Below, one piece after another: positions 1 to 64,000 of a stretch of 64,000 nt of DNA (its first letter is position 1; each line of letters starts with the position of its first letter). This DNA comes from Candidatus Praeruminimicrobium purgamenti (GTDB taxonomy: Bacteria > Elusimicrobiota > Endomicrobiia > Endomicrobiales > Endomicrobiaceae): assembly GCA_018433585.1 (NCBI GenBank), contig JAHDQW010000001.1:186001-250000 (forward strand), in the 5' to 3' direction. A program made the translations under genes and the position numbers. The notes under the pieces were generated by a model, which was given only the letters and a program-made list of their open reading frames with translations, was not told the origin of the DNA and did no database searches.

Positions 1-574
1 CGCTCCTTTTTGGATAGGAGTTATAACATATTTTTTATTTCAAATAATATTCTTTAAACCTATGAGCAGTTATGTTTTCGGACATGAATTGACTCATGCC
101 ATCGCAGGTCTTCTAAGCGGGGCGGAAATTAAAAGTTTTAAAGTGTCGCAGAGCAAAGGCAGCGTTTCTCTTACGAAGGATAATATTTTTATTACATTAT
201 CTCCGTACTTTATTCCTTTGTATGCGGTAATACTGATTATTATTTATTTCAGTCTGGCATGGTTTGTTAACATAAAACTTTTTTATCCGTATTTCTTGTT
301 TTTGTCTGGTATGGCTTTGGCTTTTCATTATGCTCTTACTTTTTATGCGATAAAAACAGGACAAGAAGATATTAAAGTTTACGGCAGTTTCTTTTCCTTG
401 GTATTTATATGTTTTGTAAATATAATAATTGTGATTTTTGTTCTGGTTTTAATATTTCCTGACAGTATAAATATAAAGAAATTTTATGTTGATGTTTTTG
501 AAAATGCTGTTCATTTATATAAATATATTTTTGCGGGAGTTTATCAATGGCTTTGTTCCCTGAAGATGAAATAA
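1..574 (+). CDS. M50-like membrane metalloprotease, 5' end outside the window
   Basis: The frame is open back to base 2, so the true start lies upstream and the first ATG at 62 is internal. Just after that Met is HELTHA, an HExxH zinc motif, followed by several strongly hydrophobic stretches that read as membrane helices. This matches the M50B-like group of integral membrane metalloproteases or their inactive relatives. The second conserved Asp motif (NPxPxLDG) of site-2 proteases is not visible. The last 28 bases overlap the next gene. The substrate cannot be told. An inactive scaffold is possible. Confidence 0.6.
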   Translation, partial: APFWIGVITYFLFQIIFFKPMSSYVFGHELTHAIAGLLSGAEIKSFKVSQSKGSVSLTKDNIFITLSPYFIPLYAVILIIIYFSLAWFVNIKLFYPYFLFLSGMALAFHYALTFYAIKTGQEDIKVYGSFFSLVFICFVNIIIVIFVLVLIFPDSINIKKFYVDVFENAVHLYKYIFAGVYQWLCSLKMK

Positions 575-1131
575 AGAGAAAAATTTTTCATATATTGACG
601 TTAATTTACGTAATAGCGTTCTGGTATTTGCCTAAAACATTAATTTTATCGGGACTTCTTGCGGCTATAGCGATAGTGTTAGCCGGCGAATACATAAGGA
701 GCAAAAACGAAAAATTCAATGTGTTTATCTTAAAAATATTAGGCGGCGTGCACAGAAAATCCGAAGAACATAAAATAAGCGGTTTGCCGTGGACGCTTGC
801 GGGAGCTTTTTTAACCATATTTTTATTTGAAAATAAGACTTTTGTTTTGGCGAGTTTTTTATATCTTGCTTTCGGAGATGCCGTTGCGGCTCTTTTCGGA
901 AAAGCATTCGGGAAACATAAAATATATGCCGGTAAATCCCTTGAAGGCAGCACGGCTTGTTTTATTGCTTGTTTTATTGTAGGATTATTTATATTGCCGT
1001 CGTGGCAGTTTGCTTTGGCAGGCGCTGTCTGCGCTGCTTTTATAGAGACAGTTCCTTGGCCTCTTAATGATAATTTTTGGATGCAGATATTAAATGCCGG
1101 GATATTAACTTATATGGCGGGACTTTTTTAA
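547..1131 (+). CDS. SEC59/dolichol kinase-like CTP-dependent lipid kinase
   Basis: A 194-residue integral membrane protein with about six hydrophobic segments. The stretch GDAVAALFGKAFGK followed by GKSLEGS is the signature of the dolichol/phytol kinase and CDP-diacylglycerol synthase-like family (COG0170), which use CTP to phosphorylate a lipid alcohol in the membrane. GGGAG seven bases before the ATG supports this start despite the 28-base overlap with the upstream protease. Members of this family in bacteria are poorly characterised; the substrate could be a polyprenol, phytol or diacylglycerol. Family assignment is fairly sure, substrate is not. Confidence 0.65.
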   Translation: MALFPEDEIKRKIFHILTLIYVIAFWYLPKTLILSGLLAAIAIVLAGEYIRSKNEKFNVFILKILGGVHRKSEEHKISGLPWTLAGAFLTIFLFENKTFVLASFLYLAFGDAVAALFGKAFGKHKIYAGKSLEGSTACFIACFIVGLFILPSWQFALAGAVCAAFIETVPWPLNDNFWMQILNAGILTYMAGLF

Positions 1132-1132
1132 A

Positions 1133-1807
1133 ATGAAAAAAATATTTTTGGTTTTATGTTGTTTATCTTTAGCCTCATTTATTTATGCCGGTGAAATTTT
1201 TTATGCCAACGGTAACGGCAAAAAAAAACAGGTAGCTTTGACATTTGACGACGGTCCGGGCGCAGCTACTCAGGAAATTTTAAAAATATTAAAAGAAAAA
1301 GACGTAAAAGCCACATTTTTTATTTTGGGCGTTTCTGCCCAGACTAAAAAAGATCTGGTAAAAGAAATTTATGACCAGGGACATGAACTGGCAAATCATA
1401 CATACAATCATTTCAATTTTTATAAGTATAAGAAAAATGATATTCATGAAAAAATGAAAAAAGAAATTTTAAAATGTGAAAATTTAGTAAAAGAAATAAC
1501 AGGATATAAAACAAACATTGTAAGGTTTCCTCACGGTTTTTCAAGAGATATCGCAAAGAAAATCGCAGAAGAAAACGGTTATACGATAGTGACATGGTCT
1601 TTCGGCTGTGATTGGCAGACTAAAATGTCTCAGGATGAAATGTATAAAAGTTATAAAAAAAATATAAAATCCGGTGCAATATTTTTAATGCATGACCTCG
1701 GTAAAAACAAAAAAGTCATAGGCTTTTTGCCGCAGTTTATTGACGATATAAAGAAAGACGGATATGAACTTGTAACTGTCAGCAATCTTTTGAACATAAA
1801 GGAATAG
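1133..1807 (+). CDS. Exported polysaccharide deacetylase (NodB domain)
   Basis: A signal peptide ends near residue 19 (FIYAG). It is followed by the NodB motifs of carbohydrate esterase family 4: TFDDGPG near residue 37 with the catalytic base and metal Asp, HELANHTYNH with the metal His pair, RFPHG, and MHD near the C-terminus (LMHDLG). These enzymes remove N- or O-acetyl groups from peptidoglycan or another cell-wall glycan, using a divalent metal. At 224 residues it is a minimal single-domain form. The ATG sits two bases after the previous stop, so the two genes are probably co-transcribed. Confidence 0.92.
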   Translation: MKKIFLVLCCLSLASFIYAGEIFYANGNGKKKQVALTFDDGPGAATQEILKILKEKDVKATFFILGVSAQTKKDLVKEIYDQGHELANHTYNHFNFYKYKKNDIHEKMKKEILKCENLVKEITGYKTNIVRFPHGFSRDIAKKIAEENGYTIVTWSFGCDWQTKMSQDEMYKSYKKNIKSGAIFLMHDLGKNKKVIGFLPQFIDDIKKDGYELVTVSNLLNIKE

Positions 1808-1818
1808 CGGAGGTATTG

Positions 1819-2064
1819 ATGAAAAACATCATTATTGTTTCGGTTGAAAAAAGACAGGCGGTATCGGTAAAAGTTCAAACAATATTAACTGAATTCGGGT
1901 GCATGATTAAAACAAGATTAGGAATACATGACAGTTCTGCAGCATACTGTTCGGAAAACGGGCTTATTATATTGGAATGTATAGGTTCAAAAAAAGATGT
2001 CAGTGTTTTGAATAAAAAATTATCTGCTGTAAAAGGCGTTAAATCGAAACACGTAACAATATAA
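1819..2064 (+). CDS. TM1266-like iron-only hydrogenase system regulator
   Basis: An 81-residue protein resembling the TM1266 family, small ACT/NikR-C-like proteins found beside or within [FeFe] hydrogenase maturation loci. Visible hallmarks are the N-terminal beta strand (NIIIVSVEKR), the central RLGIHD, the Cys in AAYCSENGLIILEC, and the closing GVKSKHVTI. GGAGG at 1809-1813 is five bases before ATG 1819 but only two before the in-frame TTG at 1816, so ATG 1819 is chosen. Hydrogenase genes are not in this window, so the functional link rests on the family only. Confidence 0.65.
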   Translation: MKNIIIVSVEKRQAVSVKVQTILTEFGCMIKTRLGIHDSSAAYCSENGLIILECIGSKKDVSVLNKKLSAVKGVKSKHVTI

Positions 2065-2231
2065 TCTTTTAATCGTAAACGGTTGAATCTTTTAACAAAT
2101 CAAAAACATTAAAGATATTTCGCATTTCTTTATAAATTTTTAGTCTTTATATATTATTTTTTTGTCAAAAATGATAAAATAATAAAGCTATAGTATTTAA
2201 TCTATAAATTGAATAATTTTTGGAGTTTTAA
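2065..2231. other. AT-rich intergenic leader before proS
   Basis: 167 bases with no open frame of note. A TTGTCA at 2162 and a TATAGT at 2189 look promoter-like, but the spacing between them is 21 bases, so no pair can be called with confidence. No strong hairpin is seen after the upstream gene. GGAG at 2222-2225 is the ribosome binding site of proS. Confidence 0.4.
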
Positions 2232-3938
2232 ATGTACTTTTCAAAGGCGTTTATACCTACGTTAAAAGAAGCACCGTCAGATTTAGACAACATATCCGCA
2301 AAATTAATGGCAAGGGCGGGTATGACAAGAAAACTCGGCAGCGGACTTTTCGAACTTTTGCCTCTTGGTTTAAAAACGTTAAAAAATGTTATTGAAATTA
2401 TAAGAGAAGAAATGGAATCAGTAGACGGGCAGGAAGTAAGACTGCCTCTTCTTTTGCCTAAAGATTTATGGATAGAAACAGGAAGGTGGAATGTATACGG
2501 AAAAGAACTGTTCAGATTAAAAGACAGAAAAGACGCAGATTTCTGTTTGGCGCCTACCCATGAAGAGGCTATTACCGATTTGGTAAGGAACAACGTCAGT
2601 TCTTACAGGCAGCTTCCTGTTATGTTATATCAGTTTGGAATAAAATTCAGAGATGAAATAAGACCAAGATTCGGAGTGATGAGAGCAAGAGAATTTTTAA
2701 TGAAAGACGCTTATTCTTTTCATACCGATGAAGCTGATTTGGAAAAATACTACAAGAGAGTTTATGAAGCTTACGAGCGCATATGTAAAAGGTGCGGATT
2801 AAAATACAGAGTTGTGGAAGCCGCATCCGGCGCTATAGGCGGTAATTTTTCACATGAATTTATGATTCTTGCCGATACGGGCGAAGAAGAAATAGCTTGG
2901 TGTAACTGCGGATACGGGGCAAATTCTGAAAAAGCCGAATGCTTGCAGAGTGAAAAAGTAGATTTGTCTCCTATGCTTGAAACTGAAGAAGTTTTAACGC
3001 CTGATATAGGTTCTGTTGAAGATGTCGCAAAATTTTTATCATCATCGGAAGAAAAGTTTATAAAAACTATGATATATGTCGCTGACGGAAATCCTGTGGC
3101 TGTTTTAGTCAGAGGTGATCATGACGTCAATGAAATAAAATTACAAACGTTAATCGGATGTAATGAGTTGGAGTTGGCGGCTCCTGAAATTATTCAGGAA
3201 GTAACAGGCGCAAAAGTAGGTTTTGCCGGACCTGCCAATTTAAAAAAGAAAATAAAAATATATGCCGATTTTTCTGTTCCTAACATTGCAAATGCCGTAA
3301 CAGGAGCGAATAAAGACGATAAACACATAAAAAATGTAAATTACGGAAGAGATTATAAGGCGGATGTAGTTGCCGATTTAAAAAAAGTTTCAAAAGGCGA
3401 TATGTGCCCTAGATGCCAAAAAGAAAAATTACAATTTTCAAGAGGCATAGAAATCGGTCATGTTTTTAAGCTTGGTACTAAATATTCAAAATCGATGAAA
3501 GCAACTTATCTTGATGACCAGGGAAAAGAAAATTTAATGGTAATGGGATGTTACGGAATAGGCGTAACAAGAATCCTTGCCGCCGCAATCGAACAGTCCT
3601 ATGACGAAAACGGAATAATATGGCCTGTTAATTTAGCGCCTTATAAAATAAGCATTATTCCGGTTGATTTTAAAAACAATGCAATTAAAGAAGCTGCCGA
3701 AAAAATATACAAAGAATTAAAAACAAATAAGATAGATGTTTTGCTTGACGACAGAGATGAAAGAGTAGGTATAAAATTTAAAGATGCCGATTTAATAGGA
3801 ATTCCTTTCAGAATAACAATCGGCGAAAAAAGTTTAAAAGACGGTAATGTTGAATTTAAAGCAAGAACAGACGATAAATCTAAGTCAGAATTTATAAAAG
3901 TTGAAAATATTGTCGAATACATAAAAACAAAGCTTTGA
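2232..3938 (+). CDS. proS: Prolyl-tRNA synthetase (bacterial type)
   Basis: Charges tRNA-Pro with proline in the cytoplasm. The 568-residue length and the large insertion between the class II motifs (about residues 225-400, a YbaK-like editing domain) define the bacterial ProS type. Class II features are visible: RAGMTRKLGSGLFELLPLG near the N-terminus, the motif 2 region (KFRDEIRPRFGVMRAREFLMK, residues about 137-157) and motif 3 GCYGIGVTRILAA. The C-terminal anticodon-binding domain ends in GNVEFKARTDDKS. GGAG six bases before the ATG fixes the start. Confidence 0.97.
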   Translation: MYFSKAFIPTLKEAPSDLDNISAKLMARAGMTRKLGSGLFELLPLGLKTLKNVIEIIREEMESVDGQEVRLPLLLPKDLWIETGRWNVYGKELFRLKDRKDADFCLAPTHEEAITDLVRNNVSSYRQLPVMLYQFGIKFRDEIRPRFGVMRAREFLMKDAYSFHTDEADLEKYYKRVYEAYERICKRCGLKYRVVEAASGAIGGNFSHEFMILADTGEEEIAWCNCGYGANSEKAECLQSEKVDLSPMLETEEVLTPDIGSVEDVAKFLSSSEEKFIKTMIYVADGNPVAVLVRGDHDVNEIKLQTLIGCNELELAAPEIIQEVTGAKVGFAGPANLKKKIKIYADFSVPNIANAVTGANKDDKHIKNVNYGRDYKADVVADLKKVSKGDMCPRCQKEKLQFSRGIEIGHVFKLGTKYSKSMKATYLDDQGKENLMVMGCYGIGVTRILAAAIEQSYDENGIIWPVNLAPYKISIIPVDFKNNAIKEAAEKIYKELKTNKIDVLLDDRDERVGIKFKDADLIGIPFRITIGEKSLKDGNVEFKARTDDKSKSEFIKVENIVEYIKTKL

Positions 3939-3953
3939 ACATTGTTTGATAAA

Positions 3954-5300
3954 ATGAATAAAAAATATGATGTTGCAATTATCGGAGCAGGACCTGCCGG
4001 CTATACTGCGGCGGTTAGATTTGCCCAGCTTGGGTTAAAAGTTGCCCTTGTCGAAAAAGATAAGCTCGGAGGCACTTGTTTAAATTCAGGATGCATACCG
4101 ACTAAATTTTTATGGCAGGCTGCAAAGACAAAACAGAAGATTTTGAAATCATACGAATACGGAATAAAAGCATCTATGGAACCTGTGTCTTTTACCGATA
4201 TCATAAATAAGAAAAACAGGATGGTTGAAAATTTGTCCAAAGGAATACAGAGACTTTTGGAAAGTTACGGAATTGATATCGTTAAAGGCAAAGCTTCTTT
4301 TAAATCTTCAACGCAACTTAATATTAAGTCGTCAATTGACGGCGGCGAATTTGAAATATCGGCAGATACAATAATCATAGCAACAGGGTCAAAAACAAAA
4401 CCTGTCGCAAATATTCAATTTGACCATATACGTTATATAGATTCTACAGATGCATTAAATATGGAATCAATTCCGAGAAACATGCTTGTTATCGGCGGCG
4501 GCGCGATAGGTATTGAACTAAGTTCGATTTTTGCTTCTTTTGGGTGTGATGTTACTTTGAGAGAATTTTTCCCTCAGCTTTTGCCGTCTGAAGATTCCGA
4601 ACTTTCCGGAGAAATTTTAAAAAATTTGTTAAGACAGGGAATAAAAGTTGAAGTTTCATGTGAAAATTCTTTTAAAGATGAAGATAAGTTTGAAAAAGTA
4701 TTAATAGCTGCTGGAAGGCAGTCTTCAGTTGAAGAACTTAATATTTCAAATATAAATTTACAAACTGATAAAAGAGATTTTATATTATCTAATCAATATT
4801 CTACAAATGTTTATAATATTTTTGCAGCAGGAGATGTCGCCGGAAAATCTTTTTTAGCGTATACAGCAGGACAAGACGGTATAAATGTCGCTGAAAAAAT
4901 TGTAAACAAAAAAAATACGGAATCGAATGACCCGATACCGAAAGTCGTTTTTTCTTTTCCACCGGCAGCATCTGTAAAAGATACTAATTTTAACGAGTAT
5001 AAAAATGTTTTATACGGCAAATTTTTGCTTTCTGCAAATGCCAGAGCTCAAATTGAATTTGAAAGAACAGGCTGGGTAAAAGTTGCCGTTGATAAAGAAA
5101 GCGAGAAAATTTTGGGAGTGTGGCTGATAGGCCATAACGCGGATGAATTGATTAATACGGCGGCGGTTATGATAAAAGCCGGTATGAAAGTAAGCGATTT
5201 GTCTAAAAATATTTTCTTCCATCCGGGGATTTCCGAGGCAATATTGGGCGCATGTGAAAATGCTTTGCAAAAATGTACGGATTTGCCGAGAAATATTTAA
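3954..5300 (+). CDS. lpdA: Dihydrolipoyl dehydrogenase
   Basis: FAD-dependent E3 component that reoxidises dihydrolipoamide with NAD+. It serves 2-oxoacid dehydrogenase and glycine cleavage complexes. The FAD-binding GAGPAGYTAA is at the N-terminus, the redox disulfide is in GGTCLNSGCIPTK, the NAD fold is GGGAIGIELSS, FAD motif 2 is IFAAGDVAG, and the C-terminal catalytic dyad is in HPGISEA. The frame also allows a TTG at 3942, three bases after proS; the ATG at 3954 starts the canonical N-terminus and is preferred, though no clear Shine-Dalgarno precedes either. Its position directly before gcvT suggests the L-protein of glycine cleavage. Confidence 0.93.
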   Translation: MNKKYDVAIIGAGPAGYTAAVRFAQLGLKVALVEKDKLGGTCLNSGCIPTKFLWQAAKTKQKILKSYEYGIKASMEPVSFTDIINKKNRMVENLSKGIQRLLESYGIDIVKGKASFKSSTQLNIKSSIDGGEFEISADTIIIATGSKTKPVANIQFDHIRYIDSTDALNMESIPRNMLVIGGGAIGIELSSIFASFGCDVTLREFFPQLLPSEDSELSGEILKNLLRQGIKVEVSCENSFKDEDKFEKVLIAAGRQSSVEELNISNINLQTDKRDFILSNQYSTNVYNIFAAGDVAGKSFLAYTAGQDGINVAEKIVNKKNTESNDPIPKVVFSFPPAASVKDTNFNEYKNVLYGKFLLSANARAQIEFERTGWVKVAVDKESEKILGVWLIGHNADELINTAAVMIKAGMKVSDLSKNIFFHPGISEAILGACENALQKCTDLPRNI

Positions 5301-5354
5301 ATGAATATTTTTGTAAATTCTAAAATTTTGAAAATTAAATAAAAAGGATTTAAA

Positions 5355-6425
5355 ATGTTAAAAGAAACTTTTTTAAACAAAAAGCATAAAGAACTTGGAG
5401 CTAAGTTTACTGAATTCGGCGGATGGGATATGCCTGTTTTGTATACTTCAATTATAGAAGAGCATAATGCGGTCAGAACGGCTGCAGGAATTTTTGACAC
5501 TTCACATATGGGAACTTTTATAATTACAGGATCGAATACAGCTAAGTTTCTGGATTATGTTACAATATCCGACATGTCGGGACTTCCTTTACACAAAGCA
5601 AGATATTCAATGCTTTTAAATAAAGAAGGCGGCATAAAAGACGATATTATCGTATATAGATTTGAAGACTGCTACATGATGGTAGTTAATGCCGGCAATC
5701 TTGAAAAAGATTTTAAATGGCTGAATGAAAATTTAATTGACAATGTCCAAATAAAGAATATAAGTTCGGAAATTTCCCTTATTGCTCTTCAGGGTCCGAA
5801 ATCAGTCGAAATAATACCGAATATAGTTGAAGAAAATGTTCTTCTTATGAAATATTTTACTTGCAGGGATATAAAAATCAAAGGGTTGAATTCAAAAATT
5901 GCAAAAATTGCAAGGACAGGTTATACAGGAGAAGACGGTTTTGAAATTTTTGTATCAAATAATTGTGCTGAAAATATTTGGTCTAAGATGATTGAGCTTG
6001 GTGCAAAACCATGCGGTCTGGGGTGCAGGGATACTTTGAGACTTGAATCATGTATGCCTTTGCACGGTCACGAAATTTCTGAAGAAATAAATCCTATAGA
6101 AGCAGGTTTTGAAAAAACAGTATTCTGGCAGAAAGAATTTATCGGAAAATCCGCAATAGAAAAAATAAAAAATAATCCTTCAAAAAAGATAATTGCTTTT
6201 GTCTGCGAAAATTCAATAGCAAGAAACGGCTCAGAACTTTTTATAAATGATAAAAAAATAGGTTATGTTACTAGCGGAACATTTTCTCCTACGTTTAAAA
6301 AAGCAATAGGTCTTGCTTTAGTTGATGCAGGTATTGACGAGTCATCTGAAATCAAAGTAAAAGTTTATAATAGTTTAAGAGACGTTAAAGTTGTCCAAAA
6401 ACCGTTTTATAAAAGAGGCAAATGA
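5355..6425 (+). CDS. gcvT: Glycine cleavage system T protein (aminomethyltransferase)
   Basis: Transfers the methylene group from the aminomethyl-lipoyl H-protein to tetrahydrofolate, releasing ammonia. The 356-residue length is normal. Visible family features include GAKFTEFGGWDMPVLY, the folate-site region TSHMGTF, ARTGYTGEDGFEIF, and the C-terminal barrel with GYVTSGTFSPTFKKAIGLAL. AAAAAGGA precedes the ATG. GcvH and GcvP are not in the window. The stop codon overlaps the next start (ATGA), so translation is coupled to the pilus-like genes that follow, an unexpected pairing. Confidence 0.95.
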   Translation: MLKETFLNKKHKELGAKFTEFGGWDMPVLYTSIIEEHNAVRTAAGIFDTSHMGTFIITGSNTAKFLDYVTISDMSGLPLHKARYSMLLNKEGGIKDDIIVYRFEDCYMMVVNAGNLEKDFKWLNENLIDNVQIKNISSEISLIALQGPKSVEIIPNIVEENVLLMKYFTCRDIKIKGLNSKIAKIARTGYTGEDGFEIFVSNNCAENIWSKMIELGAKPCGLGCRDTLRLESCMPLHGHEISEEINPIEAGFEKTVFWQKEFIGKSAIEKIKNNPSKKIIAFVCENSIARNGSELFINDKKIGYVTSGTFSPTFKKAIGLALVDAGIDESSEIKVKVYNSLRDVKVVQKPFYKRGK

Positions 6426-7153
6426 AAAAAACAGCACTAATCTTTATTCTTTTGTTTGTATGTTTCAGCTTTTTGTTTGCAGAACAGTTAGTCGAAATAT
6501 CGGTGGAAATTACCGAAATAAATAATAATAAAGCAAAAGATTATGGGATTAAGTGGGTTGATGAAATATCTGCAGGAGAATTGTTTGTCGAAAGTGCCGA
6601 CGGCGTTACATCTTTTCCCGCATTGCTTGATTTTAAAGACTGGGCAAGATACACTCCTCTAAGCGCCAAATTAAAATTATTGCAGGAAAACGGCTCAGCG
6701 CAGGTTTTGTCAAATCCGAAAATCATTACAAAATCAGGTTCAAAAGCAAGATTTTTGGTAGGAGGCGAATTTCCTATTTCTGTTTCGGGAGTTTCAGGAG
6801 GAACGGTTGAATGGAAAGAGTATGGGATTATAACCGAAATTCTGCCTAAAATTTTACCGGATAACAGAATAGATATATCAATTGAGGCTGAACTCTCAAG
6901 ACTTGACTGGTCAAATGCCGTTCAAGGTTTCCCGAATATCGCCAAAAGACAAGCTAAATCAAATGTAATAGTAAAAAATCAGCAAACGATAGTAATAGCA
7001 GGATTAATAGAAAATTACAAAGATAAAAATACTTCAGGATTACCGTTGTTGTCTGACATACCATTTTTAGGCGTTCTGTTTAAAAAAACAAAAACAGTTG
7101 AAAATAAAACGAATGTCTTAATATTTGTTACATCAAAAATTATAGAACAATGA
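6422..7153 (+). CDS. Short secretin-domain protein (type II/Tad-like)
   Basis: A signal peptide (FSFLFA) is followed by a compact secretin core: ILSNPKI-type motif (VLSNPKIITKSG), a GGEFPISV loop, the EYG...TEILPKI strand region, and the hallmark GLPLLSDIPFLGVLFKK near the C-terminus. In GspD/PilQ/CpaC proteins these form the outer-membrane gate. At 243 residues it lacks most of the N0/N1 periplasmic repeats, so it is much shorter than typical secretins (450-700 residues). Coupling to pseudopilin-like genes downstream suggests a reduced Tad/type II-like apparatus, but a non-channel role cannot be excluded. Confidence 0.8.
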   Translation: MKKTALIFILLFVCFSFLFAEQLVEISVEITEINNNKAKDYGIKWVDEISAGELFVESADGVTSFPALLDFKDWARYTPLSAKLKLLQENGSAQVLSNPKIITKSGSKARFLVGGEFPISVSGVSGGTVEWKEYGIITEILPKILPDNRIDISIEAELSRLDWSNAVQGFPNIAKRQAKSNVIVKNQQTIVIAGLIENYKDKNTSGLPLLSDIPFLGVLFKKTKTVENKTNVLIFVTSKIIEQ

Positions 7154-7329
7154 ATTGTATTTTAAAATCGCTAAAAAATAATTTTGCGCAGGCAACAGTT
7201 GAATATATTCTGTTTATAGTCATTATATTTATTGCAAGCTGCGGGATGGTTAAGCTCTTTTCTTTGGTTTGGAAATATAAATTTAATATCATTTCTTTTT
7301 CTGCGGGAACCTTTAATGCTATTTTTTAA
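7150..7329 (+). CDS. 59-residue Flp/TadE-like pseudopilin
   Basis: A small frame starting with an ATG that overlaps the upstream stop (ATGA). The protein begins MNCILKSLKNN and continues FAQATVEYILFIVIIFIAS, a prepilin-like N-terminus: short basic leader, a Glu five residues into the hydrophobic segment, and one long membrane helix. This is the arrangement in Flp pilins and TadE-like pseudopilins. Its place between a secretin and two further Tad-like genes supports the call. It is short enough to be missed by gene finders. No clear stand-alone Shine-Dalgarno, as expected for coupled translation. Confidence 0.65.
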   Translation: MNCILKSLKNNFAQATVEYILFIVIIFIASCGMVKLFSLVWKYKFNIISFSAGTFNAIF

Positions 7330-7330
7330 G

Positions 7331-7819
7331 ATGATTAACGGAAATAACGGACAGTCTTTGTTGGAGGGACTTGCAATAAGTCTTATAATAACGGTTTTTA
7401 TGTTTGCAGCAATTCAGGTTTGTATTATTTGCGTTGATGATATGTTTTTTAATTTTACAGCTTTCGGCGCCACAAGAAAAATTTCGGTAACTCAAAGGAA
7501 GAAAATAGAAAATACTGCTAAACAAACCGTATCATCTTCATTATCTCTGTATATTTTCAATTCTGCAGGCATTTTAAATTATGCAACTACTCATTGGGAT
7601 GAAAATATACTTGGGAATAAACTTAAAGATCATCATAATAACAGCATAAACAAACATAACGTCAAAATAGGGTACGATGCTAAAATAATGTTCGGCAGAT
7701 TGTTTAATTCAAAGGCATACAGACATCAATCGGCAAGGGCCAGAATGATAAAATCTCCGGACGAAGAATATTATAATAAGGCTTATCCTGGTGCTAAAGA
7801 ATTTCCTACATTTAAATAG
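7331..7819 (+). CDS. TadE-like pseudopilin
   Basis: Begins MINGNNGQSLLEGLAISL, a TadE-like leader (G-Q-x-x-x-E just before a long hydrophobic helix), and continues into a basic, soluble C-terminal part of about 110 residues rich in His, Lys and Asn. The frame extends upstream to 7232, but that would overlap the 59-residue gene by almost 100 bases; an ATG at 7316 or 7331 sits at the upstream stop, and 7331 gives the canonical pseudopilin N-terminus. Function inferred: minor pilin or assembly factor in a Tad-like system together with its neighbours. Confidence 0.6.
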   Translation: MINGNNGQSLLEGLAISLIITVFMFAAIQVCIICVDDMFFNFTAFGATRKISVTQRKKIENTAKQTVSSSLSLYIFNSAGILNYATTHWDENILGNKLKDHHNNSINKHNVKIGYDAKIMFGRLFNSKAYRHQSARARMIKSPDEEYYNKAYPGAKEFPTFK

Positions 7820-8969
7820 TGTTTACATCGGCAGGAGAGGACAAGTTTTGCCGTATTTTCTTGTTATGTCGGTGATTCTTATTCTCAGCTGGGCTATGAT
7901 GGTAAATATAGCCAAACTGCTCAGAGACAGAATGATTTTGCAAAATTCTACGGATAATGCCGCTTTATCAGTCGCAACTTTACAGGCAAGAACATTAAAT
8001 CTGATAGGGATAGGAAATCATCTTATCGCAACAATCTTATCTACTGCATCGTATCCTAAAATAGCTATGTTCCCGTCATTCTCAACTGAAAGAGTCGGCG
8101 GTTCTATGATACCGGGTCCGTTTTGTGATTATAAATGCAGCGGATATTCCGGTTTCAAAATGACTGAAAGTTATACAGGCGTTTTAAGAATGAAAAAAAC
8201 GATTAATAAAATACAAAAATTTCAGGATTATGTCATAGATATGTATATGATTAACCAATTCAAAATCATTAAAGAAGTATCGGCTGAAGATAATATTGTT
8301 ACTGTTATACCTTCAAGATTTTCAAAAAATTTTACTTCTTTTTCAAAAACAATTACTGACCCGCAGGTTCTACTGGGCATTAAAAGAAATAAAAAAGGAA
8401 TAACTTATTATAAAACCATAAATTATTGCGGAGATTTTAAAGGTAAACATTATCATTTGCTTAATGCAAAAGAATATACTAAAGATAAAATTTCATGGTA
8501 TGTGCAGGATAAAGATTTTTATGATAAAAAAATAATCGCATTTGGCACAAAGCCTTCATCATCAGCATCAAATAACGGATATCCTTTATTCGCAAAAACA
8601 GCAGATATTAAATTCCCTTCTTTATATGCCGTCAGCGCAGCAGGAGTATATAATACAAAAGGAGGAATGTTCCCTTCTAAAGAAAGTCATGAAACAGGAT
8701 TGTCTTATTTTACGGCAGCGCTGTTGTCTCCTATGATAATGAAACAGTTGAAAGTATTTTATGACGCAAGTGAAGTGTTGAGCATGATTCCTGCCGTTGG
8801 TCCTGTTTTGGGAGGGGCCGTTTTGGTTTCAGGAGGAATATATGCCGCCGCTTCCGTAGATAAAATCATTTCTGAACCTGAAAACAAAAGCACTCCTATT
8901 TATCAATACAATCATTCCGAGCTCGGCGGCTGGGATGCTCATCTGGTTCCTGTTTCAAATATTAAATAA
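7791..8969 (+). CDS. TadG-like membrane-anchored protein
   Basis: GRRGQVLPYFLVMSVILI near the N-terminus followed by LLRDRMILQNSTDNAALS is the arrangement of TadG/Tad-domain proteins: RRGQ leader, one transmembrane helix, then a helix that ends in a D/NAAAL-like motif. The remaining about 330 residues are extracytoplasmic and not recognised; there is a Gly/Ala-rich hydrophobic patch near residues 335-360. The start is a GTG overlapping the previous gene by 29 bases; no better start codon exists before the RRGQ motif. It closes the mini-Tad set, with no TadA ATPase or TadB/C platform genes in view. Confidence 0.6.
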   Translation: MLKNFLHLNSVYIGRRGQVLPYFLVMSVILILSWAMMVNIAKLLRDRMILQNSTDNAALSVATLQARTLNLIGIGNHLIATILSTASYPKIAMFPSFSTERVGGSMIPGPFCDYKCSGYSGFKMTESYTGVLRMKKTINKIQKFQDYVIDMYMINQFKIIKEVSAEDNIVTVIPSRFSKNFTSFSKTITDPQVLLGIKRNKKGITYYKTINYCGDFKGKHYHLLNAKEYTKDKISWYVQDKDFYDKKIIAFGTKPSSSASNNGYPLFAKTADIKFPSLYAVSAAGVYNTKGGMFPSKESHETGLSYFTAALLSPMIMKQLKVFYDASEVLSMIPAVGPVLGGAVLVSGGIYAAASVDKIISEPENKSTPIYQYNHSELGGWDAHLVPVSNIK

Positions 8970-8976
8970 TTTTGTA

Positions 8977-9005
8977 TTGATAGAATAAGTTTCTTTTTAT
9001 ATAAT
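8977..9005 (+). promoter_or_regulatory. Sigma-70-type promoter of the trx operon
   Basis: TTGATA at 8977-8982, a 17-base spacer and a perfect TATAAT at 9000-9005. It lies 30 bases before trxA, and a GGGGGGAAG ribosome binding site follows. Confidence 0.8.
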
Positions 9006-9034
9006 TTAAAAAACAGCTGATTAGGGGGGAAGAA

Positions 9035-9355
9035 ATGTCAGAATTAAATATTACGGAACAAAACTTTGAGCAGGAAGTCTTAAAATCAAATATTCCCGTT
9101 TTGATTGATTTTTGGGCACCTTGGTGCGGTCCTTGTAAGATGTTGTCTCCTGTTATTGAAGAATTGGCAAAAGATTATGAAGGAAAAGTAAAAGTCTGTA
9201 AAATCAATACAGACGATAATATGGCGTTATCTTCAAAATTTCAGATTACATCGATACCGTGTTTGATTATTTTTAAAAACGGAAAGCCTGTTCATAAAAT
9301 TATCGGTTTCAGACCTAAAAATGATATAAAAAAGGAGATAGATAATGCTATTTAA
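9035..9355 (+). CDS. trxA: Thioredoxin
   Basis: Cytoplasmic disulfide reductase of 106 residues with the classic active site WAPWCGPCK, followed by the structural cis-Pro segment TSIPCLIIF. The cis-Pro is followed by a Cys (IPC), a mild variant of the usual IPT. It has its own promoter and a strong GGGGGG-type Shine-Dalgarno. It is followed by a secreted thioredoxin-like protein and by thioredoxin reductase, so electron donor and acceptor are made together. Confidence 0.95.
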   Translation: MSELNITEQNFEQEVLKSNIPVLIDFWAPWCGPCKMLSPVIEELAKDYEGKVKVCKINTDDNMALSSKFQITSIPCLIIFKNGKPVHKIIGFRPKNDIKKEIDNAI

Positions 9356-9824
9356 AAAGGTATTGTTGTTTTTGGCTTTATGTGTTTCTTTTGCGACATT
9401 TTCGTTTGCGGCTTCGGCTCCTGATTTTACGTTGCAGGATTTAAACGGACAAAAAGTTTCATTGTCCGATTTTAAAGGCAAAGTCGTTTTTGTAGATTTT
9501 TGGGCTTCATGGTGTCCTCCTTGCAGACAGTCTATACCTGCAGTTGAAAAATTATACGAGGAATATAAAGACAACGGCAATATCGTCTTTTTAGGCATAA
9601 ATTTGAATGAAGATAAATCGTCTGTTTCTAAATTTGTTGAAAAGCAAAAAATAAAATATACGGTTTTAATGAGTGATAAAAAAGTTATATCAAATTATAA
9701 AATCAGCGGAATTCCGGCATTTTTTTTGATAGACCAAAAAGGAAATATGTATAATAAATATGTAGGTTATTCTCCAGACAGCGAAAATTCCTGGAAAGAA
9801 GACATAAAAAAATTAATAAAATAA
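9345..9824 (+). CDS. TlpA/ResA-like exported thioredoxin-fold protein
   Basis: A signal peptide (CVSFATFSFAAS) is followed by an AhpC/TSA-Redoxin fold with PDFTLQDLNGQKVSLSDFKG, the active site WASWCPPCR and the cis-Pro segment SGIPAFFLID. These periplasmic proteins reduce disulfides in exported proteins, for example during cytochrome or envelope protein maturation. The ATG overlaps trxA by 11 bases. The 159-residue length is normal. Whether it is soluble or stays anchored by its N-terminus cannot be settled from sequence. Confidence 0.9.
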   Translation: MLFKKVLLFLALCVSFATFSFAASAPDFTLQDLNGQKVSLSDFKGKVVFVDFWASWCPPCRQSIPAVEKLYEEYKDNGNIVFLGINLNEDKSSVSKFVEKQKIKYTVLMSDKKVISNYKISGIPAFFLIDQKGNMYNKYVGYSPDSENSWKEDIKKLIK

Positions 9825-9838
9825 AAGAGACTGGTTCT

Positions 9839-10759
9839 ATGATATATGATGTCATTATAATAGGCGGCGGACCGGCAGGTTTATCTGCGGCTGTATACTC
9901 TTCAAGATCAAGATTGAAAACTTTACTTATTGAAAAAGCCGGTTGCGGCGGACAGATAGCAATTACGGACGAGCTTGAAAATTATCCGGGTTTTGATGAA
10001 GGAATTAACGGCTTTGATATTGCCGTTAAGATGGAGAAACAGGCAAGAAAATTCGGAACGGAAATTGTTTACGGTGAAGTTCTTTCTTTAGATATGCAGG
10101 ACAAATTAAAGAAAGTAATTTTGGCAGATCAGATTTATATGACAAAAACAGTTATTATAGCCAGCGGGGCGAAGTTTAAAAAATTGAATATTAAAGGCGA
10201 AGCGGAATTTATGGGGAGAGGCGTCTCTTATTGCGCGACTTGTGACGGACCTTTTTTCAGAAATAAAGAAATTGCCGTTATAGGCGGCGGAAATTCGGCT
10301 CTGCAGGAAGCTTTGTATTTGACAAGATTTGCCGGTAAAGTAAACTTGATACATAGAAGAGATGAATTCAGAGCAGTTAAAATCCTGCAGGAAAGAGTTT
10401 TAAAAGACCCAAAGATAAATGTAATTTTAAGTGCGATGGTCGAAGAGATAGAAGGTTCTGAAAGTATAGAAAAAATAAGAATAAAAAATATAAAAAACGG
10501 ACAGACGAATGAATTAAGCGTGAGCGGCGTTTTTATTTTTGTCGGCTGGACTCCGAATACGAAATTTTTGACAGAATCAAAAATTGTGTTGAATGAAGAC
10601 GGATACATTCTCACAAATGACGAGATGCAGACTTCTATACCCGGTGTTTTCGCCTGCGGAGACATCAGAAAAAAACTTCTAAGACAAGTTGTGACAGCTG
10701 CGGGAGACGGAGCTACGGCTTCAGTTGCCGCTCAGCACTATATTGAATCATACATATAA
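9839..10759 (+). CDS. trxB: Thioredoxin reductase
   Basis: NADPH-dependent flavoenzyme that reduces thioredoxin. The FAD fold is GGGPAGLSAAVYSSR, the redox site is CATCDGPFF, the NADPH fold is GGGNSALQEALYL with HRRDEFRA after it, and FAD motif 2 is GVFACGDIR. The 306-residue length is typical of the low-molecular-weight type. It is the last gene of the trx operon and ends at a hairpin terminator that is shared with the 3' end of the convergent gene. Confidence 0.96.
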   Translation: MIYDVIIIGGGPAGLSAAVYSSRSRLKTLLIEKAGCGGQIAITDELENYPGFDEGINGFDIAVKMEKQARKFGTEIVYGEVLSLDMQDKLKKVILADQIYMTKTVIIASGAKFKKLNIKGEAEFMGRGVSYCATCDGPFFRNKEIAVIGGGNSALQEALYLTRFAGKVNLIHRRDEFRAVKILQERVLKDPKINVILSAMVEEIEGSESIEKIRIKNIKNGQTNELSVSGVFIFVGWTPNTKFLTESKIVLNEDGYILTNDEMQTSIPGVFACGDIRKKLLRQVVTAAGDGATASVAAQHYIESYI

Positions 10760-10763
10760 TATT

Positions 10764-13700
10764 TTAAGCCGAATATAACAAAGCTCTGATATTTGTTATA
10801 TTCGGTATTTTATTTGCATCAATAAAACCTTTTCTTTCTTTATCAAGTATTTTAGGCAGTACAATAGATGTCCCTATTAATAAAGATATGCCTGCCGCAA
10901 TTAAAGAATTGCTGCTTATTCCGGCTGAAAGAAGACAACTTATTAATATTTGCGTAACGCTTGCAGTTATTGTTCCGGCCATAGATTTAAATGCAAGCCA
11001 TTTAGACCTCATATTTTCACCCAAAACTTCATATACGGCAGAAATTTCAGTCAAAGAAGATGTCCCCTGCCAAAAATTCATTGAAATGTATACAAGAAAT
11101 AAAAACAGCGGATTGTTTGTTATTATAAAAGCTGAAAAAACAATACCGACTGTGATAAAAAATATAGTTCTGTGTCGGTTGTTATCGGCAATATTATTAA
11201 TTCTTGAAATAAAATTTGATGCAACGGACTGTAAAATATTTGCCGTAAAATATATCGGAGCGAGAAATACGGGATGTAAACCGCCGGCAACAAATGATGG
11301 CTGCAGGAAGAAACAAAAAATTACAAAAAACACATTATTGACTATTATGTTGAAGGATGCAAGCAAAAGAGGCTTTTTGTTTGATAATAATATTGAAAAA
11401 GGAGATAAAATATCATTTAAATATCCTTTCAAAACGAATTTTTCTTTTTTTGCAGATTCATGTTTTGTGCTTTTTACTTTTTCTTTGTGTGTAAAAATCA
11501 TTGCGCCAATTAAGCATGCTATGTCCAATAATGCCGCAATTGAAATTACAGTAATTTGATTTGTAAAAAAGGCTATTAATCCGCCGAGCAAAGAAGAGGC
11601 AGACATTATTATCCAAAAAAGAGCAAGATTTGAACCGTAAAGTTCTTTAAAAGATTCCTTTTCTCCTAGCCTTTCAAGTGATTTGAAAAGAAAAGGACTT
11701 AGACTGACATTTAATCCGGAAATTCCTATCACAGGTAAGATTTGTGAAGCTGTCAGTAAAACCGGCGATAATCCAGATACTGCAAAACATACTGTTCCGA
11801 TTGTATGAATTAACAAAGATATTACGATAACGGTTCTCTTTGAAATTTTATCTCCGATAAAACCTGTTATTGCCGAACTAAAAAAGCTTACAGGGGCAAG
11901 TATTGAAAATATCAAAGCTATAAATTCCAAACTGTATCCGTTTGACTGTATAAAAATAGTGGAAAATGAAGAATATAAATCAAAACCAAGCATTAATTGT
12001 ATAAACGGGAAATATTTTATATTTGATTCCATATCTTTCATTTCTTTTACGTCAGAATATTTTTGTGGCGAAACGTCATATTTATAAGTAAACGGCAGCT
12101 TCAGTTTCTGAAAATAATATAAAACGGACTTTTTTATTTTTAAAAGCCATCCTTTAATGCTGAATTTGTTACTTGTTAAAACTATATCAGACAAATCAAT
12201 CTTGCTTTTTAAAGTAGTTGCGTGAGAAAAGAATTTTTTATGAGAATTTGCCCAGTCATTTAATGTTTTTATGATTTCTTTATCTTTTAAACCGTTGTGT
12301 CTCAATTCTTTAATCCATGTCAATAAAAAATATTCCTGCTTGTATTTTGATATCCCGGAGACTAACAGCCCGTCTGAAAGAGCATCATAAGTTGTATTTA
12401 TGTTCATTAATATATTCTTGTATTGCTTTTTGTCGGTTGTTTTTGTATTTGGCATAATGACAATATATTTTAAACCTGCTTCATTAAGAAGATCCGTAAT
12501 ATCGTTGTGAAAACCTCCTGTAACAAGAATATTTATTTTTTCTTTTTGCATATTATTTTTAATAACGCTGGAAAAAGTGACGCTTCTTTTTAGATTGTTC
12601 TTATAATAATCAGAAAATAATTGGTTATTCATCAGATTCTGTATATATATATCGTTTAAAGTATTTGTTTTAAAAATATCTGGTATATTTTCTTTTTTTT
12701 CGTTAAATTCTTTCAGATCCTCAAAAGTCATTTCCAGAGAGGCATAATCTTTCAGATAATCAAGCATCCGGCTTGATAAGGCTGTTTTTCGTATTTCCTC
12801 TTTTTTAAAAATTTTATTAAATAATTCTTCTTTTAAAATTTTTTCTTCACATAGAAAATTTTTAAAGTTAAACAAATCTGTAAGTTGATATTTCTTTCTT
12901 AGTTGTTCTACGTATTTATATTTTTGTATTTCATAATCGTTTAAAAAAGGTTTTGCATTGGTATATAATGAAATTAATGTTTCTTCGGCATTTTTCATAT
13001 TGTTTTTTTTCTGAAAGTTTATATAAGAGTTCATCGGGAGTTGTTTTTTTATTGTTTGTGAAAGCAACTCGCTGTCTTTTTTAATGCAATTAAAATTCAT
13101 TTTTTCTAAATCAAGTATTTCAATAAACTTTTGGATGTTTGGATAGTTTTTGTTTATATCTATTGCATATAAATCTGCAAGTTTTTTTAATTTAATGAAA
13201 TTTTTATAGTTTCTTTTGGCGTTTTTGCCGTAAATTTCATCATATAAAAACATATCTTTAGTGTAGAATTCGTATTTTTGTCTTTCAATTATTTTTTCAA
13301 CTATAGACAAGTTTCTCAGAATATATTTTTCTTCAAGTTTTAGTTTTTTGAATATTTTGATATTTGTGATATATATATCCCACGGTTCTATTCCGTACAA
13401 TATTGCATTTTTATTGACAGAGCCGTAATATTCTGCGCCGCTTAATAAACCGTCTTCAAGCATTTTGTTTAGAACTTTTTTTCTTGTGTCATCAGGATAT
13501 ATTTCCCTCAACGCCGACAAATCTATTTTGCCGGCAGGCGCGCCTTCTGTAAAAATGCAGCCCAAAGAGAAATTTGTTCCAAGGTAACGCAAAAGATTAG
13601 ATATATTTTTCTGAGCTTCAGGCTCACAATGCAGATCATTGATAATTATTATATCCGGTTGTTCGGTATTCTGTATGTTTGTATCAAAAATTCTTCCGTA

Positions 13701-13835
13701 AGCGGCAGGTATGCTTTTGCAGTAGTCAGTATCAGCACAATTATTATCATACGGGAAATTACCGGCAGTAACCCCGCAAGGCGTTAAAATGCATATCAGG
13801 TAAGCAATAGCTGTTATTATGGAAATTAGTTTCAT
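10764..13835 (-). CDS. Fusion: TraB/ChaN-like extracytoplasmic domain plus MFS transporter
   Basis: 1023 residues. A signal-like N-terminus (residues 1-25) leads into a domain of about 570 residues with spaced motifs NDLHCEPEAQKN, IFTEGAPAGKID, YGIEPWD and, near residue 441, VTGGFHNDITDLL. His/Glu motifs in this order recall the TraB/PrgY/EreA/ChaN superfamily of metal- or heme-binding hydrolase-like folds. This is a tentative fold call. From about residue 604 on there are roughly 12 membrane segments with an MFS-type GFIGDKISKRTVIV loop. Only six bases separate it from nrdG, so it likely shares the riboswitch-controlled transcript. No clear Shine-Dalgarno. Substrate unknown. Confidence 0.65.
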   Translation of the reverse strand: MKLISIITAIAYLICILTPCGVTAGNFPYDNNCADTDYCKSIPAAYGRIFDTNIQNTEQPDIIIINDLHCEPEAQKNISNLLRYLGTNFSLGCIFTEGAPAGKIDLSALREIYPDDTRKKVLNKMLEDGLLSGAEYYGSVNKNAILYGIEPWDIYITNIKIFKKLKLEEKYILRNLSIVEKIIERQKYEFYTKDMFLYDEIYGKNAKRNYKNFIKLKKLADLYAIDINKNYPNIQKFIEILDLEKMNFNCIKKDSELLSQTIKKQLPMNSYINFQKKNNMKNAEETLISLYTNAKPFLNDYEIQKYKYVEQLRKKYQLTDLFNFKNFLCEEKILKEELFNKIFKKEEIRKTALSSRMLDYLKDYASLEMTFEDLKEFNEKKENIPDIFKTNTLNDIYIQNLMNNQLFSDYYKNNLKRSVTFSSVIKNNMQKEKINILVTGGFHNDITDLLNEAGLKYIVIMPNTKTTDKKQYKNILMNINTTYDALSDGLLVSGISKYKQEYFLLTWIKELRHNGLKDKEIIKTLNDWANSHKKFFSHATTLKSKIDLSDIVLTSNKFSIKGWLLKIKKSVLYYFQKLKLPFTYKYDVSPQKYSDVKEMKDMESNIKYFPFIQLMLGFDLYSSFSTIFIQSNGYSLEFIALIFSILAPVSFFSSAITGFIGDKISKRTVIVISLLIHTIGTVCFAVSGLSPVLLTASQILPVIGISGLNVSLSPFLFKSLERLGEKESFKELYGSNLALFWIIMSASSLLGGLIAFFTNQITVISIAALLDIACLIGAMIFTHKEKVKSTKHESAKKEKFVLKGYLNDILSPFSILLSNKKPLLLASFNIIVNNVFFVIFCFFLQPSFVAGGLHPVFLAPIYFTANILQSVASNFISRINNIADNNRHRTIFFITVGIVFSAFIITNNPLFLFLVYISMNFWQGTSSLTEISAVYEVLGENMRSKWLAFKSMAGTITASVTQILISCLLSAGISSNSLIAAGISLLIGTSIVLPKILDKERKGFIDANKIPNITNIRALLYSA
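10769..10812 (+). terminator. Intrinsic terminator of the trx operon, inside a convergent coding end
   Basis: Perfect 14-bp arms CCGAATATAACAAA (10769-10782) and TTTGTTATATTCGG (10792-10805) with a 9-base loop, then TATTTTATTT. On the plus strand this is a good intrinsic terminator for trxB. The whole hairpin lies within the last codons of the minus-strand MFS fusion gene, whose stop is at 10764-10766. On the minus strand the hairpin is followed by CTTAAAATATT, a poor T tract. Confidence 0.8.
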
Positions 13836-13841
13836 AAATAT

Positions 13842-14429
13842 TTATTTTATTAACGAGTTACAGTTCTGTATCCTGTAATTTTTTTCTTTAAAGAAAACTT
13901 TAATTCTTTCAATGTCTGACGGAAATAACTTTGACGTATCATAAGTGGTTCTAAATTCAAATTTTATTTTTGAATTTTTAATAATATCAATGCTTGAACG
14001 TATTTTTTCTATGTCAACAGGAACGCATGTTAAATAACTGTATTTGTCAAAAGGAGCTTTAATGTCCATTGCTATAAAGTCAATAAGATTTTTATCAATG
14101 ATACTTTTTAATATTTGAGGATTTGAGCCGTTCGTGTCTAACTTTATAAGGTATCCTATAGTTTTAATTTTATATATAAAGTCTTCAATATCATCCTGAC
14201 AGGTAGGCTCTCCGCCGGTAATTACTACGGCATCAAGCTGTTTTTTCCTTAATTCTAAAAATGAAAATATTTCTTCAACAGAAATTGGTATTTTAAACAA
14301 GTTATGATATACAAGTTCAGGGTTATGGCAATATTCACATCTGAAATTGCATCCCTGCGTAAAAATTATTGCTGAAGTTTTTTGAGGGAAGTCAATCAGT
14401 GAAAATTTTTGAAAGCCGCCTATTCTCAT
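13842..14429 (-). CDS. nrdG: Anaerobic ribonucleotide reductase activating protein
   Basis: Radical SAM enzyme that installs the glycyl radical on NrdD. The CxxxCxxC cluster motif is in CNFRCEYCHNPELV, followed by VITGGEPTCQDD, the GGEP motif that helps bind S-adenosylmethionine. The 195-residue length fits NrdG/pyruvate formate-lyase activase-like proteins, and the glycine-rich start (RIGGFQKFSLIDFPQK) is typical. Its ATG overlaps the nrdD stop (ATGA), so the two subunits are made together. Strictly anaerobic function is implied by the oxygen-sensitive 4Fe-4S cluster. Confidence 0.95.
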   Translation of the reverse strand: MRIGGFQKFSLIDFPQKTSAIIFTQGCNFRCEYCHNPELVYHNLFKIPISVEEIFSFLELRKKQLDAVVITGGEPTCQDDIEDFIYKIKTIGYLIKLDTNGSNPQILKSIIDKNLIDFIAMDIKAPFDKYSYLTCVPVDIEKIRSSIDIIKNSKIKFEFRTTYDTSKLFPSDIERIKVFFKEKNYRIQNCNSLIK

Positions 14430-16531
14430 ATGTTTACCGCCTTTCTGATTTTATACTCTTCCTGTTTGCCTTCATTCCACTGTGAAACGGGGCGTAAGTA
14501 ACCTACAACTCTCGAATAAACTTCACATGTTTGTCCGCATGTCGGGCATGTTTTTACTTCTCCATTTTGATATCCGCAGGAAGGGCAGACGCTGAAGGTA
14601 GGGGTAATTGACATATACGGCAGTTTGTAATTTGTAAATGCTTTTTTAATAAATTCTTTAAGCGCTGATGTGTCGGTTATTCTTTCTCCTACAAACATAT
14701 GCTGTACAGTTCCTCCTGTATAGAGAGCTTGTATTTCATGCTGCAATTCAAGAACTTCAAATAAATCGTTTGTATAATTTACAGGCAGCTGCGTTGAATT
14801 TGTATAAAACGGAGGTCTGTTTTGTTTTACTGCTTCCATGTTCGCAAAAACAATAGCTGGATATTTCTTTTTGTCTATTTTTGCCAGTCTGTAAGATGTT
14901 CCTTCCGCGGGAGTTGCTTCCAAATTGTAAATATTTCCTGTTTCCTGCTGATATTTTTCCAGTTTTTCTCTCATGAAGTTAAGAACTTTTGTCGAAAAAT
15001 CTTTTCCTTCACGGCTTGCTATATTTTTTTTAAGAAAATTTAAGCAGCATTCATTCATTCCGACAATGCCGATAGTTGAAAAATGATTTTTCCAAAAGCA
15101 GTTAAATCTTTCTTTTACATTTCTTAAATAATAGCTCATATAAGGATAAAGATTTTGAGCCGTAAGTTTTTCAAGTATTTTTCTTTTTAATTCAAGACTT
15201 TCTTTTGATAAATCCATGAGTTTTTCGAGTTTGTCAAAAAAATCTTTTTCATTTTGTGAAGTAAATCCTAGTCTGGGCATATTAAGAGTTACGACGCCTA
15301 TAGAACCTGTTAAAGGAGACGCCCCGAATAATCCTCCTCCTCGCCTTCTGAGTTCCCTGTTATCTATTCTTAACCTGCAGCACATGCTTCTTGCGTCATC
15401 AGGGTCCATCTCAGAATTAATAAAATTTGCAAAATAAGGAATACCGTATTTCGCGGTGATCTCCCAAAGCAGCTTTAAAGAATGATTGTCCCAGTCAAAA
15501 TTTTTGCCTATATTATATGTCGGTATCGGGAATGTAAAAACTCTCCCTTTTGCATCGCCTTCCAACATTACTTCCAGAAAAGCTTCGTTGAGCATATTCA
15601 TTTCATTTTGGAAGTCTTTATATTTACTGTCCAGTATTTTTCCGCCGATAACTACATTTTCATCGGCATAATGTTTAGGAACCTTTACGTCAAATGTAAG
15701 GTTTGTAAAAGGCGACTGAAAGCCTACTCTTGTAGGTACGTTTAAATTAAACAAGAATTCCTGCAAAGCTTGTTTTACGTCTTTATACCGGAGTTTGTCA
15801 TAAGCAATAAAAGGAGCCAGCAACGTGTCAAAGCTTGAAAAAGCCTGAGCTCCTGCGGCTTCGCCTTGTAATGTGTAAAAGAAATTTACTATTTGTCCTA
15901 AAGCTGTCCTGAAATGCCGTGCCGGGACAGATTCAACCTTTCCCGAGACGCCTTTAAACCCCGTAAGCAGCAAATCATATAAATCCCATCCTACGCAGTA
16001 TACTCCGAGGATACCTAAGTCATGTATGTGTAAATTACCATCTGAATGGGCATTCTTTATTTGGGGAGTGTATATTTTATTGAGCCAGTATATTTTGCTG
16101 ATTTCGGAAGAAATGTAGTTGTTAAGCCCCTGCAAAGAATAAGACATATTGCTGTTTTCATTTACCTGCCAGTCTTTTTTTGAAAGATACTGGTCAATTA
16201 AATCAACGTTGAAATTGGATACGATATCTCTTATTTTTGAGTGTTGTTCCCTGTATAAAATATATGCTTTTGCGGAGGCTTTGTAAGGAGATGTTAAAAG
16301 TACTTCTTCAACTACGTCCTGAATTTCTTCTACCGATGGATTGTTTTTCTTGAAAATCTGCTGGAGAATATTAACTACTTTAAATGTTAATTTTAATGAA
16401 GCCTGCTCGTCAAATTCAGCTGCCGCCAGGCCGGCTTTATAAATTGCCGACTTTATTTTTTCGGCATTGAATTTCTCTGTTTTTCCGTCTCTTTTTGTAA
16501 CATTTTCAAAAACCGGCGTTATCTTTCTCAT
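14426..16531 (-). CDS. nrdD: Anaerobic (class III) ribonucleoside-triphosphate reductase
   Basis: Reduces NTPs to dNTPs using a glycyl radical. An N-terminal ATP cone (KRDGKTEKFNAEKIKSAIYK) senses ATP/dATP. A four-Cys zinc site is in CPSCGYQ...CPTCGQTC. The glycyl radical motif RVVGYLRPVSQWN is at the C-terminus. The frame could start 24 bases earlier, but GGGGG four bases before ATG 16531 gives the better start and the usual MRKITPVF-like N-terminus (701 residues). It lies downstream of a cobalamin riboswitch, which fits control of a B12-independent isozyme when a B12-dependent class II enzyme exists elsewhere; that enzyme is not in this window. Confidence 0.96.
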   Translation of the reverse strand: MRKITPVFENVTKRDGKTEKFNAEKIKSAIYKAGLAAAEFDEQASLKLTFKVVNILQQIFKKNNPSVEEIQDVVEEVLLTSPYKASAKAYILYREQHSKIRDIVSNFNVDLIDQYLSKKDWQVNENSNMSYSLQGLNNYISSEISKIYWLNKIYTPQIKNAHSDGNLHIHDLGILGVYCVGWDLYDLLLTGFKGVSGKVESVPARHFRTALGQIVNFFYTLQGEAAGAQAFSSFDTLLAPFIAYDKLRYKDVKQALQEFLFNLNVPTRVGFQSPFTNLTFDVKVPKHYADENVVIGGKILDSKYKDFQNEMNMLNEAFLEVMLEGDAKGRVFTFPIPTYNIGKNFDWDNHSLKLLWEITAKYGIPYFANFINSEMDPDDARSMCCRLRIDNRELRRRGGGLFGASPLTGSIGVVTLNMPRLGFTSQNEKDFFDKLEKLMDLSKESLELKRKILEKLTAQNLYPYMSYYLRNVKERFNCFWKNHFSTIGIVGMNECCLNFLKKNIASREGKDFSTKVLNFMREKLEKYQQETGNIYNLEATPAEGTSYRLAKIDKKKYPAIVFANMEAVKQNRPPFYTNSTQLPVNYTNDLFEVLELQHEIQALYTGGTVQHMFVGERITDTSALKEFIKKAFTNYKLPYMSITPTFSVCPSCGYQNGEVKTCPTCGQTCEVYSRVVGYLRPVSQWNEGKQEEYKIRKAVNI

Positions 16532-16539
16532 ACATCCCC

Positions 16540-16565
16540 CTATTTGTTTATTCACTCACAAATAG
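16540..16565 (-). promoter_or_regulatory. Hairpin abutting the nrdD ribosome binding site
   Basis: On the minus strand CTATTTGT and ACAAATAG form perfect 8-bp arms with a 10-base loop, and the 3' arm runs straight into the GGGGG Shine-Dalgarno of nrdD. A second inverted repeat (GTGGAAT/ATTCCAC, 16565-16571 with 16589-16595) lies just upstream. Neither is followed by a T run, so a translational expression platform for the riboswitch is more likely than a terminator. This is inference from base pairing only. Confidence 0.45.
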
Positions 16566-16643
16566 TGGAATGCACCCTGGTTTTCTTAATTCCACAAACA
16601 ATATATCCAAGTTATTCCGCGACAACTTGTAATTGCATATATT

Positions 16644-16824
16644 CTTAGTGGCAGGTCTTCTGACTCAGGGCAAAAAATACCTACTAGACTTCCTTCCCGC
16701 TTTTATACAGACAAGCAGTGGTTTTTCAACGTTTTGTTGAAAGTCTTTCGATTCCCTTTACAGCACCGGGAGTGTTTTCGATTTTCACGAAATTTCCTAT
16801 TAAGCTTTTTCAAGCACCAGTAAG
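16644..16824 (-). promoter_or_regulatory. Cobalamin (AdoCbl-type) riboswitch
   Basis: Read on the minus strand, the element contains the B12 box AGTCAGAAGACCTGCC (plus-strand 16650-16665). Upstream of it are GGGAAGG, the CCACTG segment, a CGGTGCTG..AAAGGGAA region and GGTGC near the 5' end, in the order of the cobalamin riboswitch core. The ends CTTACTGG and CCACTAAG can pair as P1 with one mismatch. It starts about 20 bases after the predicted transcription start and lies about 110 bases upstream of nrdD. Ligand binding would repress the B12-independent reductase operon. Confidence 0.93.
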
Positions 16825-16850
16825 TTTAATTACTTTTTTATGACAAAATG

Positions 16851-16879
16851 ATTATAAGTTTTAAATTTTTATTTGTCAA
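16851..16879 (-). promoter_or_regulatory. Perfect consensus promoter for the riboswitch-nrdDG operon
   Basis: On the minus strand: TTGACA (16879-16874), a 17-base spacer, TATAAT (16856-16851). Both hexamers and the spacer match the sigma-70 consensus exactly, placing the start site near 16844, directly before the riboswitch. Confidence 0.9.
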
Positions 16880-16956
16880 ATAAAACACAATATGCTGTAG
16901 CCAGTAATTGAAAAATACCGATATGTTGTGCCTGTTTCTGCCGAATATCAATATTT

Positions 16957-16985
16957 TTGTATTTTATCCGTAAACTTTATATAAT
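16957..16985 (+). promoter_or_regulatory. Sigma-70-type promoter of polA
   Basis: TTGTAT at 16957-16962, a 17-base spacer and TATAAT at 16980-16985. The start site would lie near 16992, giving a short leader with AAAGAGG at 17002-17008 before the polA ATG. It is divergent from the nrd promoter. Confidence 0.8.
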
Positions 16986-17013
16986 TATCAAATACGCTTA
17001 TAAAGAGGTTGTA

Positions 17014-19731
17014 ATGGAAGTATTATATATAATAGATGCGAGCGCTTATATCCACAGAGCTTATCATGCAATAAAACCGCTTACCACGTCTAAAGGTATT
17101 CCTACAAATGCAGTGTACGGGTTTATTAAATTAATAAATAAAATCAAAAATGAAAAAAAGCCTGATTATATGGCAGTGTGTTTTGATCATCCTTCAAAAA
17201 ATTTCAGACATACATTATCTCCTGAATATAAAGCAAACAGAAAAGAAATAGAAACGGATCTTATCAAACAAATGCCGATAGCAAGAGAAGCTGTAGAGGC
17301 TATGCAGCTGTGCCTGTTGGAAAAAAGCGGTTATGAGGCTGACGACATAATAGGAACTCTTGCAAAAAGAGCCGAAGCAAAAAATATAAAGGCGGTAATT
17401 GTTACAGGGGACAAAGATTTGTTCCAGCTTGTTAATGAAAATATAAATATATGGAATGAATCAAAAAATATTATGTTTGACAAGGATAAAGTTTATGAAA
17501 AATACGGGATATATCCTGAGCAGATAGTAGATATGCTGGCGCTTATGGGAGATGCCTGCGACAATGTTTCAGGAATTAAAGGAATCGGAGAAAAAACGGC
17601 AGTAAAGCTTATCCAAACTTACGGTAATATTGAAAATATTATAGCAAACGCATATTCCATAAAGGGTAAACTTTCAGAATTAGTAAAAAACGGTACGGAA
17701 AGCGCCTTGTTAAGCAAAAAACTTGTACAGCTTGATCTTAATGTTCCTTTGGACGTATCAATGGACGATATAAAATTTAATGATAATCTTTTTTGTAATG
17801 CAACTGACTTTTTAACCAAATACGAATTATACAGTTTTATTTGCAAAAACAGCGGCGAATCTGTCAAACAATCTGTTGCCGCCGGCGAAATCAAAAATTT
17901 TCAGCATGAAAAAGAAAAAAAGAAAATATTCATAGAGAATAATGTAAAAATAGTTAACAATATTGAAACGGCAAAAGAACTTAGCCGTAAATTGTTATTA
18001 CGCAATGAAGTAGCCGTAAATTTTGAAACAACAGGCTATGATATTATAAAGGATTTTATAGTAGGGGTGTCTTTTTGTTACGGTAATGACGACAATTATT
18101 ATATACCTGTCAATCATAATGATTTTACAATACAGCAGTTAAACCAGAAAGATTTTGTCGAAGTTTTTAAAGTAGTTCTGGAATCTGATAAAATTAAATT
18201 CAGCGGGTATGATTTTAAATTTGTAAAGCATATGCTGCAAAAGATAAATATTAATTTGAATAATATTTATTTTGATGCAATGATAGCTTCTTACTGCATA
18301 GATCCTTCAAGTGAACACACAATAGAATATACGGCAGAAAAATTTTTAAATTATCATATAAGCGGCAGTGATGACATATTCGGCAAAGGAGCGAAAAAAA
18401 TCAGCGCTGATTCTTTGAATCAGGAAACTTTGTCAAAATATTCATGTTCAAAAAGCATTGCTTTATTTCATTTAACGGATACTTTGCTTCAAGAAATGGA
18501 TAATAAAAAACTTACTGATTTGTTTTTTAATATTGAAATGCCTGTAGTATCCGTTTTATTTGATATGGAACAAACCGGAATAAAAATAGATGAAAATTTT
18601 CTGAGAGATTTCGACGGTAAAATTGTTAATGAAATATCCATCGTCGAAAATAAAGTTTATGATTTAGCTCAGGAAAAATTTAATATAAACTCGCCTAAAC
18701 AGTTATCGTCAGTATTGTTCGAAAAATTAAAAATTCCGGCGGTTAAAAAAACAAAAACCGGATATTCTACCGATGAATCTGTTCTTGCTGAACTGACTGA
18801 ATATGATATTGCAAAAGAAATTTTAAAATACAGAGAATTGCAGAAGCTTAAAAGTACATATATTGATTCGATGAGCAGATATATAAAATATGAAGGCGAA
18901 AGAATACATACGATTTTTAATCAGGCTGTTACTACTACCGGCAGGCTTTCATCATCAGAACCTAATTTGCAGAATATTCCTAACAGAACTGATTACGGCA
19001 GACAACTCCGCAAAGCTTTTATTGCCTCAGACGGCAAAATATTTGTTTCGGCAGATTATTCGCAAATAGATTTGAGAGTTTTAGCTCATATTTCGGATGA
19101 TAAAATTTTAATTAGCGCTTTTAACAGCGGAGAAGACATTCACACGGCAACTGCTATGGAAGTTTTTAATATAAAAAATCAAGAAGATGTCACAAAAGAG
19201 ATGCGAATGTCGGCGAAATCTATAAATTTCGGAATAGTTTACGGGATTTCGGCGTTCGGATTATCAAAACAGCTGTCAATAAGCGTAAAACAGGCAAAAG
19301 CGTATATAGACATGTATTTGACGAGATACGGCGGAGTGAAAAAATGGACGTCATCCGTTATAGAAGAAGCAAAAAGAAACGGATATGTAAAGACATTAAC
19401 CGGAAGAATCAGATATATACCCGAAATAAATTCGACAAATAAGCAAACAGTTTCTTTTGGAGAGAGGATGGCATTGAATACTCCTATACAGGGAACATCC
19501 GCGGATATTATTAAGATAGCCATGATAAATGTCTCAAAAAAAATAAAAGAAAAAAGCTTGAAAGCAAAAATATTGCTTCAGGTTCACGATGATTTGCTTT
19601 TGGAAATTCCGCAGGAAGAAGAAAATGCTGTTATTAAAATGCTACAATATGAAATGGAAAATGCTATGAATTTAAAAGTGCCGCTTTTGGTTGATATTAA
19701 AAAAGGCGAAAATTGGGCGGATATGAAATGA
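17014..19731 (+). CDS. polA: DNA polymerase I, proofreading site lost
   Basis: 905 residues. Residues 1 to about 290 form the 5' nuclease (IIDASAYIHRAYHA, SGYEADDIIGTLA, TGDKDLFQL, GDACDNVSGIKGIGEKTA). The middle part has the 3'-5' exonuclease fold but not its metal ligands: the first DxE site reads VNFETTG, and the later Asp positions read GYDFKFVKHML and YSCSKSIAL. The polymerase domain is intact: TTGRLSSSEPNLQNIPNR, DYSQIDLRVLAH, SAKSINFGIVYG, QVHDDLLLE. The ATG at 17014 follows AAAGAGG. Used in replication primer removal and repair. Loss of proofreading also occurs in Bacillus and Thermus Pol I. Confidence 0.96.
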   Translation: MEVLYIIDASAYIHRAYHAIKPLTTSKGIPTNAVYGFIKLINKIKNEKKPDYMAVCFDHPSKNFRHTLSPEYKANRKEIETDLIKQMPIAREAVEAMQLCLLEKSGYEADDIIGTLAKRAEAKNIKAVIVTGDKDLFQLVNENINIWNESKNIMFDKDKVYEKYGIYPEQIVDMLALMGDACDNVSGIKGIGEKTAVKLIQTYGNIENIIANAYSIKGKLSELVKNGTESALLSKKLVQLDLNVPLDVSMDDIKFNDNLFCNATDFLTKYELYSFICKNSGESVKQSVAAGEIKNFQHEKEKKKIFIENNVKIVNNIETAKELSRKLLLRNEVAVNFETTGYDIIKDFIVGVSFCYGNDDNYYIPVNHNDFTIQQLNQKDFVEVFKVVLESDKIKFSGYDFKFVKHMLQKININLNNIYFDAMIASYCIDPSSEHTIEYTAEKFLNYHISGSDDIFGKGAKKISADSLNQETLSKYSCSKSIALFHLTDTLLQEMDNKKLTDLFFNIEMPVVSVLFDMEQTGIKIDENFLRDFDGKIVNEISIVENKVYDLAQEKFNINSPKQLSSVLFEKLKIPAVKKTKTGYSTDESVLAELTEYDIAKEILKYRELQKLKSTYIDSMSRYIKYEGERIHTIFNQAVTTTGRLSSSEPNLQNIPNRTDYGRQLRKAFIASDGKIFVSADYSQIDLRVLAHISDDKILISAFNSGEDIHTATAMEVFNIKNQEDVTKEMRMSAKSINFGIVYGISAFGLSKQLSISVKQAKAYIDMYLTRYGGVKKWTSSVIEEAKRNGYVKTLTGRIRYIPEINSTNKQTVSFGERMALNTPIQGTSADIIKIAMINVSKKIKEKSLKAKILLQVHDDLLLEIPQEEENAVIKMLQYEMENAMNLKVPLLVDIKKGENWADMK

Positions 19732-20318
19732 TAATAGGTCTTACAGGAAGTATAGCAACAGGTAAAAGCCAATCATCTAAAGTTTTTAAAGAACTCGGAT
19801 GCTATGTTATAGACGCCGATAAAATATCAGGTCTTTTGACAACAAAAGGGAGCAAAAGTTTAAAAGATATTGTCGATAATTTCGGGACAGACGTTCTGAC
19901 GTCGCAGGGGTATTTGAACAGAAAAAAATTAGCCGGTATTATTTTTAACGATAAACAGTCCAAGAAAGATTTAGAGAGAATTCTCCATCCCCATATAATA
20001 AAAAAAATAAACGAAATAATTGCAAGAAAATATAAACTTGTCGATATAGTAGTCGATGCACCTTTGTTGTTTGAAGTGGGACTGGACAGAATTTGCGATA
20101 AAATTATTGTTATTTACGCAGATTACCGCCTCCAGTTAAAAAGACTTGTCAGAAGGGATAAAATATCAAAAGACGAAGCCGTAAAAAGAATAGCTTTGCA
20201 GATGCCGATTGAAGATAAAATGAAAATGGCGGATATTACCATAGATAATTCTTCTACGCTTTCTGATTTGAAAAAAAATATAAAATTTATATACAAAGAA
20301 TTAAAACAAAGACAGTAA
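19728..20318 (+). CDS. coaE: Dephospho-CoA kinase
   Basis: Last step of coenzyme A synthesis: phosphorylates the 3'-hydroxyl of dephospho-CoA with ATP. The P-loop is in GLTGSIATGKSQ, the substrate-site VIDADKIS follows, and VVDAPLLFEVGLD and LVRRDKISKDEAVKRI are family segments. At 196 residues the length is normal. The ATG overlaps the polA stop (ATGA), so it is read from the polA transcript. The other late CoA gene in this window, coaD, is about 14 kb away. Confidence 0.93.
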   Translation: MIIGLTGSIATGKSQSSKVFKELGCYVIDADKISGLLTTKGSKSLKDIVDNFGTDVLTSQGYLNRKKLAGIIFNDKQSKKDLERILHPHIIKKINEIIARKYKLVDIVVDAPLLFEVGLDRICDKIIVIYADYRLQLKRLVRRDKISKDEAVKRIALQMPIEDKMKMADITIDNSSTLSDLKKNIKFIYKELKQRQ

Positions 20319-20327
20319 GTTGTTTTA

Positions 20328-20356
20328 TTGTCAAACAATGTGAAATATTATAAAAT
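20328..20356 (+). promoter_or_regulatory. Promoter upstream of der
   Basis: TTGTCA at 20328-20333, a 17-base spacer and TAAAAT at 20351-20356. A TATAAA two bases earlier is an alternative -10. The leader to der would be about 130 bases long; no structured element was recognised in it. Confidence 0.65.
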
Positions 20357-20494
20357 TTAAAGTCCAAAAAAATACAAGTGCTCAATTTGGCTAATACAAA
20401 AGGAATATAACGGCTGTCATTAAGTAGATTTTTGATACGAGTCTGTCCTTTTAGCTTTGTGTTTAATTTAAAGATTGGGAGTAAAAACCTTATA

Positions 20495-21826
20495 ATGTAT
20501 AAAAAAATTGCTATAGTCGGAAGACCAAATGTAGGAAAATCAACGCTGTTTAACAGATTTATAGGCAGAAAAAAAGCAATCATTCATGATACTCCGGGAA
20601 CTACAAGAGACAGAAATGATTTTGCCATAAAATGGAAAGACAAAAATTTTATTGTAACCGATACTGCCGGATGGAGCAGTAATGTATCCGAATTCTCTCA
20701 TGCAATGAGCCAGCAATTGGATATGGCTGTTCAAAGCAGCGATATAATTCTTTTTGTTGTAGACGGTAAAGAAGGAATACATCCTTTTGATCCTATTATT
20801 GCAAAATCTGTAAGGGCAAGCCAAAAACCTGTAATTTTAGTTATAAACAAAATAGATACATTTGCCGAAGAAGTTAAAGTTTATGAATTTTATAAGTTAG
20901 GTTTTGACTTGGTAATACCAGTTTCTTCCACGCACGGAAGAAATATGGTCGAATTGTTGGAATCGATTTGCGGTCTTATAGGTGACAGCGATGTTGAAGA
21001 AGTTCAGGAAGAAGTTTTGAAAATTATTTTTGTCGGGAAACCTAATGTCGGCAAATCGTCACTTGTAAATGCAATTGTCAAAGAAGAAAGATGTATTGTC
21101 CATAACACTCCCGGTACGACCAGAGATTCTTTGACTGTGCATGCGACATATAATGATACTGATTATTTGCTTATAGATACTGCCGGCTTGCACAGAGGCA
21201 ATAAAACAAAAGACGATATGGAATATTTGTCAAATTTAAGCACAAATTACGCTTTAGATGAAGCGGACATCGCTGTTTTGGTGGCGGATGCTTCTCAGGG
21301 AATAGGAGAAACGGAAGCAAAAATAGCCGGAATAATCATCGAGAAGAAAAAACCTTGCATTATAGCTGTAAATAAATGGGATTTGATAGAAGATAAAGAA
21401 GAAAAAGTAAAACTTTTTCAAAATCAATTGGAAGAAAAATTAAAGTTCTTAAATTGGGCTGATATTGTATTTATATCCGCTAAGACAGGCCAAAGGATAG
21501 ACAGAATTTTCAGATTAGCGCCTTTAATCTACAAAGAGTATTCTAAGCTTGTAACGCAAGAAGAGTTAAATGACGTAATAAGACATGCCGTAGCAAAAAC
21601 GCCGTATACGAGAAAAGGAAAAATATTAAAAATAAAAGAAGCCGAACAATTGATTTCAAAACCGCCTACATTCAGGTTTTCAGTCAATGACTTGGAATTA
21701 CTGCATTTTTCCTACAGGAGATATTTGGAAAACAGCCTGAGAGAGAGATTTTCTTTTAAAGGAACTCCTATAATATTGAAATTCAGGCAGTTCGCAAAAA
21801 GCGAATCAAAGGATATGGTGCTTTAA
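20495..21826 (+). CDS. der: Ribosome-assembly GTPase Der (EngA)
   Basis: Essential GTPase for 50S subunit maturation. Two tandem G domains are visible, with P-loops GRPNVGKSTLFNRF and GKPNVGKSSLVNAI, G3 motifs DTAGW and DTAGLH, and G4 motifs NKID and NKWD. They are followed by the KH-like C-terminal domain (RHAVAKTPYTRKGKILKI). The frame extends 63 bases further upstream, but the canonical protein begins MYKKIAIVGRPN, so ATG 20495 (443 residues) is chosen. The nearest GGGAG is 13 bases before it, a long spacing. Next gene starts at the very next base after the stop. Confidence 0.95.
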   Translation: MYKKIAIVGRPNVGKSTLFNRFIGRKKAIIHDTPGTTRDRNDFAIKWKDKNFIVTDTAGWSSNVSEFSHAMSQQLDMAVQSSDIILFVVDGKEGIHPFDPIIAKSVRASQKPVILVINKIDTFAEEVKVYEFYKLGFDLVIPVSSTHGRNMVELLESICGLIGDSDVEEVQEEVLKIIFVGKPNVGKSSLVNAIVKEERCIVHNTPGTTRDSLTVHATYNDTDYLLIDTAGLHRGNKTKDDMEYLSNLSTNYALDEADIAVLVADASQGIGETEAKIAGIIIEKKKPCIIAVNKWDLIEDKEEKVKLFQNQLEEKLKFLNWADIVFISAKTGQRIDRIFRLAPLIYKEYSKLVTQEELNDVIRHAVAKTPYTRKGKILKIKEAEQLISKPPTFRFSVNDLELLHFSYRRYLENSLRERFSFKGTPIILKFRQFAKSESKDMVL

Positions 21827-22426
21827 ATGGATATTATTGTTTACTTAATTTGTTCTTATCTTTGCGGATCAATTCCGTTTGCTTATATTATTGCTAAACT
21901 GTTTAAAAAAATCGACATAAGAAAATGCGGTTCCGGAAATCCCGGTGCGACAAATGTTTTTAGAGAGGTAAGCAAACCTCTGGGAGTTTTAACATTTTTA
22001 TTTGATGCGCTTAAAGGTTTTATCCCGGTATATTTTGCATTTATTGTTAATCAGTCAGTGTATTTTATTTTAGCCGTTGCTTTAGTTACTATTCTTGGGC
22101 ATATATTTACAATATTCCTTAAATTTAAAGGCGGGAAAGGCGTTGCAACAGGATGCGGTATTTTTATTGCTTTTGCCCCTGTCGTAACTTTAATATGTTT
22201 TGCCGTTTTTGCTTTGGTTTTATTTTTGTCAAAATATGTGGCTCTTTCATCTATAACCGCTGCGATTATACTGCCGCTGTGTCTGGCATTATTTCATTAT
22301 CCTGATACGATTATTTTGTTTGCGTGTTTAGTTGCCGTATTGGTTGTGATAAGACATGCGGGTAATATTAAAAGAATTATAAAAGGCACTGAAAGTAAAA
22401 TTTCTGCCAAAAAAAATGCCGATTAA
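21827..22426 (+). CDS. plsY: Acyl-phosphate:glycerol-3-phosphate acyltransferase
   Basis: Integral membrane enzyme that transfers an acyl group from acyl phosphate to glycerol 3-phosphate, the first step of phospholipid synthesis. The family motifs SGNPGATNVFR, GHIFTIFLKFKGGKGVATG and about five membrane helices are present, and 199 residues is typical. It starts directly after the der stop and is followed by gpsA, which makes its substrate glycerol 3-phosphate, so the pair forms a short lipid-synthesis unit. Confidence 0.95.
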   Translation: MDIIVYLICSYLCGSIPFAYIIAKLFKKIDIRKCGSGNPGATNVFREVSKPLGVLTFLFDALKGFIPVYFAFIVNQSVYFILAVALVTILGHIFTIFLKFKGGKGVATGCGIFIAFAPVVTLICFAVFALVLFLSKYVALSSITAAIILPLCLALFHYPDTIILFACLVAVLVVIRHAGNIKRIIKGTESKISAKKNAD

Positions 22427-22444
22427 CATTTAAAGAGGGTAAAT

Positions 22445-23437
22445 ATGAAAATAACTGTTTTAGGAGCAGGGTCATGGGGAACGACATTGGCTTGTTTATT
22501 AGCCGATAACGGACATGATGTTTCTTTGTGGGAATTTGATAAAAATGTCGCAGATAAATTAAATTCTGAAAGGTTAATCCCTTTTATCGGCGGAGCAAAT
22601 ATCCCCGGCAGTATAAAAATTTCAAGCAATTTGAAAATGATAAATGATTCTGATTCCGTATTATTTGTAGTTCCGTCTCATTTCTTAAGATCAACGGTTA
22701 CAGCGATAAAAAATCTCGGTATAAATATATCTGATAAATTAATAATGAGCGCTACTAAAGGAATTGAAACTGAAACGTTGCTGAGAGTTTCTGAGATTAT
22801 AGAAGAAATTTTCCCTGAAACAAAAGATAAAATTGTAGCGTTATCAGGTCCTAGCCATGCCGAAGAAGTATCAAAAAAAATACCTACAGTTGTTATATCT
22901 GCTTCCATGAATGAAGAAAATGCAAAAAAATGCAGAGATTTGTTCATGAATGATTATTTCAGAGTTTACACACAAAAAGACATAGTCGGAGTTGAATTGG
23001 GAGCTTCTTTAAAAAATGTTTTCGCTGTCGCCGGAGGAATAGTTGACGGTTTATCTTTCGGTGATAATACGAAAGCGGCGATAGTTTCAAGAGGATTGAA
23101 AGAACTTGTGCGGTTGGGTGTCGCTTTGGGAGGGAAAGAGCAGACTTTTTACGGTCTTTCCGGAGTAGGCGATTTAATGGTTACTTGCTTTTCAAAACAT
23201 TCAAGAAACAGGAATTTAGGCGAAATGATAGCCCGCGGGAAAACGCTGCATCAGGCTGAAAGAGAACTGCAAATGGTTGCCGAAGGAGTAAAAACGTCAA
23301 TAAGCGCTTATGAACTCGGTAAAAAATTAAACATAGAGCTGCCTATAATAAACGAGGTCTATGAAGTATTGTTTAAAAATAAAAATCCAAAACAGGCTGT
23401 TTATGATTTAATGACAAGAACTCCAAAGTCTGAGTGA
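22445..23437 (+). CDS. gpsA: NAD(P)-dependent glycerol-3-phosphate dehydrogenase
   Basis: Reduces dihydroxyacetone phosphate to sn-glycerol 3-phosphate for phospholipid synthesis. The N-terminal dinucleotide fold is VLGAGSWGTTLA; VVPSHFLR, SATKGIE and ALSGPSHAEEV follow; the active-site Lys lies in GASLKNVFAVAGGI and the substrate loop in KHSRNRNLG. AAAGAGGG stands before the ATG. 330 residues is the usual length. Confidence 0.96.
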   Translation: MKITVLGAGSWGTTLACLLADNGHDVSLWEFDKNVADKLNSERLIPFIGGANIPGSIKISSNLKMINDSDSVLFVVPSHFLRSTVTAIKNLGINISDKLIMSATKGIETETLLRVSEIIEEIFPETKDKIVALSGPSHAEEVSKKIPTVVISASMNEENAKKCRDLFMNDYFRVYTQKDIVGVELGASLKNVFAVAGGIVDGLSFGDNTKAAIVSRGLKELVRLGVALGGKEQTFYGLSGVGDLMVTCFSKHSRNRNLGEMIARGKTLHQAERELQMVAEGVKTSISAYELGKKLNIELPIINEVYEVLFKNKNPKQAVYDLMTRTPKSE

Positions 23438-23450
23438 AAAGAGGTATAAA

Positions 23451-23717
23451 ATGACAAAAAATGATTTAGTGGAAAAAATTTCTAATATTTTGCCTTCTAA
23501 GAAAGATGCGAATACCATTGTCAATGCGTTGTTTGATGAAATAGTTTCTTCAATAAGAAACGGAGAAAAAGTTGTTATTACAGGTTTTGGCAGTTTTAAT
23601 CTAGTTACGACTGAAACAAAAAAAGGAAGAAATCCAAAAACGGGCGAGTCTTTAATGATTCCGCCAAAGAAAAAAATAAGATTTAAACAATCTAAAGACA
23701 TGTTCAGTCAACAGTAA
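23451..23717 (+). CDS. HU/IHF-family DNA-binding protein
   Basis: An 88-residue histone-like protein that binds and bends DNA as a dimer. The signature GFGSFNLVTTETKKGRNPK, then the beta-arm end PPKKKIRFKQSKDM, is clear. N-terminal helices begin MTKNDLVEKISN. It cannot be told from this sequence whether it acts as HU or in a specific IHF-like way. AAAGAGG before the ATG. It shares the run of genes with gpsA and a MerR-type regulator downstream. Confidence 0.93.
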   Translation: MTKNDLVEKISNILPSKKDANTIVNALFDEIVSSIRNGEKVVITGFGSFNLVTTETKKGRNPKTGESLMIPPKKKIRFKQSKDMFSQQ

Positions 23718-23733
23718 ATCACCGCAGGTATTT

Positions 23734-24081
23734 ATGCTAAATATTGAAAAGAAATATTTGACAATCGGCGAAATCTCAAAAATTACTCAAGTCCCGGCGT
23801 ACACGTTAAGATATTGGGAAAGAGAGTTTAAACTGCTTAAACCTGAAAGACATTCCGGTTTAAGGAAATATTCATCTTCAGACGTCGAATTGATAAATAA
23901 AATAAAAGAACTGTTATATAAACAAAAATTTACTATAGAAGGAGTTAAAAAGTACTTAAACGGAGACAGAAGAAAAAAAACAGTTAGTCTTCATGAAGAA
24001 TCTTCTGCCGCATCAGATTCAAAAAAAATATCTGAAATAAAAGAAGAAATTTCCGAACTGTTGGCTATTTTAAAAAAATAA
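23734..24081 (+). CDS. MerR-family transcriptional regulator
   Basis: 115 residues. The N-terminal winged helix-turn-helix has the MerR signature IGEISKITQVPAYTLRYWERE, followed by the wing (PERHSGLRKYSSSDVELI) and a short coiled coil at the C-terminus. No effector domain or metal-binding Cys set is present, so it resembles the small RacA/HspR-like or SoxR-unrelated group that follows HU/IHF genes in several bacteria. Target genes cannot be deduced. Confidence 0.85.
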   Translation: MLNIEKKYLTIGEISKITQVPAYTLRYWEREFKLLKPERHSGLRKYSSSDVELINKIKELLYKQKFTIEGVKKYLNGDRRKKTVSLHEESSAASDSKKISEIKEEISELLAILKK

Positions 24082-24122
24082 AAACCTGTCTCTTTTAATT
24101 ACGATAAAATTACTAAAATGAT

Positions 24123-25289
24123 ATGAGATATTTTCTTCTGATTTCATTCTTTTTGTTTTTTCATCCGGCTGTTTATGCAGTTTATTTGACGTATTCGGAT
24201 CAAAGTGTTTATTTAGTTTCAAATCTGTCGCAGTTCTCCCAAAAATCTCAATGGATAAATTTAGACTCTTATATAAATTATATGAGTCCTCAAGTAATTT
24301 ATTATAACGGAACTTTACCTGAAGACTTGATAACTTTGGAACCGAATTGTTTTTCGGAATTGGACTATGTTCCTGATACTGAAAACCGCTTAATCTCTCC
24401 TGAAAATATTAAAGATTTTATATTTATAAAAAGTGAAGGCAGCGTTAAAATCGAAGCGTCATATGCAGACGCTTATAATAATGATATCTCCGACGGATAC
24501 CCTAAAATATACTACAGAAAAGGTTCTTCGTCAGATTCATGGACGGAAATTATTTTGAACAGAGTTAATTCAAATTTTTTTAATGCGGATATAACGCTTG
24601 ATTACGGAGTATACGATTATTTTGTAGTAGCGGATAATGACTATTATCCGGGAGTGTATACTTCTGATACAAAAACTTTTGTTGTAACGGAAAGGCCTCA
24701 TTCTTTTATTAATCTAAATACTAATTTACAAGATGAAAAAGGAAATCAGAATGTCAATGTAAGGTTTAATTGGTCTGCATCTAAAGGAGTTGACAGCGAC
24801 ATATTAAGATATATTTTATATATAGGTACTGAAATTAATTCAATGCAATCTTTAGATTTGTCTACTGAAAACGTTTATACAGCAAATTTATTATCTCCGA
24901 GAACAAGATATTACTGGAAAGTTGATGTTCAGAACCAATACGGAGCAACAATGTTAAATCCTCAGATTTATGTGTTTGTCACTCTCGGTGAAATTGCAAG
25001 AGTGTATAATGCTCCAAATCCTTTCAATCCTCAAGCAGGCGAAAAAACAAGAATTTTTTTTGAAATGCCGGAAACAGGTTCTGCGCAGATGGATATATAT
25101 TCCGAATACGGAGATAAAATCTATCATATTTCGGCAGATAATCTGCCGAAAGGAAGCAATGAAATAGTATATGACGGCAGAGATGATTACGGTAATATAT
25201 TGTATAACGGAACATATCTTTGCATTGTAAAAAAGAAGTTTGCCGGACAAACAAAAACGGAAAGGTGCAGGTTATTAATTATAAAATAA
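24123..25289 (+). CDS. Exported surface protein with FlgD-like/sorting-type C-terminal domain
   Basis: A signal peptide ends around residue 18 (HPAVYA). The middle has a possible carbohydrate-binding/starch-like beta domain (residues about 100-180) and a fibronectin III-like part (VNVRFNWSASKGVDSDILRY). The last about 95 residues follow the pattern NAPNPFNPQAGEKTRI...MDIYSEYGDKIYHI...YDGRDDYGNILYNGTYLC. This is the FlgD Ig-like or T9SS type A-like C-terminal domain common on secreted proteins of several phyla. The following gene encodes a PorV-like barrel. Exact function unknown. Confidence 0.75.
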   Translation: MRYFLLISFFLFFHPAVYAVYLTYSDQSVYLVSNLSQFSQKSQWINLDSYINYMSPQVIYYNGTLPEDLITLEPNCFSELDYVPDTENRLISPENIKDFIFIKSEGSVKIEASYADAYNNDISDGYPKIYYRKGSSSDSWTEIILNRVNSNFFNADITLDYGVYDYFVVADNDYYPGVYTSDTKTFVVTERPHSFINLNTNLQDEKGNQNVNVRFNWSASKGVDSDILRYILYIGTEINSMQSLDLSTENVYTANLLSPRTRYYWKVDVQNQYGATMLNPQIYVFVTLGEIARVYNAPNPFNPQAGEKTRIFFEMPETGSAQMDIYSEYGDKIYHISADNLPKGSNEIVYDGRDDYGNILYNGTYLCIVKKKFAGQTKTERCRLLIIK

Positions 25290-27037
25290 TAGGTATTGTA
25301 TTATTCGGATTGTTTATATCCAGAGAGATTGATGCCGAAGGGAAAAGGAAAAATTTTCTCTCTCACGGGCCTTCTGTTTCTTCTTTTTCTCAGGGAGAAA
25401 CTGTACTGAACAATCTCAACGACCCTGCAATAATATATTACAACAGTTCGCTTCTTTCTTTTTTTAATTACAATACAGTTTCTCTGTCCAGATATAATTT
25501 GTTTGACGGTACATCATATAATTCCGCTTCGGCAAGCTTTTTTTTGTTTGAAAATCTCGCTGCCGGATTTTCTTTTATAAATTTATCAAGCGGTGATATT
25601 GAATTGAGAAAAGACCCTTTTGATAAAGCCAAAACGGTTTCTACAAACCAATGGGCATATATTTTCGGGTTGTCGTCTTTAATTAGACCGATAGACACTG
25701 CAGTAGGTTTTAACGTGAAATATATATCTTTTGATTTATACGAGAAGAGTGATGCGGGAACATCTTTAGATTTTTCTTTGTCAAAATTTTTTAATAATGT
25801 TGATGTTACCTATACACAGATAACTTTAGGTTTTGGCATATCGGCTCAAAATATTACAGGAACAGGAATCAAACTTGATAAATACAGGGAAGATTTTCAA
25901 AAGATTTTTATATTAAGTTCATTAGTCGCAATACCTACAAGGTTCCATTTTGACAGTCATGATACTTTATCTTTCTCTTTTGATTTGAAAAATGAAGATT
26001 CTTATAACGAATTTTTTACCGGTGCGGAATATAAATTTGCGGACAGATATGCGGTGAGATGCGGTTATTACCCCGATCATATTACAGCAGGTCTCGGGTT
26101 GAATATTTCCAGCCTTTCAGTTAATTATTCAGCCGATTTTAACGAAATAGATTTGATTAACAGATTTTCTTTAACATATAAATGGAATAAGAAACAAAAA
26201 AAAGAGAATATCCTTTCTGTAGAGGCAAAAAATGCGCTTACGGAAGACAGAATCTCTCAAAAACAAGCTGAGGAATTATTTGATAAAGCTAAAAAATTTT
26301 ATTCAAAAAAACAATATCTTTATGCAACAGATTTGCTGCAAAAAATAATTCTGGATTATCCGAATTATGAATCACCTTTATTTTTTTATAAGAAAATCAG
26401 AAAGGATATGAAAGATAATTCTGTTTCAACTTTAACAAGCGATTTTGATGTTTATTCTTATGCTGCAGGATACACCAATTATTATTCTGCAAATTATTCT
26501 CAATGTTTGAAAGAATGGATGAAGTATCTGCAGTTTGATAATCAAAATAAAGAAATAAAAGAATACTACCAAAAGGTTGAAAAAATATTAAATAATTCAA
26601 TTATGGAAGAGCAACGAAAAGAGTTTGAAGCGCAGGCTTCCCAGATGCTTCATGACGGCATTAATAAATTTAATGCAAAACAGTGGATATCTTCTATTAA
26701 ACAAATGGAAAAATTGCAGCTTTTTGTTAAAACTTCAAGATATGCCGCTTCGCTTAATTATTATTCTTCGGCAAAAGATTACATAGACAGAGCCGTTAAG
26801 GAATTATCATTGTCTGTAAAAAAAGAAAGCGTAAACAAGAATTCAATCTGCCAGACTGCGCCTGCCGAATATGCGGAAATTGATGAGAAAATGGCTGATG
26901 AAAAATATAAAGAAGGACTTGTCCTTTATGCTAAAGGGAAATATTTTGAAGCGGAAAGAATGTGGGAACTTACATTGAGATTAAACCCAAACCATACAAG
27001 AGCCAAAAATGCGCTTAAACATATTAACAGTGATTAA
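25265..27037 (+). CDS. PorV/PorQ-like outer-membrane barrel with TPR C-terminus
   Basis: The start chosen is a GTG in the overlap with the upstream gene, giving MQVINYKIIGIVLFGLFIS, a signal peptide. An earlier TTG at 25220 would put a basic tail in front of it. Residues about 30-310 have alternating strands and the PorV/UPF0164-like pattern (LNDPAIIYYNSSLLSFF, AAGFSFINLSSGDI, GLGLNISSLSVNYS). From about residue 330 on are TPR-like repeats (AEELFDKAKKFYSKKQYLYA; KYKEGLVLYAKGKYFEAERM). It probably sits in the outer membrane, with the repeats binding partners. Pairing with a sorting-domain protein is suggestive. Confidence 0.65.
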   Translation: MQVINYKIIGIVLFGLFISREIDAEGKRKNFLSHGPSVSSFSQGETVLNNLNDPAIIYYNSSLLSFFNYNTVSLSRYNLFDGTSYNSASASFFLFENLAAGFSFINLSSGDIELRKDPFDKAKTVSTNQWAYIFGLSSLIRPIDTAVGFNVKYISFDLYEKSDAGTSLDFSLSKFFNNVDVTYTQITLGFGISAQNITGTGIKLDKYREDFQKIFILSSLVAIPTRFHFDSHDTLSFSFDLKNEDSYNEFFTGAEYKFADRYAVRCGYYPDHITAGLGLNISSLSVNYSADFNEIDLINRFSLTYKWNKKQKKENILSVEAKNALTEDRISQKQAEELFDKAKKFYSKKQYLYATDLLQKIILDYPNYESPLFFYKKIRKDMKDNSVSTLTSDFDVYSYAAGYTNYYSANYSQCLKEWMKYLQFDNQNKEIKEYYQKVEKILNNSIMEEQRKEFEAQASQMLHDGINKFNAKQWISSIKQMEKLQLFVKTSRYAASLNYYSSAKDYIDRAVKELSLSVKKESVNKNSICQTAPAEYAEIDEKMADEKYKEGLVLYAKGKYFEAERMWELTLRLNPNHTRAKNALKHINSD

Positions 27038-27054
27038 ATATTGCTTTTTTTTAA

Positions 27055-27083
27055 TTGACATGAAATAATAAAAAGTATATAAT
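27055..27083 (+). promoter_or_regulatory. Perfect consensus promoter of rho
   Basis: TTGACA at 27055-27060, a 17-base spacer and TATAAT at 27078-27083: an exact sigma-70 consensus match. The start site would be near 27090. Confidence 0.9.
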
Positions 27084-27258
27084 TTTAAAAAATCAAACAA
27101 AATTTTCCGCAAAATAAATCAAAACAAAGAGAAAAAATTTTATAAAAATTTAGACGTAAAGCAACATAACAATTCATTATTTATGCAAATCAAAAACAAT
27201 AAATCACACAAATATAATTTAAAATACTGTAATGATATTAAATGTCAGGGAGGGTTGG
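27084..27258 (+). promoter_or_regulatory. Long G-poor rho leader, candidate autoregulatory site
   Basis: About 165 bases of leader with only about ten G residues before GGGAGGG, many A, and regularly spaced C residues (TTCC, ATCAAAAC, GCAACATAACAATTC, AATCACACAA). Unstructured, C-containing, G-poor RNA is what Rho binds (rut sites), and rho is known to be attenuated in its own leader in Escherichia coli. A similar feedback here is inference. Confidence 0.4.
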
Positions 27259-28533
27259 ATGTCTGAATCTATGGACTTAACTGTGTTGTCCAAAAAAACA
27301 ATGGCTGAGCTTACTAAAATCGCAAAAGAAGTAAATCTGGAAACTATTACGGGTTTAAGAAAGCAGGAGCTAATTGCAAAAATTCTTGAAGCTCAGATGA
27401 AAGAAAAAGGACAGGTATACGATGAAGGTGTTTTAGAAATAAAACATGACGGTTTCGGATTCCTTAGATCAACAGATTATAATTATTTGTCAGGTCCTGA
27501 CGATATATATATTGCGCCTCCTCAAATCAAAAAGTTTGCGCTTAGAAAAGGCGATACTGTAGGCGGTTATGTAAGACCTCCTCAAAATCATGAAAAATAT
27601 TTCGCATTGTTAAAAGTCGTTTCTATAAACGGCGAAGAAAATTTAGATAACATAAGAGAAAGACCTTTGTTTGATAATTTGACTCCTCTATATCCTGATG
27701 AAAAACTTGTTTTGGAAACAAAAACTAATGAAATTTCAACAAGAATTATAGACATGTTTATCCCTATAGGAAAAGGGCAGAGAGTTTTGCTGAATGCGCC
27801 TCCGAGAACCGGTAAAACCGTATTGCTGCAGAAGATAGCAAATGCCATTACAGAAAATAACCCTGAAATAGTTCTTATGGTTTTGCTTATAGATGAAAGA
27901 CCTGAAGAAGTTACCGATATGCAGAGGTCCGTAAAAGGAGAAGTTGTTTCATCGACATTTGACGAACCTGCCGACAGACATATACAGGTTGCGGAAATGG
28001 TTTTGGAAAAAGCAAAAAGAATGGTTGAACACGGGAAAGATGTCGTAATTTTATTGGATTCCATTACAAGGCTTGCCAGAGCGTATAATACTACAATTCC
28101 TTCAAGCGGAAGAGTGTTATCAGGAGGACTTGATTCTAACGCTTTGCAAAGGCCGAAAAGATTTTTCGGCGCCGCAAGAAATATAGAAGAGGGCGGCAGC
28201 TTAACTATTATCGCTACGGCTCTTATAGAAACCGGAAGCAGAATGGATGATGTTATATTTGAAGAATTTAAGGGAACAGGCAATTGTGAAGTTTATTTGG
28301 ACAGAAAACTTGCCGACAGAAGAGTCTATCCTGCTATAGATTTGTTAAGATCAGGAACAAGAAAAGAAGAAATGCTTTTAAATGAAGATGAAAAAAATAA
28401 AATATGGATAATGAGAAATCTTTTCAGCACTATGAATTCCATAGAAGTTATGGAAGAATTAACAAAAAGGCTGAAAGCTTCAAAATCAAACAAAGACTTT
28501 TTCAAACAGATGGAAATTTCAGGAAAAGATTGA
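27259..28533 (+). CDS. rho: Transcription termination factor Rho
   Basis: Hexameric RNA helicase that ends transcription. The N-terminal Rho_N helices ([16 protein letters not shown]) precede the RNA-binding cold-shock-like domain ([20 protein letters not shown]). Then come Walker A in [12 protein letters not shown], Walker [16 protein letters not shown], the Q-loop/R-loop region and [13 protein letters not shown]. The start is ATG 27259, five bases after GGAGG and 27 bases inside the open frame. 424 residues is normal. The window shows few intrinsic terminators, in line with a substantial role for Rho. Confidence 0.97.
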
Positions 28534-28579
28534 ATCCTGCCTTAATCTGATATTTTTATAATTTGTTAAGGAGCGGCGC

Positions 28580-29134
28580 ATGAATGATGATATAAAAGAT
28601 ATTGCTATGAGAATTAAAGATTTAAGAGATATATATAATATTTCTCTTGAAACTTTAGCCAGAGATTTAGGAATAAATCAGAGTTTGTACCAGCAGTACG
28701 AAAACGGAGAATCAGATATTCCTATAGGCGTCTTGAAAAAAATAGCAGAGAAATTCAATGTCGAATTTATCACTCTTATAACAGGGCGAGTGCCTCACCT
28801 GAGCAGATACAGCGTTGTAAAGAAAGGGAAAGGTATTTCGGTAGAAAGAAGAAAAGAATACGATTATCAGGATATAGCATACGGATTTACCAATAAGAAG
28901 GCTCAAATATTTCTTGTAACCGTAAAAGACAGAACTAACGATAACGATTTACAGCCTAATTCACATGACGGGCATGAATTTAACTATGTTTTAGAGGGAT
29001 CGTTAAAAGTTCATATAGACGATAAAGAAATTCTCTTGGAAGAAGGGGACAGTCTTTATTTTGATTCAAAATGTAAACATTATATGACTTCGGTTGACGG
29101 AAAGACTGCAAAAATAATAGCAGTTGTACTTTAA
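28580..29134 (+). CDS. XRE-family regulator with cupin domain (copy 1)
   Basis: 184 residues: an N-terminal lambda-repressor-like helix-turn-helix (residues about 8-65, LARDLGINQSLYQQYENGES) and a C-terminal cupin (about 115-184) with SHDGHEFNYVLEGSLKV and GDSLYFDSKCKHYM, which holds the His/Glu metal or ligand-binding set. Such HTH-cupin proteins often sense the substrate or product of the enzyme encoded next to them. AAGGAG precedes the ATG. The neighbour 18 bases downstream is an acyl-CoA ligase. The whole two-gene unit is repeated 2.5 kb further on. Confidence 0.9.
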   Translation: MNDDIKDIAMRIKDLRDIYNISLETLARDLGINQSLYQQYENGESDIPIGVLKKIAEKFNVEFITLITGRVPHLSRYSVVKKGKGISVERRKEYDYQDIAYGFTNKKAQIFLVTVKDRTNDNDLQPNSHDGHEFNYVLEGSLKVHIDDKEILLEEGDSLYFDSKCKHYMTSVDGKTAKIIAVVL

Positions 29135-29151
29135 TCTAAGAGGGTTTTAAA

Positions 29152-30810
29152 ATGATATTGGACAGATTTGTAAAATCCAAATTTTCCTCATATGAGGATT
29201 TCTCGGAGAACTATAAAGTAAAAGTTCCTGAAAATTTTAATTTCGGATTTGATATTGTTGATGCGACTGCACAGGAAGAACCTGCCAAAAAGTGTTTGGT
29301 CTGGTGCAACGATAAAGGCGAGCATAGAACATTTACATTCGAAGATATGAAAAAACAAAGCAATAAAGCCGCAAATTTTTTTAAGTCTTTAGGTATTAAA
29401 AAAGGCGACTTTGTTATGCTTATTTTAAAAAGAAGATATGAATATTGGATCAGCGTTGTCGCATTGCATAAAATAGGAGCCGTTGTAATTCCTGCGACTC
29501 ATTTGCTTATGGAAAAAGATATTGTTTACAGAAATAATGCGGCAGACGTTAAAATGATAATATCCGTCTGTGAAGATGATTTAATTGAAAGAATAAATAA
29601 TGCCCAGAAAGAATCTCCAATGCTGAAATATAAAGTTTCAGTTAACGGTTCTGCCGAAGGATGGCATGATTTTACGTCAGGCATAGAAAAACAATCTGAT
29701 ATTTTTGAGAGACCGCAAGGCGAAGATGCTACAAAAAATGACGATAAATTTTTAATATATTTCACTTCAGGAACAACCAGCATGCCTAAAATGGCGCTGC
29801 ATGATTTTACGTATCCTTTAGGGCATATAACCACGGCAAAATTTTGGCAGAATGTTGAAGAAAACGGCGCTCATTTGACATTGGCCGATACAGGATGGGC
29901 AAAAGCTGCTTGGGGTAAAATTTACGGACAATGGATATCGGGATGCGCTGTTTTTGTATATGATTTTGATAAGTTTGAGCCTACTGATGTTCTTGATATT
30001 ATATCAAACAATAATGTGACTTCTTTTTGCGGACCTTCGACTGTGTACAGATATTTGATAAAAGAAGACTTATCAAAATACGATTTTTCAAGATTGAAAT
30101 ATTGTTCAGTGGCCGGAGAAGCTCTGAATCCTGAAGTTTTTAATAAATGGGAAAAACTTACAGGACATAAAATAATGGAAGGCTTCGGACAAAGCGAAAG
30201 TGCGGTAATGGTGGCGAATTTTGTATGGATGAAACCGAAACCTGGTTCTATGGGAAAACCTTCGCCTGTATATGATATCGATATTATCGACGATGACGGC
30301 AATTCATGTGAGCCTGGAAAAGAAGGAAATCTTGTAATAAACGTAAAAAACGGCAAGCCTTTGGGGTTGTTCTGCGAGTATTACAAAAGTCCTGATAAGA
30401 CGGCCGAAGTATGGAAAAACGGCTATTATTATACCGGAGATGTAGTATACAAAGACGAGGACGGATATTTTTGGTTTGTAGGCAGAGCCGACGATGTAAT
30501 AAAAAGCTCCGGTTACAGAATAGGTCCTTTTGAAGTAGAAAGCGCTTTAATAGAGCATCCTGCGGTATTGGAATGTGCGATAACTGCTGTTCCCGACGCT
30601 TACAGAGGGCAGATAGTTAAAGCTACAGTCGTTTTGTCAAAAGGATACAGCCCAAGCGACTCTTTGGTTGTTGAACTTCAAAATCATGTAAAAAAAGTCA
30701 CGGCGCCTTATAAATATCCGAGAGTCGTAGAGTTTGTCAGCGAACTCCCAAAGACTATCAGCGGCAAGATAAGAAAAGTTGCGATAAGAGAAGCCGATTC
30801 AAAAAAATAA
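29152..30810 (+). CDS. AMP-forming acyl-CoA synthetase (copy 1)
   Basis: 552 residues of the ANL (AMP-binding) superfamily, nearest to medium-chain acyl-CoA or acetyl-CoA synthetase-like enzymes. It activates a carboxylate as acyl-AMP, then forms the CoA thioester. The P-loop reads [16 protein letters not shown], with Ser where Gly is usual. Other ANL motifs are [41 protein letters not shown] and the C-terminal [10 protein letters not shown] with the catalytic Lys. It follows its HTH-cupin gene and ends at an intrinsic terminator. The carboxylic acid used is not evident. Confidence 0.9.
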
Positions 30811-30842
30811 TTTATATAATACGGTTAATCCGAATTCTATGT

Positions 30843-30885
30843 TTTCCGGTTTTTGTATATATATTACAAAAACCGGAAATTTTTT
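30843..30885 (+). terminator. Intrinsic terminator after acyl-CoA synthetase copy 1
   Basis: Perfect 15-bp arms TTTCCGGTTTTTGTA (30843-30857) and TACAAAAACCGGAAA (30865-30879), 7-base loop, then six T. It is the strongest terminator in the window and separates the two duplicated modules into independent transcripts. Confidence 0.92.
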
Positions 30886-31006
30886 AGGCATTTTTATATA
30901 AATATTTTAAAAAGATGCGTTTTTATAAACTTTAAAATAAATTTAACATTCTTTATTGTGAGCAAAATACGCATATTTTTATAGTATGGAAGTGTTTTTT
31001 TGTCTT

Positions 31007-31035
31007 TTGTATTTTATATGTAAAATTTATATAAT
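31007..31035 (+). promoter_or_regulatory. Promoter of the second XRE-cupin/acyl-CoA ligase module
   Basis: TTGTAT at 31007-31012, a 17-base spacer and TATAAT at 31030-31035, followed by GGAGG at 31062-31066 before the ATG. The remaining intergenic sequence from 30886 on is AT-rich with no other element recognised. Confidence 0.8.
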
Positions 31036-31070
31036 GAAACAGATATATTATTGTCGTAAACGGAGGCGGT

Positions 31071-31625
31071 ATGCTTGAAAATATTAGACAAATTGCGCAG
31101 CGAATAAAAGAATTGAGAGAAATTTCTGATATTTCTGTTGAATCGATGGCGAAAAAACTTAATATTAATGTTGAAAAATACATAGAGTATGAAAGCGGCA
31201 ATGTCGATATTCCTGTGAGTTTCCTTTATGAAATAGCCGGTAAATTCAACGTTGAGCTTACAGTTTTGCTTACGGGTGAAGAACCTAAGTTACAAAGATT
31301 TTCAGTAGTCAGGAAAGACAAAGGCCTTTCAATAGCCAGAAGAAAGGAGTATAAGTATCAGGATTTGGCGTTCAATTTTATGCATAAGAAATCTGAAATT
31401 TTTTTAGTTACTGTCGAACCTGAAAACGAAGGAAAAGCAGTCAACAAATATTCTCATGCCGGTCAGGAGTTTAATTATATACTGGAAGGGCAGATGAAGT
31501 TCTTTTTTAATGATAAAGAAATAATTTTAAATCCGGGAGATTCCGTGTATTTTGATTCCGGTTATGAACACGCAATGCTTGCGTTGGGTAATGTTCAATT
31601 GAAATTTTTGGCTGTAATTTTTTAA
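31071..31625 (+). CDS. XRE-family regulator with cupin domain (copy 2)
   Basis: Same length (184 residues) and domain order as the copy at 28580, with long shared stretches such as ERRKEY/ARRKEY-YQDLA and GDS-YFDS. The helix-turn-helix is residues about 8-65 ([17 protein letters not shown]). In the cupin, [13 protein letters not shown] replaces the GHE of copy 1 with GQE, so one potential metal ligand is lost and the two sensors may bind different ligands. It has its own promoter and is followed by a matching acyl-CoA ligase. Confidence 0.9.
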
Positions 31626-31644
31626 TCGAAAAGAGGAAAATATA

Positions 31645-33303
31645 ATGCTTAGTGAAAAATATGTTTGTAAAACATTTTCGTCATATGAAGATTTATTGGA
31701 AAAATTTAAGATAAATGTTCCTGATAATTTTAACTTTGGTTTTGATGTAGTTGATTTGATAGCGGATAAAGACCCTGATAAAAAAGCTCTTGTTTGGTGC
31801 AATGAGCACGGAGACGAAAGAATATTTACTTTCGGAGATATAAAAAAGTACAGCAATAAGGCCGCAAACTTTTTTAAGTCTCTGGGAATTAAAAAAGGCG
31901 ACGCAGTAATGCTTATTCTGAAAAGAAGATATGAGTTTTGGTTTGCAATTATAGCATTGCATAAAATAGGAGCCGTTCCAATACCGGCTACCCATTTGCT
32001 TACCGAAAAGGATATAGTTTACAGAAATAATGCGGCCGATATAAAAATGATAGTTTCAGTCGCTACGGATAATGTTCCTGAAACAATAAATAAAGCCGAG
32101 CACGAATCTCCTTCTTTAAAATATAAAGTTTCAGTACATGGAGGAGTCGAAGGCTGGTATAATTTTACAGCCGAGATGGAAAAGCAGCCTGATGTTTTTA
32201 AAAGACCGGAAGGAGAAGACGCAACGGTAAACGAAGATAAATTCTTGTTATATTTTACGTCGGGGACAACAGGAATGCCAAAGATGGTGCTGCACGATTA
32301 TACTTATCCTTTAGGACATCTTATTACTTCTGCATGGCAGAATCTTGCTGACGGCGGCTTGCATTTAACGGTAGCTGATACCGGATGGGCAAAAGCTGCT
32401 TGGGGGAAACTCTACGGACAATGGCTGCACGGATGCAGCGTATTTGTCTACGATTTTGATAAGTTTATGCCGAAAAATCTTATAGAAGTTCTTACAAAAT
32501 ACGGAGTAACATCGTTTTGCGCTCCTCCTACCGTTTACAGATATTTAATAAAGGAAGATTTGTTAAAATATGATTTAAGCAGATTAAAATACTGTACTGT
32601 TGCCGGTGAGCCTTTAAATCCGGAAGTTTACAACAAATGGAAAGAACTTACGGGATTAAGACTTATGGAAGCTTACGGACAGACTGAATTGATAGCTTTA
32701 ATATGTAATTTTCCTATGATGACTCCGAAACCTGGTTCGATAGGCAAACCGTCTCCTTGTTATAATGTGGATATTGTAAATGAAGAATACAATTCATGTG
32801 AAACAGGAGAAGTTGGGCAAATAGTTGTCAGAATGTCAGGCAGTAAACCGGTAGGAATGTTTTGCGGTTATTACAGGGACGATGCTTTGACAAAATCCGT
32901 ATGGCATGACAATATGTACTTTACAGGCGATACGGCTTATAAAGATGAAGACGGTTTTTTTTGGTTTGTAGGCAGAGCCGACGATATTATAAAAAGTTCA
33001 GGCTACAGAATAGGCCCTTTTGAAGTAGAAAGCGCTTTGATTGAACACCCTTCTGTTTTGGAATGCGCGATAACGGCTGTTCCTGACCCTGACAGAGGTC
33101 AGATAGTCAAAGCTACAATTGTTTTGTCAAAAGGCTATAAGGCCAGTCATGATTTGGCTGTCGAATTACAAAACCATGTGAAAAAAGTCACGGCTCCTTA
33201 TAAATATCCTAGAATAATAGAATTTGTTGATGAATTGCCTAAAACAATAAGCGGTAAAATCAGAAGAGTTGAAATAAGGCAGACGGATAACAAGACAAAA
33301 TAA
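31645..33303 (+). CDS. AMP-forming acyl-CoA synthetase (copy 2)
   Basis: 552 residues, the same length as copy 1 and clearly its paralogue along the whole chain (for example [14 protein letters not shown] and [17 protein letters not shown] are shared). Here the P-loop is canonical, [16 protein letters not shown]. Other motifs are [26 protein letters not shown] and [10 protein letters not shown]. The acyl-pocket region differs between copies, for example CAPPTVYRY against CGPSTVYRY and [14 protein letters not shown] against [14 protein letters not shown]. This suggests different acyl substrates, but that is inference. Confidence 0.9.
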
Positions 33304-33433
33304 TTATATTTGTTCGGCAAAAGATATGCTTTTATCCGCTGTGTTTATGCAAAATATTATTGGCAATAATGCCGTTGAGTTCTTTTATATTGTTAACAAC
33401 TTTTTTTAATAAGACGCTGCATGCCTGTTAATA

Positions 33434-34531
33434 ATGAAAAATTATGAAATAGAATTAAAGATGAATCAAAAAAAATACGCAGATATTGCGAAACAGCTTA
33501 TAGAAGAATCTAATATTTTTAAATATACTGTTATAAGCGACAGCATGTATCCTCTTATAAGCAAAAACGATAAGATTATCTGCAAAAAAAAAGAATGCAA
33601 AAAAATAAAGAAATACTCTCTTATTGCGTTTTATGCAGACAGCGATACTTCTCAAGTTCCGACTGTACACCGAGTCATAAAAATTTTCAATGAAGACGGA
33701 GGACTTTCTTTCCGAACGAAAGGAGATAATAACTTTAATTCAGATAAGAACAAGGTTTACCCTCATCAGATAATAGGGGTTGTGGAAGAGATAATTAAAA
33801 AAAATTTTGTTATTTCTTTAACTAAGAAAAGCCAAAAATATATAAGTATTTTAATATATTTCATATTACAGCCTATAAATTTTATAATTTATTGTTATCT
33901 TAAAATAAAGAATGCATTAAAATTATTTTTTGCAATAGAAAAGCAGCCGTTGCATGATGACGGTTTAATCGTTTTAAGACAATCTTTTTTGACTAAAAGC
34001 GAAGACTGGCATGAAATAGTAAATATCAATACATCTTTAATGGAACATTTATTAAATAATGATTTGAAAATTTGCGATATCTCTTTTGGCGGCGGCTATT
34101 GTGAAGAGAGTTTGTTCTTTATAAGGAAAGGGTTGAAAATAGATTATAAGAATATTGAAAATTCAAACAACGAACAAAAATATGATTTTATTATATGTTC
34201 GAGAGTTTTAAATATTGTTGACAGTGAACTAAAAAGGCATGAAATATACTGTTTTCTAAAGTCATTGCTTAAGCCGGACGGTAAAATTTTAATTTCTTAT
34301 GTAAATGAAAAAAATAACTTGATTGTTTTTTTAAAAAGGAGTGCTTATAAATTCTTTAAAAATTATAGCGGTCCTGACAATAATGATATAATATACAAAG
34401 ACATATTTATTATGAAAACTTTGAAAGATAAAAAGATATTTCTTGAATTAAAAAATGCAGATTTAAACCTTTTAAAATATTGGTTTTACGGTAAGAAAAA
34501 AACGTTTTTGCTTGAGTACAAAACAATATAA
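33434..34531 (+). CDS. Signal peptidase I-like domain fused to methyltransferase-like domain
   Basis: 365 residues. Residues about 30-130 form an S24/S26 peptidase: VISDSMYPLI with catalytic Ser37, VPTVHRVI with His in the place of the general-base Lys (as in SipW/ER-type enzymes), and KGDNN. One hydrophobic segment follows (ISILIYFILQPINFIIYCYL, about 136-156). The remainder resembles a class I SAM methyltransferase: ICDISFGGGYCEESL, YDFIICSRVLNIVD and LLKPDGKILISYV; the glycine-rich loop is irregular. No Shine-Dalgarno is evident. Tandem of these domains is unusual; substrates unknown. Confidence 0.65.
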   Translation: MKNYEIELKMNQKKYADIAKQLIEESNIFKYTVISDSMYPLISKNDKIICKKKECKKIKKYSLIAFYADSDTSQVPTVHRVIKIFNEDGGLSFRTKGDNNFNSDKNKVYPHQIIGVVEEIIKKNFVISLTKKSQKYISILIYFILQPINFIIYCYLKIKNALKLFFAIEKQPLHDDGLIVLRQSFLTKSEDWHEIVNINTSLMEHLLNNDLKICDISFGGGYCEESLFFIRKGLKIDYKNIENSNNEQKYDFIICSRVLNIVDSELKRHEIYCFLKSLLKPDGKILISYVNEKNNLIVFLKRSAYKFFKNYSGPDNNDIIYKDIFIMKTLKDKKIFLELKNADLNLLKYWFYGKKKTFLLEYKTI

Positions 34532-34548
34532 ATGCATAAAATGTTTAT

Positions 34549-34577
34549 TTGATAAAATGATTGAAATTTGATATAAA
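34549..34577 (+). promoter_or_regulatory. Promoter of coaD giving a nearly leaderless mRNA
   Basis: TTGATA at 34549-34554, a 17-base spacer and TATAAA at 34572-34577. The start site would fall about 3 bases before the coaD ATG, and no Shine-Dalgarno is present. Confidence 0.65.
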
Positions 34578-34586
34578 ATAAAAATT

Positions 34587-35075
34587 ATGAACACGAAAAT
34601 AACAGCTGTTTATCCTGGCAGTTTTGATCCGCCTACAAAAGGGCATCTTGATATTATTGCAAGGGCATCTAAAATTTTCCCTAAGGTAATAATTGCGATA
34701 ACTGAAAATTACAATAAACACCATATGTTTTCTTTACAGGAAAGAGTTGATATGATGAAAGAGTCCGTATCATCCATTAAAAATGTAGAAGTTGATTCTT
34801 TTTCCGGTTTACTGGCAGATTATCTAATCAATATTGATAGTTTTATTGTCATAAGGGGATTGAGAGCATTATCTGATTTTGAATATGAATTCCAAATGGC
34901 GTTAATGAACAGGACTTTAAATCAAAAAATAGAGACTATATTTTTGATGCCTGATCAATTATATACTTTTTTATCTTCAAGTATGGTAAAAGAAATTGCA
35001 GGATTAGGCGGGGATTTTAAAAATTTTGTTCCGGATGCAGTTTATAAAAGATTCAAAATAAAGAACAATTTATAA
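34587..35075 (+). CDS. coaD: Phosphopantetheine adenylyltransferase
   Basis: Transfers AMP from ATP to 4'-phosphopantetheine in coenzyme A synthesis. The nucleotidyltransferase motif is YPGSFDPPTKGHLDII (a TKGH variant of the usual TNGH). IRGLRALSDFEYEFQMALMN and FLSSSMVKEIAGLGGD are family signatures. 162 residues is normal. No ribosome binding site precedes the ATG, consistent with a start site almost at the codon. Confidence 0.95.
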   Translation: MNTKITAVYPGSFDPPTKGHLDIIARASKIFPKVIIAITENYNKHHMFSLQERVDMMKESVSSIKNVEVDSFSGLLADYLINIDSFIVIRGLRALSDFEYEFQMALMNRTLNQKIETIFLMPDQLYTFLSSSMVKEIAGLGGDFKNFVPDAVYKRFKIKNNL

Positions 35076-35089
35076 TTTAAAAGAGGAAT

Positions 35090-36157
35090 ATGTATAACTT
35101 AACAGATTTGCTTTTAGAGGTAGCCGAAAAAAAAGCATCAGATTTACATCTGTCAGTTGGACTTCCTCCTATGATAAGGCTTGACACTGAGATAAAAAAA
35201 CTCGGCGAAGAAGTTTTAACTCCAGATATGGCAAAAGCACTTGCTTATTCCATCTTATCGAAAAGGCAAATAGAAAAATTTGAAAACGATAATGAATTAG
35301 ACGCATCTTTCCCTATACAAAATATGGGAAGAGTAAGAGTAAATATATTTAAACAGAGAGGATCAATCTCTGCCGCTTTCAGATTTATACCGCAGAAAAC
35401 TTTTACTTTTGAAGAGTTAAGACTTCCGAAAGTAGTATATGACATAGTTAATTTACCTAAAGGGCTTGTTTTGGTTACCGGTGCAACAGGCTCCGGTAAG
35501 ACAACAACTCTCGCGTCGATGATAGATTATATAAATGAAAGAAGATGCGGACATATAATAACTGTTGAAGATCCTATAGAATATTTGCATGCACATAAAA
35601 AATGTATTGTTAACCAGAGAGAAATAGGCGCGGATACACAATCTTTTGCAACGGCTTTAAAATATATTTTAAGACAAGACCCTGATGTTATACTTATAGG
35701 TGAAATGAGAGATCTGGAAACGATATCTGCGGCAATTACATTGGCAGAAACGGGGCATCTCGTTTTTGCGACACTGCATACTATGGATGCTTCTTCTTCT
35801 ATAAACAGAATGGTTGACGTTTTTCCAGGCAACCAGCAGGCGCAGATAAGATCTCAGCTGTCGCTGGCATTAAAGGCTGTTTTTTCACAGAATCTTATAC
35901 CTCATATATCAGGTAAGGGAATGGTTTTGGCTTCTGAAGTTATGATTGTTACAGACAGCATAAGAAGCATCATAAGGGAAATGAAAACGGAACAATTATA
36001 TTCTGTCATACAAACAGGAAGGCAAAGCGGAATGCAGACTATGAATCAGTCTCTTTTTGAAGGCGTTATAAACGGATCGATATTGCCTCAAAAAGCTATA
36101 GAATACAGTTCCAGAAAAGATGAATTGGTAAGGCTTTTACAAAGCGTAGTAAGATAA
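35090..36157 (+). CDS. pilT: Type IV pilus retraction ATPase PilT
   Basis: Hexameric cytoplasmic ATPase that depolymerises type IV pili. It begins with the PilT-type N-terminal domain (LLEVAEKKASDLHLSVGLPP), then Walker A GATGSGKTTTLASMIDY, the Asp box VEDPIEYLH, Walker B ILIGEMRDLETI and the His box LVFATLHTMDASSSINR, which holds the PilT-typical T-H-T... AIRNLIRE-like segment (reads SIRSIIREMKTEQL). AAAGAGG precedes the ATG. Neighbouring prepilin and prepilin peptidase genes support a pilus role. No PilB is in view. Confidence 0.93.
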   Translation: MYNLTDLLLEVAEKKASDLHLSVGLPPMIRLDTEIKKLGEEVLTPDMAKALAYSILSKRQIEKFENDNELDASFPIQNMGRVRVNIFKQRGSISAAFRFIPQKTFTFEELRLPKVVYDIVNLPKGLVLVTGATGSGKTTTLASMIDYINERRCGHIITVEDPIEYLHAHKKCIVNQREIGADTQSFATALKYILRQDPDVILIGEMRDLETISAAITLAETGHLVFATLHTMDASSSINRMVDVFPGNQQAQIRSQLSLALKAVFSQNLIPHISGKGMVLASEVMIVTDSIRSIIREMKTEQLYSVIQTGRQSGMQTMNQSLFEGVINGSILPQKAIEYSSRKDELVRLLQSVVR

Positions 36158-36176
36158 AAAAAAGAGGGAATAAATT

Positions 36177-36605
36177 ATGTTTAATAAAGAAGGATTATCA
36201 TTAACTGAAGTTTTAATAGCGATAGCTATAATCTTGATTCTTACGATTGTTTTATATCCTAAATTTTTAAATATTATAAGAAAGTCGCATGAAGCTACTA
36301 CAAGAGCAAATCTGACGGCGTTAAGAAATGCCATAGCTATTTATTATGGAGACCATGAAGGCAAATTCCCTTCTAAAGATATTGTTAAAGAATTGACTTC
36401 TGAAAACGGCAAGTATATAAAGTTTATTCCGGAAGTTTATTGTCCGCCTTATCATGATATCAGCAACGAAATAACGACTGAGCCTACCGGTGATTCCGGT
36501 AAATGGGCATATCAGGCCGAAGACAGCAATGAAAGGCAGTGGGGCGAAATTTGGATAGATTGCAATAATCAGGACAGTAAAGGCGTAATTTGGAATACGT
36601 ATTAA
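36177..36605 (+). CDS. Type IV/II prepilin-like protein
   Basis: 142 residues. The short leader MFNKEG is followed by LSLTEVLIAIAIILIL, the class III prepilin signal with Gly before the cleavage site and Glu at +5; Leu replaces the usual Phe/Met at +1. The N-terminal helix leads into a globular part like GspG (THLRALRNAIAIYYGDHEGKFP-like, with PEVYCPPYHD). It would be cleaved and methylated by the peptidase encoded next. It could be the major pilin or a minor pseudopilin. Confidence 0.85.
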   Translation: MFNKEGLSLTEVLIAIAIILILTIVLYPKFLNIIRKSHEATTRANLTALRNAIAIYYGDHEGKFPSKDIVKELTSENGKYIKFIPEVYCPPYHDISNEITTEPTGDSGKWAYQAEDSNERQWGEIWIDCNNQDSKGVIWNTY

Positions 36606-36620
36606 AAAGGATTTTATAAT

Positions 36621-37457
36621 ATGTTTTTTGAAGTATTTGTGGTTTCTTTATTCGGATTGGTTTTTGGCAGCTTTGCAAATGTTTGTATATACAGAATGCC
36701 CAGAGATTTGTCAATTGTCAAACCGGGATCGACTTGTCCTAAATGTAAAAGCTTAATATCGTGGTATGATAATATTCCGGTGTTAAGCTATATCTTTTTA
36801 AAAGCTAAGTGCCGTAACTGCGGTAATAAGATATCTGTAAGATATCCGTTAATTGAAATCGTTTGTGCGCTGCTGTTTTTATTGATGTATTCATTATACG
36901 GGTTTTCTTATATTCTCCCGTCTTTTTGCTTATTTGCATTTTCTTTGCTTATTATTACGGCAATAGATTTTGAATTTCAAATAATACCGGATGAGTTTTC
37001 ATTGTTTCTTGTGCTTTTAGGACTGGGTACAAGTTTTTTTAATTACTTTTTAGCCGATACTGTTTCTATGAGGGTGCTTCAGTCTTTTTTTGGACTTTTA
37101 GCAGGAGGCGGGTCTCTTGTAGTTATTGCTGTTGTAGGAAAATGGATATTTAAAAAAGATGCTATGGGCGGCGGAGATATAAAGCTCATGGCAGGAGTAG
37201 GAACTTTTATAGGATGGGAAAAAGTTTTGTTTGCTATTTTTTTGGCATCACTTATAGGCAGTATTGTCGGTATAAGCTTAATTGTTTTCAAAAAAATATC
37301 AAAAAAGGAAGCAATAGCTTTCGGGCCTTATTTGGCCGTTTCGTCACTGCTTGTTCTTTTTTTGCCTAAGCCGTCAGTTATAATTCAAACAATATTCATG
37401 TTAGAAGAGCAGTTTTTACTGAAATATTTCTTCCCGCACTTACAAAATTTGAGGTAG
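36621..37457 (+). CDS. pilD: Prepilin peptidase/N-methyltransferase
   Basis: 278-residue polytopic membrane protein (GspO/PilD family). The N-terminal DiS domain carries two CxxC pairs for zinc (CPKCKS and CRNCGN, about residues 37 and 62). The two catalytic Asp sites of the aspartyl protease are visible: ITAIDFEFQIIPDEF and MGGGDIKLMAGVG. It cleaves prepilin leaders at the inner membrane and probably methylates the new N-terminus. It lies just after a prepilin gene. Confidence 0.94.
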   Translation: MFFEVFVVSLFGLVFGSFANVCIYRMPRDLSIVKPGSTCPKCKSLISWYDNIPVLSYIFLKAKCRNCGNKISVRYPLIEIVCALLFLLMYSLYGFSYILPSFCLFAFSLLIITAIDFEFQIIPDEFSLFLVLLGLGTSFFNYFLADTVSMRVLQSFFGLLAGGGSLVVIAVVGKWIFKKDAMGGGDIKLMAGVGTFIGWEKVLFAIFLASLIGSIVGISLIVFKKISKKEAIAFGPYLAVSSLLVLFLPKPSVIIQTIFMLEEQFLLKYFFPHLQNLR

Positions 37458-37465
37458 ATAATTAA

Positions 37466-39055
37466 ATGCAAAATGATAGAGAAAATCAATTTAGTTTTAT
37501 ATCTATTATGTTGTCGTTGATTATGATACTTTCCGTCATATCAAAATTTTCTTTTTCTATAACCGTTCAAATTGCTGTATTGCTGTTTCTTTTATTATCG
37601 GCGCTGTTTATTTTAAATAATTTTAAAATAAGCGTTAATTCATATGTTTTGCCGGCAATTTTATTTACAGCAGTTTCTTTAGTGTCGTATATCGGCGCAG
37701 ATTATCAGACAAATGTCAGAGATTATATAATAATTTTGTCATCGGCTTTGTTGGCAGGATTTCATGTTTCTTTTTTGCATATTAACGTAAAAAAAACTTT
37801 ATTGCATATTCCTATGTTTATTGCATTATTTTTGTCTATGATTCTTTTCTCTAGGTTTATAACAAATCCGCATGGCTTTTTTTACGGTGATAACTTTTAT
37901 GAAGCCGTAGCATTAAACATAAATGTTATAGCCGGATTTTTAATTTTAGTTTATCCGTTGATGTTCATTTTTATAAAGGATAATAAAAATTTAAAAGTAT
38001 ATATATCAGTCGCTGTTTTTATTTTATTAGCCATTTTTTTAACGAGATCAAGAATTGCGGTTTTTGTATCAATTATCATTACGTGTGTTTCTTTGCTTGA
38101 ATATAAAAAACAAAAATATGTGAAGGTGCTAATATTTCTTCTTTCATTTCTTTTATTGGCCGGAGTAATATATATATCAATTTTGAAAAGCGGATTTAAC
38201 AGTTTATCCGAAAGATTAATATGGTGGAAAACCGCTTATCTGATTTTTAAAGAAAATATTCTTTTTGGCGCAGGTTTGGGAAATTACTCTGTACTGTTTA
38301 AATTTTTCAGGACAGAGCTTGTATTAAATACATTGTATGCTCATAATTTGTTTATGCAGCTGTTGTCGGATACTGGGATCTTCGGCTTGTTATCATTTAT
38401 TTACCTTATGACAACTTTTTACAAAAAAGTCGTATATGAAATTAAAAATAATGAAAACGGATACTTCTATAAAATTACAGCTTTGAGCATAACATCTTTT
38501 TTAATCGTGAATATGGTTGATTACAGTTTCTTTATACCTGCGAATATGATGATGTTTTTTATTGTTTTTTGCCTGGTTTTTCATGTAAACACCGAAAAAT
38601 TAAAAAAAGAAAGAGTAAATACATATTTATTGACCGTTGTTTTTGCGGCATTTGCGTTTTTTGCAGTTCAGCCGGTAATAGCTAATGTTTATTATAAAAA
38701 AGGCTTGGATTTTTCTGTTTCAAAACAATACAAGCTGGCGGAAGAATCATTTTTAAAGGCTGTAAAGTTTGATAAGAAAAATCCTGAATATTATTACCAG
38801 CTTTCAAATACAAATTTCGCATTGTTTGATCGTGACAGAAAAAACGGCGGACAATATATAAATGCGGCAATAGATTTTAATAAAAAGGCGATATCTCTTT
38901 ATCAGTCAGGCGGCCAGCTGAGAGAATCTCTTGCTTATTTATATTGGAATAATGATGATAAAGAAAATGCGATAAAATATATAGAAGAAGCTTTGAAATA
39001 TGATAAGTTTAATCCTTATATCCGTGAAACTTATCAAAGGCTTAAGAATTCTTAG
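37466..39055 (+). CDS. O-antigen ligase/polymerase-like (Wzy_C) protein with TPR tail
   Basis: 529 residues. About 11-12 membrane segments, with a large loop carrying the Wzy_C/WaaL-type pattern LSERLIWWKTAYLIFKEN and GAGLGNYSVLF plus YAHNLFMQLLSDTGIFGLL (His conserved in ligases). The last about 130 residues after the final helix are TPR-like (KLAEESFLKAVKFDKKNPEYY; DKENAIKYIEEALKYDKFNPY). It could ligate or polymerise surface glycans, or glycosylate pilins given the pilus genes upstream. The TAG stop is in the same frame as the following gene. Confidence 0.8.
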   Translation: MQNDRENQFSFISIMLSLIMILSVISKFSFSITVQIAVLLFLLLSALFILNNFKISVNSYVLPAILFTAVSLVSYIGADYQTNVRDYIIILSSALLAGFHVSFLHINVKKTLLHIPMFIALFLSMILFSRFITNPHGFFYGDNFYEAVALNINVIAGFLILVYPLMFIFIKDNKNLKVYISVAVFILLAIFLTRSRIAVFVSIIITCVSLLEYKKQKYVKVLIFLLSFLLLAGVIYISILKSGFNSLSERLIWWKTAYLIFKENILFGAGLGNYSVLFKFFRTELVLNTLYAHNLFMQLLSDTGIFGLLSFIYLMTTFYKKVVYEIKNNENGYFYKITALSITSFLIVNMVDYSFFIPANMMMFFIVFCLVFHVNTEKLKKERVNTYLLTVVFAAFAFFAVQPVIANVYYKKGLDFSVSKQYKLAEESFLKAVKFDKKNPEYYYQLSNTNFALFDRDRKNGGQYINAAIDFNKKAISLYQSGGQLRESLAYLYWNNDDKENAIKYIEEALKYDKFNPYIRETYQRLKNS

Positions 39056-39064
39056 GAGAGTATC

Positions 39065-40078
39065 ATAAAAAAACATTTTTTTAAAATAATCGCCGGATGT
39101 ATTATAAGCATAGTGCTAATTTATTTGAGCGTAAGGAATATCAATTTCAGACAATCTTTTGATTTAATAAAAAATGCAAATCTTTATCTGATTGCCATGG
39201 CTCTTGTTGTTTTTGTTTTTTCATATGTCGTGAGAACTATAAGATGGCATTTTTTGCTTCTTCCTTTAAAAAAACTTCATCCTATGAGAAGTTTTTATTT
39301 TTTAATTTTTGGTTTTTTTATGAATAATATTCTCCCTTTGAGACTCGGAGAATTTGTAAGGGCAAAAGTTGCGGGAGAAAGATTCCAGATTTCAAGAAGC
39401 GGAGTTTTTGCAACGGTTGTAGTTGAAAGACTTATGGATATAATAGTTTTTATAATATGCTTTTTTTTGATAGCTTGTTTTGTCGACATTCCAGTTTGGC
39501 TTAAAAATTCATTTTTATTGTGTACGGTAATTTTCGGCTCGATGCTTGTAGTCTTATTTTTGATGTCTAAAAGCAATGATAAATTTTTGACAGTTATAAA
39601 TAAGCTGCACCTTCCCGTAAAAATATCAGAAATACTGAAATCATTATTTGTAAAATTTGCAACCGGTCTTAAGTTTTTTCAAAATTTCAGGCTGGTGTTA
39701 TACGTTTTTATCACATCTTTAATAGTGTGGTTTGTAGAAGCGTATTCATATCAGTTATTTTTTTCAGCTTTCGGAGTTCAAGTTTCTTTAATGGAAAGCA
39801 TTTTTGTTATTATTGTGATAGGAATGGGCGTCATAATTCCTACGGCTCCCGGTTTTATAGGAGCAATAGAATTTATGGGGATAATAGCTCTAGGTATTTT
39901 CGGAGTGGAAAAAAGCACTGCTTTTGCGTGTATAGCGTCATTACATTTTGCAGATATGATGGCGATATATTTGCTGGGGATAATAGGTATTATAAAAGAG
40001 AAATTATCATTTATTGATTTGTTTAAATTTGCAACAATAGAAGACAATAGCGAGGTTGATAAAAGAAATGAAAAGTAA
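39065..40078 (+). CDS. UPF0104 / lysylphosphatidylglycerol synthetase-like membrane protein, probable AUA start
   Basis: Eight or so membrane helices with family landmarks VRTIRWHFLL, NNILPLRLGEFVRAKV, VVERLMDI and PTAPGFIGAIEFMG. Such proteins are flippase-like or glycolipid-handling. The first ATG/GTG/TTG candidate, GTG at 39113, would cut into the first helix. Upstream in frame the codons read I-K-K-H-F-F-K-I-I-A-G-C, a typical MKK-type N-terminus, beginning with ATA at 39065, six bases after AGGAG. An in-frame TAG at 39053 limits any other start. I therefore infer an AUA (or AUC at 39062) start; 337 residues. Confidence 0.7.
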   Translation: MKKHFFKIIAGCIISIVLIYLSVRNINFRQSFDLIKNANLYLIAMALVVFVFSYVVRTIRWHFLLLPLKKLHPMRSFYFLIFGFFMNNILPLRLGEFVRAKVAGERFQISRSGVFATVVVERLMDIIVFIICFFLIACFVDIPVWLKNSFLLCTVIFGSMLVVLFLMSKSNDKFLTVINKLHLPVKISEILKSLFVKFATGLKFFQNFRLVLYVFITSLIVWFVEAYSYQLFFSAFGVQVSLMESIFVIIVIGMGVIIPTAPGFIGAIEFMGIIALGIFGVEKSTAFACIASLHFADMMAIYLLGIIGIIKEKLSFIDLFKFATIEDNSEVDKRNEK

Positions 40079-40811
40079 AGTAATTGTAGTTATGCCCGCA
40101 TATAATGCTTCAAAGACCCTGAAACAAACATTGGATTCTATACCTTCTGGTTCATACAGCGATATTTTGCTTGTAGATGATAATTCTAACGATGATACGG
40201 TAAAAAAAGCAAGAGAATTGGGTTTGAAAGTTATTAAACACGATAAAAATCTCGGTTACGGGGCAAATCAAAAGACTTGTTATAAAACCGCTTTGGAGAT
40301 GGGGGCGGATGTTATTGTTATGCTTCATCCTGATTATCAGTATGATCCTCGGCTTGTTCCTTTTTTAGCAGGGTTGATTGAAAATGATATCTGCGATGTT
40401 ATGATGGCTAACCGAATAAGAACAAGAAGAGAAGCTCTGAAAGGCGGTATGCCGTTTTACAAATATTTTTTTAACAGGTGCCTTACAATTACTGAAAATG
40501 TCGTATTAGGCTTAAATTTAGGCGAATATCATACAGGATACAGGGCTTTTTCAAAAAAAGTTTTGGAAACTATTGATTTTGAAAAAAATTCCGATGATTT
40601 TGTCTTTGACCAGCACATAATAGTACAGATTGCTTTAGCAGGATTCAGAATAGGAGAAATCCCTGTAAGCGCAAAATATTTTGACGAGGCGTCATCTATT
40701 AATTTTAAAAGAAGCGTTCAATACGGACTGGGAATATTAAGCATATTGGGTAAATATCTTTTACATAAATGGTCTATAAAGAAATTTGAACAGTTTAACA
40801 TAAAAAAATAA
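40068..40811 (+). CDS. Glycosyltransferase family 2 protein
   Basis: GT-A fold enzyme. VVMPAYNASKTLKQTLDSIP is the nucleotide-sugar strand, LLVDDNSNDDT the first acidic motif, and LGYGANQKTCYK, MLHPDYQYDP and HTGYRAFSKKVL are typical of dolichyl-phosphate-mannose-synthase-like GT2 enzymes. No membrane helices, so it is cytoplasmic or peripheral. A TTG at 40056 is possible, but ATG 40068 is the usual N-terminus. It overlaps the flippase-like gene by 11 bases and lies near a ligase, hinting at a small surface-glycan unit. Confidence 0.9.
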   Translation: MKSKVIVVMPAYNASKTLKQTLDSIPSGSYSDILLVDDNSNDDTVKKARELGLKVIKHDKNLGYGANQKTCYKTALEMGADVIVMLHPDYQYDPRLVPFLAGLIENDICDVMMANRIRTRREALKGGMPFYKYFFNRCLTITENVVLGLNLGEYHTGYRAFSKKVLETIDFEKNSDDFVFDQHIIVQIALAGFRIGEIPVSAKYFDEASSINFKRSVQYGLGILSILGKYLLHKWSIKKFEQFNIKK

Positions 40812-40823
40812 GGAGAATTTGAA

Positions 40824-41876
40824 ATGGCTTACAAGATTACGCTTGTCCCCGGAGACGGAACAGGTCCGGAACTTGCTGAAGTGACAGCAAAAGTTATTGA
40901 AGCGACCGGAGTAAAAATTGATTGGGAAATTGCGCATGCCGGTGTTGATATTATGGAGAAGGAAGGAACTCCTTTGCCTGAATCGACTTTAAAATCAATA
41001 GCAAAAAACAAAATAGCTTTGAAGGGTCCGATAACAACACCTATAGGAACAGGTTTCCGTTCGGTTAATGTCGCAATAAGAAAAGAATTGGATTTGTATT
41101 CATGTTTAAGACCTTGCAAAACATATGCCGGAGTAAAATCAAAATATAACAATATTGATTTGGTTGTAGTAAGGGAAAACACAGAGGATTTATATGCAGG
41201 CGTTGAATTTCCTGAAAATTCATCCGAAGCAAATCAAATTATTGATATTTCTAAAGGTAAAATCAGAAAAGAATCGGCTATTTCCATTAAGCCGTTTTCT
41301 GTTTTCGGATGCAAAAGAATAGTAGAATTTGCTTTCGATTATGCTGTTAAGAATGGCAGAAAAAAAGTTACGGCAGTGTCCAAAGCCAATATTATGAAAT
41401 GCACCGACGGGCTTTTTTACAGAGTTGCAAGGGAAGTTGCAAAAGAGTACGAAGGTAAAATTGAATATGAAGAAAGGCTGATAGATAATATGTGTATGCA
41501 GTTAGTTCAAAAACCTGAACTTTACGATGTCATAGCCCTGCCTAATTTGTATGGAGATATTCTATCGGATTTATGTGCCGGTCTTGTCGGCGGATTAGGA
41601 GTTGCTCCCGGAGCAAACCTTGGCAACGACTGTGCTGTTTTTGAAGCAGTTCACGGTTCTGCGCCGAAATATAAAGGGTTGAATAAAGTTAACCCTACGG
41701 CGCTTATTCTTTCCGGAAAGCTTATGCTTGATTATTTGGGTGAAACTGAAGCGGCAAGCAGACTTGAAAAGGCTGTGTCGGAAGTTATAGAAGAAAAGAA
41801 ACAGGTTACCTACGATCTCGGCGGAAATGCCGGAACAAAAGAAATGGGTCAGGCTATAATAGATAAGTTGAAATAG
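40824..41876 (+). CDS. NAD-dependent isocitrate dehydrogenase-like (IDH3 type)
   Basis: 350-residue beta-decarboxylating dehydrogenase. [22 protein letters not shown] matches the isocitrate form (S-x-N-x-x-[LI]-R) rather than isopropylmalate dehydrogenase; [13 protein letters not shown] and [19 protein letters not shown] are further substrate and metal sites, and [16 protein letters not shown] gives the cofactor loop. No leucine biosynthesis genes are adjacent. In a fermentative cell it probably supplies 2-oxoglutarate for amino acid synthesis. Homoisocitrate or another related substrate cannot be excluded. Confidence 0.85.
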
Positions 41877-41877
41877 A

Positions 41878-42297
41878 ATGGAAAAAACTTTAGTTATAAT
41901 AAAACCTGATGCCGTTGCGAAAAAATGTGCCGGTGATATAATAAAAATTTTTTACGGTAATGAATTGGAACTTGTCGGATTAAAAATGATAAGCCCTGCA
42001 AAAGAAATTATGGAAAAATTTTATTCCGTGCACAAAGAAAAAGATTTTTTTAAACCATTGGTTGAATTTATGGTTTCAGGCAAAATTATCATTTGCGTCT
42101 GGCGCGGATATAATGCCGTTTTAAAGGTCAGAGAAATTATAGGCTCTACGGATTCAAGGCAGGCAAAAGCCGGTACGATAAGGAATCTATTCGGCACGGA
42201 CGGCAGAGTTAATGCCGTTCACGCATCCGATTCTTTGGAAAATGCCGAAAAAGAAATCTCTTTTTTCTTTAAAGAAGAAGAAATATTTGAAAAATAA
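41878..42297 (+). CDS. ndk: Nucleoside diphosphate kinase
   Basis: 139 residues. TLVIIKPDAVAKK at the N-terminus, SVHKEKDFFKPLVEFMVSG, the DSRQAKAGTIRNLFGTDG region, and the catalytic His in VNAVHASDSLENAEKEI. It balances nucleoside triphosphates via a phospho-His intermediate. It starts one base after the preceding stop and is followed within 20 bases by ackA, so the three genes form an operon ending at the terminator downstream. Confidence 0.95.
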   Translation: MEKTLVIIKPDAVAKKCAGDIIKIFYGNELELVGLKMISPAKEIMEKFYSVHKEKDFFKPLVEFMVSGKIIICVWRGYNAVLKVREIIGSTDSRQAKAGTIRNLFGTDGRVNAVHASDSLENAEKEISFFFKEEEIFEK

Positions 42298-42316
42298 AAA
42301 ATAAGAGGAAAAGTAA

Positions 42317-43522
42317 ATGAAAGTTTTAGTTGTTAACTGCGGTTCATCATCTGTAAAATATACGTTATTTTCTATGACGACAGAAAAGAAAATATCATGG
42401 GGTCTTGTAGAATGTATCGGGTTGCCTGAAGCATACTACAAAAGGCAGACTCTCGGCACTGAAGAGATTAAGAGCTTGTGTAAAGTTGAAAATCATTTTC
42501 AGGCTGTTGAGCTTATAATTAAAGATTTGTTAAATCCTGAAACTGGAAGCATAAAAAATATAGATGAAATATCAGTGATAGGACATAGGATAGTTCACGG
42601 AGGAGACAAATTCTCTGAGTCAGTTCTTGTAAATGAAGACGTTAAAGCCGGATTAAAAGAATGTTTTTCCATAGCTCCTCTTCATACTCCGCATCATTAT
42701 TCAGGTATCGAAGCCGTTGAAAAAATGCTGCCGGGAATTCCTTCGGTTTTGGTTTTTGACACTGCTTTTCATCAGACAATGCCTGACTATGCATATATGT
42801 ATGCAGTTCCTTATGAATATTATGAAAGAGACCATGTGAGAAGATACGGTATGCACGGAACGTCTCATAAATATGTTATGCAGAGAGCAGCCGGAATGCT
42901 TGGCAAAAAGGTTGAAGAATTAAATATTATTACGTGCCATTTGGGAAACGGCAGCAGTATTACGGCTATAAAGAACGGCAAAGTTATAGATACGTCTATG
43001 GGCTTTACTCCTCTTGCCGGACTTGTTATGGGCACAAGATGCGGAGATATTGATCCTGCCGTGTTAGTCCATATAATGTCTAAAAATCCTAAAATAACAT
43101 CTGAAGAAATGAATAATTTATTGAATAAACAAAGCGGTTTGCTAGGTATTTCAGGATTGTCAGGAGATATGAGAACAATTGTTAAAGCAATCCAGGCCGG
43201 AAATAAAAGAGCAAAATTGGCATTCGATATGTTGTGTTACAGTGCAAAAAAATATATTTGTATGTATTACGGAATTTTAAATCACGTTGACGCAATAGTG
43301 TTTACGGCCGGAATAGGAGAAAATTCTCCTACAGTAAGAGAAAAATCATGTGAAGGACTTGATAATCTGGGTATAAAAATAGATGTGGAAGTTAATAATA
43401 TGCCTAGCAGCGAAGAAAGATTTATTTCTACTGCTGATTCAAAAATAAAAGTTATGGTTATACCGACAAATGAAGAGCTCATGATAGCAAGAGAATCGAT
43501 AAAGGTATTGGCAAACAACTAG
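42317..43522 (+). CDS. ackA: Acetate kinase
   Basis: Makes ATP from acetyl phosphate and ADP, the last step of acetate fermentation. The N-terminal phosphate loop [63 protein letters not shown] and [10 protein letters not shown] are all present. 401 residues is normal. AGAGGAAAAG precedes the ATG. Phosphate acetyltransferase is not in the window. It is the final gene before an intrinsic terminator. Confidence 0.97.
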
Positions 43523-43534
43523 AAGAATAATTTT

Positions 43535-43580
43535 AAAATTCACGATCCTGATTTTTTCGGGATCGTGAATTTTATTATAT
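43535..43580 (+). terminator. Intrinsic terminator after ackA
   Basis: Perfect 14-bp arms AAAATTCACGATCC (43535-43548) and GGATCGTGAATTTT (43560-43573) with an 11-base loop. The 3' arm ends in TTTT and is followed by ATTATAT. It ends the icd-like/ndk/ackA operon. Confidence 0.85.
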
Positions 43581-43588
43581 GAATTTAT

Positions 43589-43618
43589 TTGACAAAAAAT
43601 AGTTAAAATTTATATACT
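43589..43618 (+). promoter_or_regulatory. Promoter of tRNA-Ala
   Basis: TTGACA at 43589-43594, an 18-base spacer and TATACT at 43613-43618, about 33 bases before the tRNA. Confidence 0.75.
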
Positions 43619-43650
43619 TATAAAATTGATTTTGCTTTAATGTTTATATC

Positions 43651-43723
<73 letters not shown>

Positions 43724-43802
43724 TTTTTTATTTCAATTAATATCTTCAAGCTTTCCATAATAATATAAAAATTTTTATAAAAACTATTGCCGGAATATGA
43801 CT

Positions 43803-43834
43803 TGTTCGTTTTTTATAGTTATCACTATAAAAAA
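43803..43834 (+). promoter_or_regulatory. Candidate rsmD promoter with palindrome over the -10
   Basis: TTGTTC at 43803-43808, a 17-base spacer and TATAAA at 43826-43831. An 11-bp inverted repeat TTTTTTATAGT/ACTATAAAAAA (43809-43819, 43824-43834) with a 4-base gap overlaps spacer and -10. It could be an operator or only a hairpin. The rest of the sequence between the tRNA and rsmD shows nothing else. Confidence 0.4.
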
Positions 43835-43883
43835 AGCTCATTTTTTTGTAAAATATTAAAAAATATTTTTTAGAGATTGGTTT

Positions 43884-44453
43884 ATGTTAAAAATAATCGG
43901 CGGAACAGCAAGAGGAAGACAGTTAAAAACGCTTCCAAAAGATGATGCTTCCATCAGACCTATGTTGGGTATGATGAAAAAGTCCGTTTTTGACATAATT
44001 ACTCCTAAACTTAGCGGCAGTCTGTTTTTAGATTTATACGCAGGAGTCGGTTCTGTAGGCATTGAAGCTTTATCAAGAGGAGCGGGAAGAGTTGTTTTTG
44101 CCGAAATAAGCGATAAATCGATATCTTTAGTAAAATATAATTTAAATATGTTAGGTTTTGAGGATAAAGCGGATATTGTTAAGTGTGATGTGATAAAAGG
44201 CTTTCGTAAGTTTCAAAATAAATATGACATAATTTTTTTAGGACCTCCGTATAAAGACGGCGATAAAAATGCTTTGGCGCTCACATATCCTACTTTAAAA
44301 AATATAGTTCTTTACTCTGTTTTAAAAGATGACGGAATAGTTATATCTCAAAGGCATATGAAAGAACCTGTCGGTCCTGTCGCCGGGCTTTCAAATTTCA
44401 GAACTGAAAAGTACGGTGACACGGTAATTCATTTTTATAGGATTGAAAGGTGA
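43884..44453 (+). CDS. rsmD: 16S rRNA (guanine966-N2)-methyltransferase-like
   Basis: 189 residues. IIGGTARGRQLKTLP, the IRPMLGMMKKSVFDII segment, SAM-binding FLDLYAGVGSVGIEALSRGA and the adjoining VVFAEISDKS match RsmD. The catalytic motif IV reads YDIIFLGPPYKDG: the usual D/N before PPY/F is a Gly. This may weaken catalysis or be a lineage variant. The stop overlaps the GTG of the next gene. Confidence 0.88.
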   Translation: MLKIIGGTARGRQLKTLPKDDASIRPMLGMMKKSVFDIITPKLSGSLFLDLYAGVGSVGIEALSRGAGRVVFAEISDKSISLVKYNLNMLGFEDKADIVKCDVIKGFRKFQNKYDIIFLGPPYKDGDKNALALTYPTLKNIVLYSVLKDDGIVISQRHMKEPVGPVAGLSNFRTEKYGDTVIHFYRIER

Positions 44454-45190
44454 GAGATAATACATTTAAAATCAGTTATTCCAGGATTAACACATTCTTA
44501 TTTTGTCCGGAAAAATACAGGTTAATATATATCGAGAACAAGTACATACCTTTAAATGCAGGTATTTCTTTCGGGAATTCAATACATAAAACGCTTGATC
44601 ATTTTTATAAAAACTCTTTAAATTCATGTGAAGCTCTTATTGACAGTTTGAATTTGTGCTGGGAAAGTTCAGGTTATGAAACTCCCCAGGAAGTATACGT
44701 GAATTATCTGAGAGCCAATGAAATATTAAAAGACTATTGGCGGACATACGGACAATACAGAGCAAAAAATATTTTGACGGAAAAAAGTTTTCAAACTGAA
44801 ATAGGAGAATATCCTTTTATAGGAATAATTGACAGAATAGATGAAAACGAAGACGGTACCAGAGAACTTGTAGATTATAAGACTCACAAAGAAATATGGG
44901 ATCAGGAATCTGTCGATAACGATTTGCAGCTGAGTCTGTACTGTTTTGCATGTAAGAAGGCGTTAGGCTTTATTCCTGAAAAAATAGCTATATATTTTTT
45001 ATCACATAATAAAAAAATATATACGGCAAGAAATGACGATAAGATAAGCCGTGCTATTGATCTCTCTCTGGATACGGCAAAAAAAATAAACAATAATGAA
45101 TTTATTCCCGATACTTCAAAGTGCGGCTTTTGTGATTTTAAAAAAATGTGCGGTTATTCCGCTGCGAAGCAAACAGAGGAGAACAAATAA
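44450..45190 (+). CDS. PD-(D/E)XK nuclease with probable 4Fe-4S cluster (RecB/AddB-like)
   Basis: 246 residues. One Cys near the N-terminus (TFLFCPEKYRL) and three near the C-terminus in CGFCDFKKMC (C-x2-C-x5-C) have the spacing of the iron-sulfur nuclease group (AddB, Cas4, Dna2). The nuclease core is visible: FGNSIHKTLDHF, FIGIIDRIDE, ELVDYKTHKE and DLQLSLYCFA (QxxxY). Starts at GTG overlapping the rsmD stop (GTGA), and argB starts at the first base after its stop. No helicase partner or CRISPR array is in view, so a stand-alone repair nuclease is likely. Confidence 0.85.
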   Translation: MRDNTFKISYSRINTFLFCPEKYRLIYIENKYIPLNAGISFGNSIHKTLDHFYKNSLNSCEALIDSLNLCWESSGYETPQEVYVNYLRANEILKDYWRTYGQYRAKNILTEKSFQTEIGEYPFIGIIDRIDENEDGTRELVDYKTHKEIWDQESVDNDLQLSLYCFACKKALGFIPEKIAIYFLSHNKKIYTARNDDKISRAIDLSLDTAKKINNNEFIPDTSKCGFCDFKKMCGYSAAKQTEENK

Positions 45191-45940
45191 ATGAAAAATA
45201 CTGTGATTGTTAAGTTTGGAGGAAGTCTTACAAAAAATAAAGAGGCACAGAAAAAATTTATTAAAGAATTGGCGGCGCTTTCAAAAAAAGAAAATATAAT
45301 CCTTGTTCACGGCGGCGGTCCAGAAATAAACAATCTTCTCCAAAAATTCAATATAGAACCGAAATTTGTTAACGGCTTAAGATATACTGATGAACAAACG
45401 CTTGAAGTTGTTGAAATGGCGTTAAGCGGGAAAGTCAATAAAATGCTGACGGCAGAACTTATTAAAAACGGCGTAAATGCGGTAGGCATTTCCGCAAAGG
45501 ACGGTTCTATTGCGCTATGCAAAACCATAAAAGAGCTGGGCTTTGTGGGAAATCCTGTAAAGATTAATAAAAAACTTTTGGAAATATTGATAAAAAAAGA
45601 TTTTTTTCCTGTTTTATCGTCAGTAGGAATTGATAAAAACTTCAATTCTGTCAATGTGAACGCCGATACGCTTGCAACAGAAATTGCAATTGCTTTTAAA
45701 GCTTCGAAACTTATTTTTTTAACGGATGTAGCCGGAGTTTTAGATGAAAACAAAAAAACTATAAAAGAAGTAAGAATTCAGAAAATTTCTGAACTTATAA
45801 AAACGAACGTTATCACCGGAGGAATGATTCCTAAAATAAACAGTTGCAAACAAGCTGTCGAAAAAGGAGTGAAGGAAGTTTTGATTATAGACGGAGTTGC
45901 CGGGATAAAAAAACTTAAAGGCACTGTTATCAGAAAGTAA
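45191..45940 (+). CDS. argB: Acetylglutamate kinase family protein
   Basis: 249-residue amino acid kinase. VKFGGSL near the N-terminus, LVHGGGPEINNLL, the NGLRYTDEQTLEVVEMALSGK region, VNADTLATEIA, FLTDVAGVLD and GGMIPKINSCKQAVEKGV are family motifs. It phosphorylates N-acetylglutamate in arginine synthesis. No other arg genes are adjacent, so it is an orphan here. The LysW-dependent kinases of some phyla are a close alternative, but no LysW gene is near. Confidence 0.85.
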   Translation: MKNTVIVKFGGSLTKNKEAQKKFIKELAALSKKENIILVHGGGPEINNLLQKFNIEPKFVNGLRYTDEQTLEVVEMALSGKVNKMLTAELIKNGVNAVGISAKDGSIALCKTIKELGFVGNPVKINKKLLEILIKKDFFPVLSSVGIDKNFNSVNVNADTLATEIAIAFKASKLIFLTDVAGVLDENKKTIKEVRIQKISELIKTNVITGGMIPKINSCKQAVEKGVKEVLIIDGVAGIKKLKGTVIRK

Positions 45941-45957
45941 TAAAAATGCTTTTAATT

Positions 45958-45966
45958 TGGTATAAT
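45958..45966 (+). promoter_or_regulatory. Extended -10 promoter before the PHP gene
   Basis: TGGTATAAT, an extended -10 (TGN before TATAAT), 27 bases before the ATG. No good -35 is visible. GAGGAT precedes the ATG. Confidence 0.5.
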
Positions 45967-45992
45967 TAAAAAACTTTATATAGAGGATATTA

Positions 45993-46646
45993 ATGATAGA
46001 TTTGCATACCCATACTTTATTTTCTGACGGCGTTTTATTGCCGAGTGAATTAGTCTACAGGGCAAAATATAAAGGATATAAGACGATTGCTCTTACTGAC
46101 CACGTAGATTATTCAACTTATGATTATGTTATTCCTAGAATCTTGAAAGTCGCCGGTATATTACGGAGCAGTTATGATATACATGTAATAACCGGAGTTG
46201 AAATTACTTATGTTCCTCCTAAATTGATTAAGGAAATGGCATCAAAATGCCGTCTTCTTGGCGCTGAGATTATTGTCGTTCACGGACAGACAGTCGCGGA
46301 AACTGTTCCCGAAGAAACAAATCACTATGCCGTTCAGGCGGGAATTGACGTTTTAGCACATCCGGGACATATAAGCAAAGAAGATGTCTTGTTGGCTAAA
46401 GAGAACAATGTCTGTCTTGAAATAACTACGCGAAACGGGCATAATGCAACTAACAAAGAAGTTGCTGCTCTTGCGCTGGAATGCGGTACAAAACTTGTTT
46501 TCAATACAGATTCTCATTCTCCCGAAGATTTAATGGATGAATCTAAAATAGAGAAGACTCTTTTTAATGCCGGTCTGGATTTAAAATATTTTGACGTTAT
46601 GCAGAAAAATGCGGTTGATATTATCAAAAATAGAGGATTAAAATGA
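45993..46646 (+). CDS. PHP-domain phosphoesterase (HisK/YcdX-like)
   Basis: 217 residues. IDLHTHTLFSDG gives the first metal-binding His pair, ALTDHVDYST the second, and VITGVEITY, IVVHGQTVAE, VLAHPGHIS and FNTDSHSPEDL the rest of a trinuclear metal site typical of PHP phosphoesterases. Substrates in this family include histidinol phosphate and nucleotides or DNA ends. No histidine genes are next to it, so the substrate is open. The stop overlaps the next start. Confidence 0.88.
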   Translation: MIDLHTHTLFSDGVLLPSELVYRAKYKGYKTIALTDHVDYSTYDYVIPRILKVAGILRSSYDIHVITGVEITYVPPKLIKEMASKCRLLGAEIIVVHGQTVAETVPEETNHYAVQAGIDVLAHPGHISKEDVLLAKENNVCLEITTRNGHNATNKEVAALALECGTKLVFNTDSHSPEDLMDESKIEKTLFNAGLDLKYFDVMQKNAVDIIKNRGLK

Positions 46647-47257
46647 AAAACGGAAATAAAGCTGTTGAATTTATTAATATTATAAAAAAGAATAAAACCA
46701 CATTTTTTACAATAGTCGGTTTTATAATATTGGTTGGAGCGTTTACAATATTCACTTATACTCGCTTTCAAATGTTAAACGCCAATTCATCGACAAAACT
46801 GGCTGCAGCTGCTAAATATATTTCAGGTGGTCAGACTGAGCAGGGAATGCAGCTGATAGATGATGTTATTTCTCAGTATTCAAGAACTCCGTCATCTTAC
46901 AGGGCAAGGCTTATGAAGGCAAATTATTTAATTACGCAGAAAAAATACGAAGAAGCCGAACTTCTCGTAAAAACAGTTATAAGCCAGGCAAGACCTGAAA
47001 CTGTAAAGCCTTTGGCTTATCCTGTGTTAATTGCAATTTATGATGAAGCTGGAAATATTGAAAAAGCAATAAGCGCTTCAAATGAGTTTTTGGCAAAGTA
47101 CAAAAAAAACTTTTTGGCTCCGTCTGTAATGGATAATATGGCAAGACTGTATGAATCGTCAAACAATACGGATGAAGCAAAAAAAATATATAAAGAAATA
47201 ACGGAAGATTACCCTAATACAGGCTATGCCGTAAAAGCAAAGAATAAATTGCAATAA
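46643..47257 (+). CDS. Membrane-anchored TPR protein
   Basis: 204 residues: cytoplasmic stub, one membrane helix (TTFFTIVGFIILVGAFTIF, about residues 17-35), then tetratricopeptide-like repeats (AAKYISGGQTEQGMQLIDDV; AELLVKTVISQ; YESSNNTDEAKKIYKEITEDYPN). This resembles YfgM/TPR_21 proteins that act as periplasmic chaperone or scaffold partners. Coupled to the PHP gene by ATGA. No specific function can be named. Confidence 0.8.
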   Translation: MKNGNKAVEFINIIKKNKTTFFTIVGFIILVGAFTIFTYTRFQMLNANSSTKLAAAAKYISGGQTEQGMQLIDDVISQYSRTPSSYRARLMKANYLITQKKYEEAELLVKTVISQARPETVKPLAYPVLIAIYDEAGNIEKAISASNEFLAKYKKNFLAPSVMDNMARLYESSNNTDEAKKIYKEITEDYPNTGYAVKAKNKLQ

Positions 47258-47286
47258 GTTATTGATTATGAGGTGTTTGCATAAAA

Positions 47287-49479
47287 ATGAAAAAAGTATA
47301 TCTTGCATTCCTGTGGCATCAGCATCAGCCGATTTATAAAAACCCTTTAGATAATGTTTATGAACTGCCTTGGGTAAGACTTCATGCGACTAAAGATTAT
47401 TATGATATGGTTGCTGTCCTTGATAATTATCCTTCGGTAAAATCAAATATAAATTTAGTTCCGTCTCTTCTTGTACAGCTTGATGAATATTCAAAAGGAA
47501 TAGCAAAAGATAAGTTTTTGGATTTGACTTTGAAACCTGCCTTGGAACTTTCTGAAGATGATAAAATTTTCATTTTAATGAATTTTTTCATGGCAAACTG
47601 GGATACTATGGTTTTTCCGTACAACAGATACCATCAGCTGCTTGAGAAAAGAGGAAAACAAACTAATGAATCCGATGTAAGAAGAATATTGAATTATTTT
47701 AAAATAGAAGACATAAGGGATTTGCAGGTATGGTTCAATTTATCTTGGTTTGACCCTTACTGGAGAAAACATGATGACTTTATAAACTCTCTTTACATAA
47801 AAGGCAGAGATTTTACTGAAGACGAAAAACATAAATTGATAGAAAAACAACTGCAGATTTGCGGTATGGTAGTTTCAAAACATAAAGAACTGCAGGACAG
47901 AGGTCAAATAGAGGTTTCAGTAACGCCGTTCTATCATCCTATACTGCCTTTGCTTTGTGATACAAATAACGCCTTGCAGGCTACTCCTAATATTAATCTC
48001 CCGAAGAAAAGATTTTCGCATAAAGAAGACGCTTTTAACCAGGTTAAAAATGCAGTTGAATATTATGAGTCCGTTTTTGGCAGAAAGCCTTCAGGTATGT
48101 GGCCGTCTGAAGGATCGGTTTCAAACGATGTCGTGAAAATAGCTTCAGAAAATAATATAGAATGGCTCGCTACCGATGAAGCCGTACTTTTCAACAGTTA
48201 TAAAAATAATAATATAAACAGAAAGTATTTGTTCAGACCTTATAATGTCAATATTGACGGACAAAGCGTAAATATGCTGTTCAGAGATCACGGTTTATCA
48301 GATTCTATAGGTTTCGTATATTCAAAATGGAATACAGATGATGCTGTTAATGACTTTATTACTAAAGTGAAAAACATAGGAGAATATGTCGGTAATGCAT
48401 ATGAATATCCGTTAGTTTCGGTTATTTTAGACGGTGAAAATTGTTGGGAATATTATCAAAATGACGGGTGGGATTTCTTGTCAAAACTTTATGCGGCTCT
48501 TGAAAAAGAAGAAACGATAGAAACAGTCAGAATAAGCGATTATTTAAGAAAATTTCCGCCTAAAGATACGATCAATAATTTAACAGCAGGTTCATGGATT
48601 AACGGAAATTTTGGGATTTGGATAGGTCATGAGGAAGATAATATTGCTTGGCAGTATCTTGGACAGGTAAGGGATTTTTTGGTTGAATATACGAAAAATA
48701 ATCCAGGTTTTGCCGGAAGCGAACTTGAAAAGAAAGTTTGGCAGGTATTTTATGCGGCAGAAGGTTCAGATTGGAACTGGTGGTACGGAGATGATCACTC
48801 TTCAAGCAATGATGAAATCTTTGATAAATTATTCAGACAGCATTTAATGGCCGTATATGAACTTCTCGGACAAAAAATTCCTGATAATTTTTACAAAACC
48901 ATAAAAAGAATGAAGCAGCCTTTGGTTGCCGATACTATAAAGCCTACCGCTCTTATTACTCCTAAAATAGACGGCAGAGTCACAAATTTTTTTGAATGGA
49001 AGAAAGCCGGGTTATATTCCGTAGGACACAGCGGCGGCTCAATGCATCAGGTTTCTACGTTGCTTAAATCGTTTATGTACGGGTTTGATTTAAATAAAAT
49101 TTATTTGAATATATCTTTAAATATTGCCGGCAACTCTAAAGAAATAGAAAATTTATGTTTCAATGTCAATTTTATTAATCCTGTACAGAAAACAGTTTAT
49201 GCAATTTTTGATATGAACGGTAAAGTTACCTCTTTTTCAGTTTACAGCGAGGATACTAAGGAAACGGTTTCGATTCCTTATGAAAATATTGCTATTGATT
49301 CTATTATAGAGATGGCAATTCCGATAGAAATATTAAAATTGCCGGAGGATTACGGGAATATTGAATTCACAATAAGCGTTGATAAAGACAACATGGAAAT
49401 AGAAAGATGGCCTTATCAATCATCTGTTGTAATTCCAAAGCCCGGTGAAGATTTTAATATGATTTCATGGACGGTATAG
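47287..49479 (+). CDS. Glycoside hydrolase family 57 (alpha-amylase/4-alpha-glucanotransferase type)
   Basis: 730 residues. It starts FLWHQHQPIYKNP, the GH57 signature with catalytic-domain His. The nucleophile Glu is in GMWPSEGSVSNDVV and the acid/base Asp is near LDGENCWEYYQNDGW. The region beyond the barrel (from about residue 450) has the alpha-helical and C-terminal beta domains seen in longer GH57 enzymes. No signal peptide, so it acts on intracellular alpha-glucan such as glycogen or maltodextrin. Exact specificity within GH57 is unclear. DUF1805 follows immediately. Confidence 0.92.
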   Translation: MKKVYLAFLWHQHQPIYKNPLDNVYELPWVRLHATKDYYDMVAVLDNYPSVKSNINLVPSLLVQLDEYSKGIAKDKFLDLTLKPALELSEDDKIFILMNFFMANWDTMVFPYNRYHQLLEKRGKQTNESDVRRILNYFKIEDIRDLQVWFNLSWFDPYWRKHDDFINSLYIKGRDFTEDEKHKLIEKQLQICGMVVSKHKELQDRGQIEVSVTPFYHPILPLLCDTNNALQATPNINLPKKRFSHKEDAFNQVKNAVEYYESVFGRKPSGMWPSEGSVSNDVVKIASENNIEWLATDEAVLFNSYKNNNINRKYLFRPYNVNIDGQSVNMLFRDHGLSDSIGFVYSKWNTDDAVNDFITKVKNIGEYVGNAYEYPLVSVILDGENCWEYYQNDGWDFLSKLYAALEKEETIETVRISDYLRKFPPKDTINNLTAGSWINGNFGIWIGHEEDNIAWQYLGQVRDFLVEYTKNNPGFAGSELEKKVWQVFYAAEGSDWNWWYGDDHSSSNDEIFDKLFRQHLMAVYELLGQKIPDNFYKTIKRMKQPLVADTIKPTALITPKIDGRVTNFFEWKKAGLYSVGHSGGSMHQVSTLLKSFMYGFDLNKIYLNISLNIAGNSKEIENLCFNVNFINPVQKTVYAIFDMNGKVTSFSVYSEDTKETVSIPYENIAIDSIIEMAIPIEILKLPEDYGNIEFTISVDKDNMEIERWPYQSSVVIPKPGEDFNMISWTV

Positions 49480-49480
49480 A

Positions 49481-49771
49481 ATGATTATAAAAGACATAGC
49501 GGTTAATGATTTAATTTTCAAAGCTGTTCAGCTGGAGTTAAGCGATAAAGGCAATTTGTTAATAATAAAGGGCGCTAAAGGATATATTATGTGCGGATAT
49601 CTGAATATTAATACAGCGCAAAAAATGGGTGATGCCGCCTGTGTCGTAACTGGTGTGAAAACGGTAGAAGATGTGCTGAATGCGAAAATAGTGGCTTTGA
49701 CTTCGCATGCGCAAAAACTCGGCATTGAAATGGGTATGGCTGTCACTGAAGTTCTCATAAAGCTTTCATAA
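49481..49771 (+). CDS. DUF1805 (YunC-like) protein
   Basis: 96 residues matching the DUF1805 pattern: GAKGYIMCGYLNINTAQKMGDAACVVTGVKTVEDVLNAKI broken into KGYIMCGYLN and GDAACVVTGVKTVED, then LGIEMGMAVTEVL at the end. The YunC fold is known but its function is not. The start lies one base after the GH57 stop, so it belongs to that transcript. Cys residues in YIMCGYL and DAACVV are visible. Confidence 0.8.
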   Translation: MIIKDIAVNDLIFKAVQLELSDKGNLLIIKGAKGYIMCGYLNINTAQKMGDAACVVTGVKTVEDVLNAKIVALTSHAQKLGIEMGMAVTEVLIKLS

Positions 49772-49822
49772 AATATAAAAAGGATGACATTAACGGTACT
49801 TTAGTTAATCAATAAAAATAAT

Positions 49823-50440
49823 ATGGAATATATTTTACAAATTTCGGTTCTTTTGTTTTCTGTTATAATTCATGAAGTTGCTCACGGTTTTGTTGCTTAC
49901 AAAAGAGGCGATGATACGGCAAAGATAATGGGCAGGCTGACTTTAAATCCTGTAGTACATATTGACATATTCGGCAGTATTGTGTTGCCGCTTTTATTGT
50001 TGATTGCGAATGCTCCTGTATTCGGCTGGGCTAAACCTGTTCCGGTCAATTTTTATAAATTAAATAACCCTAAAACCGATATGGTTTGGGTTTCTTTGGC
50101 AGGCTGTTTAGCAAATTTTATGCTTGCTGTTATGGCAGGATTGGGAATGTTTTTAATCAGAACTTTCGGCTCTGAAAATATATCAATTTTGATATCAGTT
50201 TATTCTATTTTAAAAATAATTTTAATAATAAATATAATCCTGCCTCTTTTGAATCTTATACCGATACCGCCTTTAGACGGATCAAGGGTTTTTGTTTATT
50301 TATTGCCAAGAGACATGGCCATAAAATATATGAAAATAGAACCTTACGGGTTTTTGATAATATTTGCGCTTTTGGCTACCGGAATATTATGGACTGTAAT
50401 CAGTCCTGTAGCATATTTTTTGATAGCGCTTTTAAGTTAA
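49823..50440 (+). CDS. Site-2 protease family M50 membrane metalloprotease
   Basis: 205 residues with about five to six membrane helices. HEVAHGFVAYKRGD supplies the zinc-binding HExxH and NLIPIPPLDGSRV supplies the third ligand, so it is predicted to be active. PTA: no PDZ or CBS domain, so it is the short YwhC/Rip-like form. It may cut anti-sigma factors or signal-peptide remnants in the membrane. A second M50-like protein starts this window, but that one lacks the Asp motif. Confidence 0.9.
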   Translation: MEYILQISVLLFSVIIHEVAHGFVAYKRGDDTAKIMGRLTLNPVVHIDIFGSIVLPLLLLIANAPVFGWAKPVPVNFYKLNNPKTDMVWVSLAGCLANFMLAVMAGLGMFLIRTFGSENISILISVYSILKIILIINIILPLLNLIPIPPLDGSRVFVYLLPRDMAIKYMKIEPYGFLIIFALLATGILWTVISPVAYFLIALLS

Positions 50441-50465
50441 TTTAACAATATAAAGGGAATACGTT

Positions 50466-51443
50466 ATGCCAAAAAAAAGAGTTTTATCCGGAATGAGACC
50501 TACCGGAAGATTGCATTTGGGACATTATTTCGGAGCATTGAAAAATTGGATTTCCATACAGGAAGAATATGATTGTTTTTATATGGTTGCAGATTGGCAT
50601 GCTTTAACTACTGACTATGCCGATACTGACGGCTTAAAAAATAATTCTTTAGAGATGGTTGTAGATTGGCTAACAGTAGGCATTGATCCTGATAAAAGCG
50701 TAATTTTCAGGCAGTCTGACGTTCCTGAACATTCCGAATTGTTTTTGCTGTTGTCAATGATTACTCCTTTGGGATGGCTTTTTAGATGCCCTACATATAA
50801 AGAACAGCTTAAAGAAATACAATCAAAAGATTTAAATAATTTCGGTTTTTTAGGCTATCCTGTTTTGCAGGCGGCTGATATTTTACTTTATAAAGCTCAG
50901 GCTGTTCCTGTAGGCGAAGATCAGTTGGCCCACTTGGAATTAACAAGGGAAATTGCAAGAAGATTTAACAATTTTTACGGAAACGTTATGGTTGAGCCTC
51001 AGGCATTGCTTACAAAATCGGCAAGAGTTCCGGGTCTTGACAAGAGAAAAATGTCAAAATCTTACGGCAATTCAATTCTTATTGCGGAAACGGAAGACGA
51101 AATTGTGAAGAAAGTGAAAACAATGTTTACTGACCCTCTTAGAATTAAAGCTACTGATGCCGGACATCCCGAAGGCTGTGTCGTTTTTGCTTTTCATGAA
51201 ATCTTCAACAATAATTCGGAAAAAAGAAAACATGAGTGTATGCAGGGATGCATAGGATGCGCAGCCTGCAAAAGAGAACTTACTGCGATGATATGTGAAT
51301 TTACAAAACCTATGATGCAGAGAAGACAAGACATACTCTCTGATAAAACAGCCGTAGAAAATGTTTTAAAAAACGGTTGTATCAAAGCCAGAGAAGCCGC
51401 TGTGCAGACAATGAAAGAAATAAGAAAAGCTATAAAACTTTAA
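50466..51443 (+). CDS. trpS: Tryptophanyl-tRNA synthetase with probable Fe-S site
   Basis: 325-residue class I synthetase. The HIGH-type motif is in TGRLHLGHYFGAL and the KMSKS motif in RKMSKSYGNS. Between KMSKS and the C-terminus, Cys residues are arranged C-x19-C-x6-C-x2-C (EGCVVF ... HECMQGCIGCAACKRE). This resembles the 4Fe-4S site of Thermotoga maritima TrpRS (C-x22-C-x6-C-x2-C), a motif of some anaerobe-type enzymes. AAAGGGA precedes the ATG. Confidence 0.95.
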   Translation: MPKKRVLSGMRPTGRLHLGHYFGALKNWISIQEEYDCFYMVADWHALTTDYADTDGLKNNSLEMVVDWLTVGIDPDKSVIFRQSDVPEHSELFLLLSMITPLGWLFRCPTYKEQLKEIQSKDLNNFGFLGYPVLQAADILLYKAQAVPVGEDQLAHLELTREIARRFNNFYGNVMVEPQALLTKSARVPGLDKRKMSKSYGNSILIAETEDEIVKKVKTMFTDPLRIKATDAGHPEGCVVFAFHEIFNNNSEKRKHECMQGCIGCAACKRELTAMICEFTKPMMQRRQDILSDKTAVENVLKNGCIKAREAAVQTMKEIRKAIKL

Positions 51444-51454
51444 GGTGAAAACAT

Positions 51455-52303
51455 ATGGGATATGATGTTCATTTAGATACATTTGAAGGACCGTTGGATC
51501 TTCTTTTGCATTTGGTAAGAAAGACAGATTTGGAAGTTCAGGAAATTCAGATATCCGAGATAACTTCAGAATATTTATCTTATTTGGGGGTTATTACTAA
51601 TTTGAATCTTGATGTCGCAGGAGAATTCTTGGTTATGGCGTCTACTCTTATGCAGATAAAAGCCAAAATGCTTCATCCTGAAAACGAAAAAGATTCCGCC
51701 GATGCCGATTTTGAACTTGACCAGATAAAAGCAAAACTTTTAGAATACCAGAAATATAAAGAAGTTTCAAAAATTCTTTCAAATAAAGAACAGCAGTATG
51801 CTCAAACTTATTACAGGCCTCAGCATGTTATAGATGAACAGGACTATGAAGTGGAAGTAAGCATTTTTGATCTTATAAAGAGTTTTCAGGAAGCTTTAAG
51901 AACTTTGCCTGAAGAAGTAAGAGAAATAATGTATAAAGAAATTCCCATAGAAACAAAAATAAGGGAAATTCTTGATATATTGGAAGGAAGGCAGTATATT
52001 TCTTTTAATGAAATAATGAAACTGCAGCCCACAAGGCAATCGTTGATAGTTTCTTTTATGGCGATTTTGGAATTAGTAAAAAACAAGCAGGTAATGGCAA
52101 AACAATCAGAAATATTTGATGAAATAAGAATTTACAGGGTTTATAATGACGAGACAAAAATTGATAAGGATATAGAGCTTGATTTGCAGGAAGAGAAAGA
52201 AGAGGTTTTTGAACAAAAACCGGAAAATCTTCAATTGGAAAATGATGATTTTGCCGAAAATGAAAATATAGACATTGAAGAAGAGGATAATAATGGAAAT
52301 TAA
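51455..52303 (+). CDS. scpA: Segregation and condensation protein A
   Basis: Kleisin subunit of the SMC-ScpAB condensin. It begins YDVHLDTFEGPLDLLLHLVRKTDLEVQEI, the ScpA N-terminal SMC-neck-binding domain (cut here: FEGPLDLLLHLV is diagnostic). It ends in a winged helix that binds the SMC head (RQSLIVSFMAILELVKNKQV). An acidic tail of about 50 residues after that is unusual and low in complexity. scpB overlaps its end. Acts in chromosome organisation and segregation. Confidence 0.95.
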   Translation: MGYDVHLDTFEGPLDLLLHLVRKTDLEVQEIQISEITSEYLSYLGVITNLNLDVAGEFLVMASTLMQIKAKMLHPENEKDSADADFELDQIKAKLLEYQKYKEVSKILSNKEQQYAQTYYRPQHVIDEQDYEVEVSIFDLIKSFQEALRTLPEEVREIMYKEIPIETKIREILDILEGRQYISFNEIMKLQPTRQSLIVSFMAILELVKNKQVMAKQSEIFDEIRIYRVYNDETKIDKDIELDLQEEKEEVFEQKPENLQLENDDFAENENIDIEEEDNNGN

Positions 52304-53030
52304 TGAAATAAAAAAAATAATAGAATCTTTGCTGTTTGTATCGGAAAGACCTTTGCTTAACAGAGAAATAAAAGCTGTTATAAAAGAAGAATTATCAGAA
52401 AACGACGATGTAGAAAAAATTTTGCTGGAAATGCAGCAGGAATATGTCCAGTTGAACAGAGCGTATGAATTAAAGTTTGTTGCCGACGGCTGGACATTTG
52501 CAACAAAACCTGAATATTCAATTTGGATAAAAAAACTGCTTAAAGAGAAAACAATTTTAAAGTTGTCTCCTTCGGCAATGGAAGTTTTGGCAATAGTAGC
52601 TTATAAACAGCCTATTACCAGAGCTGAAATAGATAATATCAGAGGCGTTGATTCAGGCGGAGTTATAGATACTCTTTTGGACAGAAAATTTATAAAAATC
52701 GTAGGGAGAAAAGAAACTCTCGGAAGACCTCTTTTATACGGTACAACTCAGGAATTTTTAAGACATTTCGGCTTAAGTCATTTGAGTGAGCTGCCTGTCA
52801 TAGAAAATGCAGGTGACATACTCAATAAAGAAGAAGAAAATATACAGGAACTTCCTTTTGAAGAAGAGAAAAAACAGGATGACGGTTCCGTATCCGAAAA
52901 TGGCGGAGAATCAAATATTGATACTGCCGATACCGGAGATATGAATGATTCCGCATCTGCCGGACAAGCTGTGTCTGAACCGGAAGAAGTAGCGCAAACT
53001 GAAGAAATTGACAGCAATAACAACGGATAA
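52293..53030 (+). CDS. scpB: Segregation and condensation protein B
   Basis: 245 residues. Two winged-helix domains with ScpB landmarks: ESLLFVSERPL, LSPSAMEVLAIVAYKQPITRAEIDNIRGVDSGGVI (seen as LAIVAYKQPITRAEI and RGVDSGGVI) and GRPLLYGTTQEFLRHFGL. The final about 70 residues are acidic and Ser/Asp-rich, as in the scpA tail. ATG 52293 follows GAAGAGG; an in-frame start 18 bases earlier is less likely. It overlaps scpA by 11 bases. Confidence 0.95.
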   Translation: MEINEIKKIIESLLFVSERPLLNREIKAVIKEELSENDDVEKILLEMQQEYVQLNRAYELKFVADGWTFATKPEYSIWIKKLLKEKTILKLSPSAMEVLAIVAYKQPITRAEIDNIRGVDSGGVIDTLLDRKFIKIVGRKETLGRPLLYGTTQEFLRHFGLSHLSELPVIENAGDILNKEEENIQELPFEEEKKQDDGSVSENGGESNIDTADTGDMNDSASAGQAVSEPEEVAQTEEIDSNNNG

Positions 53031-53045
53031 TTTGAAAATAAATTA

Positions 53046-53074
53046 TTGTTTTTGTTAAATTAATATGTTATAAT
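53046..53074 (+). promoter_or_regulatory. Promoter of the kinase/surface-protein operon
   Basis: TTGTTT at 53046-53051, a 17-base spacer and TATAAT at 53069-53074, with a TG at -1 of the hexamer (TGTTATAAT, extended -10). No other promoter or terminator is evident between here and the window end. Confidence 0.75.
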
Positions 53075-53124
53075 TCGCATTGTTATAGGATGTATGAGTC
53101 ACAATATTGCGAGAGGGTATATTG

Positions 53125-56097
53125 ATGGCGGATAATGAACAATTAGAGCAAAACAAACCGGATAGTTTAGACTTAGGCCTTTTCATAAATAATCAATATG
53201 TAACTGTAAAAAAAATAGGTGTCGGCGGTTTTGGAACCGTCTGGCAGGCTTATGATTTTAGTTTGAGAAATTTTATTGCAATAAAAGAACTTCTGCCTGA
53301 ATATGCAGAGGCAAAATTTGTTGAGATGTTTTACAAAGAAGCTTTGATTGCAAAAAATATCATTCATGATAACATCGTCAGAGTTCAACATTTTTGGCAG
53401 GGAAGCAACGGCTCTTTTTATGTAGTTCTTGATTATGTGAGAGGCGTTGATCTTGAAAATTTAATTAAAAGATGCAACGGGATGAAAATAGTTATCCCTT
53501 GGAAACTTGCGACTCTGATTTGTATGAATGTTTTGAAGGCTATAGATTATGCGAACAGAATAGCAAGGGATTCCATTACAGGAAATTCTTACGGAATAGT
53601 TTACAGAGATATTTCTCCCGGGAACGTTTTGTTGTCTTTTGACGGAAATGTAAAACTTAGCGATTTTGGTATCGCAAAGACTGCCGATGAAATTAAAGAC
53701 TCAATCCCTCAGAAAGTTATTACAGGAAAATATCCTTATATGTCGCCTGAACAAATTAAAGGCGATCCTGACATAGACCACAGAACGGATATTTTTTCTG
53801 TGGCCGTTTTATATTATGAAATGCTTACCGGACAGCAGTTATACCAGGGTACAAACGAAGAAATCAAAGCGCAGGTTTTAGGCGCAAAGTTTGATTCTTC
53901 TCAATTGTACAGTCCTACAATGCCTTCTGAAATAGGCGATATTATCGCTAAAGCTCTCGAGAAAGATAAAGATAAAAGATATGACAGAGCTATCGAGATG
54001 TATAGAGATATAAGAAGAGTGCTAAAAGGTGTTGAAACTGATGAATTGACAGTTGAATTATCGGATTTTATACTGAAAATAATGCGTGATGTAATGTTGA
54101 AATCCGAAAAAATGATAGAAAATGTTAAAAATTTAAATATTCAGGATATTGAAAGAAACAACAGAATTCCTAAAGTAAGATGTCATGATTTTATAGTAGG
54201 GCAGTCTAATAATAATTCATCCTCGTCTCAACAAATGCCTTCGTCTGATATAGGAGAGCAAACAGCCTCTTCGCAGCAGAGTGTTCCTCAGCCTCAGATA
54301 CGCCAGCCGATAAACTCTGATATTTCAAAACCTCAGGCTGAAGCTAAAGGGAAAACTGTTTTTGAGGAAGTTGGTGACTGGCTTTTTAAAAAATTTGACG
54401 AATTAAAAAAAGTTGTAATAAAACTTTTCATAGCAGTTGTTTTGGCTTGTTTGCTTTTCGGAGCTATAGACGTATTCTTTATGCAGCTTACGCCGTTCGG
54501 GAAAAATATGTATTCGAAGCTTTATCCTCCGGATGTAGTTATAACGACGGTTCCTGCCGGCGCTGTAGTAAGCATGAAGACAAAAGAAGGCGAAGTTATT
54601 TTAAATAATATCGCTTCAAATACTCCTATTCCTGTAAGAAAAGTTATTCCTAAAACTTATATAGTGACAGCTTTAAAAGAAGGTTTCAGACCTGTTCAAA
54701 GAGTAGTGCAAATAGAGCAAAGCGATAAGTCAAAAAAAGTCAGGAAAGAAAAAATAGAAATAATGTTCGATTTTATTATAAACGTTGACTCTTCTCCAAA
54801 CGGAGCGGATGTATTTATCGACGGCAATAAGTTTGGCGTAACTCCTTGCAAAGCGCAATTGCTCGCAGGACCTCATACGATAAAGTTGGCATTAGCGGGC
54901 TTTGACGATTTGGGTTCGAATGCAAAAGAGGCTAAGGAAGGTCAATGCAATATAGACTTTACAAAAACAAGCGTTGAAGAAATGTTTGCCGGCGTGGATA
55001 GAAAATTTTGGACATGCGAACTTAAAAATATTGACGGCGAAAATATTTTCAGCGTCAGCGGAGCACTGTTCAAAAAAGTTAAAATAGAATCTGAACCTAA
55101 AGGAATGATGGTTCATATACAGGGTGAATCACAGCCGAGAGGAAATACTCCGCTGGATACTTCTTTAAAAGTAGGGAAATACAGCATAAGATTGTTGGAT
55201 CCTAGCGCGAGATACGGAGAATCATTGAAAGAAATAGAAGTAAGTTCTTCTTCAGAAACTAACTTATTTGTTAAGATGAATAAGATTATTTCTTTCCGTG
55301 TCAAATCTAAAGAAAATCCTAACGATACATTTATCACAAAAGTGAATATTTATAATAAAGATTATAACATCACTAAAGATATTTCCACTTCAAAGGCAAT
55401 AAGAATTGCCCTGCCTAACGGTGTATATAATGTCGTTTTCCAGGGAGATAACGAATATAAAACATGCAAACTGCAGAATGTTGATATAAACGATACAAGC
55501 GCTGTTGTAGGAGAGCTGGAGTATTCAAAAGTTGCTTTGCAGCTGAAAACAAAATCAAAAGAAACAAACGATGCTTTGCCTAACGCTTATGTTTGGCTTG
55601 ATAAAAAGTTAATAGGAAAAACAGACAGCAAAGGTATGTTTAAAGATAATTTTAAGCCTGGTAAATATGAATTTAAGATAATAGCCAAAGAATATTTAGA
55701 ACAATTGGTTACTATTGATTTATTATCCGGCAGGAAAAACGTTACCGAAATAATAATGGTTCCGGATAAGCCGGATATAGCGGTTTCATCTTCAACGCCG
55801 TTGTCGTCTCCGGCTGTCGCTTCGCCAGCAGCGGCAACAACGCTGCCGCCGGTTGCACCTGTTTCTAAACCTGTAATTACGGAAGAAAAAGCAGTTAAGG
55901 CACCTGTGGCCGTAAAACAAAAAGAAACGCCAAAACCTGCAGTTCAAAAGGAGCAAGCTAAGGAAAAAGAAGAAGTATCTGAGGATACTTCAGGAGAACA
56001 GCAAGTAGTTGTTTGTTTAAATTGCGGTTATGTTAACACTGCCCCAAAGGGTAAAAAACTTAGATTCTGCGTAAATTGTGCAAAACCTTTGAAGTAA
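53125..56097 (+). CDS. Hanks-type Ser/Thr kinase with PEGA repeats and C-terminal zinc ribbon
   Basis: 990 residues from ATG 53125 (GAGAGGG eight bases before). Kinase, about residues 27-302: GVGGFGTVW, AIKELLPE, catalytic loop YRDISPGNVLL (Asp kept; the H and K of HRDxK are Y and S), DFGIAK and MSPEQIKG. A Ser/Gln-rich linker leads to a membrane helix at about 431-452. Outside the membrane are three PEGA-like repeats (VVITTVPAGAVVSM, INVDSSPNGADVFIDG, ESEPKGMMVHIQG) and a carboxypeptidase-regulatory-like domain. A Pro/Ala linker and four Cys (CLNCGY, CVNCAK) form a zinc ribbon. Likely a wall or surface sensor. Confidence 0.9.
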   Translation: MADNEQLEQNKPDSLDLGLFINNQYVTVKKIGVGGFGTVWQAYDFSLRNFIAIKELLPEYAEAKFVEMFYKEALIAKNIIHDNIVRVQHFWQGSNGSFYVVLDYVRGVDLENLIKRCNGMKIVIPWKLATLICMNVLKAIDYANRIARDSITGNSYGIVYRDISPGNVLLSFDGNVKLSDFGIAKTADEIKDSIPQKVITGKYPYMSPEQIKGDPDIDHRTDIFSVAVLYYEMLTGQQLYQGTNEEIKAQVLGAKFDSSQLYSPTMPSEIGDIIAKALEKDKDKRYDRAIEMYRDIRRVLKGVETDELTVELSDFILKIMRDVMLKSEKMIENVKNLNIQDIERNNRIPKVRCHDFIVGQSNNNSSSSQQMPSSDIGEQTASSQQSVPQPQIRQPINSDISKPQAEAKGKTVFEEVGDWLFKKFDELKKVVIKLFIAVVLACLLFGAIDVFFMQLTPFGKNMYSKLYPPDVVITTVPAGAVVSMKTKEGEVILNNIASNTPIPVRKVIPKTYIVTALKEGFRPVQRVVQIEQSDKSKKVRKEKIEIMFDFIINVDSSPNGADVFIDGNKFGVTPCKAQLLAGPHTIKLALAGFDDLGSNAKEAKEGQCNIDFTKTSVEEMFAGVDRKFWTCELKNIDGENIFSVSGALFKKVKIESEPKGMMVHIQGESQPRGNTPLDTSLKVGKYSIRLLDPSARYGESLKEIEVSSSSETNLFVKMNKIISFRVKSKENPNDTFITKVNIYNKDYNITKDISTSKAIRIALPNGVYNVVFQGDNEYKTCKLQNVDINDTSAVVGELEYSKVALQLKTKSKETNDALPNAYVWLDKKLIGKTDSKGMFKDNFKPGKYEFKIIAKEYLEQLVTIDLLSGRKNVTEIIMVPDKPDIAVSSSTPLSSPAVASPAAATTLPPVAPVSKPVITEEKAVKAPVAVKQKETPKPAVQKEQAKEKEEVSEDTSGEQQVVVCLNCGYVNTAPKGKKLRFCVNCAKPLK

Positions 56098-56115
56098 TAT
56101 TATGGAGAGACTATA

Positions 56116-58143
56116 ATGAAAAAATTAATGGTTTTAATTAAAGGAGTGTTAATCTCTTTAAGCTTTTTCTCATTTTCGGTGTTGGTATTTGCAGACAGTG
56201 TGCCTAAGACTTTGAATATACAAGGAAGAGTGACGACAGATTCCGGACAGCCTTTAAGCGGTGAAAGTTATTCAATGACTCTTACAATGTACGATAAAAG
56301 CGGAAATAAAATAACTCTTTCACCTGAAGTAACAGCTTCAGGTACTTTGGACGATGAAGGTTTGTATAATCAAAATTTGGATATTTCTTCATTTTTCAGC
56401 GACGGCAGAACTTTTAACGATGAATACAAATTTGACGTAAAAATCGTGGCAAACGGCAAAACCATTACTTCCGATAAAACTTCTTTTGCAACCAGTCCGA
56501 GCGCTTTTTATGCATCAACATCAACATATGCAAAAATACTAGATCCGAATCAAACTGAAAAATTGGTTAATAATAACTTTTATCCGACATCAATATATAA
56601 AATTAATGTAGATACAGCCGTAGCAATTTCAACACAAACATATACTTCTGGAAATTCTTTTGTATGGGGAATTAATTCAAGCGGCGTTCAAAGTTGGACA
56701 AATCCGGATATTCCTGTATCAACTGCTACTTGGGCGATAAATCTTGATACTGCTAATAAGTTAACAAGCAGCCATTTTAACCCGTCGATTATTTATAATA
56801 TTAAAGTAGATACGGCAACTTATGCAGTAAATGCTACGACTGCAACGTATGTTTTGGGATCAGGGTTGGCTGACGGAAGCGTAACAACGCCAAAGATAGC
56901 CGATGCGAACGTAACGCCTGCAAAACTTACACAGTCTGATTATGCAAATGTATATAAAATTAAGGTAGATACGGCAACATATGCGATAAATGCAGCAGCG
57001 GCAGTAAATGCTACGACGGCGACTTATGTTTTGGGATCAGGGTTGGCTGACGGAAGCGTAACGACGCCAAAGATAGCTGATGCGAACGTAACGCCTGCAA
57101 AACTTACGCAGTCTGATTATGCAAATGTATATAAAATTAAAGTAGATACGGCAACATATGCGATAAATGCAGCAGCGGCAGTAAATGCTACGACGGCGAC
57201 TTATGTTTTGGGATCAGGATTGGCTGACGGAAGCGTAACAACTGCAAAGATAGCCGATGCAAATGTCACTGCCGTTAAAATTCAGAACTATGCTGTTACG
57301 GCAATCAAAATAGCTGCAGATTCTGTAACTCCTGAAAAATTACAGGAAGGAGATGCTACTTTATATAACATTGTAGTATCAACAGCAAATGCTTTAGATT
57401 CAAGTTTTAAGCTGTCTGATGGGAATTTTTCATCAGGACATGTCTATACAGCAACAGCAACTTATGCAACAAGTGCAGGAACGGCAGCAACCGCATCAGG
57501 CATTTCAGACGGGATTGTCACAACTGCAAAGATAGTCGATGCAAACGTAACGCCTGCAAAACTTACGCAGTCTGATTATGCAAATGTATATAAAATTAAA
57601 GTAGATACGGCAACGTATGCAACAAGTGCTGGAACTGCAGAAACAGCTTCGAATTTATCAAACGGAATAATAGAGTCATCTCATTTCAGATATGCAGGAG
57701 ATTACGGACATATTTATGATATAAAAGTTTCCTCGGCAGGATATGCCGATGCTCTGGGAGCAGATCTTGCAGAAATATATGCGTCCAGCGAAATTCTAGA
57801 GGCAGGAGATGTTGTCTCTATATCCGCGACAAAAGATAACTCAATTGAAAAAACAAAAGTTTCTGACGATGTTATGGTTGCCGGAGTAATTTCTACAGAG
57901 CCTGGTCTTTTAATGAATGTTAAGGAAAAAGGCTATAAGCTTGCTCTTGTAGGTAAAGTGCCTACGAAAGTTTGCAACGAAGGCGGAAGTATCAAAAGAG
58001 GAGATCTTTTGGTATCTTCTTCAACAGCAGGATATGCAAAGAAAGCGGGCGAACAGCCGAAAGCAGGAACTGTTATCGGTAAAGCGCTTGAAAATTTTGA
58101 TTCCTCAAAAGGAACCATTTTGGTATTGGTGAACTTACAATGA
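56116..58143 (+). CDS. Exported repeat-rich surface protein
   Basis: 675 residues. Signal peptide (LVFADS), then LNIQGRVTTDSGQPLSG, a beta-sandwich region of about 120 residues. The middle holds 59-residue repeats built around NATTATYVLGSGLADGSVTT and TPAKLTQSDYANVYKIKVD. The C-terminus, from DLAEIYASSEILEAGDVVSI to GTVIGKALENF, resembles the tail domain of large adhesin or phage-fibre-like surface proteins. No catalytic motif is seen. Thr/Ala-rich composition suits a fibrous stalk. It is coupled to the next gene by ATGA. Confidence 0.75.
   Translation: MKKLMVLIKGVLISLSFFSFSVLVFADSVPKTLNIQGRVTTDSGQPLSGESYSMTLTMYDKSGNKITLSPEVTASGTLDDEGLYNQNLDISSFFSDGRTFNDEYKFDVKIVANGKTITSDKTSFATSPSAFYASTSTYAKILDPNQTEKLVNNNFYPTSIYKINVDTAVAISTQTYTSGNSFVWGINSSGVQSWTNPDIPVSTATWAINLDTANKLTSSHFNPSIIYNIKVDTATYAVNATTATYVLGSGLADGSVTTPKIADANVTPAKLTQSDYANVYKIKVDTATYAINAAAAVNATTATYVLGSGLADGSVTTPKIADANVTPAKLTQSDYANVYKIKVDTATYAINAAAAVNATTATYVLGSGLADGSVTTAKIADANVTAVKIQNYAVTAIKIAADSVTPEKLQEGDATLYNIVVSTANALDSSFKLSDGNFSSGHVYTATATYATSAGTAATASGISDGIVTTAKIVDANVTPAKLTQSDYANVYKIKVDTATYATSAGTAETASNLSNGIIESSHFRYAGDYGHIYDIKVSSAGYADALGADLAEIYASSEILEAGDVVSISATKDNSIEKTKVSDDVMVAGVISTEPGLLMNVKEKGYKLALVGKVPTKVCNEGGSIKRGDLLVSSSTAGYAKKAGEQPKAGTVIGKALENFDSSKGTILVLVNLQ
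56827..57270 (+). repeat. 177-bp tandem repeat inside the surface protein
   Basis: Two full units (56827-57003 and 57004-57180) and a third, partial unit from 57181, each beginning GTAAATGCTACGAC. The exact period is 177 bases (59 codons), so frame is kept. A further partial copy of the second half recurs at 57539-57620. The near-identity at synonymous sites points to recent duplication or gene conversion. Confidence 0.9.
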
Positions 58144-59375
58144 TAAATAAAAAAAATCTTATTGTAATGATGTTTTTGTTGTTTTTCAGTTCAGCGGCGT
58201 ACTGTGAAACAAAAAATTTTGTTTCTGTTTTAAGCGGTTCGTCTTTTTCAAAGTCGGCTTCAGGATCTTTGCAGACATCTTCTTTTTTGGGGCAGCCTCT
58301 TGTTTTTTCTTCTGCAGACAGCAGAGATCTTGTATCTCAATCGGGATTTGCTTCCTCTATTTCGAAAACATCAAGTATATACTTAACTTTTACCAACCAA
58401 ACAGAGGACAAAGTTTTTTCAAGTCAGGTTGTTCCGGTCAAAATTCTTGTCAAGACTTCTTCGGGAACAATAACAAAAATAAAGTATAAGATTGCACAGG
58501 GTGAAGGAGCTGCATTCGGAGATGAAATAACATATTACGACAATGCGGCTTCTACGCAGGATACGATTTTATTTAATGAAAATGTGGCTTTTACTGAAGG
58601 GCAGCAAATAAATAAGATAACTGTTTATGCAATGACAAGTTACATGGATAAAACATGGTCTGACGAATATACTGTTAAGACACAGGGCGTCAGTTCTAAT
58701 GTAAGTATTTTATCTCCGGATCCTCTGACTAAAATGTCTACTCTTGATCCTAAGATAGAAACATCTGAATTCGACATAAAATTGACGACAGTTACAGTAT
58801 CTCTCTATAAGGGCAACGCTGTTTCAGAAGTAAATAAATTGTATTCCGTTTCTGTTTCGAGCACGTCTCAGGAATATTCAATATTTAACAGTACGACAAG
58901 TAAAATTAGTTATCTAAATTCAGATATTATAAAAGAATATAATTCTAAAACGGGCTCTTCAGTGCCTACTGTTTTGACTTCAAATACGGAATATACGTTA
59001 TATATGACTTTTTCAAATTCAACGGTATATCCTTCATTGCAATTTACATTTAAAGCTTTAGGAGGAGGCGTAGCCGATATTCTTACATATCCTTCGCCGT
59101 TTAATCCTAAGAGAGAAAAAGTAAAAATCAGATATTTGTTGGCTAACGAATCAAGCGTTACGATAAAACTTTACAATAAAGCAGGAAAGATTGTAAGAAA
59201 ATTAATACAAAGTTCATATGAATACGGAAAAGCCGGCACAAACGAAATAGAATGGGACGGCAAGAATTATGCAGGTGAAACACTTGCGACAGGCGTTTAT
59301 ATATGCGAAATAATTGCAAATAGCTCATACGGTGAACAGAGAAGATATACCGCTTTAGCTATTGTGGGAAGATAA
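58140..59375 (+). CDS. Exported protein with FlgD-like/sorting-type C-terminal domain
   Basis: 411 residues. Signal peptide (FFSSAAYC), then beta-rich, Ser/Thr-rich sequence that is not recognised. The C-terminal about 95 residues read LTYPSPFNPKREKVKIRYLL, VTIKLYNKAGKIVRKL, GTNEIEWDGKNYAGETLATGVYICEI, the same NPFNP-type domain as the protein at 24123. Such domains are FlgD Ig-like or resemble T9SS type A signals. The next gene, two bases on, is a PorV-like barrel. Function otherwise unknown. Confidence 0.75.
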   Translation: MINKKNLIVMMFLLFFSSAAYCETKNFVSVLSGSSFSKSASGSLQTSSFLGQPLVFSSADSRDLVSQSGFASSISKTSSIYLTFTNQTEDKVFSSQVVPVKILVKTSSGTITKIKYKIAQGEGAAFGDEITYYDNAASTQDTILFNENVAFTEGQQINKITVYAMTSYMDKTWSDEYTVKTQGVSSNVSILSPDPLTKMSTLDPKIETSEFDIKLTTVTVSLYKGNAVSEVNKLYSVSVSSTSQEYSIFNSTTSKISYLNSDIIKEYNSKTGSSVPTVLTSNTEYTLYMTFSNSTVYPSLQFTFKALGGGVADILTYPSPFNPKREKVKIRYLLANESSVTIKLYNKAGKIVRKLIQSSYEYGKAGTNEIEWDGKNYAGETLATGVYICEIIANSSYGEQRRYTALAIVGR

Positions 59376-59377
59376 TT

Positions 59378-60400
59378 ATGACAAAAATAAAAATTAAATT
59401 ACTGTTTGTTTCACTATTGTTTTGTTTGGTATTGTCCGGTAATGTTTATGCAGGCACGGATGCCGCCGCATTTTTAAAGAAAAGCGTCGGTGCGAAAGCT
59501 ATTGCAATGGGAGGAGCTTTTACTTCTATAGCGGACGATACGACGGCAATTTACTGGAATCCTGCCGGTCTTGCAAAAACGCAGATGTATTCCGTTTCCG
59601 CAATGGGAGCCACAGGCGCTTCTGATAAGTATCCGGGCTTAAAAGATATAGTTCCTTCTCACCAATTTTTGGCAGTATCGGTACCTCTTTCAAAAGCAAC
59701 AGATATTTTTGGTAAAACTGTTGTAGGCGTCGGATATATATCTTCAACGATGGATAATGTTCAACATACTTCTTCCGACGGACTTACAAGAGACACCATG
59801 AGCCATACTGACAATGCTTACTATTTGTCTGCAGGTGTTCCTATATGGGATTCTACTTCAAGTTTATATGTCGGAGCTTCTTTGAAATTTATTTCTTATG
59901 AATTTTCAGATATAGGCGTTTCAGATTCCGGTATGGATGTTGATGCCGGTATTATTTATTCGATAGATACATTGAGTTTCGGTGCTTTAATACAGAAAGG
60001 CGTAGAGATAGGCGAGGATGAAGCTCCAATGACGACAAAATTCGGCGTTTCAAATAAATTTGCGCTGACGGAAAAGCTTCAGCTTACCGGTGCTCTGGAT
60101 CTTGTGCAAAGACAACAGGAGCCTCTTTTAGCTAATTTAGGTGCTGAGTTCGGGGTAAAGGAACTTTTAAATATGGACGGATTCGGGATAGACGGTATTT
60201 TCCTGAGAGCCGGTATAGAAGGTTATGCAATAGAAAACAGATATGATATTTCTTCTGATTTTAATGAAACAGTCGGTTATAATTTCGGTTTAGGTGTCAA
60301 TTTTATTATAGCGGATACTTATTTGCAGCTGGATTTGGCTGTATGCAGCGGTAATATTTTTGAGCAAAACACAAAATTTACGGTTAATTTTTATTTTTAG
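59378..60400 (+). CDS. PorV/PorQ-family outer-membrane protein
   Basis: 340 residues. Signal peptide (LSGNVYAG), then the family start AAAFLKKSVGAKAIAMGGAFTSIADDTTAIYWNPAGLA, split here as GAKAIAMGGAFTSIADDTTA and IYWNPAGLA. Alternating beta strands run to a terminal FTVNFYF with aromatic end, as in outer-membrane barrels. In Bacteroidota PorV shuttles T9SS cargo between translocon and attachment complex. In other phyla the role is unknown. Adjacency to a sorting-domain protein is as at 24-27 kb. Confidence 0.85.
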   Translation: MTKIKIKLLFVSLLFCLVLSGNVYAGTDAAAFLKKSVGAKAIAMGGAFTSIADDTTAIYWNPAGLAKTQMYSVSAMGATGASDKYPGLKDIVPSHQFLAVSVPLSKATDIFGKTVVGVGYISSTMDNVQHTSSDGLTRDTMSHTDNAYYLSAGVPIWDSTSSLYVGASLKFISYEFSDIGVSDSGMDVDAGIIYSIDTLSFGALIQKGVEIGEDEAPMTTKFGVSNKFALTEKLQLTGALDLVQRQQEPLLANLGAEFGVKELLNMDGFGIDGIFLRAGIEGYAIENRYDISSDFNETVGYNFGLGVNFIIADTYLQLDLAVCSGNIFEQNTKFTVNFYF

Positions 60401-60412
60401 AGGTTATAACAC

Positions 60413-61591
60413 ATGAATAGAAAACAAATAAGTATTATTTTGGCTGTTTTGATGTTTTTTAATACGACATCATTAATTGCTGCAGATAAGAAAGATGTTT
60501 CCGATCCGGTACTCAGACAAATAATCTCTGAAATGGGACCTAAAATGCCGAGATTTACGGATAAGTACGGAGAAAGCGTTTTTGTCGCAGACGAACAAAT
60601 TACAAGAGGCTCTTTGATGACGGCATTATATGAATATGATAAAAAAATGTCATTATCAGGCGGAACAAGTTCTGTTTCTAAAAGAGATTTTGATTTATTA
60701 AATACAAGACTTACCGCTTTGGAAAAAAGCGGCTCTTCAAAAGGGCTAGGAGCTCCGAGAACGGGCGCGGCAGCAGATGTTGATATTATTAAAGTTATGA
60801 ACGATTTAGAACCTAATATGCCTATGTTGCTGGATAACAGTTTAGAGAATTCAAAAGTCTTTAAAGCTTTGCAGCAAAAAGTTGATATGGCAAGCGCTGC
60901 CGGAACATCATCGTCGGCATCTCTGGCAAATTCTAAGATGCCGTCTTCAGCGGCATTGTCAACCATACAGAAAGATATAGCGGATTTGAATAAAAAAGTT
61001 GATAACTTTGAGATGTCGCTGGCGTCTGCAAAGTCCGGCTCCGGCAGATTAACCGATACGCAGGTTTCGGCAAATATTTCAAATATGCAGAGAGAAATAT
61101 CAAATATGACTACCAGAATAAGCTCTGTTGAGAATTCTCTTCTTTCAAAAAATAGCTCATCTTACAGCGATCAAAACTCTCAGGACTCTCTGAAAGAATT
61201 GGCAGATTTAAAAAGATCTTTGGTTCAAATGCAGAAAAGCTATGTCGCTGTTTCAAAAAGAGTTGACGAGTTGGAAAACAAACCTGTCGTTTATGCGGGT
61301 AAACAGGATGCCAGCAGTTCTCAGATTAATGTTTTGAATTCAAAAATAAACGAGATAAAGCAGACGGTTGAAGATATTCCGACTAATGCGTATGTACAGG
61401 AACAAATATCAAAATCAAACAGTCAGACAACGAGTAATATAAAGCAATTGGAAAAACGTTTAAATAACTTAGAAAGAACAGGCAAAGTTTCAGGAGAAGA
61501 TTCCTCTAAATCATCCGGAACAAGCACAAGTACTGTTGCAAAAATAAGTCTTGGGATTACTATGGTTGCAGCATTATTTATTGCAAGATAA
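60413..61591 (+). CDS. Exported coiled-coil protein with C-terminal membrane anchor
   Basis: 392 residues. Signal peptide ending TSLIAAD, then a short motif MPRFTDKYGE..QITRGSLMTALYEYD reminiscent of an S-layer homology (SLH) fragment, which would tie it to the envelope. Low-complexity Ser/Gly regions separate several coiled-coil stretches (DFDLLNTRLTALEKS, MQREISNMTTRISSVENSLL, VSKRVDELENK, IKQLEKRLNNLERT). The last about 18 residues (VAKISLGITMVAALFIAR) are hydrophobic. It probably spans or bridges periplasm and outer surface. Not recognised otherwise. Confidence 0.6.
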   Translation: MNRKQISIILAVLMFFNTTSLIAADKKDVSDPVLRQIISEMGPKMPRFTDKYGESVFVADEQITRGSLMTALYEYDKKMSLSGGTSSVSKRDFDLLNTRLTALEKSGSSKGLGAPRTGAAADVDIIKVMNDLEPNMPMLLDNSLENSKVFKALQQKVDMASAAGTSSSASLANSKMPSSAALSTIQKDIADLNKKVDNFEMSLASAKSGSGRLTDTQVSANISNMQREISNMTTRISSVENSLLSKNSSSYSDQNSQDSLKELADLKRSLVQMQKSYVAVSKRVDELENKPVVYAGKQDASSSQINVLNSKINEIKQTVEDIPTNAYVQEQISKSNSQTTSNIKQLEKRLNNLERTGKVSGEDSSKSSGTSTSTVAKISLGITMVAALFIAR

Positions 61592-61638
61592 ACTTGAAAT
61601 CTTAAAAATTCAAAAGCATTTCAAACAGGAGCATTTAA

Positions 61639-63861
61639 ATGCCAAGGTTATTAGTTAAAAAAAGAGAAGAAATTATAGTAGAATATATTGCCAAAAAAAA
61701 TAAAATAAAAATTTTTATAGGCAGCAGAAAAGGCAATGATATAGTTCTTGCCGATAAAAATATTTCTGAACAGCATTGTATAATCCTGTTTGAAAACAAC
61801 CAATATACATTAAAAGACCAAAATACGATAACCGGTACTCAGCTTAATTTTAGAACAATAACCGAAGCACCTATAAAATTCGGCGATGAAATATTAGTAG
61901 GTAATTACACGATTATGTTTATGGATGATATTTCTGTAAATAAATATGACGTAGTGGTTCCGCAGTATTATCTCGTAGGAATTTACGGTAAATTTTACGG
62001 AAAAAAATATTTTCTTAAACAGCAGGCAGATACCTTTATCGGAAGAGAAAATTTATCCCCGAGAGGAATTGAAAACGATATAGTTCTTGCCGGAGATATG
62101 ACTGTTTCAAAAGGGCATGCAAAAATAACATCCGTGCAGGATAAATATACAATTACCGATATCGGAAGTACGGGCGGCGTAGCCGTAAACGGAGTAAAAG
62201 TAGGACAGCTTAACAGTGCTTCGCTGCTGTTGGGTGATGAAATATCAATCGGCAGAACAATTTTCAGAGTAGTTGATTATTTCAATGAAAATTATTCTAT
62301 GCCTTGCAAACAAAAAATATTTATTTTAAAGGCTTTAAAAATAATTCAGCTGATAATAATGCTGCTTATATTGGCGGTTTCTACTACGGCTATAGGCATC
62401 GGATACAGCGGTCTGTCTTTATTAAGATCATCTTCTGATAAAGTAAGTTTGTCAATAGATTCAGAATGGTCTAAAGATATTCCTATGAAAGCTGATTCCG
62501 AAACTTACGGAATTTCATCAACGCCTGTTATAGCAGATTTTGACAATGACGGAGTAAATGACATTGCTATGTTAAGCAGTGCAGGTTTCTTGTATGCCTG
62601 GAGCGGCGCTACGGGCGAACGTTTTTGGAAACCTGTTGAAATTTATAATTCAGGTATAGCGTCATTGGTTGTTGACGATATAAATAACGATAATATTCCT
62701 GATATAATAGCTGTTTCAGATTCGTCTCTGCTTTATATAATAGACGGGCAGACAGGCAATATTATCCGCAGAGAAATTTTGGGAGGCGTTATATCGGAAA
62801 CAACTCCTGTAGTCTGTGACTTAGATTCAGACGGAAAAAAAGATGTTGTAGTTGTTTCTGAAGACGGAACGGTTCACTTCTTGTATTCTCCTGGATTTGA
62901 CAGCAGTTATGTCAGATATTCGGAGTTTATAGACGGTCCTCTTTATTCAAGCCCTGTAATTTTAACCAGAAAAGATTTTTCGCCTTTCGTAGTTATTGCA
63001 AATTATGACAGTAAAGTTTATTTTATAGACGGCAAATCAAGAACAAAGAAAACCGTTAACCTTTTGGAAAGCAGCGGGAAAGCTCATTTAATTGCCGGCG
63101 CGCCGGCAATAGGAGACATAAACGGGGATGGTATTGATGAAGTTATCGTACAGTCAAATTTGCCTCAATATGTTTCTGCGATAGATACGACAAAATTTTC
63201 TGTTATGTGGACATATTTTGTGGAACCGACTCCTCCTGCTGGTTTAAAATTTAACAGCAGCCCTATCGTTACGGATTTAACAGGAGACGGAATAGCCGAT
63301 GTTATGATTGTTTCCGCAAACGGAACAGTTCAGGCTTTAAAAGGCAATACTACTTATCCTTCTGGAGAGTTGTTGTGGAAAATGCCTATTCCTGACGCAA
63401 AAAGAATTTTATCATCTCCGTCCGCATTTGATTTTGACAAAGACGGAATTGTCGATATCGCTTTCGGTACTGAAGACGGAAGGATAGTTATAGCTAAGAG
63501 CAATATAAAGAGAAAAGAAATGGAAGTTATAACCGATATTAAAGCCAGCAATTCACCGATTACGTCAACTCCTTTAATTGCCGATATAAACGGAGATAAA
63601 AATATTGAAATAGTGTATACAAATATACAGGATTCAATACAGGTATTGAACACTAATGTCAAAACCATTAAGAATCTTAGAATTTGGCCTATGTTTTTGG
63701 CAAATGCGCAACATACATCAGAAGTGTCGCTGGAGCATTTTAAAAAGAATTATATGAAAATGATAATATTCGGAATTGTTTTATTTATTCTGCTGATATT
63801 TATAAAAATCAAAGGGATAATAAAAAAATCGAAAAAGAGAGTTAAGGTTATATATTTATGA
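61639..63861 (+). CDS. Double FHA protein with periplasmic FG-GAP propeller
   Basis: 740 residues. Two N-terminal FHA domains: FIGSRKGNDIVLADKNISEQHC (shown in part as FIGSRKGNDIVLAD) with partner NISEQHC, and TFIGRENLSPRGIENDIVLAG with SKGHAKI and NGVKVG. These bind phospho-Thr. A membrane helix at about 233-256 leads to a propeller of FG-GAP-like repeats (DFDNDGVNDIAML, DINNDNIPDIIAVS, DLDSDGKKDVVVV, DINGDGIDEVIV, DLTGDGIADVMIV) with Ca-binding DxDxDG loops. A second helix sits at the C-terminus. It may couple cytoplasmic phospho-signals to an extracytoplasmic structure. Confidence 0.85.
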   Translation: MPRLLVKKREEIIVEYIAKKNKIKIFIGSRKGNDIVLADKNISEQHCIILFENNQYTLKDQNTITGTQLNFRTITEAPIKFGDEILVGNYTIMFMDDISVNKYDVVVPQYYLVGIYGKFYGKKYFLKQQADTFIGRENLSPRGIENDIVLAGDMTVSKGHAKITSVQDKYTITDIGSTGGVAVNGVKVGQLNSASLLLGDEISIGRTIFRVVDYFNENYSMPCKQKIFILKALKIIQLIIMLLILAVSTTAIGIGYSGLSLLRSSSDKVSLSIDSEWSKDIPMKADSETYGISSTPVIADFDNDGVNDIAMLSSAGFLYAWSGATGERFWKPVEIYNSGIASLVVDDINNDNIPDIIAVSDSSLLYIIDGQTGNIIRREILGGVISETTPVVCDLDSDGKKDVVVVSEDGTVHFLYSPGFDSSYVRYSEFIDGPLYSSPVILTRKDFSPFVVIANYDSKVYFIDGKSRTKKTVNLLESSGKAHLIAGAPAIGDINGDGIDEVIVQSNLPQYVSAIDTTKFSVMWTYFVEPTPPAGLKFNSSPIVTDLTGDGIADVMIVSANGTVQALKGNTTYPSGELLWKMPIPDAKRILSSPSAFDFDKDGIVDIAFGTEDGRIVIAKSNIKRKEMEVITDIKASNSPITSTPLIADINGDKNIEIVYTNIQDSIQVLNTNVKTIKNLRIWPMFLANAQHTSEVSLEHFKKNYMKMIIFGIVLFILLIFIKIKGIIKKSKKRVKVIYL

Positions 63862-64000
63862 TATTCCTAAATAATGCTAAAACAGATACCGGTGTTCTAA
63901 GGACTGAAAACCAGGATTCTTTCGGGGTTTGTCCTGAAAAAAATTTTTTCTTTGTCTGCGACGGAATGGGCGGCGGAGTTGCCGGCGATTTCGCCAGTAA
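63858..64000 (+). CDS. PP2C-family Ser/Thr phosphatase, cut by the window end
   Basis: ATG overlaps the FHA gene stop (ATGA). The visible 47 residues contain RTENQDSFGV and FVCDGMGGGVAGDFAS, the metal-binding Asp motifs 1 and 2 of PPM/PP2C phosphatases (DGMGG diagnostic). It would remove phosphates placed by the kinase at the start of the operon. The rest of the gene is outside the window. Confidence 0.93.
   Translation, partial: MIFLNNAKTDTGVLRTENQDSFGVCPEKNFFFVCDGMGGGVAGDFAS

Follow-up and report, generated by a model that had tools for sequence, protein, structure and literature searches.

A TIKI-superfamily-like domain fused to an MFS permease in a riboswitch-linked nrdDG operon of Candidatus Praeruminimicrobium purgamenti, and its giant relatives in Elusimicrobiota

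Introduction

Proteins of the TIKI superfamily (TraB/PrgY, EreA/EreB/Bcr135, ChaN and the Tiki proteases) have an active site that comprises an ExH motif, a second Glu, a basic residue and finally another His; two His and two Glu form the catalytic set (PMC6254334). In Bcr135 (85/113) and RRSP (3902/3930), the second Glu follows the His by 28 residues (PMC6254334). The Pfam family nearest to the domain described below is that of the haem-binding ChaN (PF04187), which is a single-domain protein of about 270-360 aa, unlike the fusion with a permease of the major facilitator superfamily (MFS) that is the subject of this study.

The control of B12-sparing and B12-uptake genes by riboswitches is a general pattern (PMC3766115). 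The B12-regulon papers retrieved for this analysis did not mention a TIKI-headed MFS permease. A 2024 survey counts the Elusimicrobiota as one of the bacterial phyla with the most huge proteins (>5,000 aa), which had no COG assignments (PMC11573180); in a paper of the same year on Endomicrobia genomes (PMC11257099), the words giant, effector, secretion and toxin are all absent.

Here we describe a TIKI-like domain/MFS fusion of Candidatus Praeruminimicrobium purgamenti (genome of 1.86 Mb in 20 contigs), its domain layout, its nrdDG operon with a cobalamin riboswitch, its conservation, and its separate linkage to AdoCbl riboswitches in related genera. All positions refer to the 64,000-nt stretch of contig JAHDQW010000001.1 that was analysed (the window), and all features of the locus lie on its minus strand.

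Results and Discussion

The fusion protein of 1023 aa is encoded by a single uninterrupted open reading frame that fills positions 10764-13835 exactly, as an earlier note on this DNA had claimed while leaving the strand unstated. It begins with a signal-peptide-like stretch (residues 1-24, MKLISIITAIAYLICILTPCGVTA, positions 13764-13835) with a hydrophobic segment at residues 4-22 (KD 2.21), which is followed by the TIKI-superfamily-like domain, referred to here as the head (residues ~43-465, about 420 aa, positions 12441-13709; delimited by motif residues, alignments and an AlphaFold model). According to the model, the head contains an all-helical insertion of about 280 aa (residues ~152-428, positions 12552-13382). 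A linker (residues ~480-605, positions 12021-12398), conserved even in those orthologues that lack the head, leads to an MFS permease (residues 606-1000, positions 10836-12020). The full permease reported in the earlier note is borne out by a match to MFS_1 from residue 615 (45.6 bits, cut-off 33.4), 12 hydrophobic segments and the motif A GFIGDKISKR. The C-terminal tail RALLYSA (positions 10767-10787) fits the [IL]Lx[SAC]A end found family-wide.

The gene is the third and last of an operon and starts 6 nt after nrdG, the gene of the anaerobic ribonucleotide reductase activase (positions 13842-14429; PF04055, PF13353), the 5' part of which overlaps nrdD (positions 14426-16555), encoding a class III anaerobic ribonucleotide reductase with an ATP cone (PF13597, 667 bits; PF03477). 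No terminator-like sites were found on the minus strand between the three genes. The leader contains a full-length cobalamin riboswitch aptamer (RF00174, 85 bits, positions 16633-16836) and, about 15 nt upstream of it, a promoter-like TTGACA-17-TATAAT sequence (positions 16851-16879), which agrees with the sigma-70 consensus at 12 of 12 positions and is a consensus match only. The B12 riboswitch mentioned in the earlier note is thus real, but it does not adjoin the fusion gene: it is located 2.8 kb upstream, ahead of nrdD. In its regulatory RNA families and its operon logic, the locus agrees with btuB, btuFCD and the nrd genes, whose transporters and isozymes are under B12 riboswitches.

The named relatives found all belong to the Endomicrobia or Elusimicrobia, and the closest of them is a MAG of the Endomicrobiaceae. 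When 84 Endomicrobiales genomes were searched with the MFS part, 17 of them, from 7 genera, gave 26 matches in total; the fusion itself is present in 7 genera of Endomicrobiaceae. The order riboswitch-nrdD-nrdG-fusion recurs in a second genome of the same genus (G001) and in four genomes of genus g10 (G010, G156, G019, G155); in G108, the order nrdD-nrdG-fusion is conserved and the contig ends before the leader. The fusion also occurs as a stand-alone gene under a riboswitch of its own. In G076 and G017, it lies directly under an AdoCbl riboswitch (RF01482, 59.6 and 55.8 bits), and in G004 under an RF01482 element (57.0 bits) that overlaps the start codon. These three genomes add three genera and cover both main MFS clades, the G076 fusion belonging to the other clade. 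As such copies exist, B12 control is a property of the fusion itself as well as of nrdDG, and the view of the fusion as a mere passenger of nrdDG was rejected. The B12 connection, put forward in the earlier note as an attractive idea, is much strengthened by this arrangement.

The B12 linkage of the fusion probably does not extend to its head. In the orthologues from the nrdDG operons of G019 and G155 (593 and 612 aa), the signal-like stretch, linker, MFS part and tail are kept and the head is absent. The head is therefore dispensable for whatever purpose B12 control serves, and this speaks against simple binding of corrinoids by the domain. The same head is present on giant proteins with unrelated payloads and without a riboswitch (see below). 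A head specific for B12 or porphyrins is therefore unlikely, and binding of haem or cobalamin by the head itself finds no support. In a second copy of G019, the MFS part and the head are split between neighbouring genes that overlap, which hints that the two can work together.

Another TIKI-MFS fusion of the studied genome (locus L018, 8187-11396, corresponding to C8:308187-311396) has an MFS part 56% identical to that of the window protein and adjoins a feoB-like gene and a gene of an outer-membrane-porin-like protein. No riboswitch was found at this copy or at the second copy of G001, beside feoB. A three-part TIKI-MFS-giant protein is encoded in G015 (L158, 1-6831), where the MFS part is followed in frame by an extra hydrophobic segment and a payload of more than 1,100 aa.

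The genome encodes NrdJ, a MetH-sized B12-binding protein, and a complete set of btuB, btuFCD and cobO, gene names being assigned from sequence and gene order. The cobO-btuF-btuC-btuD and btuB loci (L177, 5756-11272) are under one AdoCbl (RF01482) and one Cobalamin (RF00174) riboswitch. This gene content fits an organism that would salvage B12 and keep its B12-sparing and uptake genes under riboswitches.

The assignment of the head to the TIKI superfamily was proposed in the earlier note from the order of the motifs NDLHCEPEAQ, TEGAPAG, YGIEPWD and GGFHND. All four are present in that order, and they are not a chance occurrence: the 12 other verified copies of the head in this genome and hundreds of loci in relatives retain D67, H69, Q75, E97, E135, N158, N414, R417 and H443. 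Across the 13 copies from this genome and 62 aligned relatives, these nine residues are invariant. The motif residues of the head as a whole are D67xH69, Q75, E97, G98, E135, N158, N414, R417, G440-G441-x-H443 and P462. The notion of a lineage oddity is refuted by the 26 matches of the MFS part, which are spread over 17 Endomicrobiales genomes. In the signature DxH-28-E...R...H, the Glu follows the His by 28 residues in 99 of the 105 members for which the motif search gave a result. The first acidic position is Asp in 104 of these 105, and H69, E97 and H443 do not vary; R417 is an invariant basic residue ahead of the last His, as in the TIKI active site. An AlphaFold model of residues 26-545, calculated with 61 relatives (pLDDT 82.5, pTM 0.79), has six core strands with flanking helices, and the strands bear DLH, EGA, GIE, GGFH and MP. 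The residue order, the spacing and the order of strands and helices are those of the TIKI superfamily. The differences are the Asp in place of the first Glu, the helical insertion of about 280 aa before the Arg/His part, and the N-terminal fusion to an MFS permease or giant payloads, as well as the failure of Pfam to detect the domain in the window protein. The His-Glu spacing of the family (28) is close to that of the ChaN proteins inspected (29).

Direct comparisons with known proteins gave nothing significant. The structure prediction suggested in the earlier note gave a confident core, but a Foldseek search of the PDB and a viral library with this model yielded no significant match; the most plausible of the weak matches, and the top-ranked TIKI-type protein among them, was the erythromycin esterase EreC (6xcs; E=0.65, probability 0.21). 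A phmmer and profile search of the PDB with the head gave nothing significant, and neither did hhalign of the head against six bona fide ChaN proteins. There was no match over the cut-off to PF04187 in the window protein or its near relatives, no match to the ChaN, TraB and esterase Pfam models among 62 family members, and no match over the cut-off to PF01963 (TraB/PrgY) and PF05139 (erythromycin esterase) in 60 and 120 Elusimicrobiota genomes. Such results would be expected if the head were an alpha/beta domain of other descent that carries a helical insertion and resembles the TIKI motif by chance. We regard this as improbable, given that the predominant His-Glu spacing of 28 is that of Bcr135 and RRSP, that the order of Asp/His/Glu/Arg/His and of the strands agrees with TIKI, and that PF04187 is matched by distant members. 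The latter, which come from Elusimicrobiota of other families and are homologous to the head (hhalign probability 99.9, E 1.6e-34), include L104, which matches the ChaN/Tiki model PF04187 marginally over the cut-off (27.8 vs. 27.7 bits), and L108, L115 and L116, which match it below the cut-off (25.5, 21.3 and 20.2 bits). The motif, the AlphaFold core and these distant relatives provide a good but transitive basis for calling the head TIKI-superfamily-like. The superfamily call of the earlier note stands to this extent, by motif signature and distant PF04187 matches, but not by direct fold or profile comparison, and we do not assign the head to ChaN, TraB or Ere.

The head is not confined to MFS fusions. 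Of its 14 matches in the studied genome, 13 were verified as copies: the two MFS fusions and 11 domains at the N-terminus of large open reading frames, the complete ones being of 1511-4708 aa. The genomes of relatives have as many as 25 copies each, in open frames of up to 12,027 aa. It was found in 43 of 150 sampled Elusimicrobiota genomes, including four families outside the class, and is absent from several relatives with small genomes. Two contigs of the studied assembly (L013, L015) end within giant genes, so that the counts and sizes of giants given here are underestimates. The payloads that follow the head match various Pfam families (PPDK and PEP-utilizer with the catalytic His kept, HD, metallophosphatase, cytidine-deaminase-like, RamC-like, and PGM/UDPGP), and many have no Pfam match at all. 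In the 4708-aa giant of L009 (2427-16553, minus strand), which ends with RNILSAA, a PEP-utilizer domain with the His motif GGGILSHAAI precedes PPDK_N in the C-terminal part, a reversal of the usual order. At eight regions of this genome that bear giant genes, no riboswitch turned up. The viral contigs contained no relative, and a viral origin was rejected.

Members of the family also share the C-terminus. As computed over the retrieved loci, 19 of 24 complete members end with [ILMVF]L.[SAGCR]A, vs. 3 of 462 other open reading frames, and these three resemble 3' fragments of family genes. An ssrA-like degron function of the [IL]LxxA end was considered and finds no support: the tag encoded by the organism's own tmRNA (L168, 1501-1892; long tag predicted by ARAGORN, DKQIVPNSMFKPFMGFGAMPIAA) ends with AMPIAA and has no Leu at position -4. 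Directly upstream of 50 of the 81 members with enough upstream sequence lies an open reading frame of about 160-225 aa that has hydrophobic segments close to both ends (L009 16543-17103, L010 15511-16044, L012 8620-9144, L013 10299-10880, L015 5554-6102, L017 2063-2560, and 44 more loci); both MFS fusions included in this set are without such a two-TM partner. With regard to the huge Elusimicrobiota proteins of the survey (PMC11573180), the common head, C-terminus and upstream partner gene characterise one family of such proteins.

The Cys content of the giants' payloads is 0.23%, vs. 1.20% in open reading frames without TM segments, and this depletion suggests that the giants are exported. 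A wider reading, which we consider unlikely though conceivable, is that the TIKI-headed proteins together are an export system peculiar to the Elusimicrobiota lineage, of which the B12-controlled MFS fusion would be the membrane-retained form. Its parts would be a signal peptide, a TIKI hydrolase head, a payload of 1,000 to more than 10,000 residues (kinase-like, deaminase-like, HD, sugar-nucleotide enzymes and others), the [IL]LxxA recognition end, and the two-TM partner, and either the head or the partner would recognise the C-terminal tail for processing or release.

The location of the head of the MFS fusion relative to the membrane is less clear, and its description in the earlier note as extracytoplasmic is not confirmed. 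The Sec-signal-like N-terminus says that the head is outside. On the other hand, the even-numbered loops of the MFS part and the C-terminus contain about 28 Lys and Arg residues and the odd loops none, a pattern repeated in two orthologues, which by the positive-inside rule is indicative of an N-in/C-in permease with residue ~605 in the cytoplasm. An exported head would require one additional membrane crossing, which is absent from the sequence: no TM segment is present between the signal-like stretch and the MFS part, including the linker. The full-length predicted model is too weak in the MFS part to favour either side, as only two full-length alignment rows were usable. Internal translation initiation at a conserved MESN before the MFS part, an escape from this conflict, was dismissed, and no clear ribosome-binding site precedes MESN in the part of the sequences inspected. 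It is possible, if doubtful, that the head is wholly cytoplasmic and acts on a cytosolic substrate, and that the hydrophobic N-terminus of the MFS fusions is no export signal. The charge pattern, which requires residue ~605 inside with no TM segment in between, speaks for this, as does the Cys content of fusion heads (0.63%), twice that of the giants' heads (0.31%). The typical features of the signal peptide, the conservation of an IPxGVTA-like stretch near the N-terminus among orthologues, and the strong Cys depletion of the giants, which points to export of the family, speak against it. A cytoplasmic head would be compatible with the explanation that we favour for the fusion as a whole.

According to that explanation, which is the best we can offer and which we hold tentatively, at a little under even confidence, the fusion is an inner-membrane MFS transporter induced upon B12 starvation and represents the membrane branch of the TIKI-headed, [IL]LxxA-ended family of Elusimicrobiota. 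A fall in intracellular cobalamin would let the riboswitch permit expression of the operon, and NrdDG would take the place of the B12-dependent ribonucleotide reductase NrdJ. The MFS part may then move a corrinoid or a corrinoid-related compound over the inner membrane, besides the BtuB-BtuFCD route. This substrate is our best guess, drawn from regulation, and one that could well prove wrong. The nearest curated MFS models are those of the Tet(A-D) and Bcr/CflA efflux families, both far below cut-off, which makes export as possible as import. The complete BtuFCD leaves no gap to fill, and a missing inner-membrane B12 importer was rejected as the sole reason for the MFS part. The second copies beside feoB without a riboswitch, the two riboswitch-linked orthologues without a head, and the absence of any significant fold or profile match of the head in direct comparison also speak against the explanation as a whole.

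The constant partnership with nrdDG in two genera and the presence of NrdJ and the MetH-sized B12-binding protein would agree with another substrate, namely a B12-sparing metabolite, most plausibly deoxyribonucleosides or methionine-cycle compounds, carried in or out, which would offset the loss of NrdJ or MetH activity under B12 shortage. We find this rather unlikely, since in three genera the fusion is alone under the riboswitch, without nrdDG, and its MFS part resembles no nucleoside or amino-acid MFS model. More improbable still is a DHA1-kind efflux pump for a drug-like compound that came under B12 control incidentally; although the best NCBIfam likeness is to Tet(A-D) at 30 bits and, in a relative, to Bcr/CflA at 23 bits, both far below cut-off, a linkage to B12 riboswitches that recurs in five genera is not expected of a drug pump.

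As for the head of the proposed B12-starvation-induced transporter, the intact set of Asp/His/Glu/Arg/His suggests, more weakly than the steps above, that it may be an active hydrolase, and its presence in the whole family makes it probably not B12-specific. Most likely, it would be a hydrolase serving a family-wide step such as processing or docking, that is, the common N-terminal module of these proteins.

Conclusions

In at least five genera, an MFS protein that had not been studied is connected with vitamin B12 through its regulation, which makes the MFS fusion a concrete candidate for a corrinoid-related transporter of B12-salvaging bacteria of the gut and rumen. The common hydrolase-motif head, the C-terminus and the partner gene offer a first handle on the giant proteins of Elusimicrobiota, to which no function has been ascribed.
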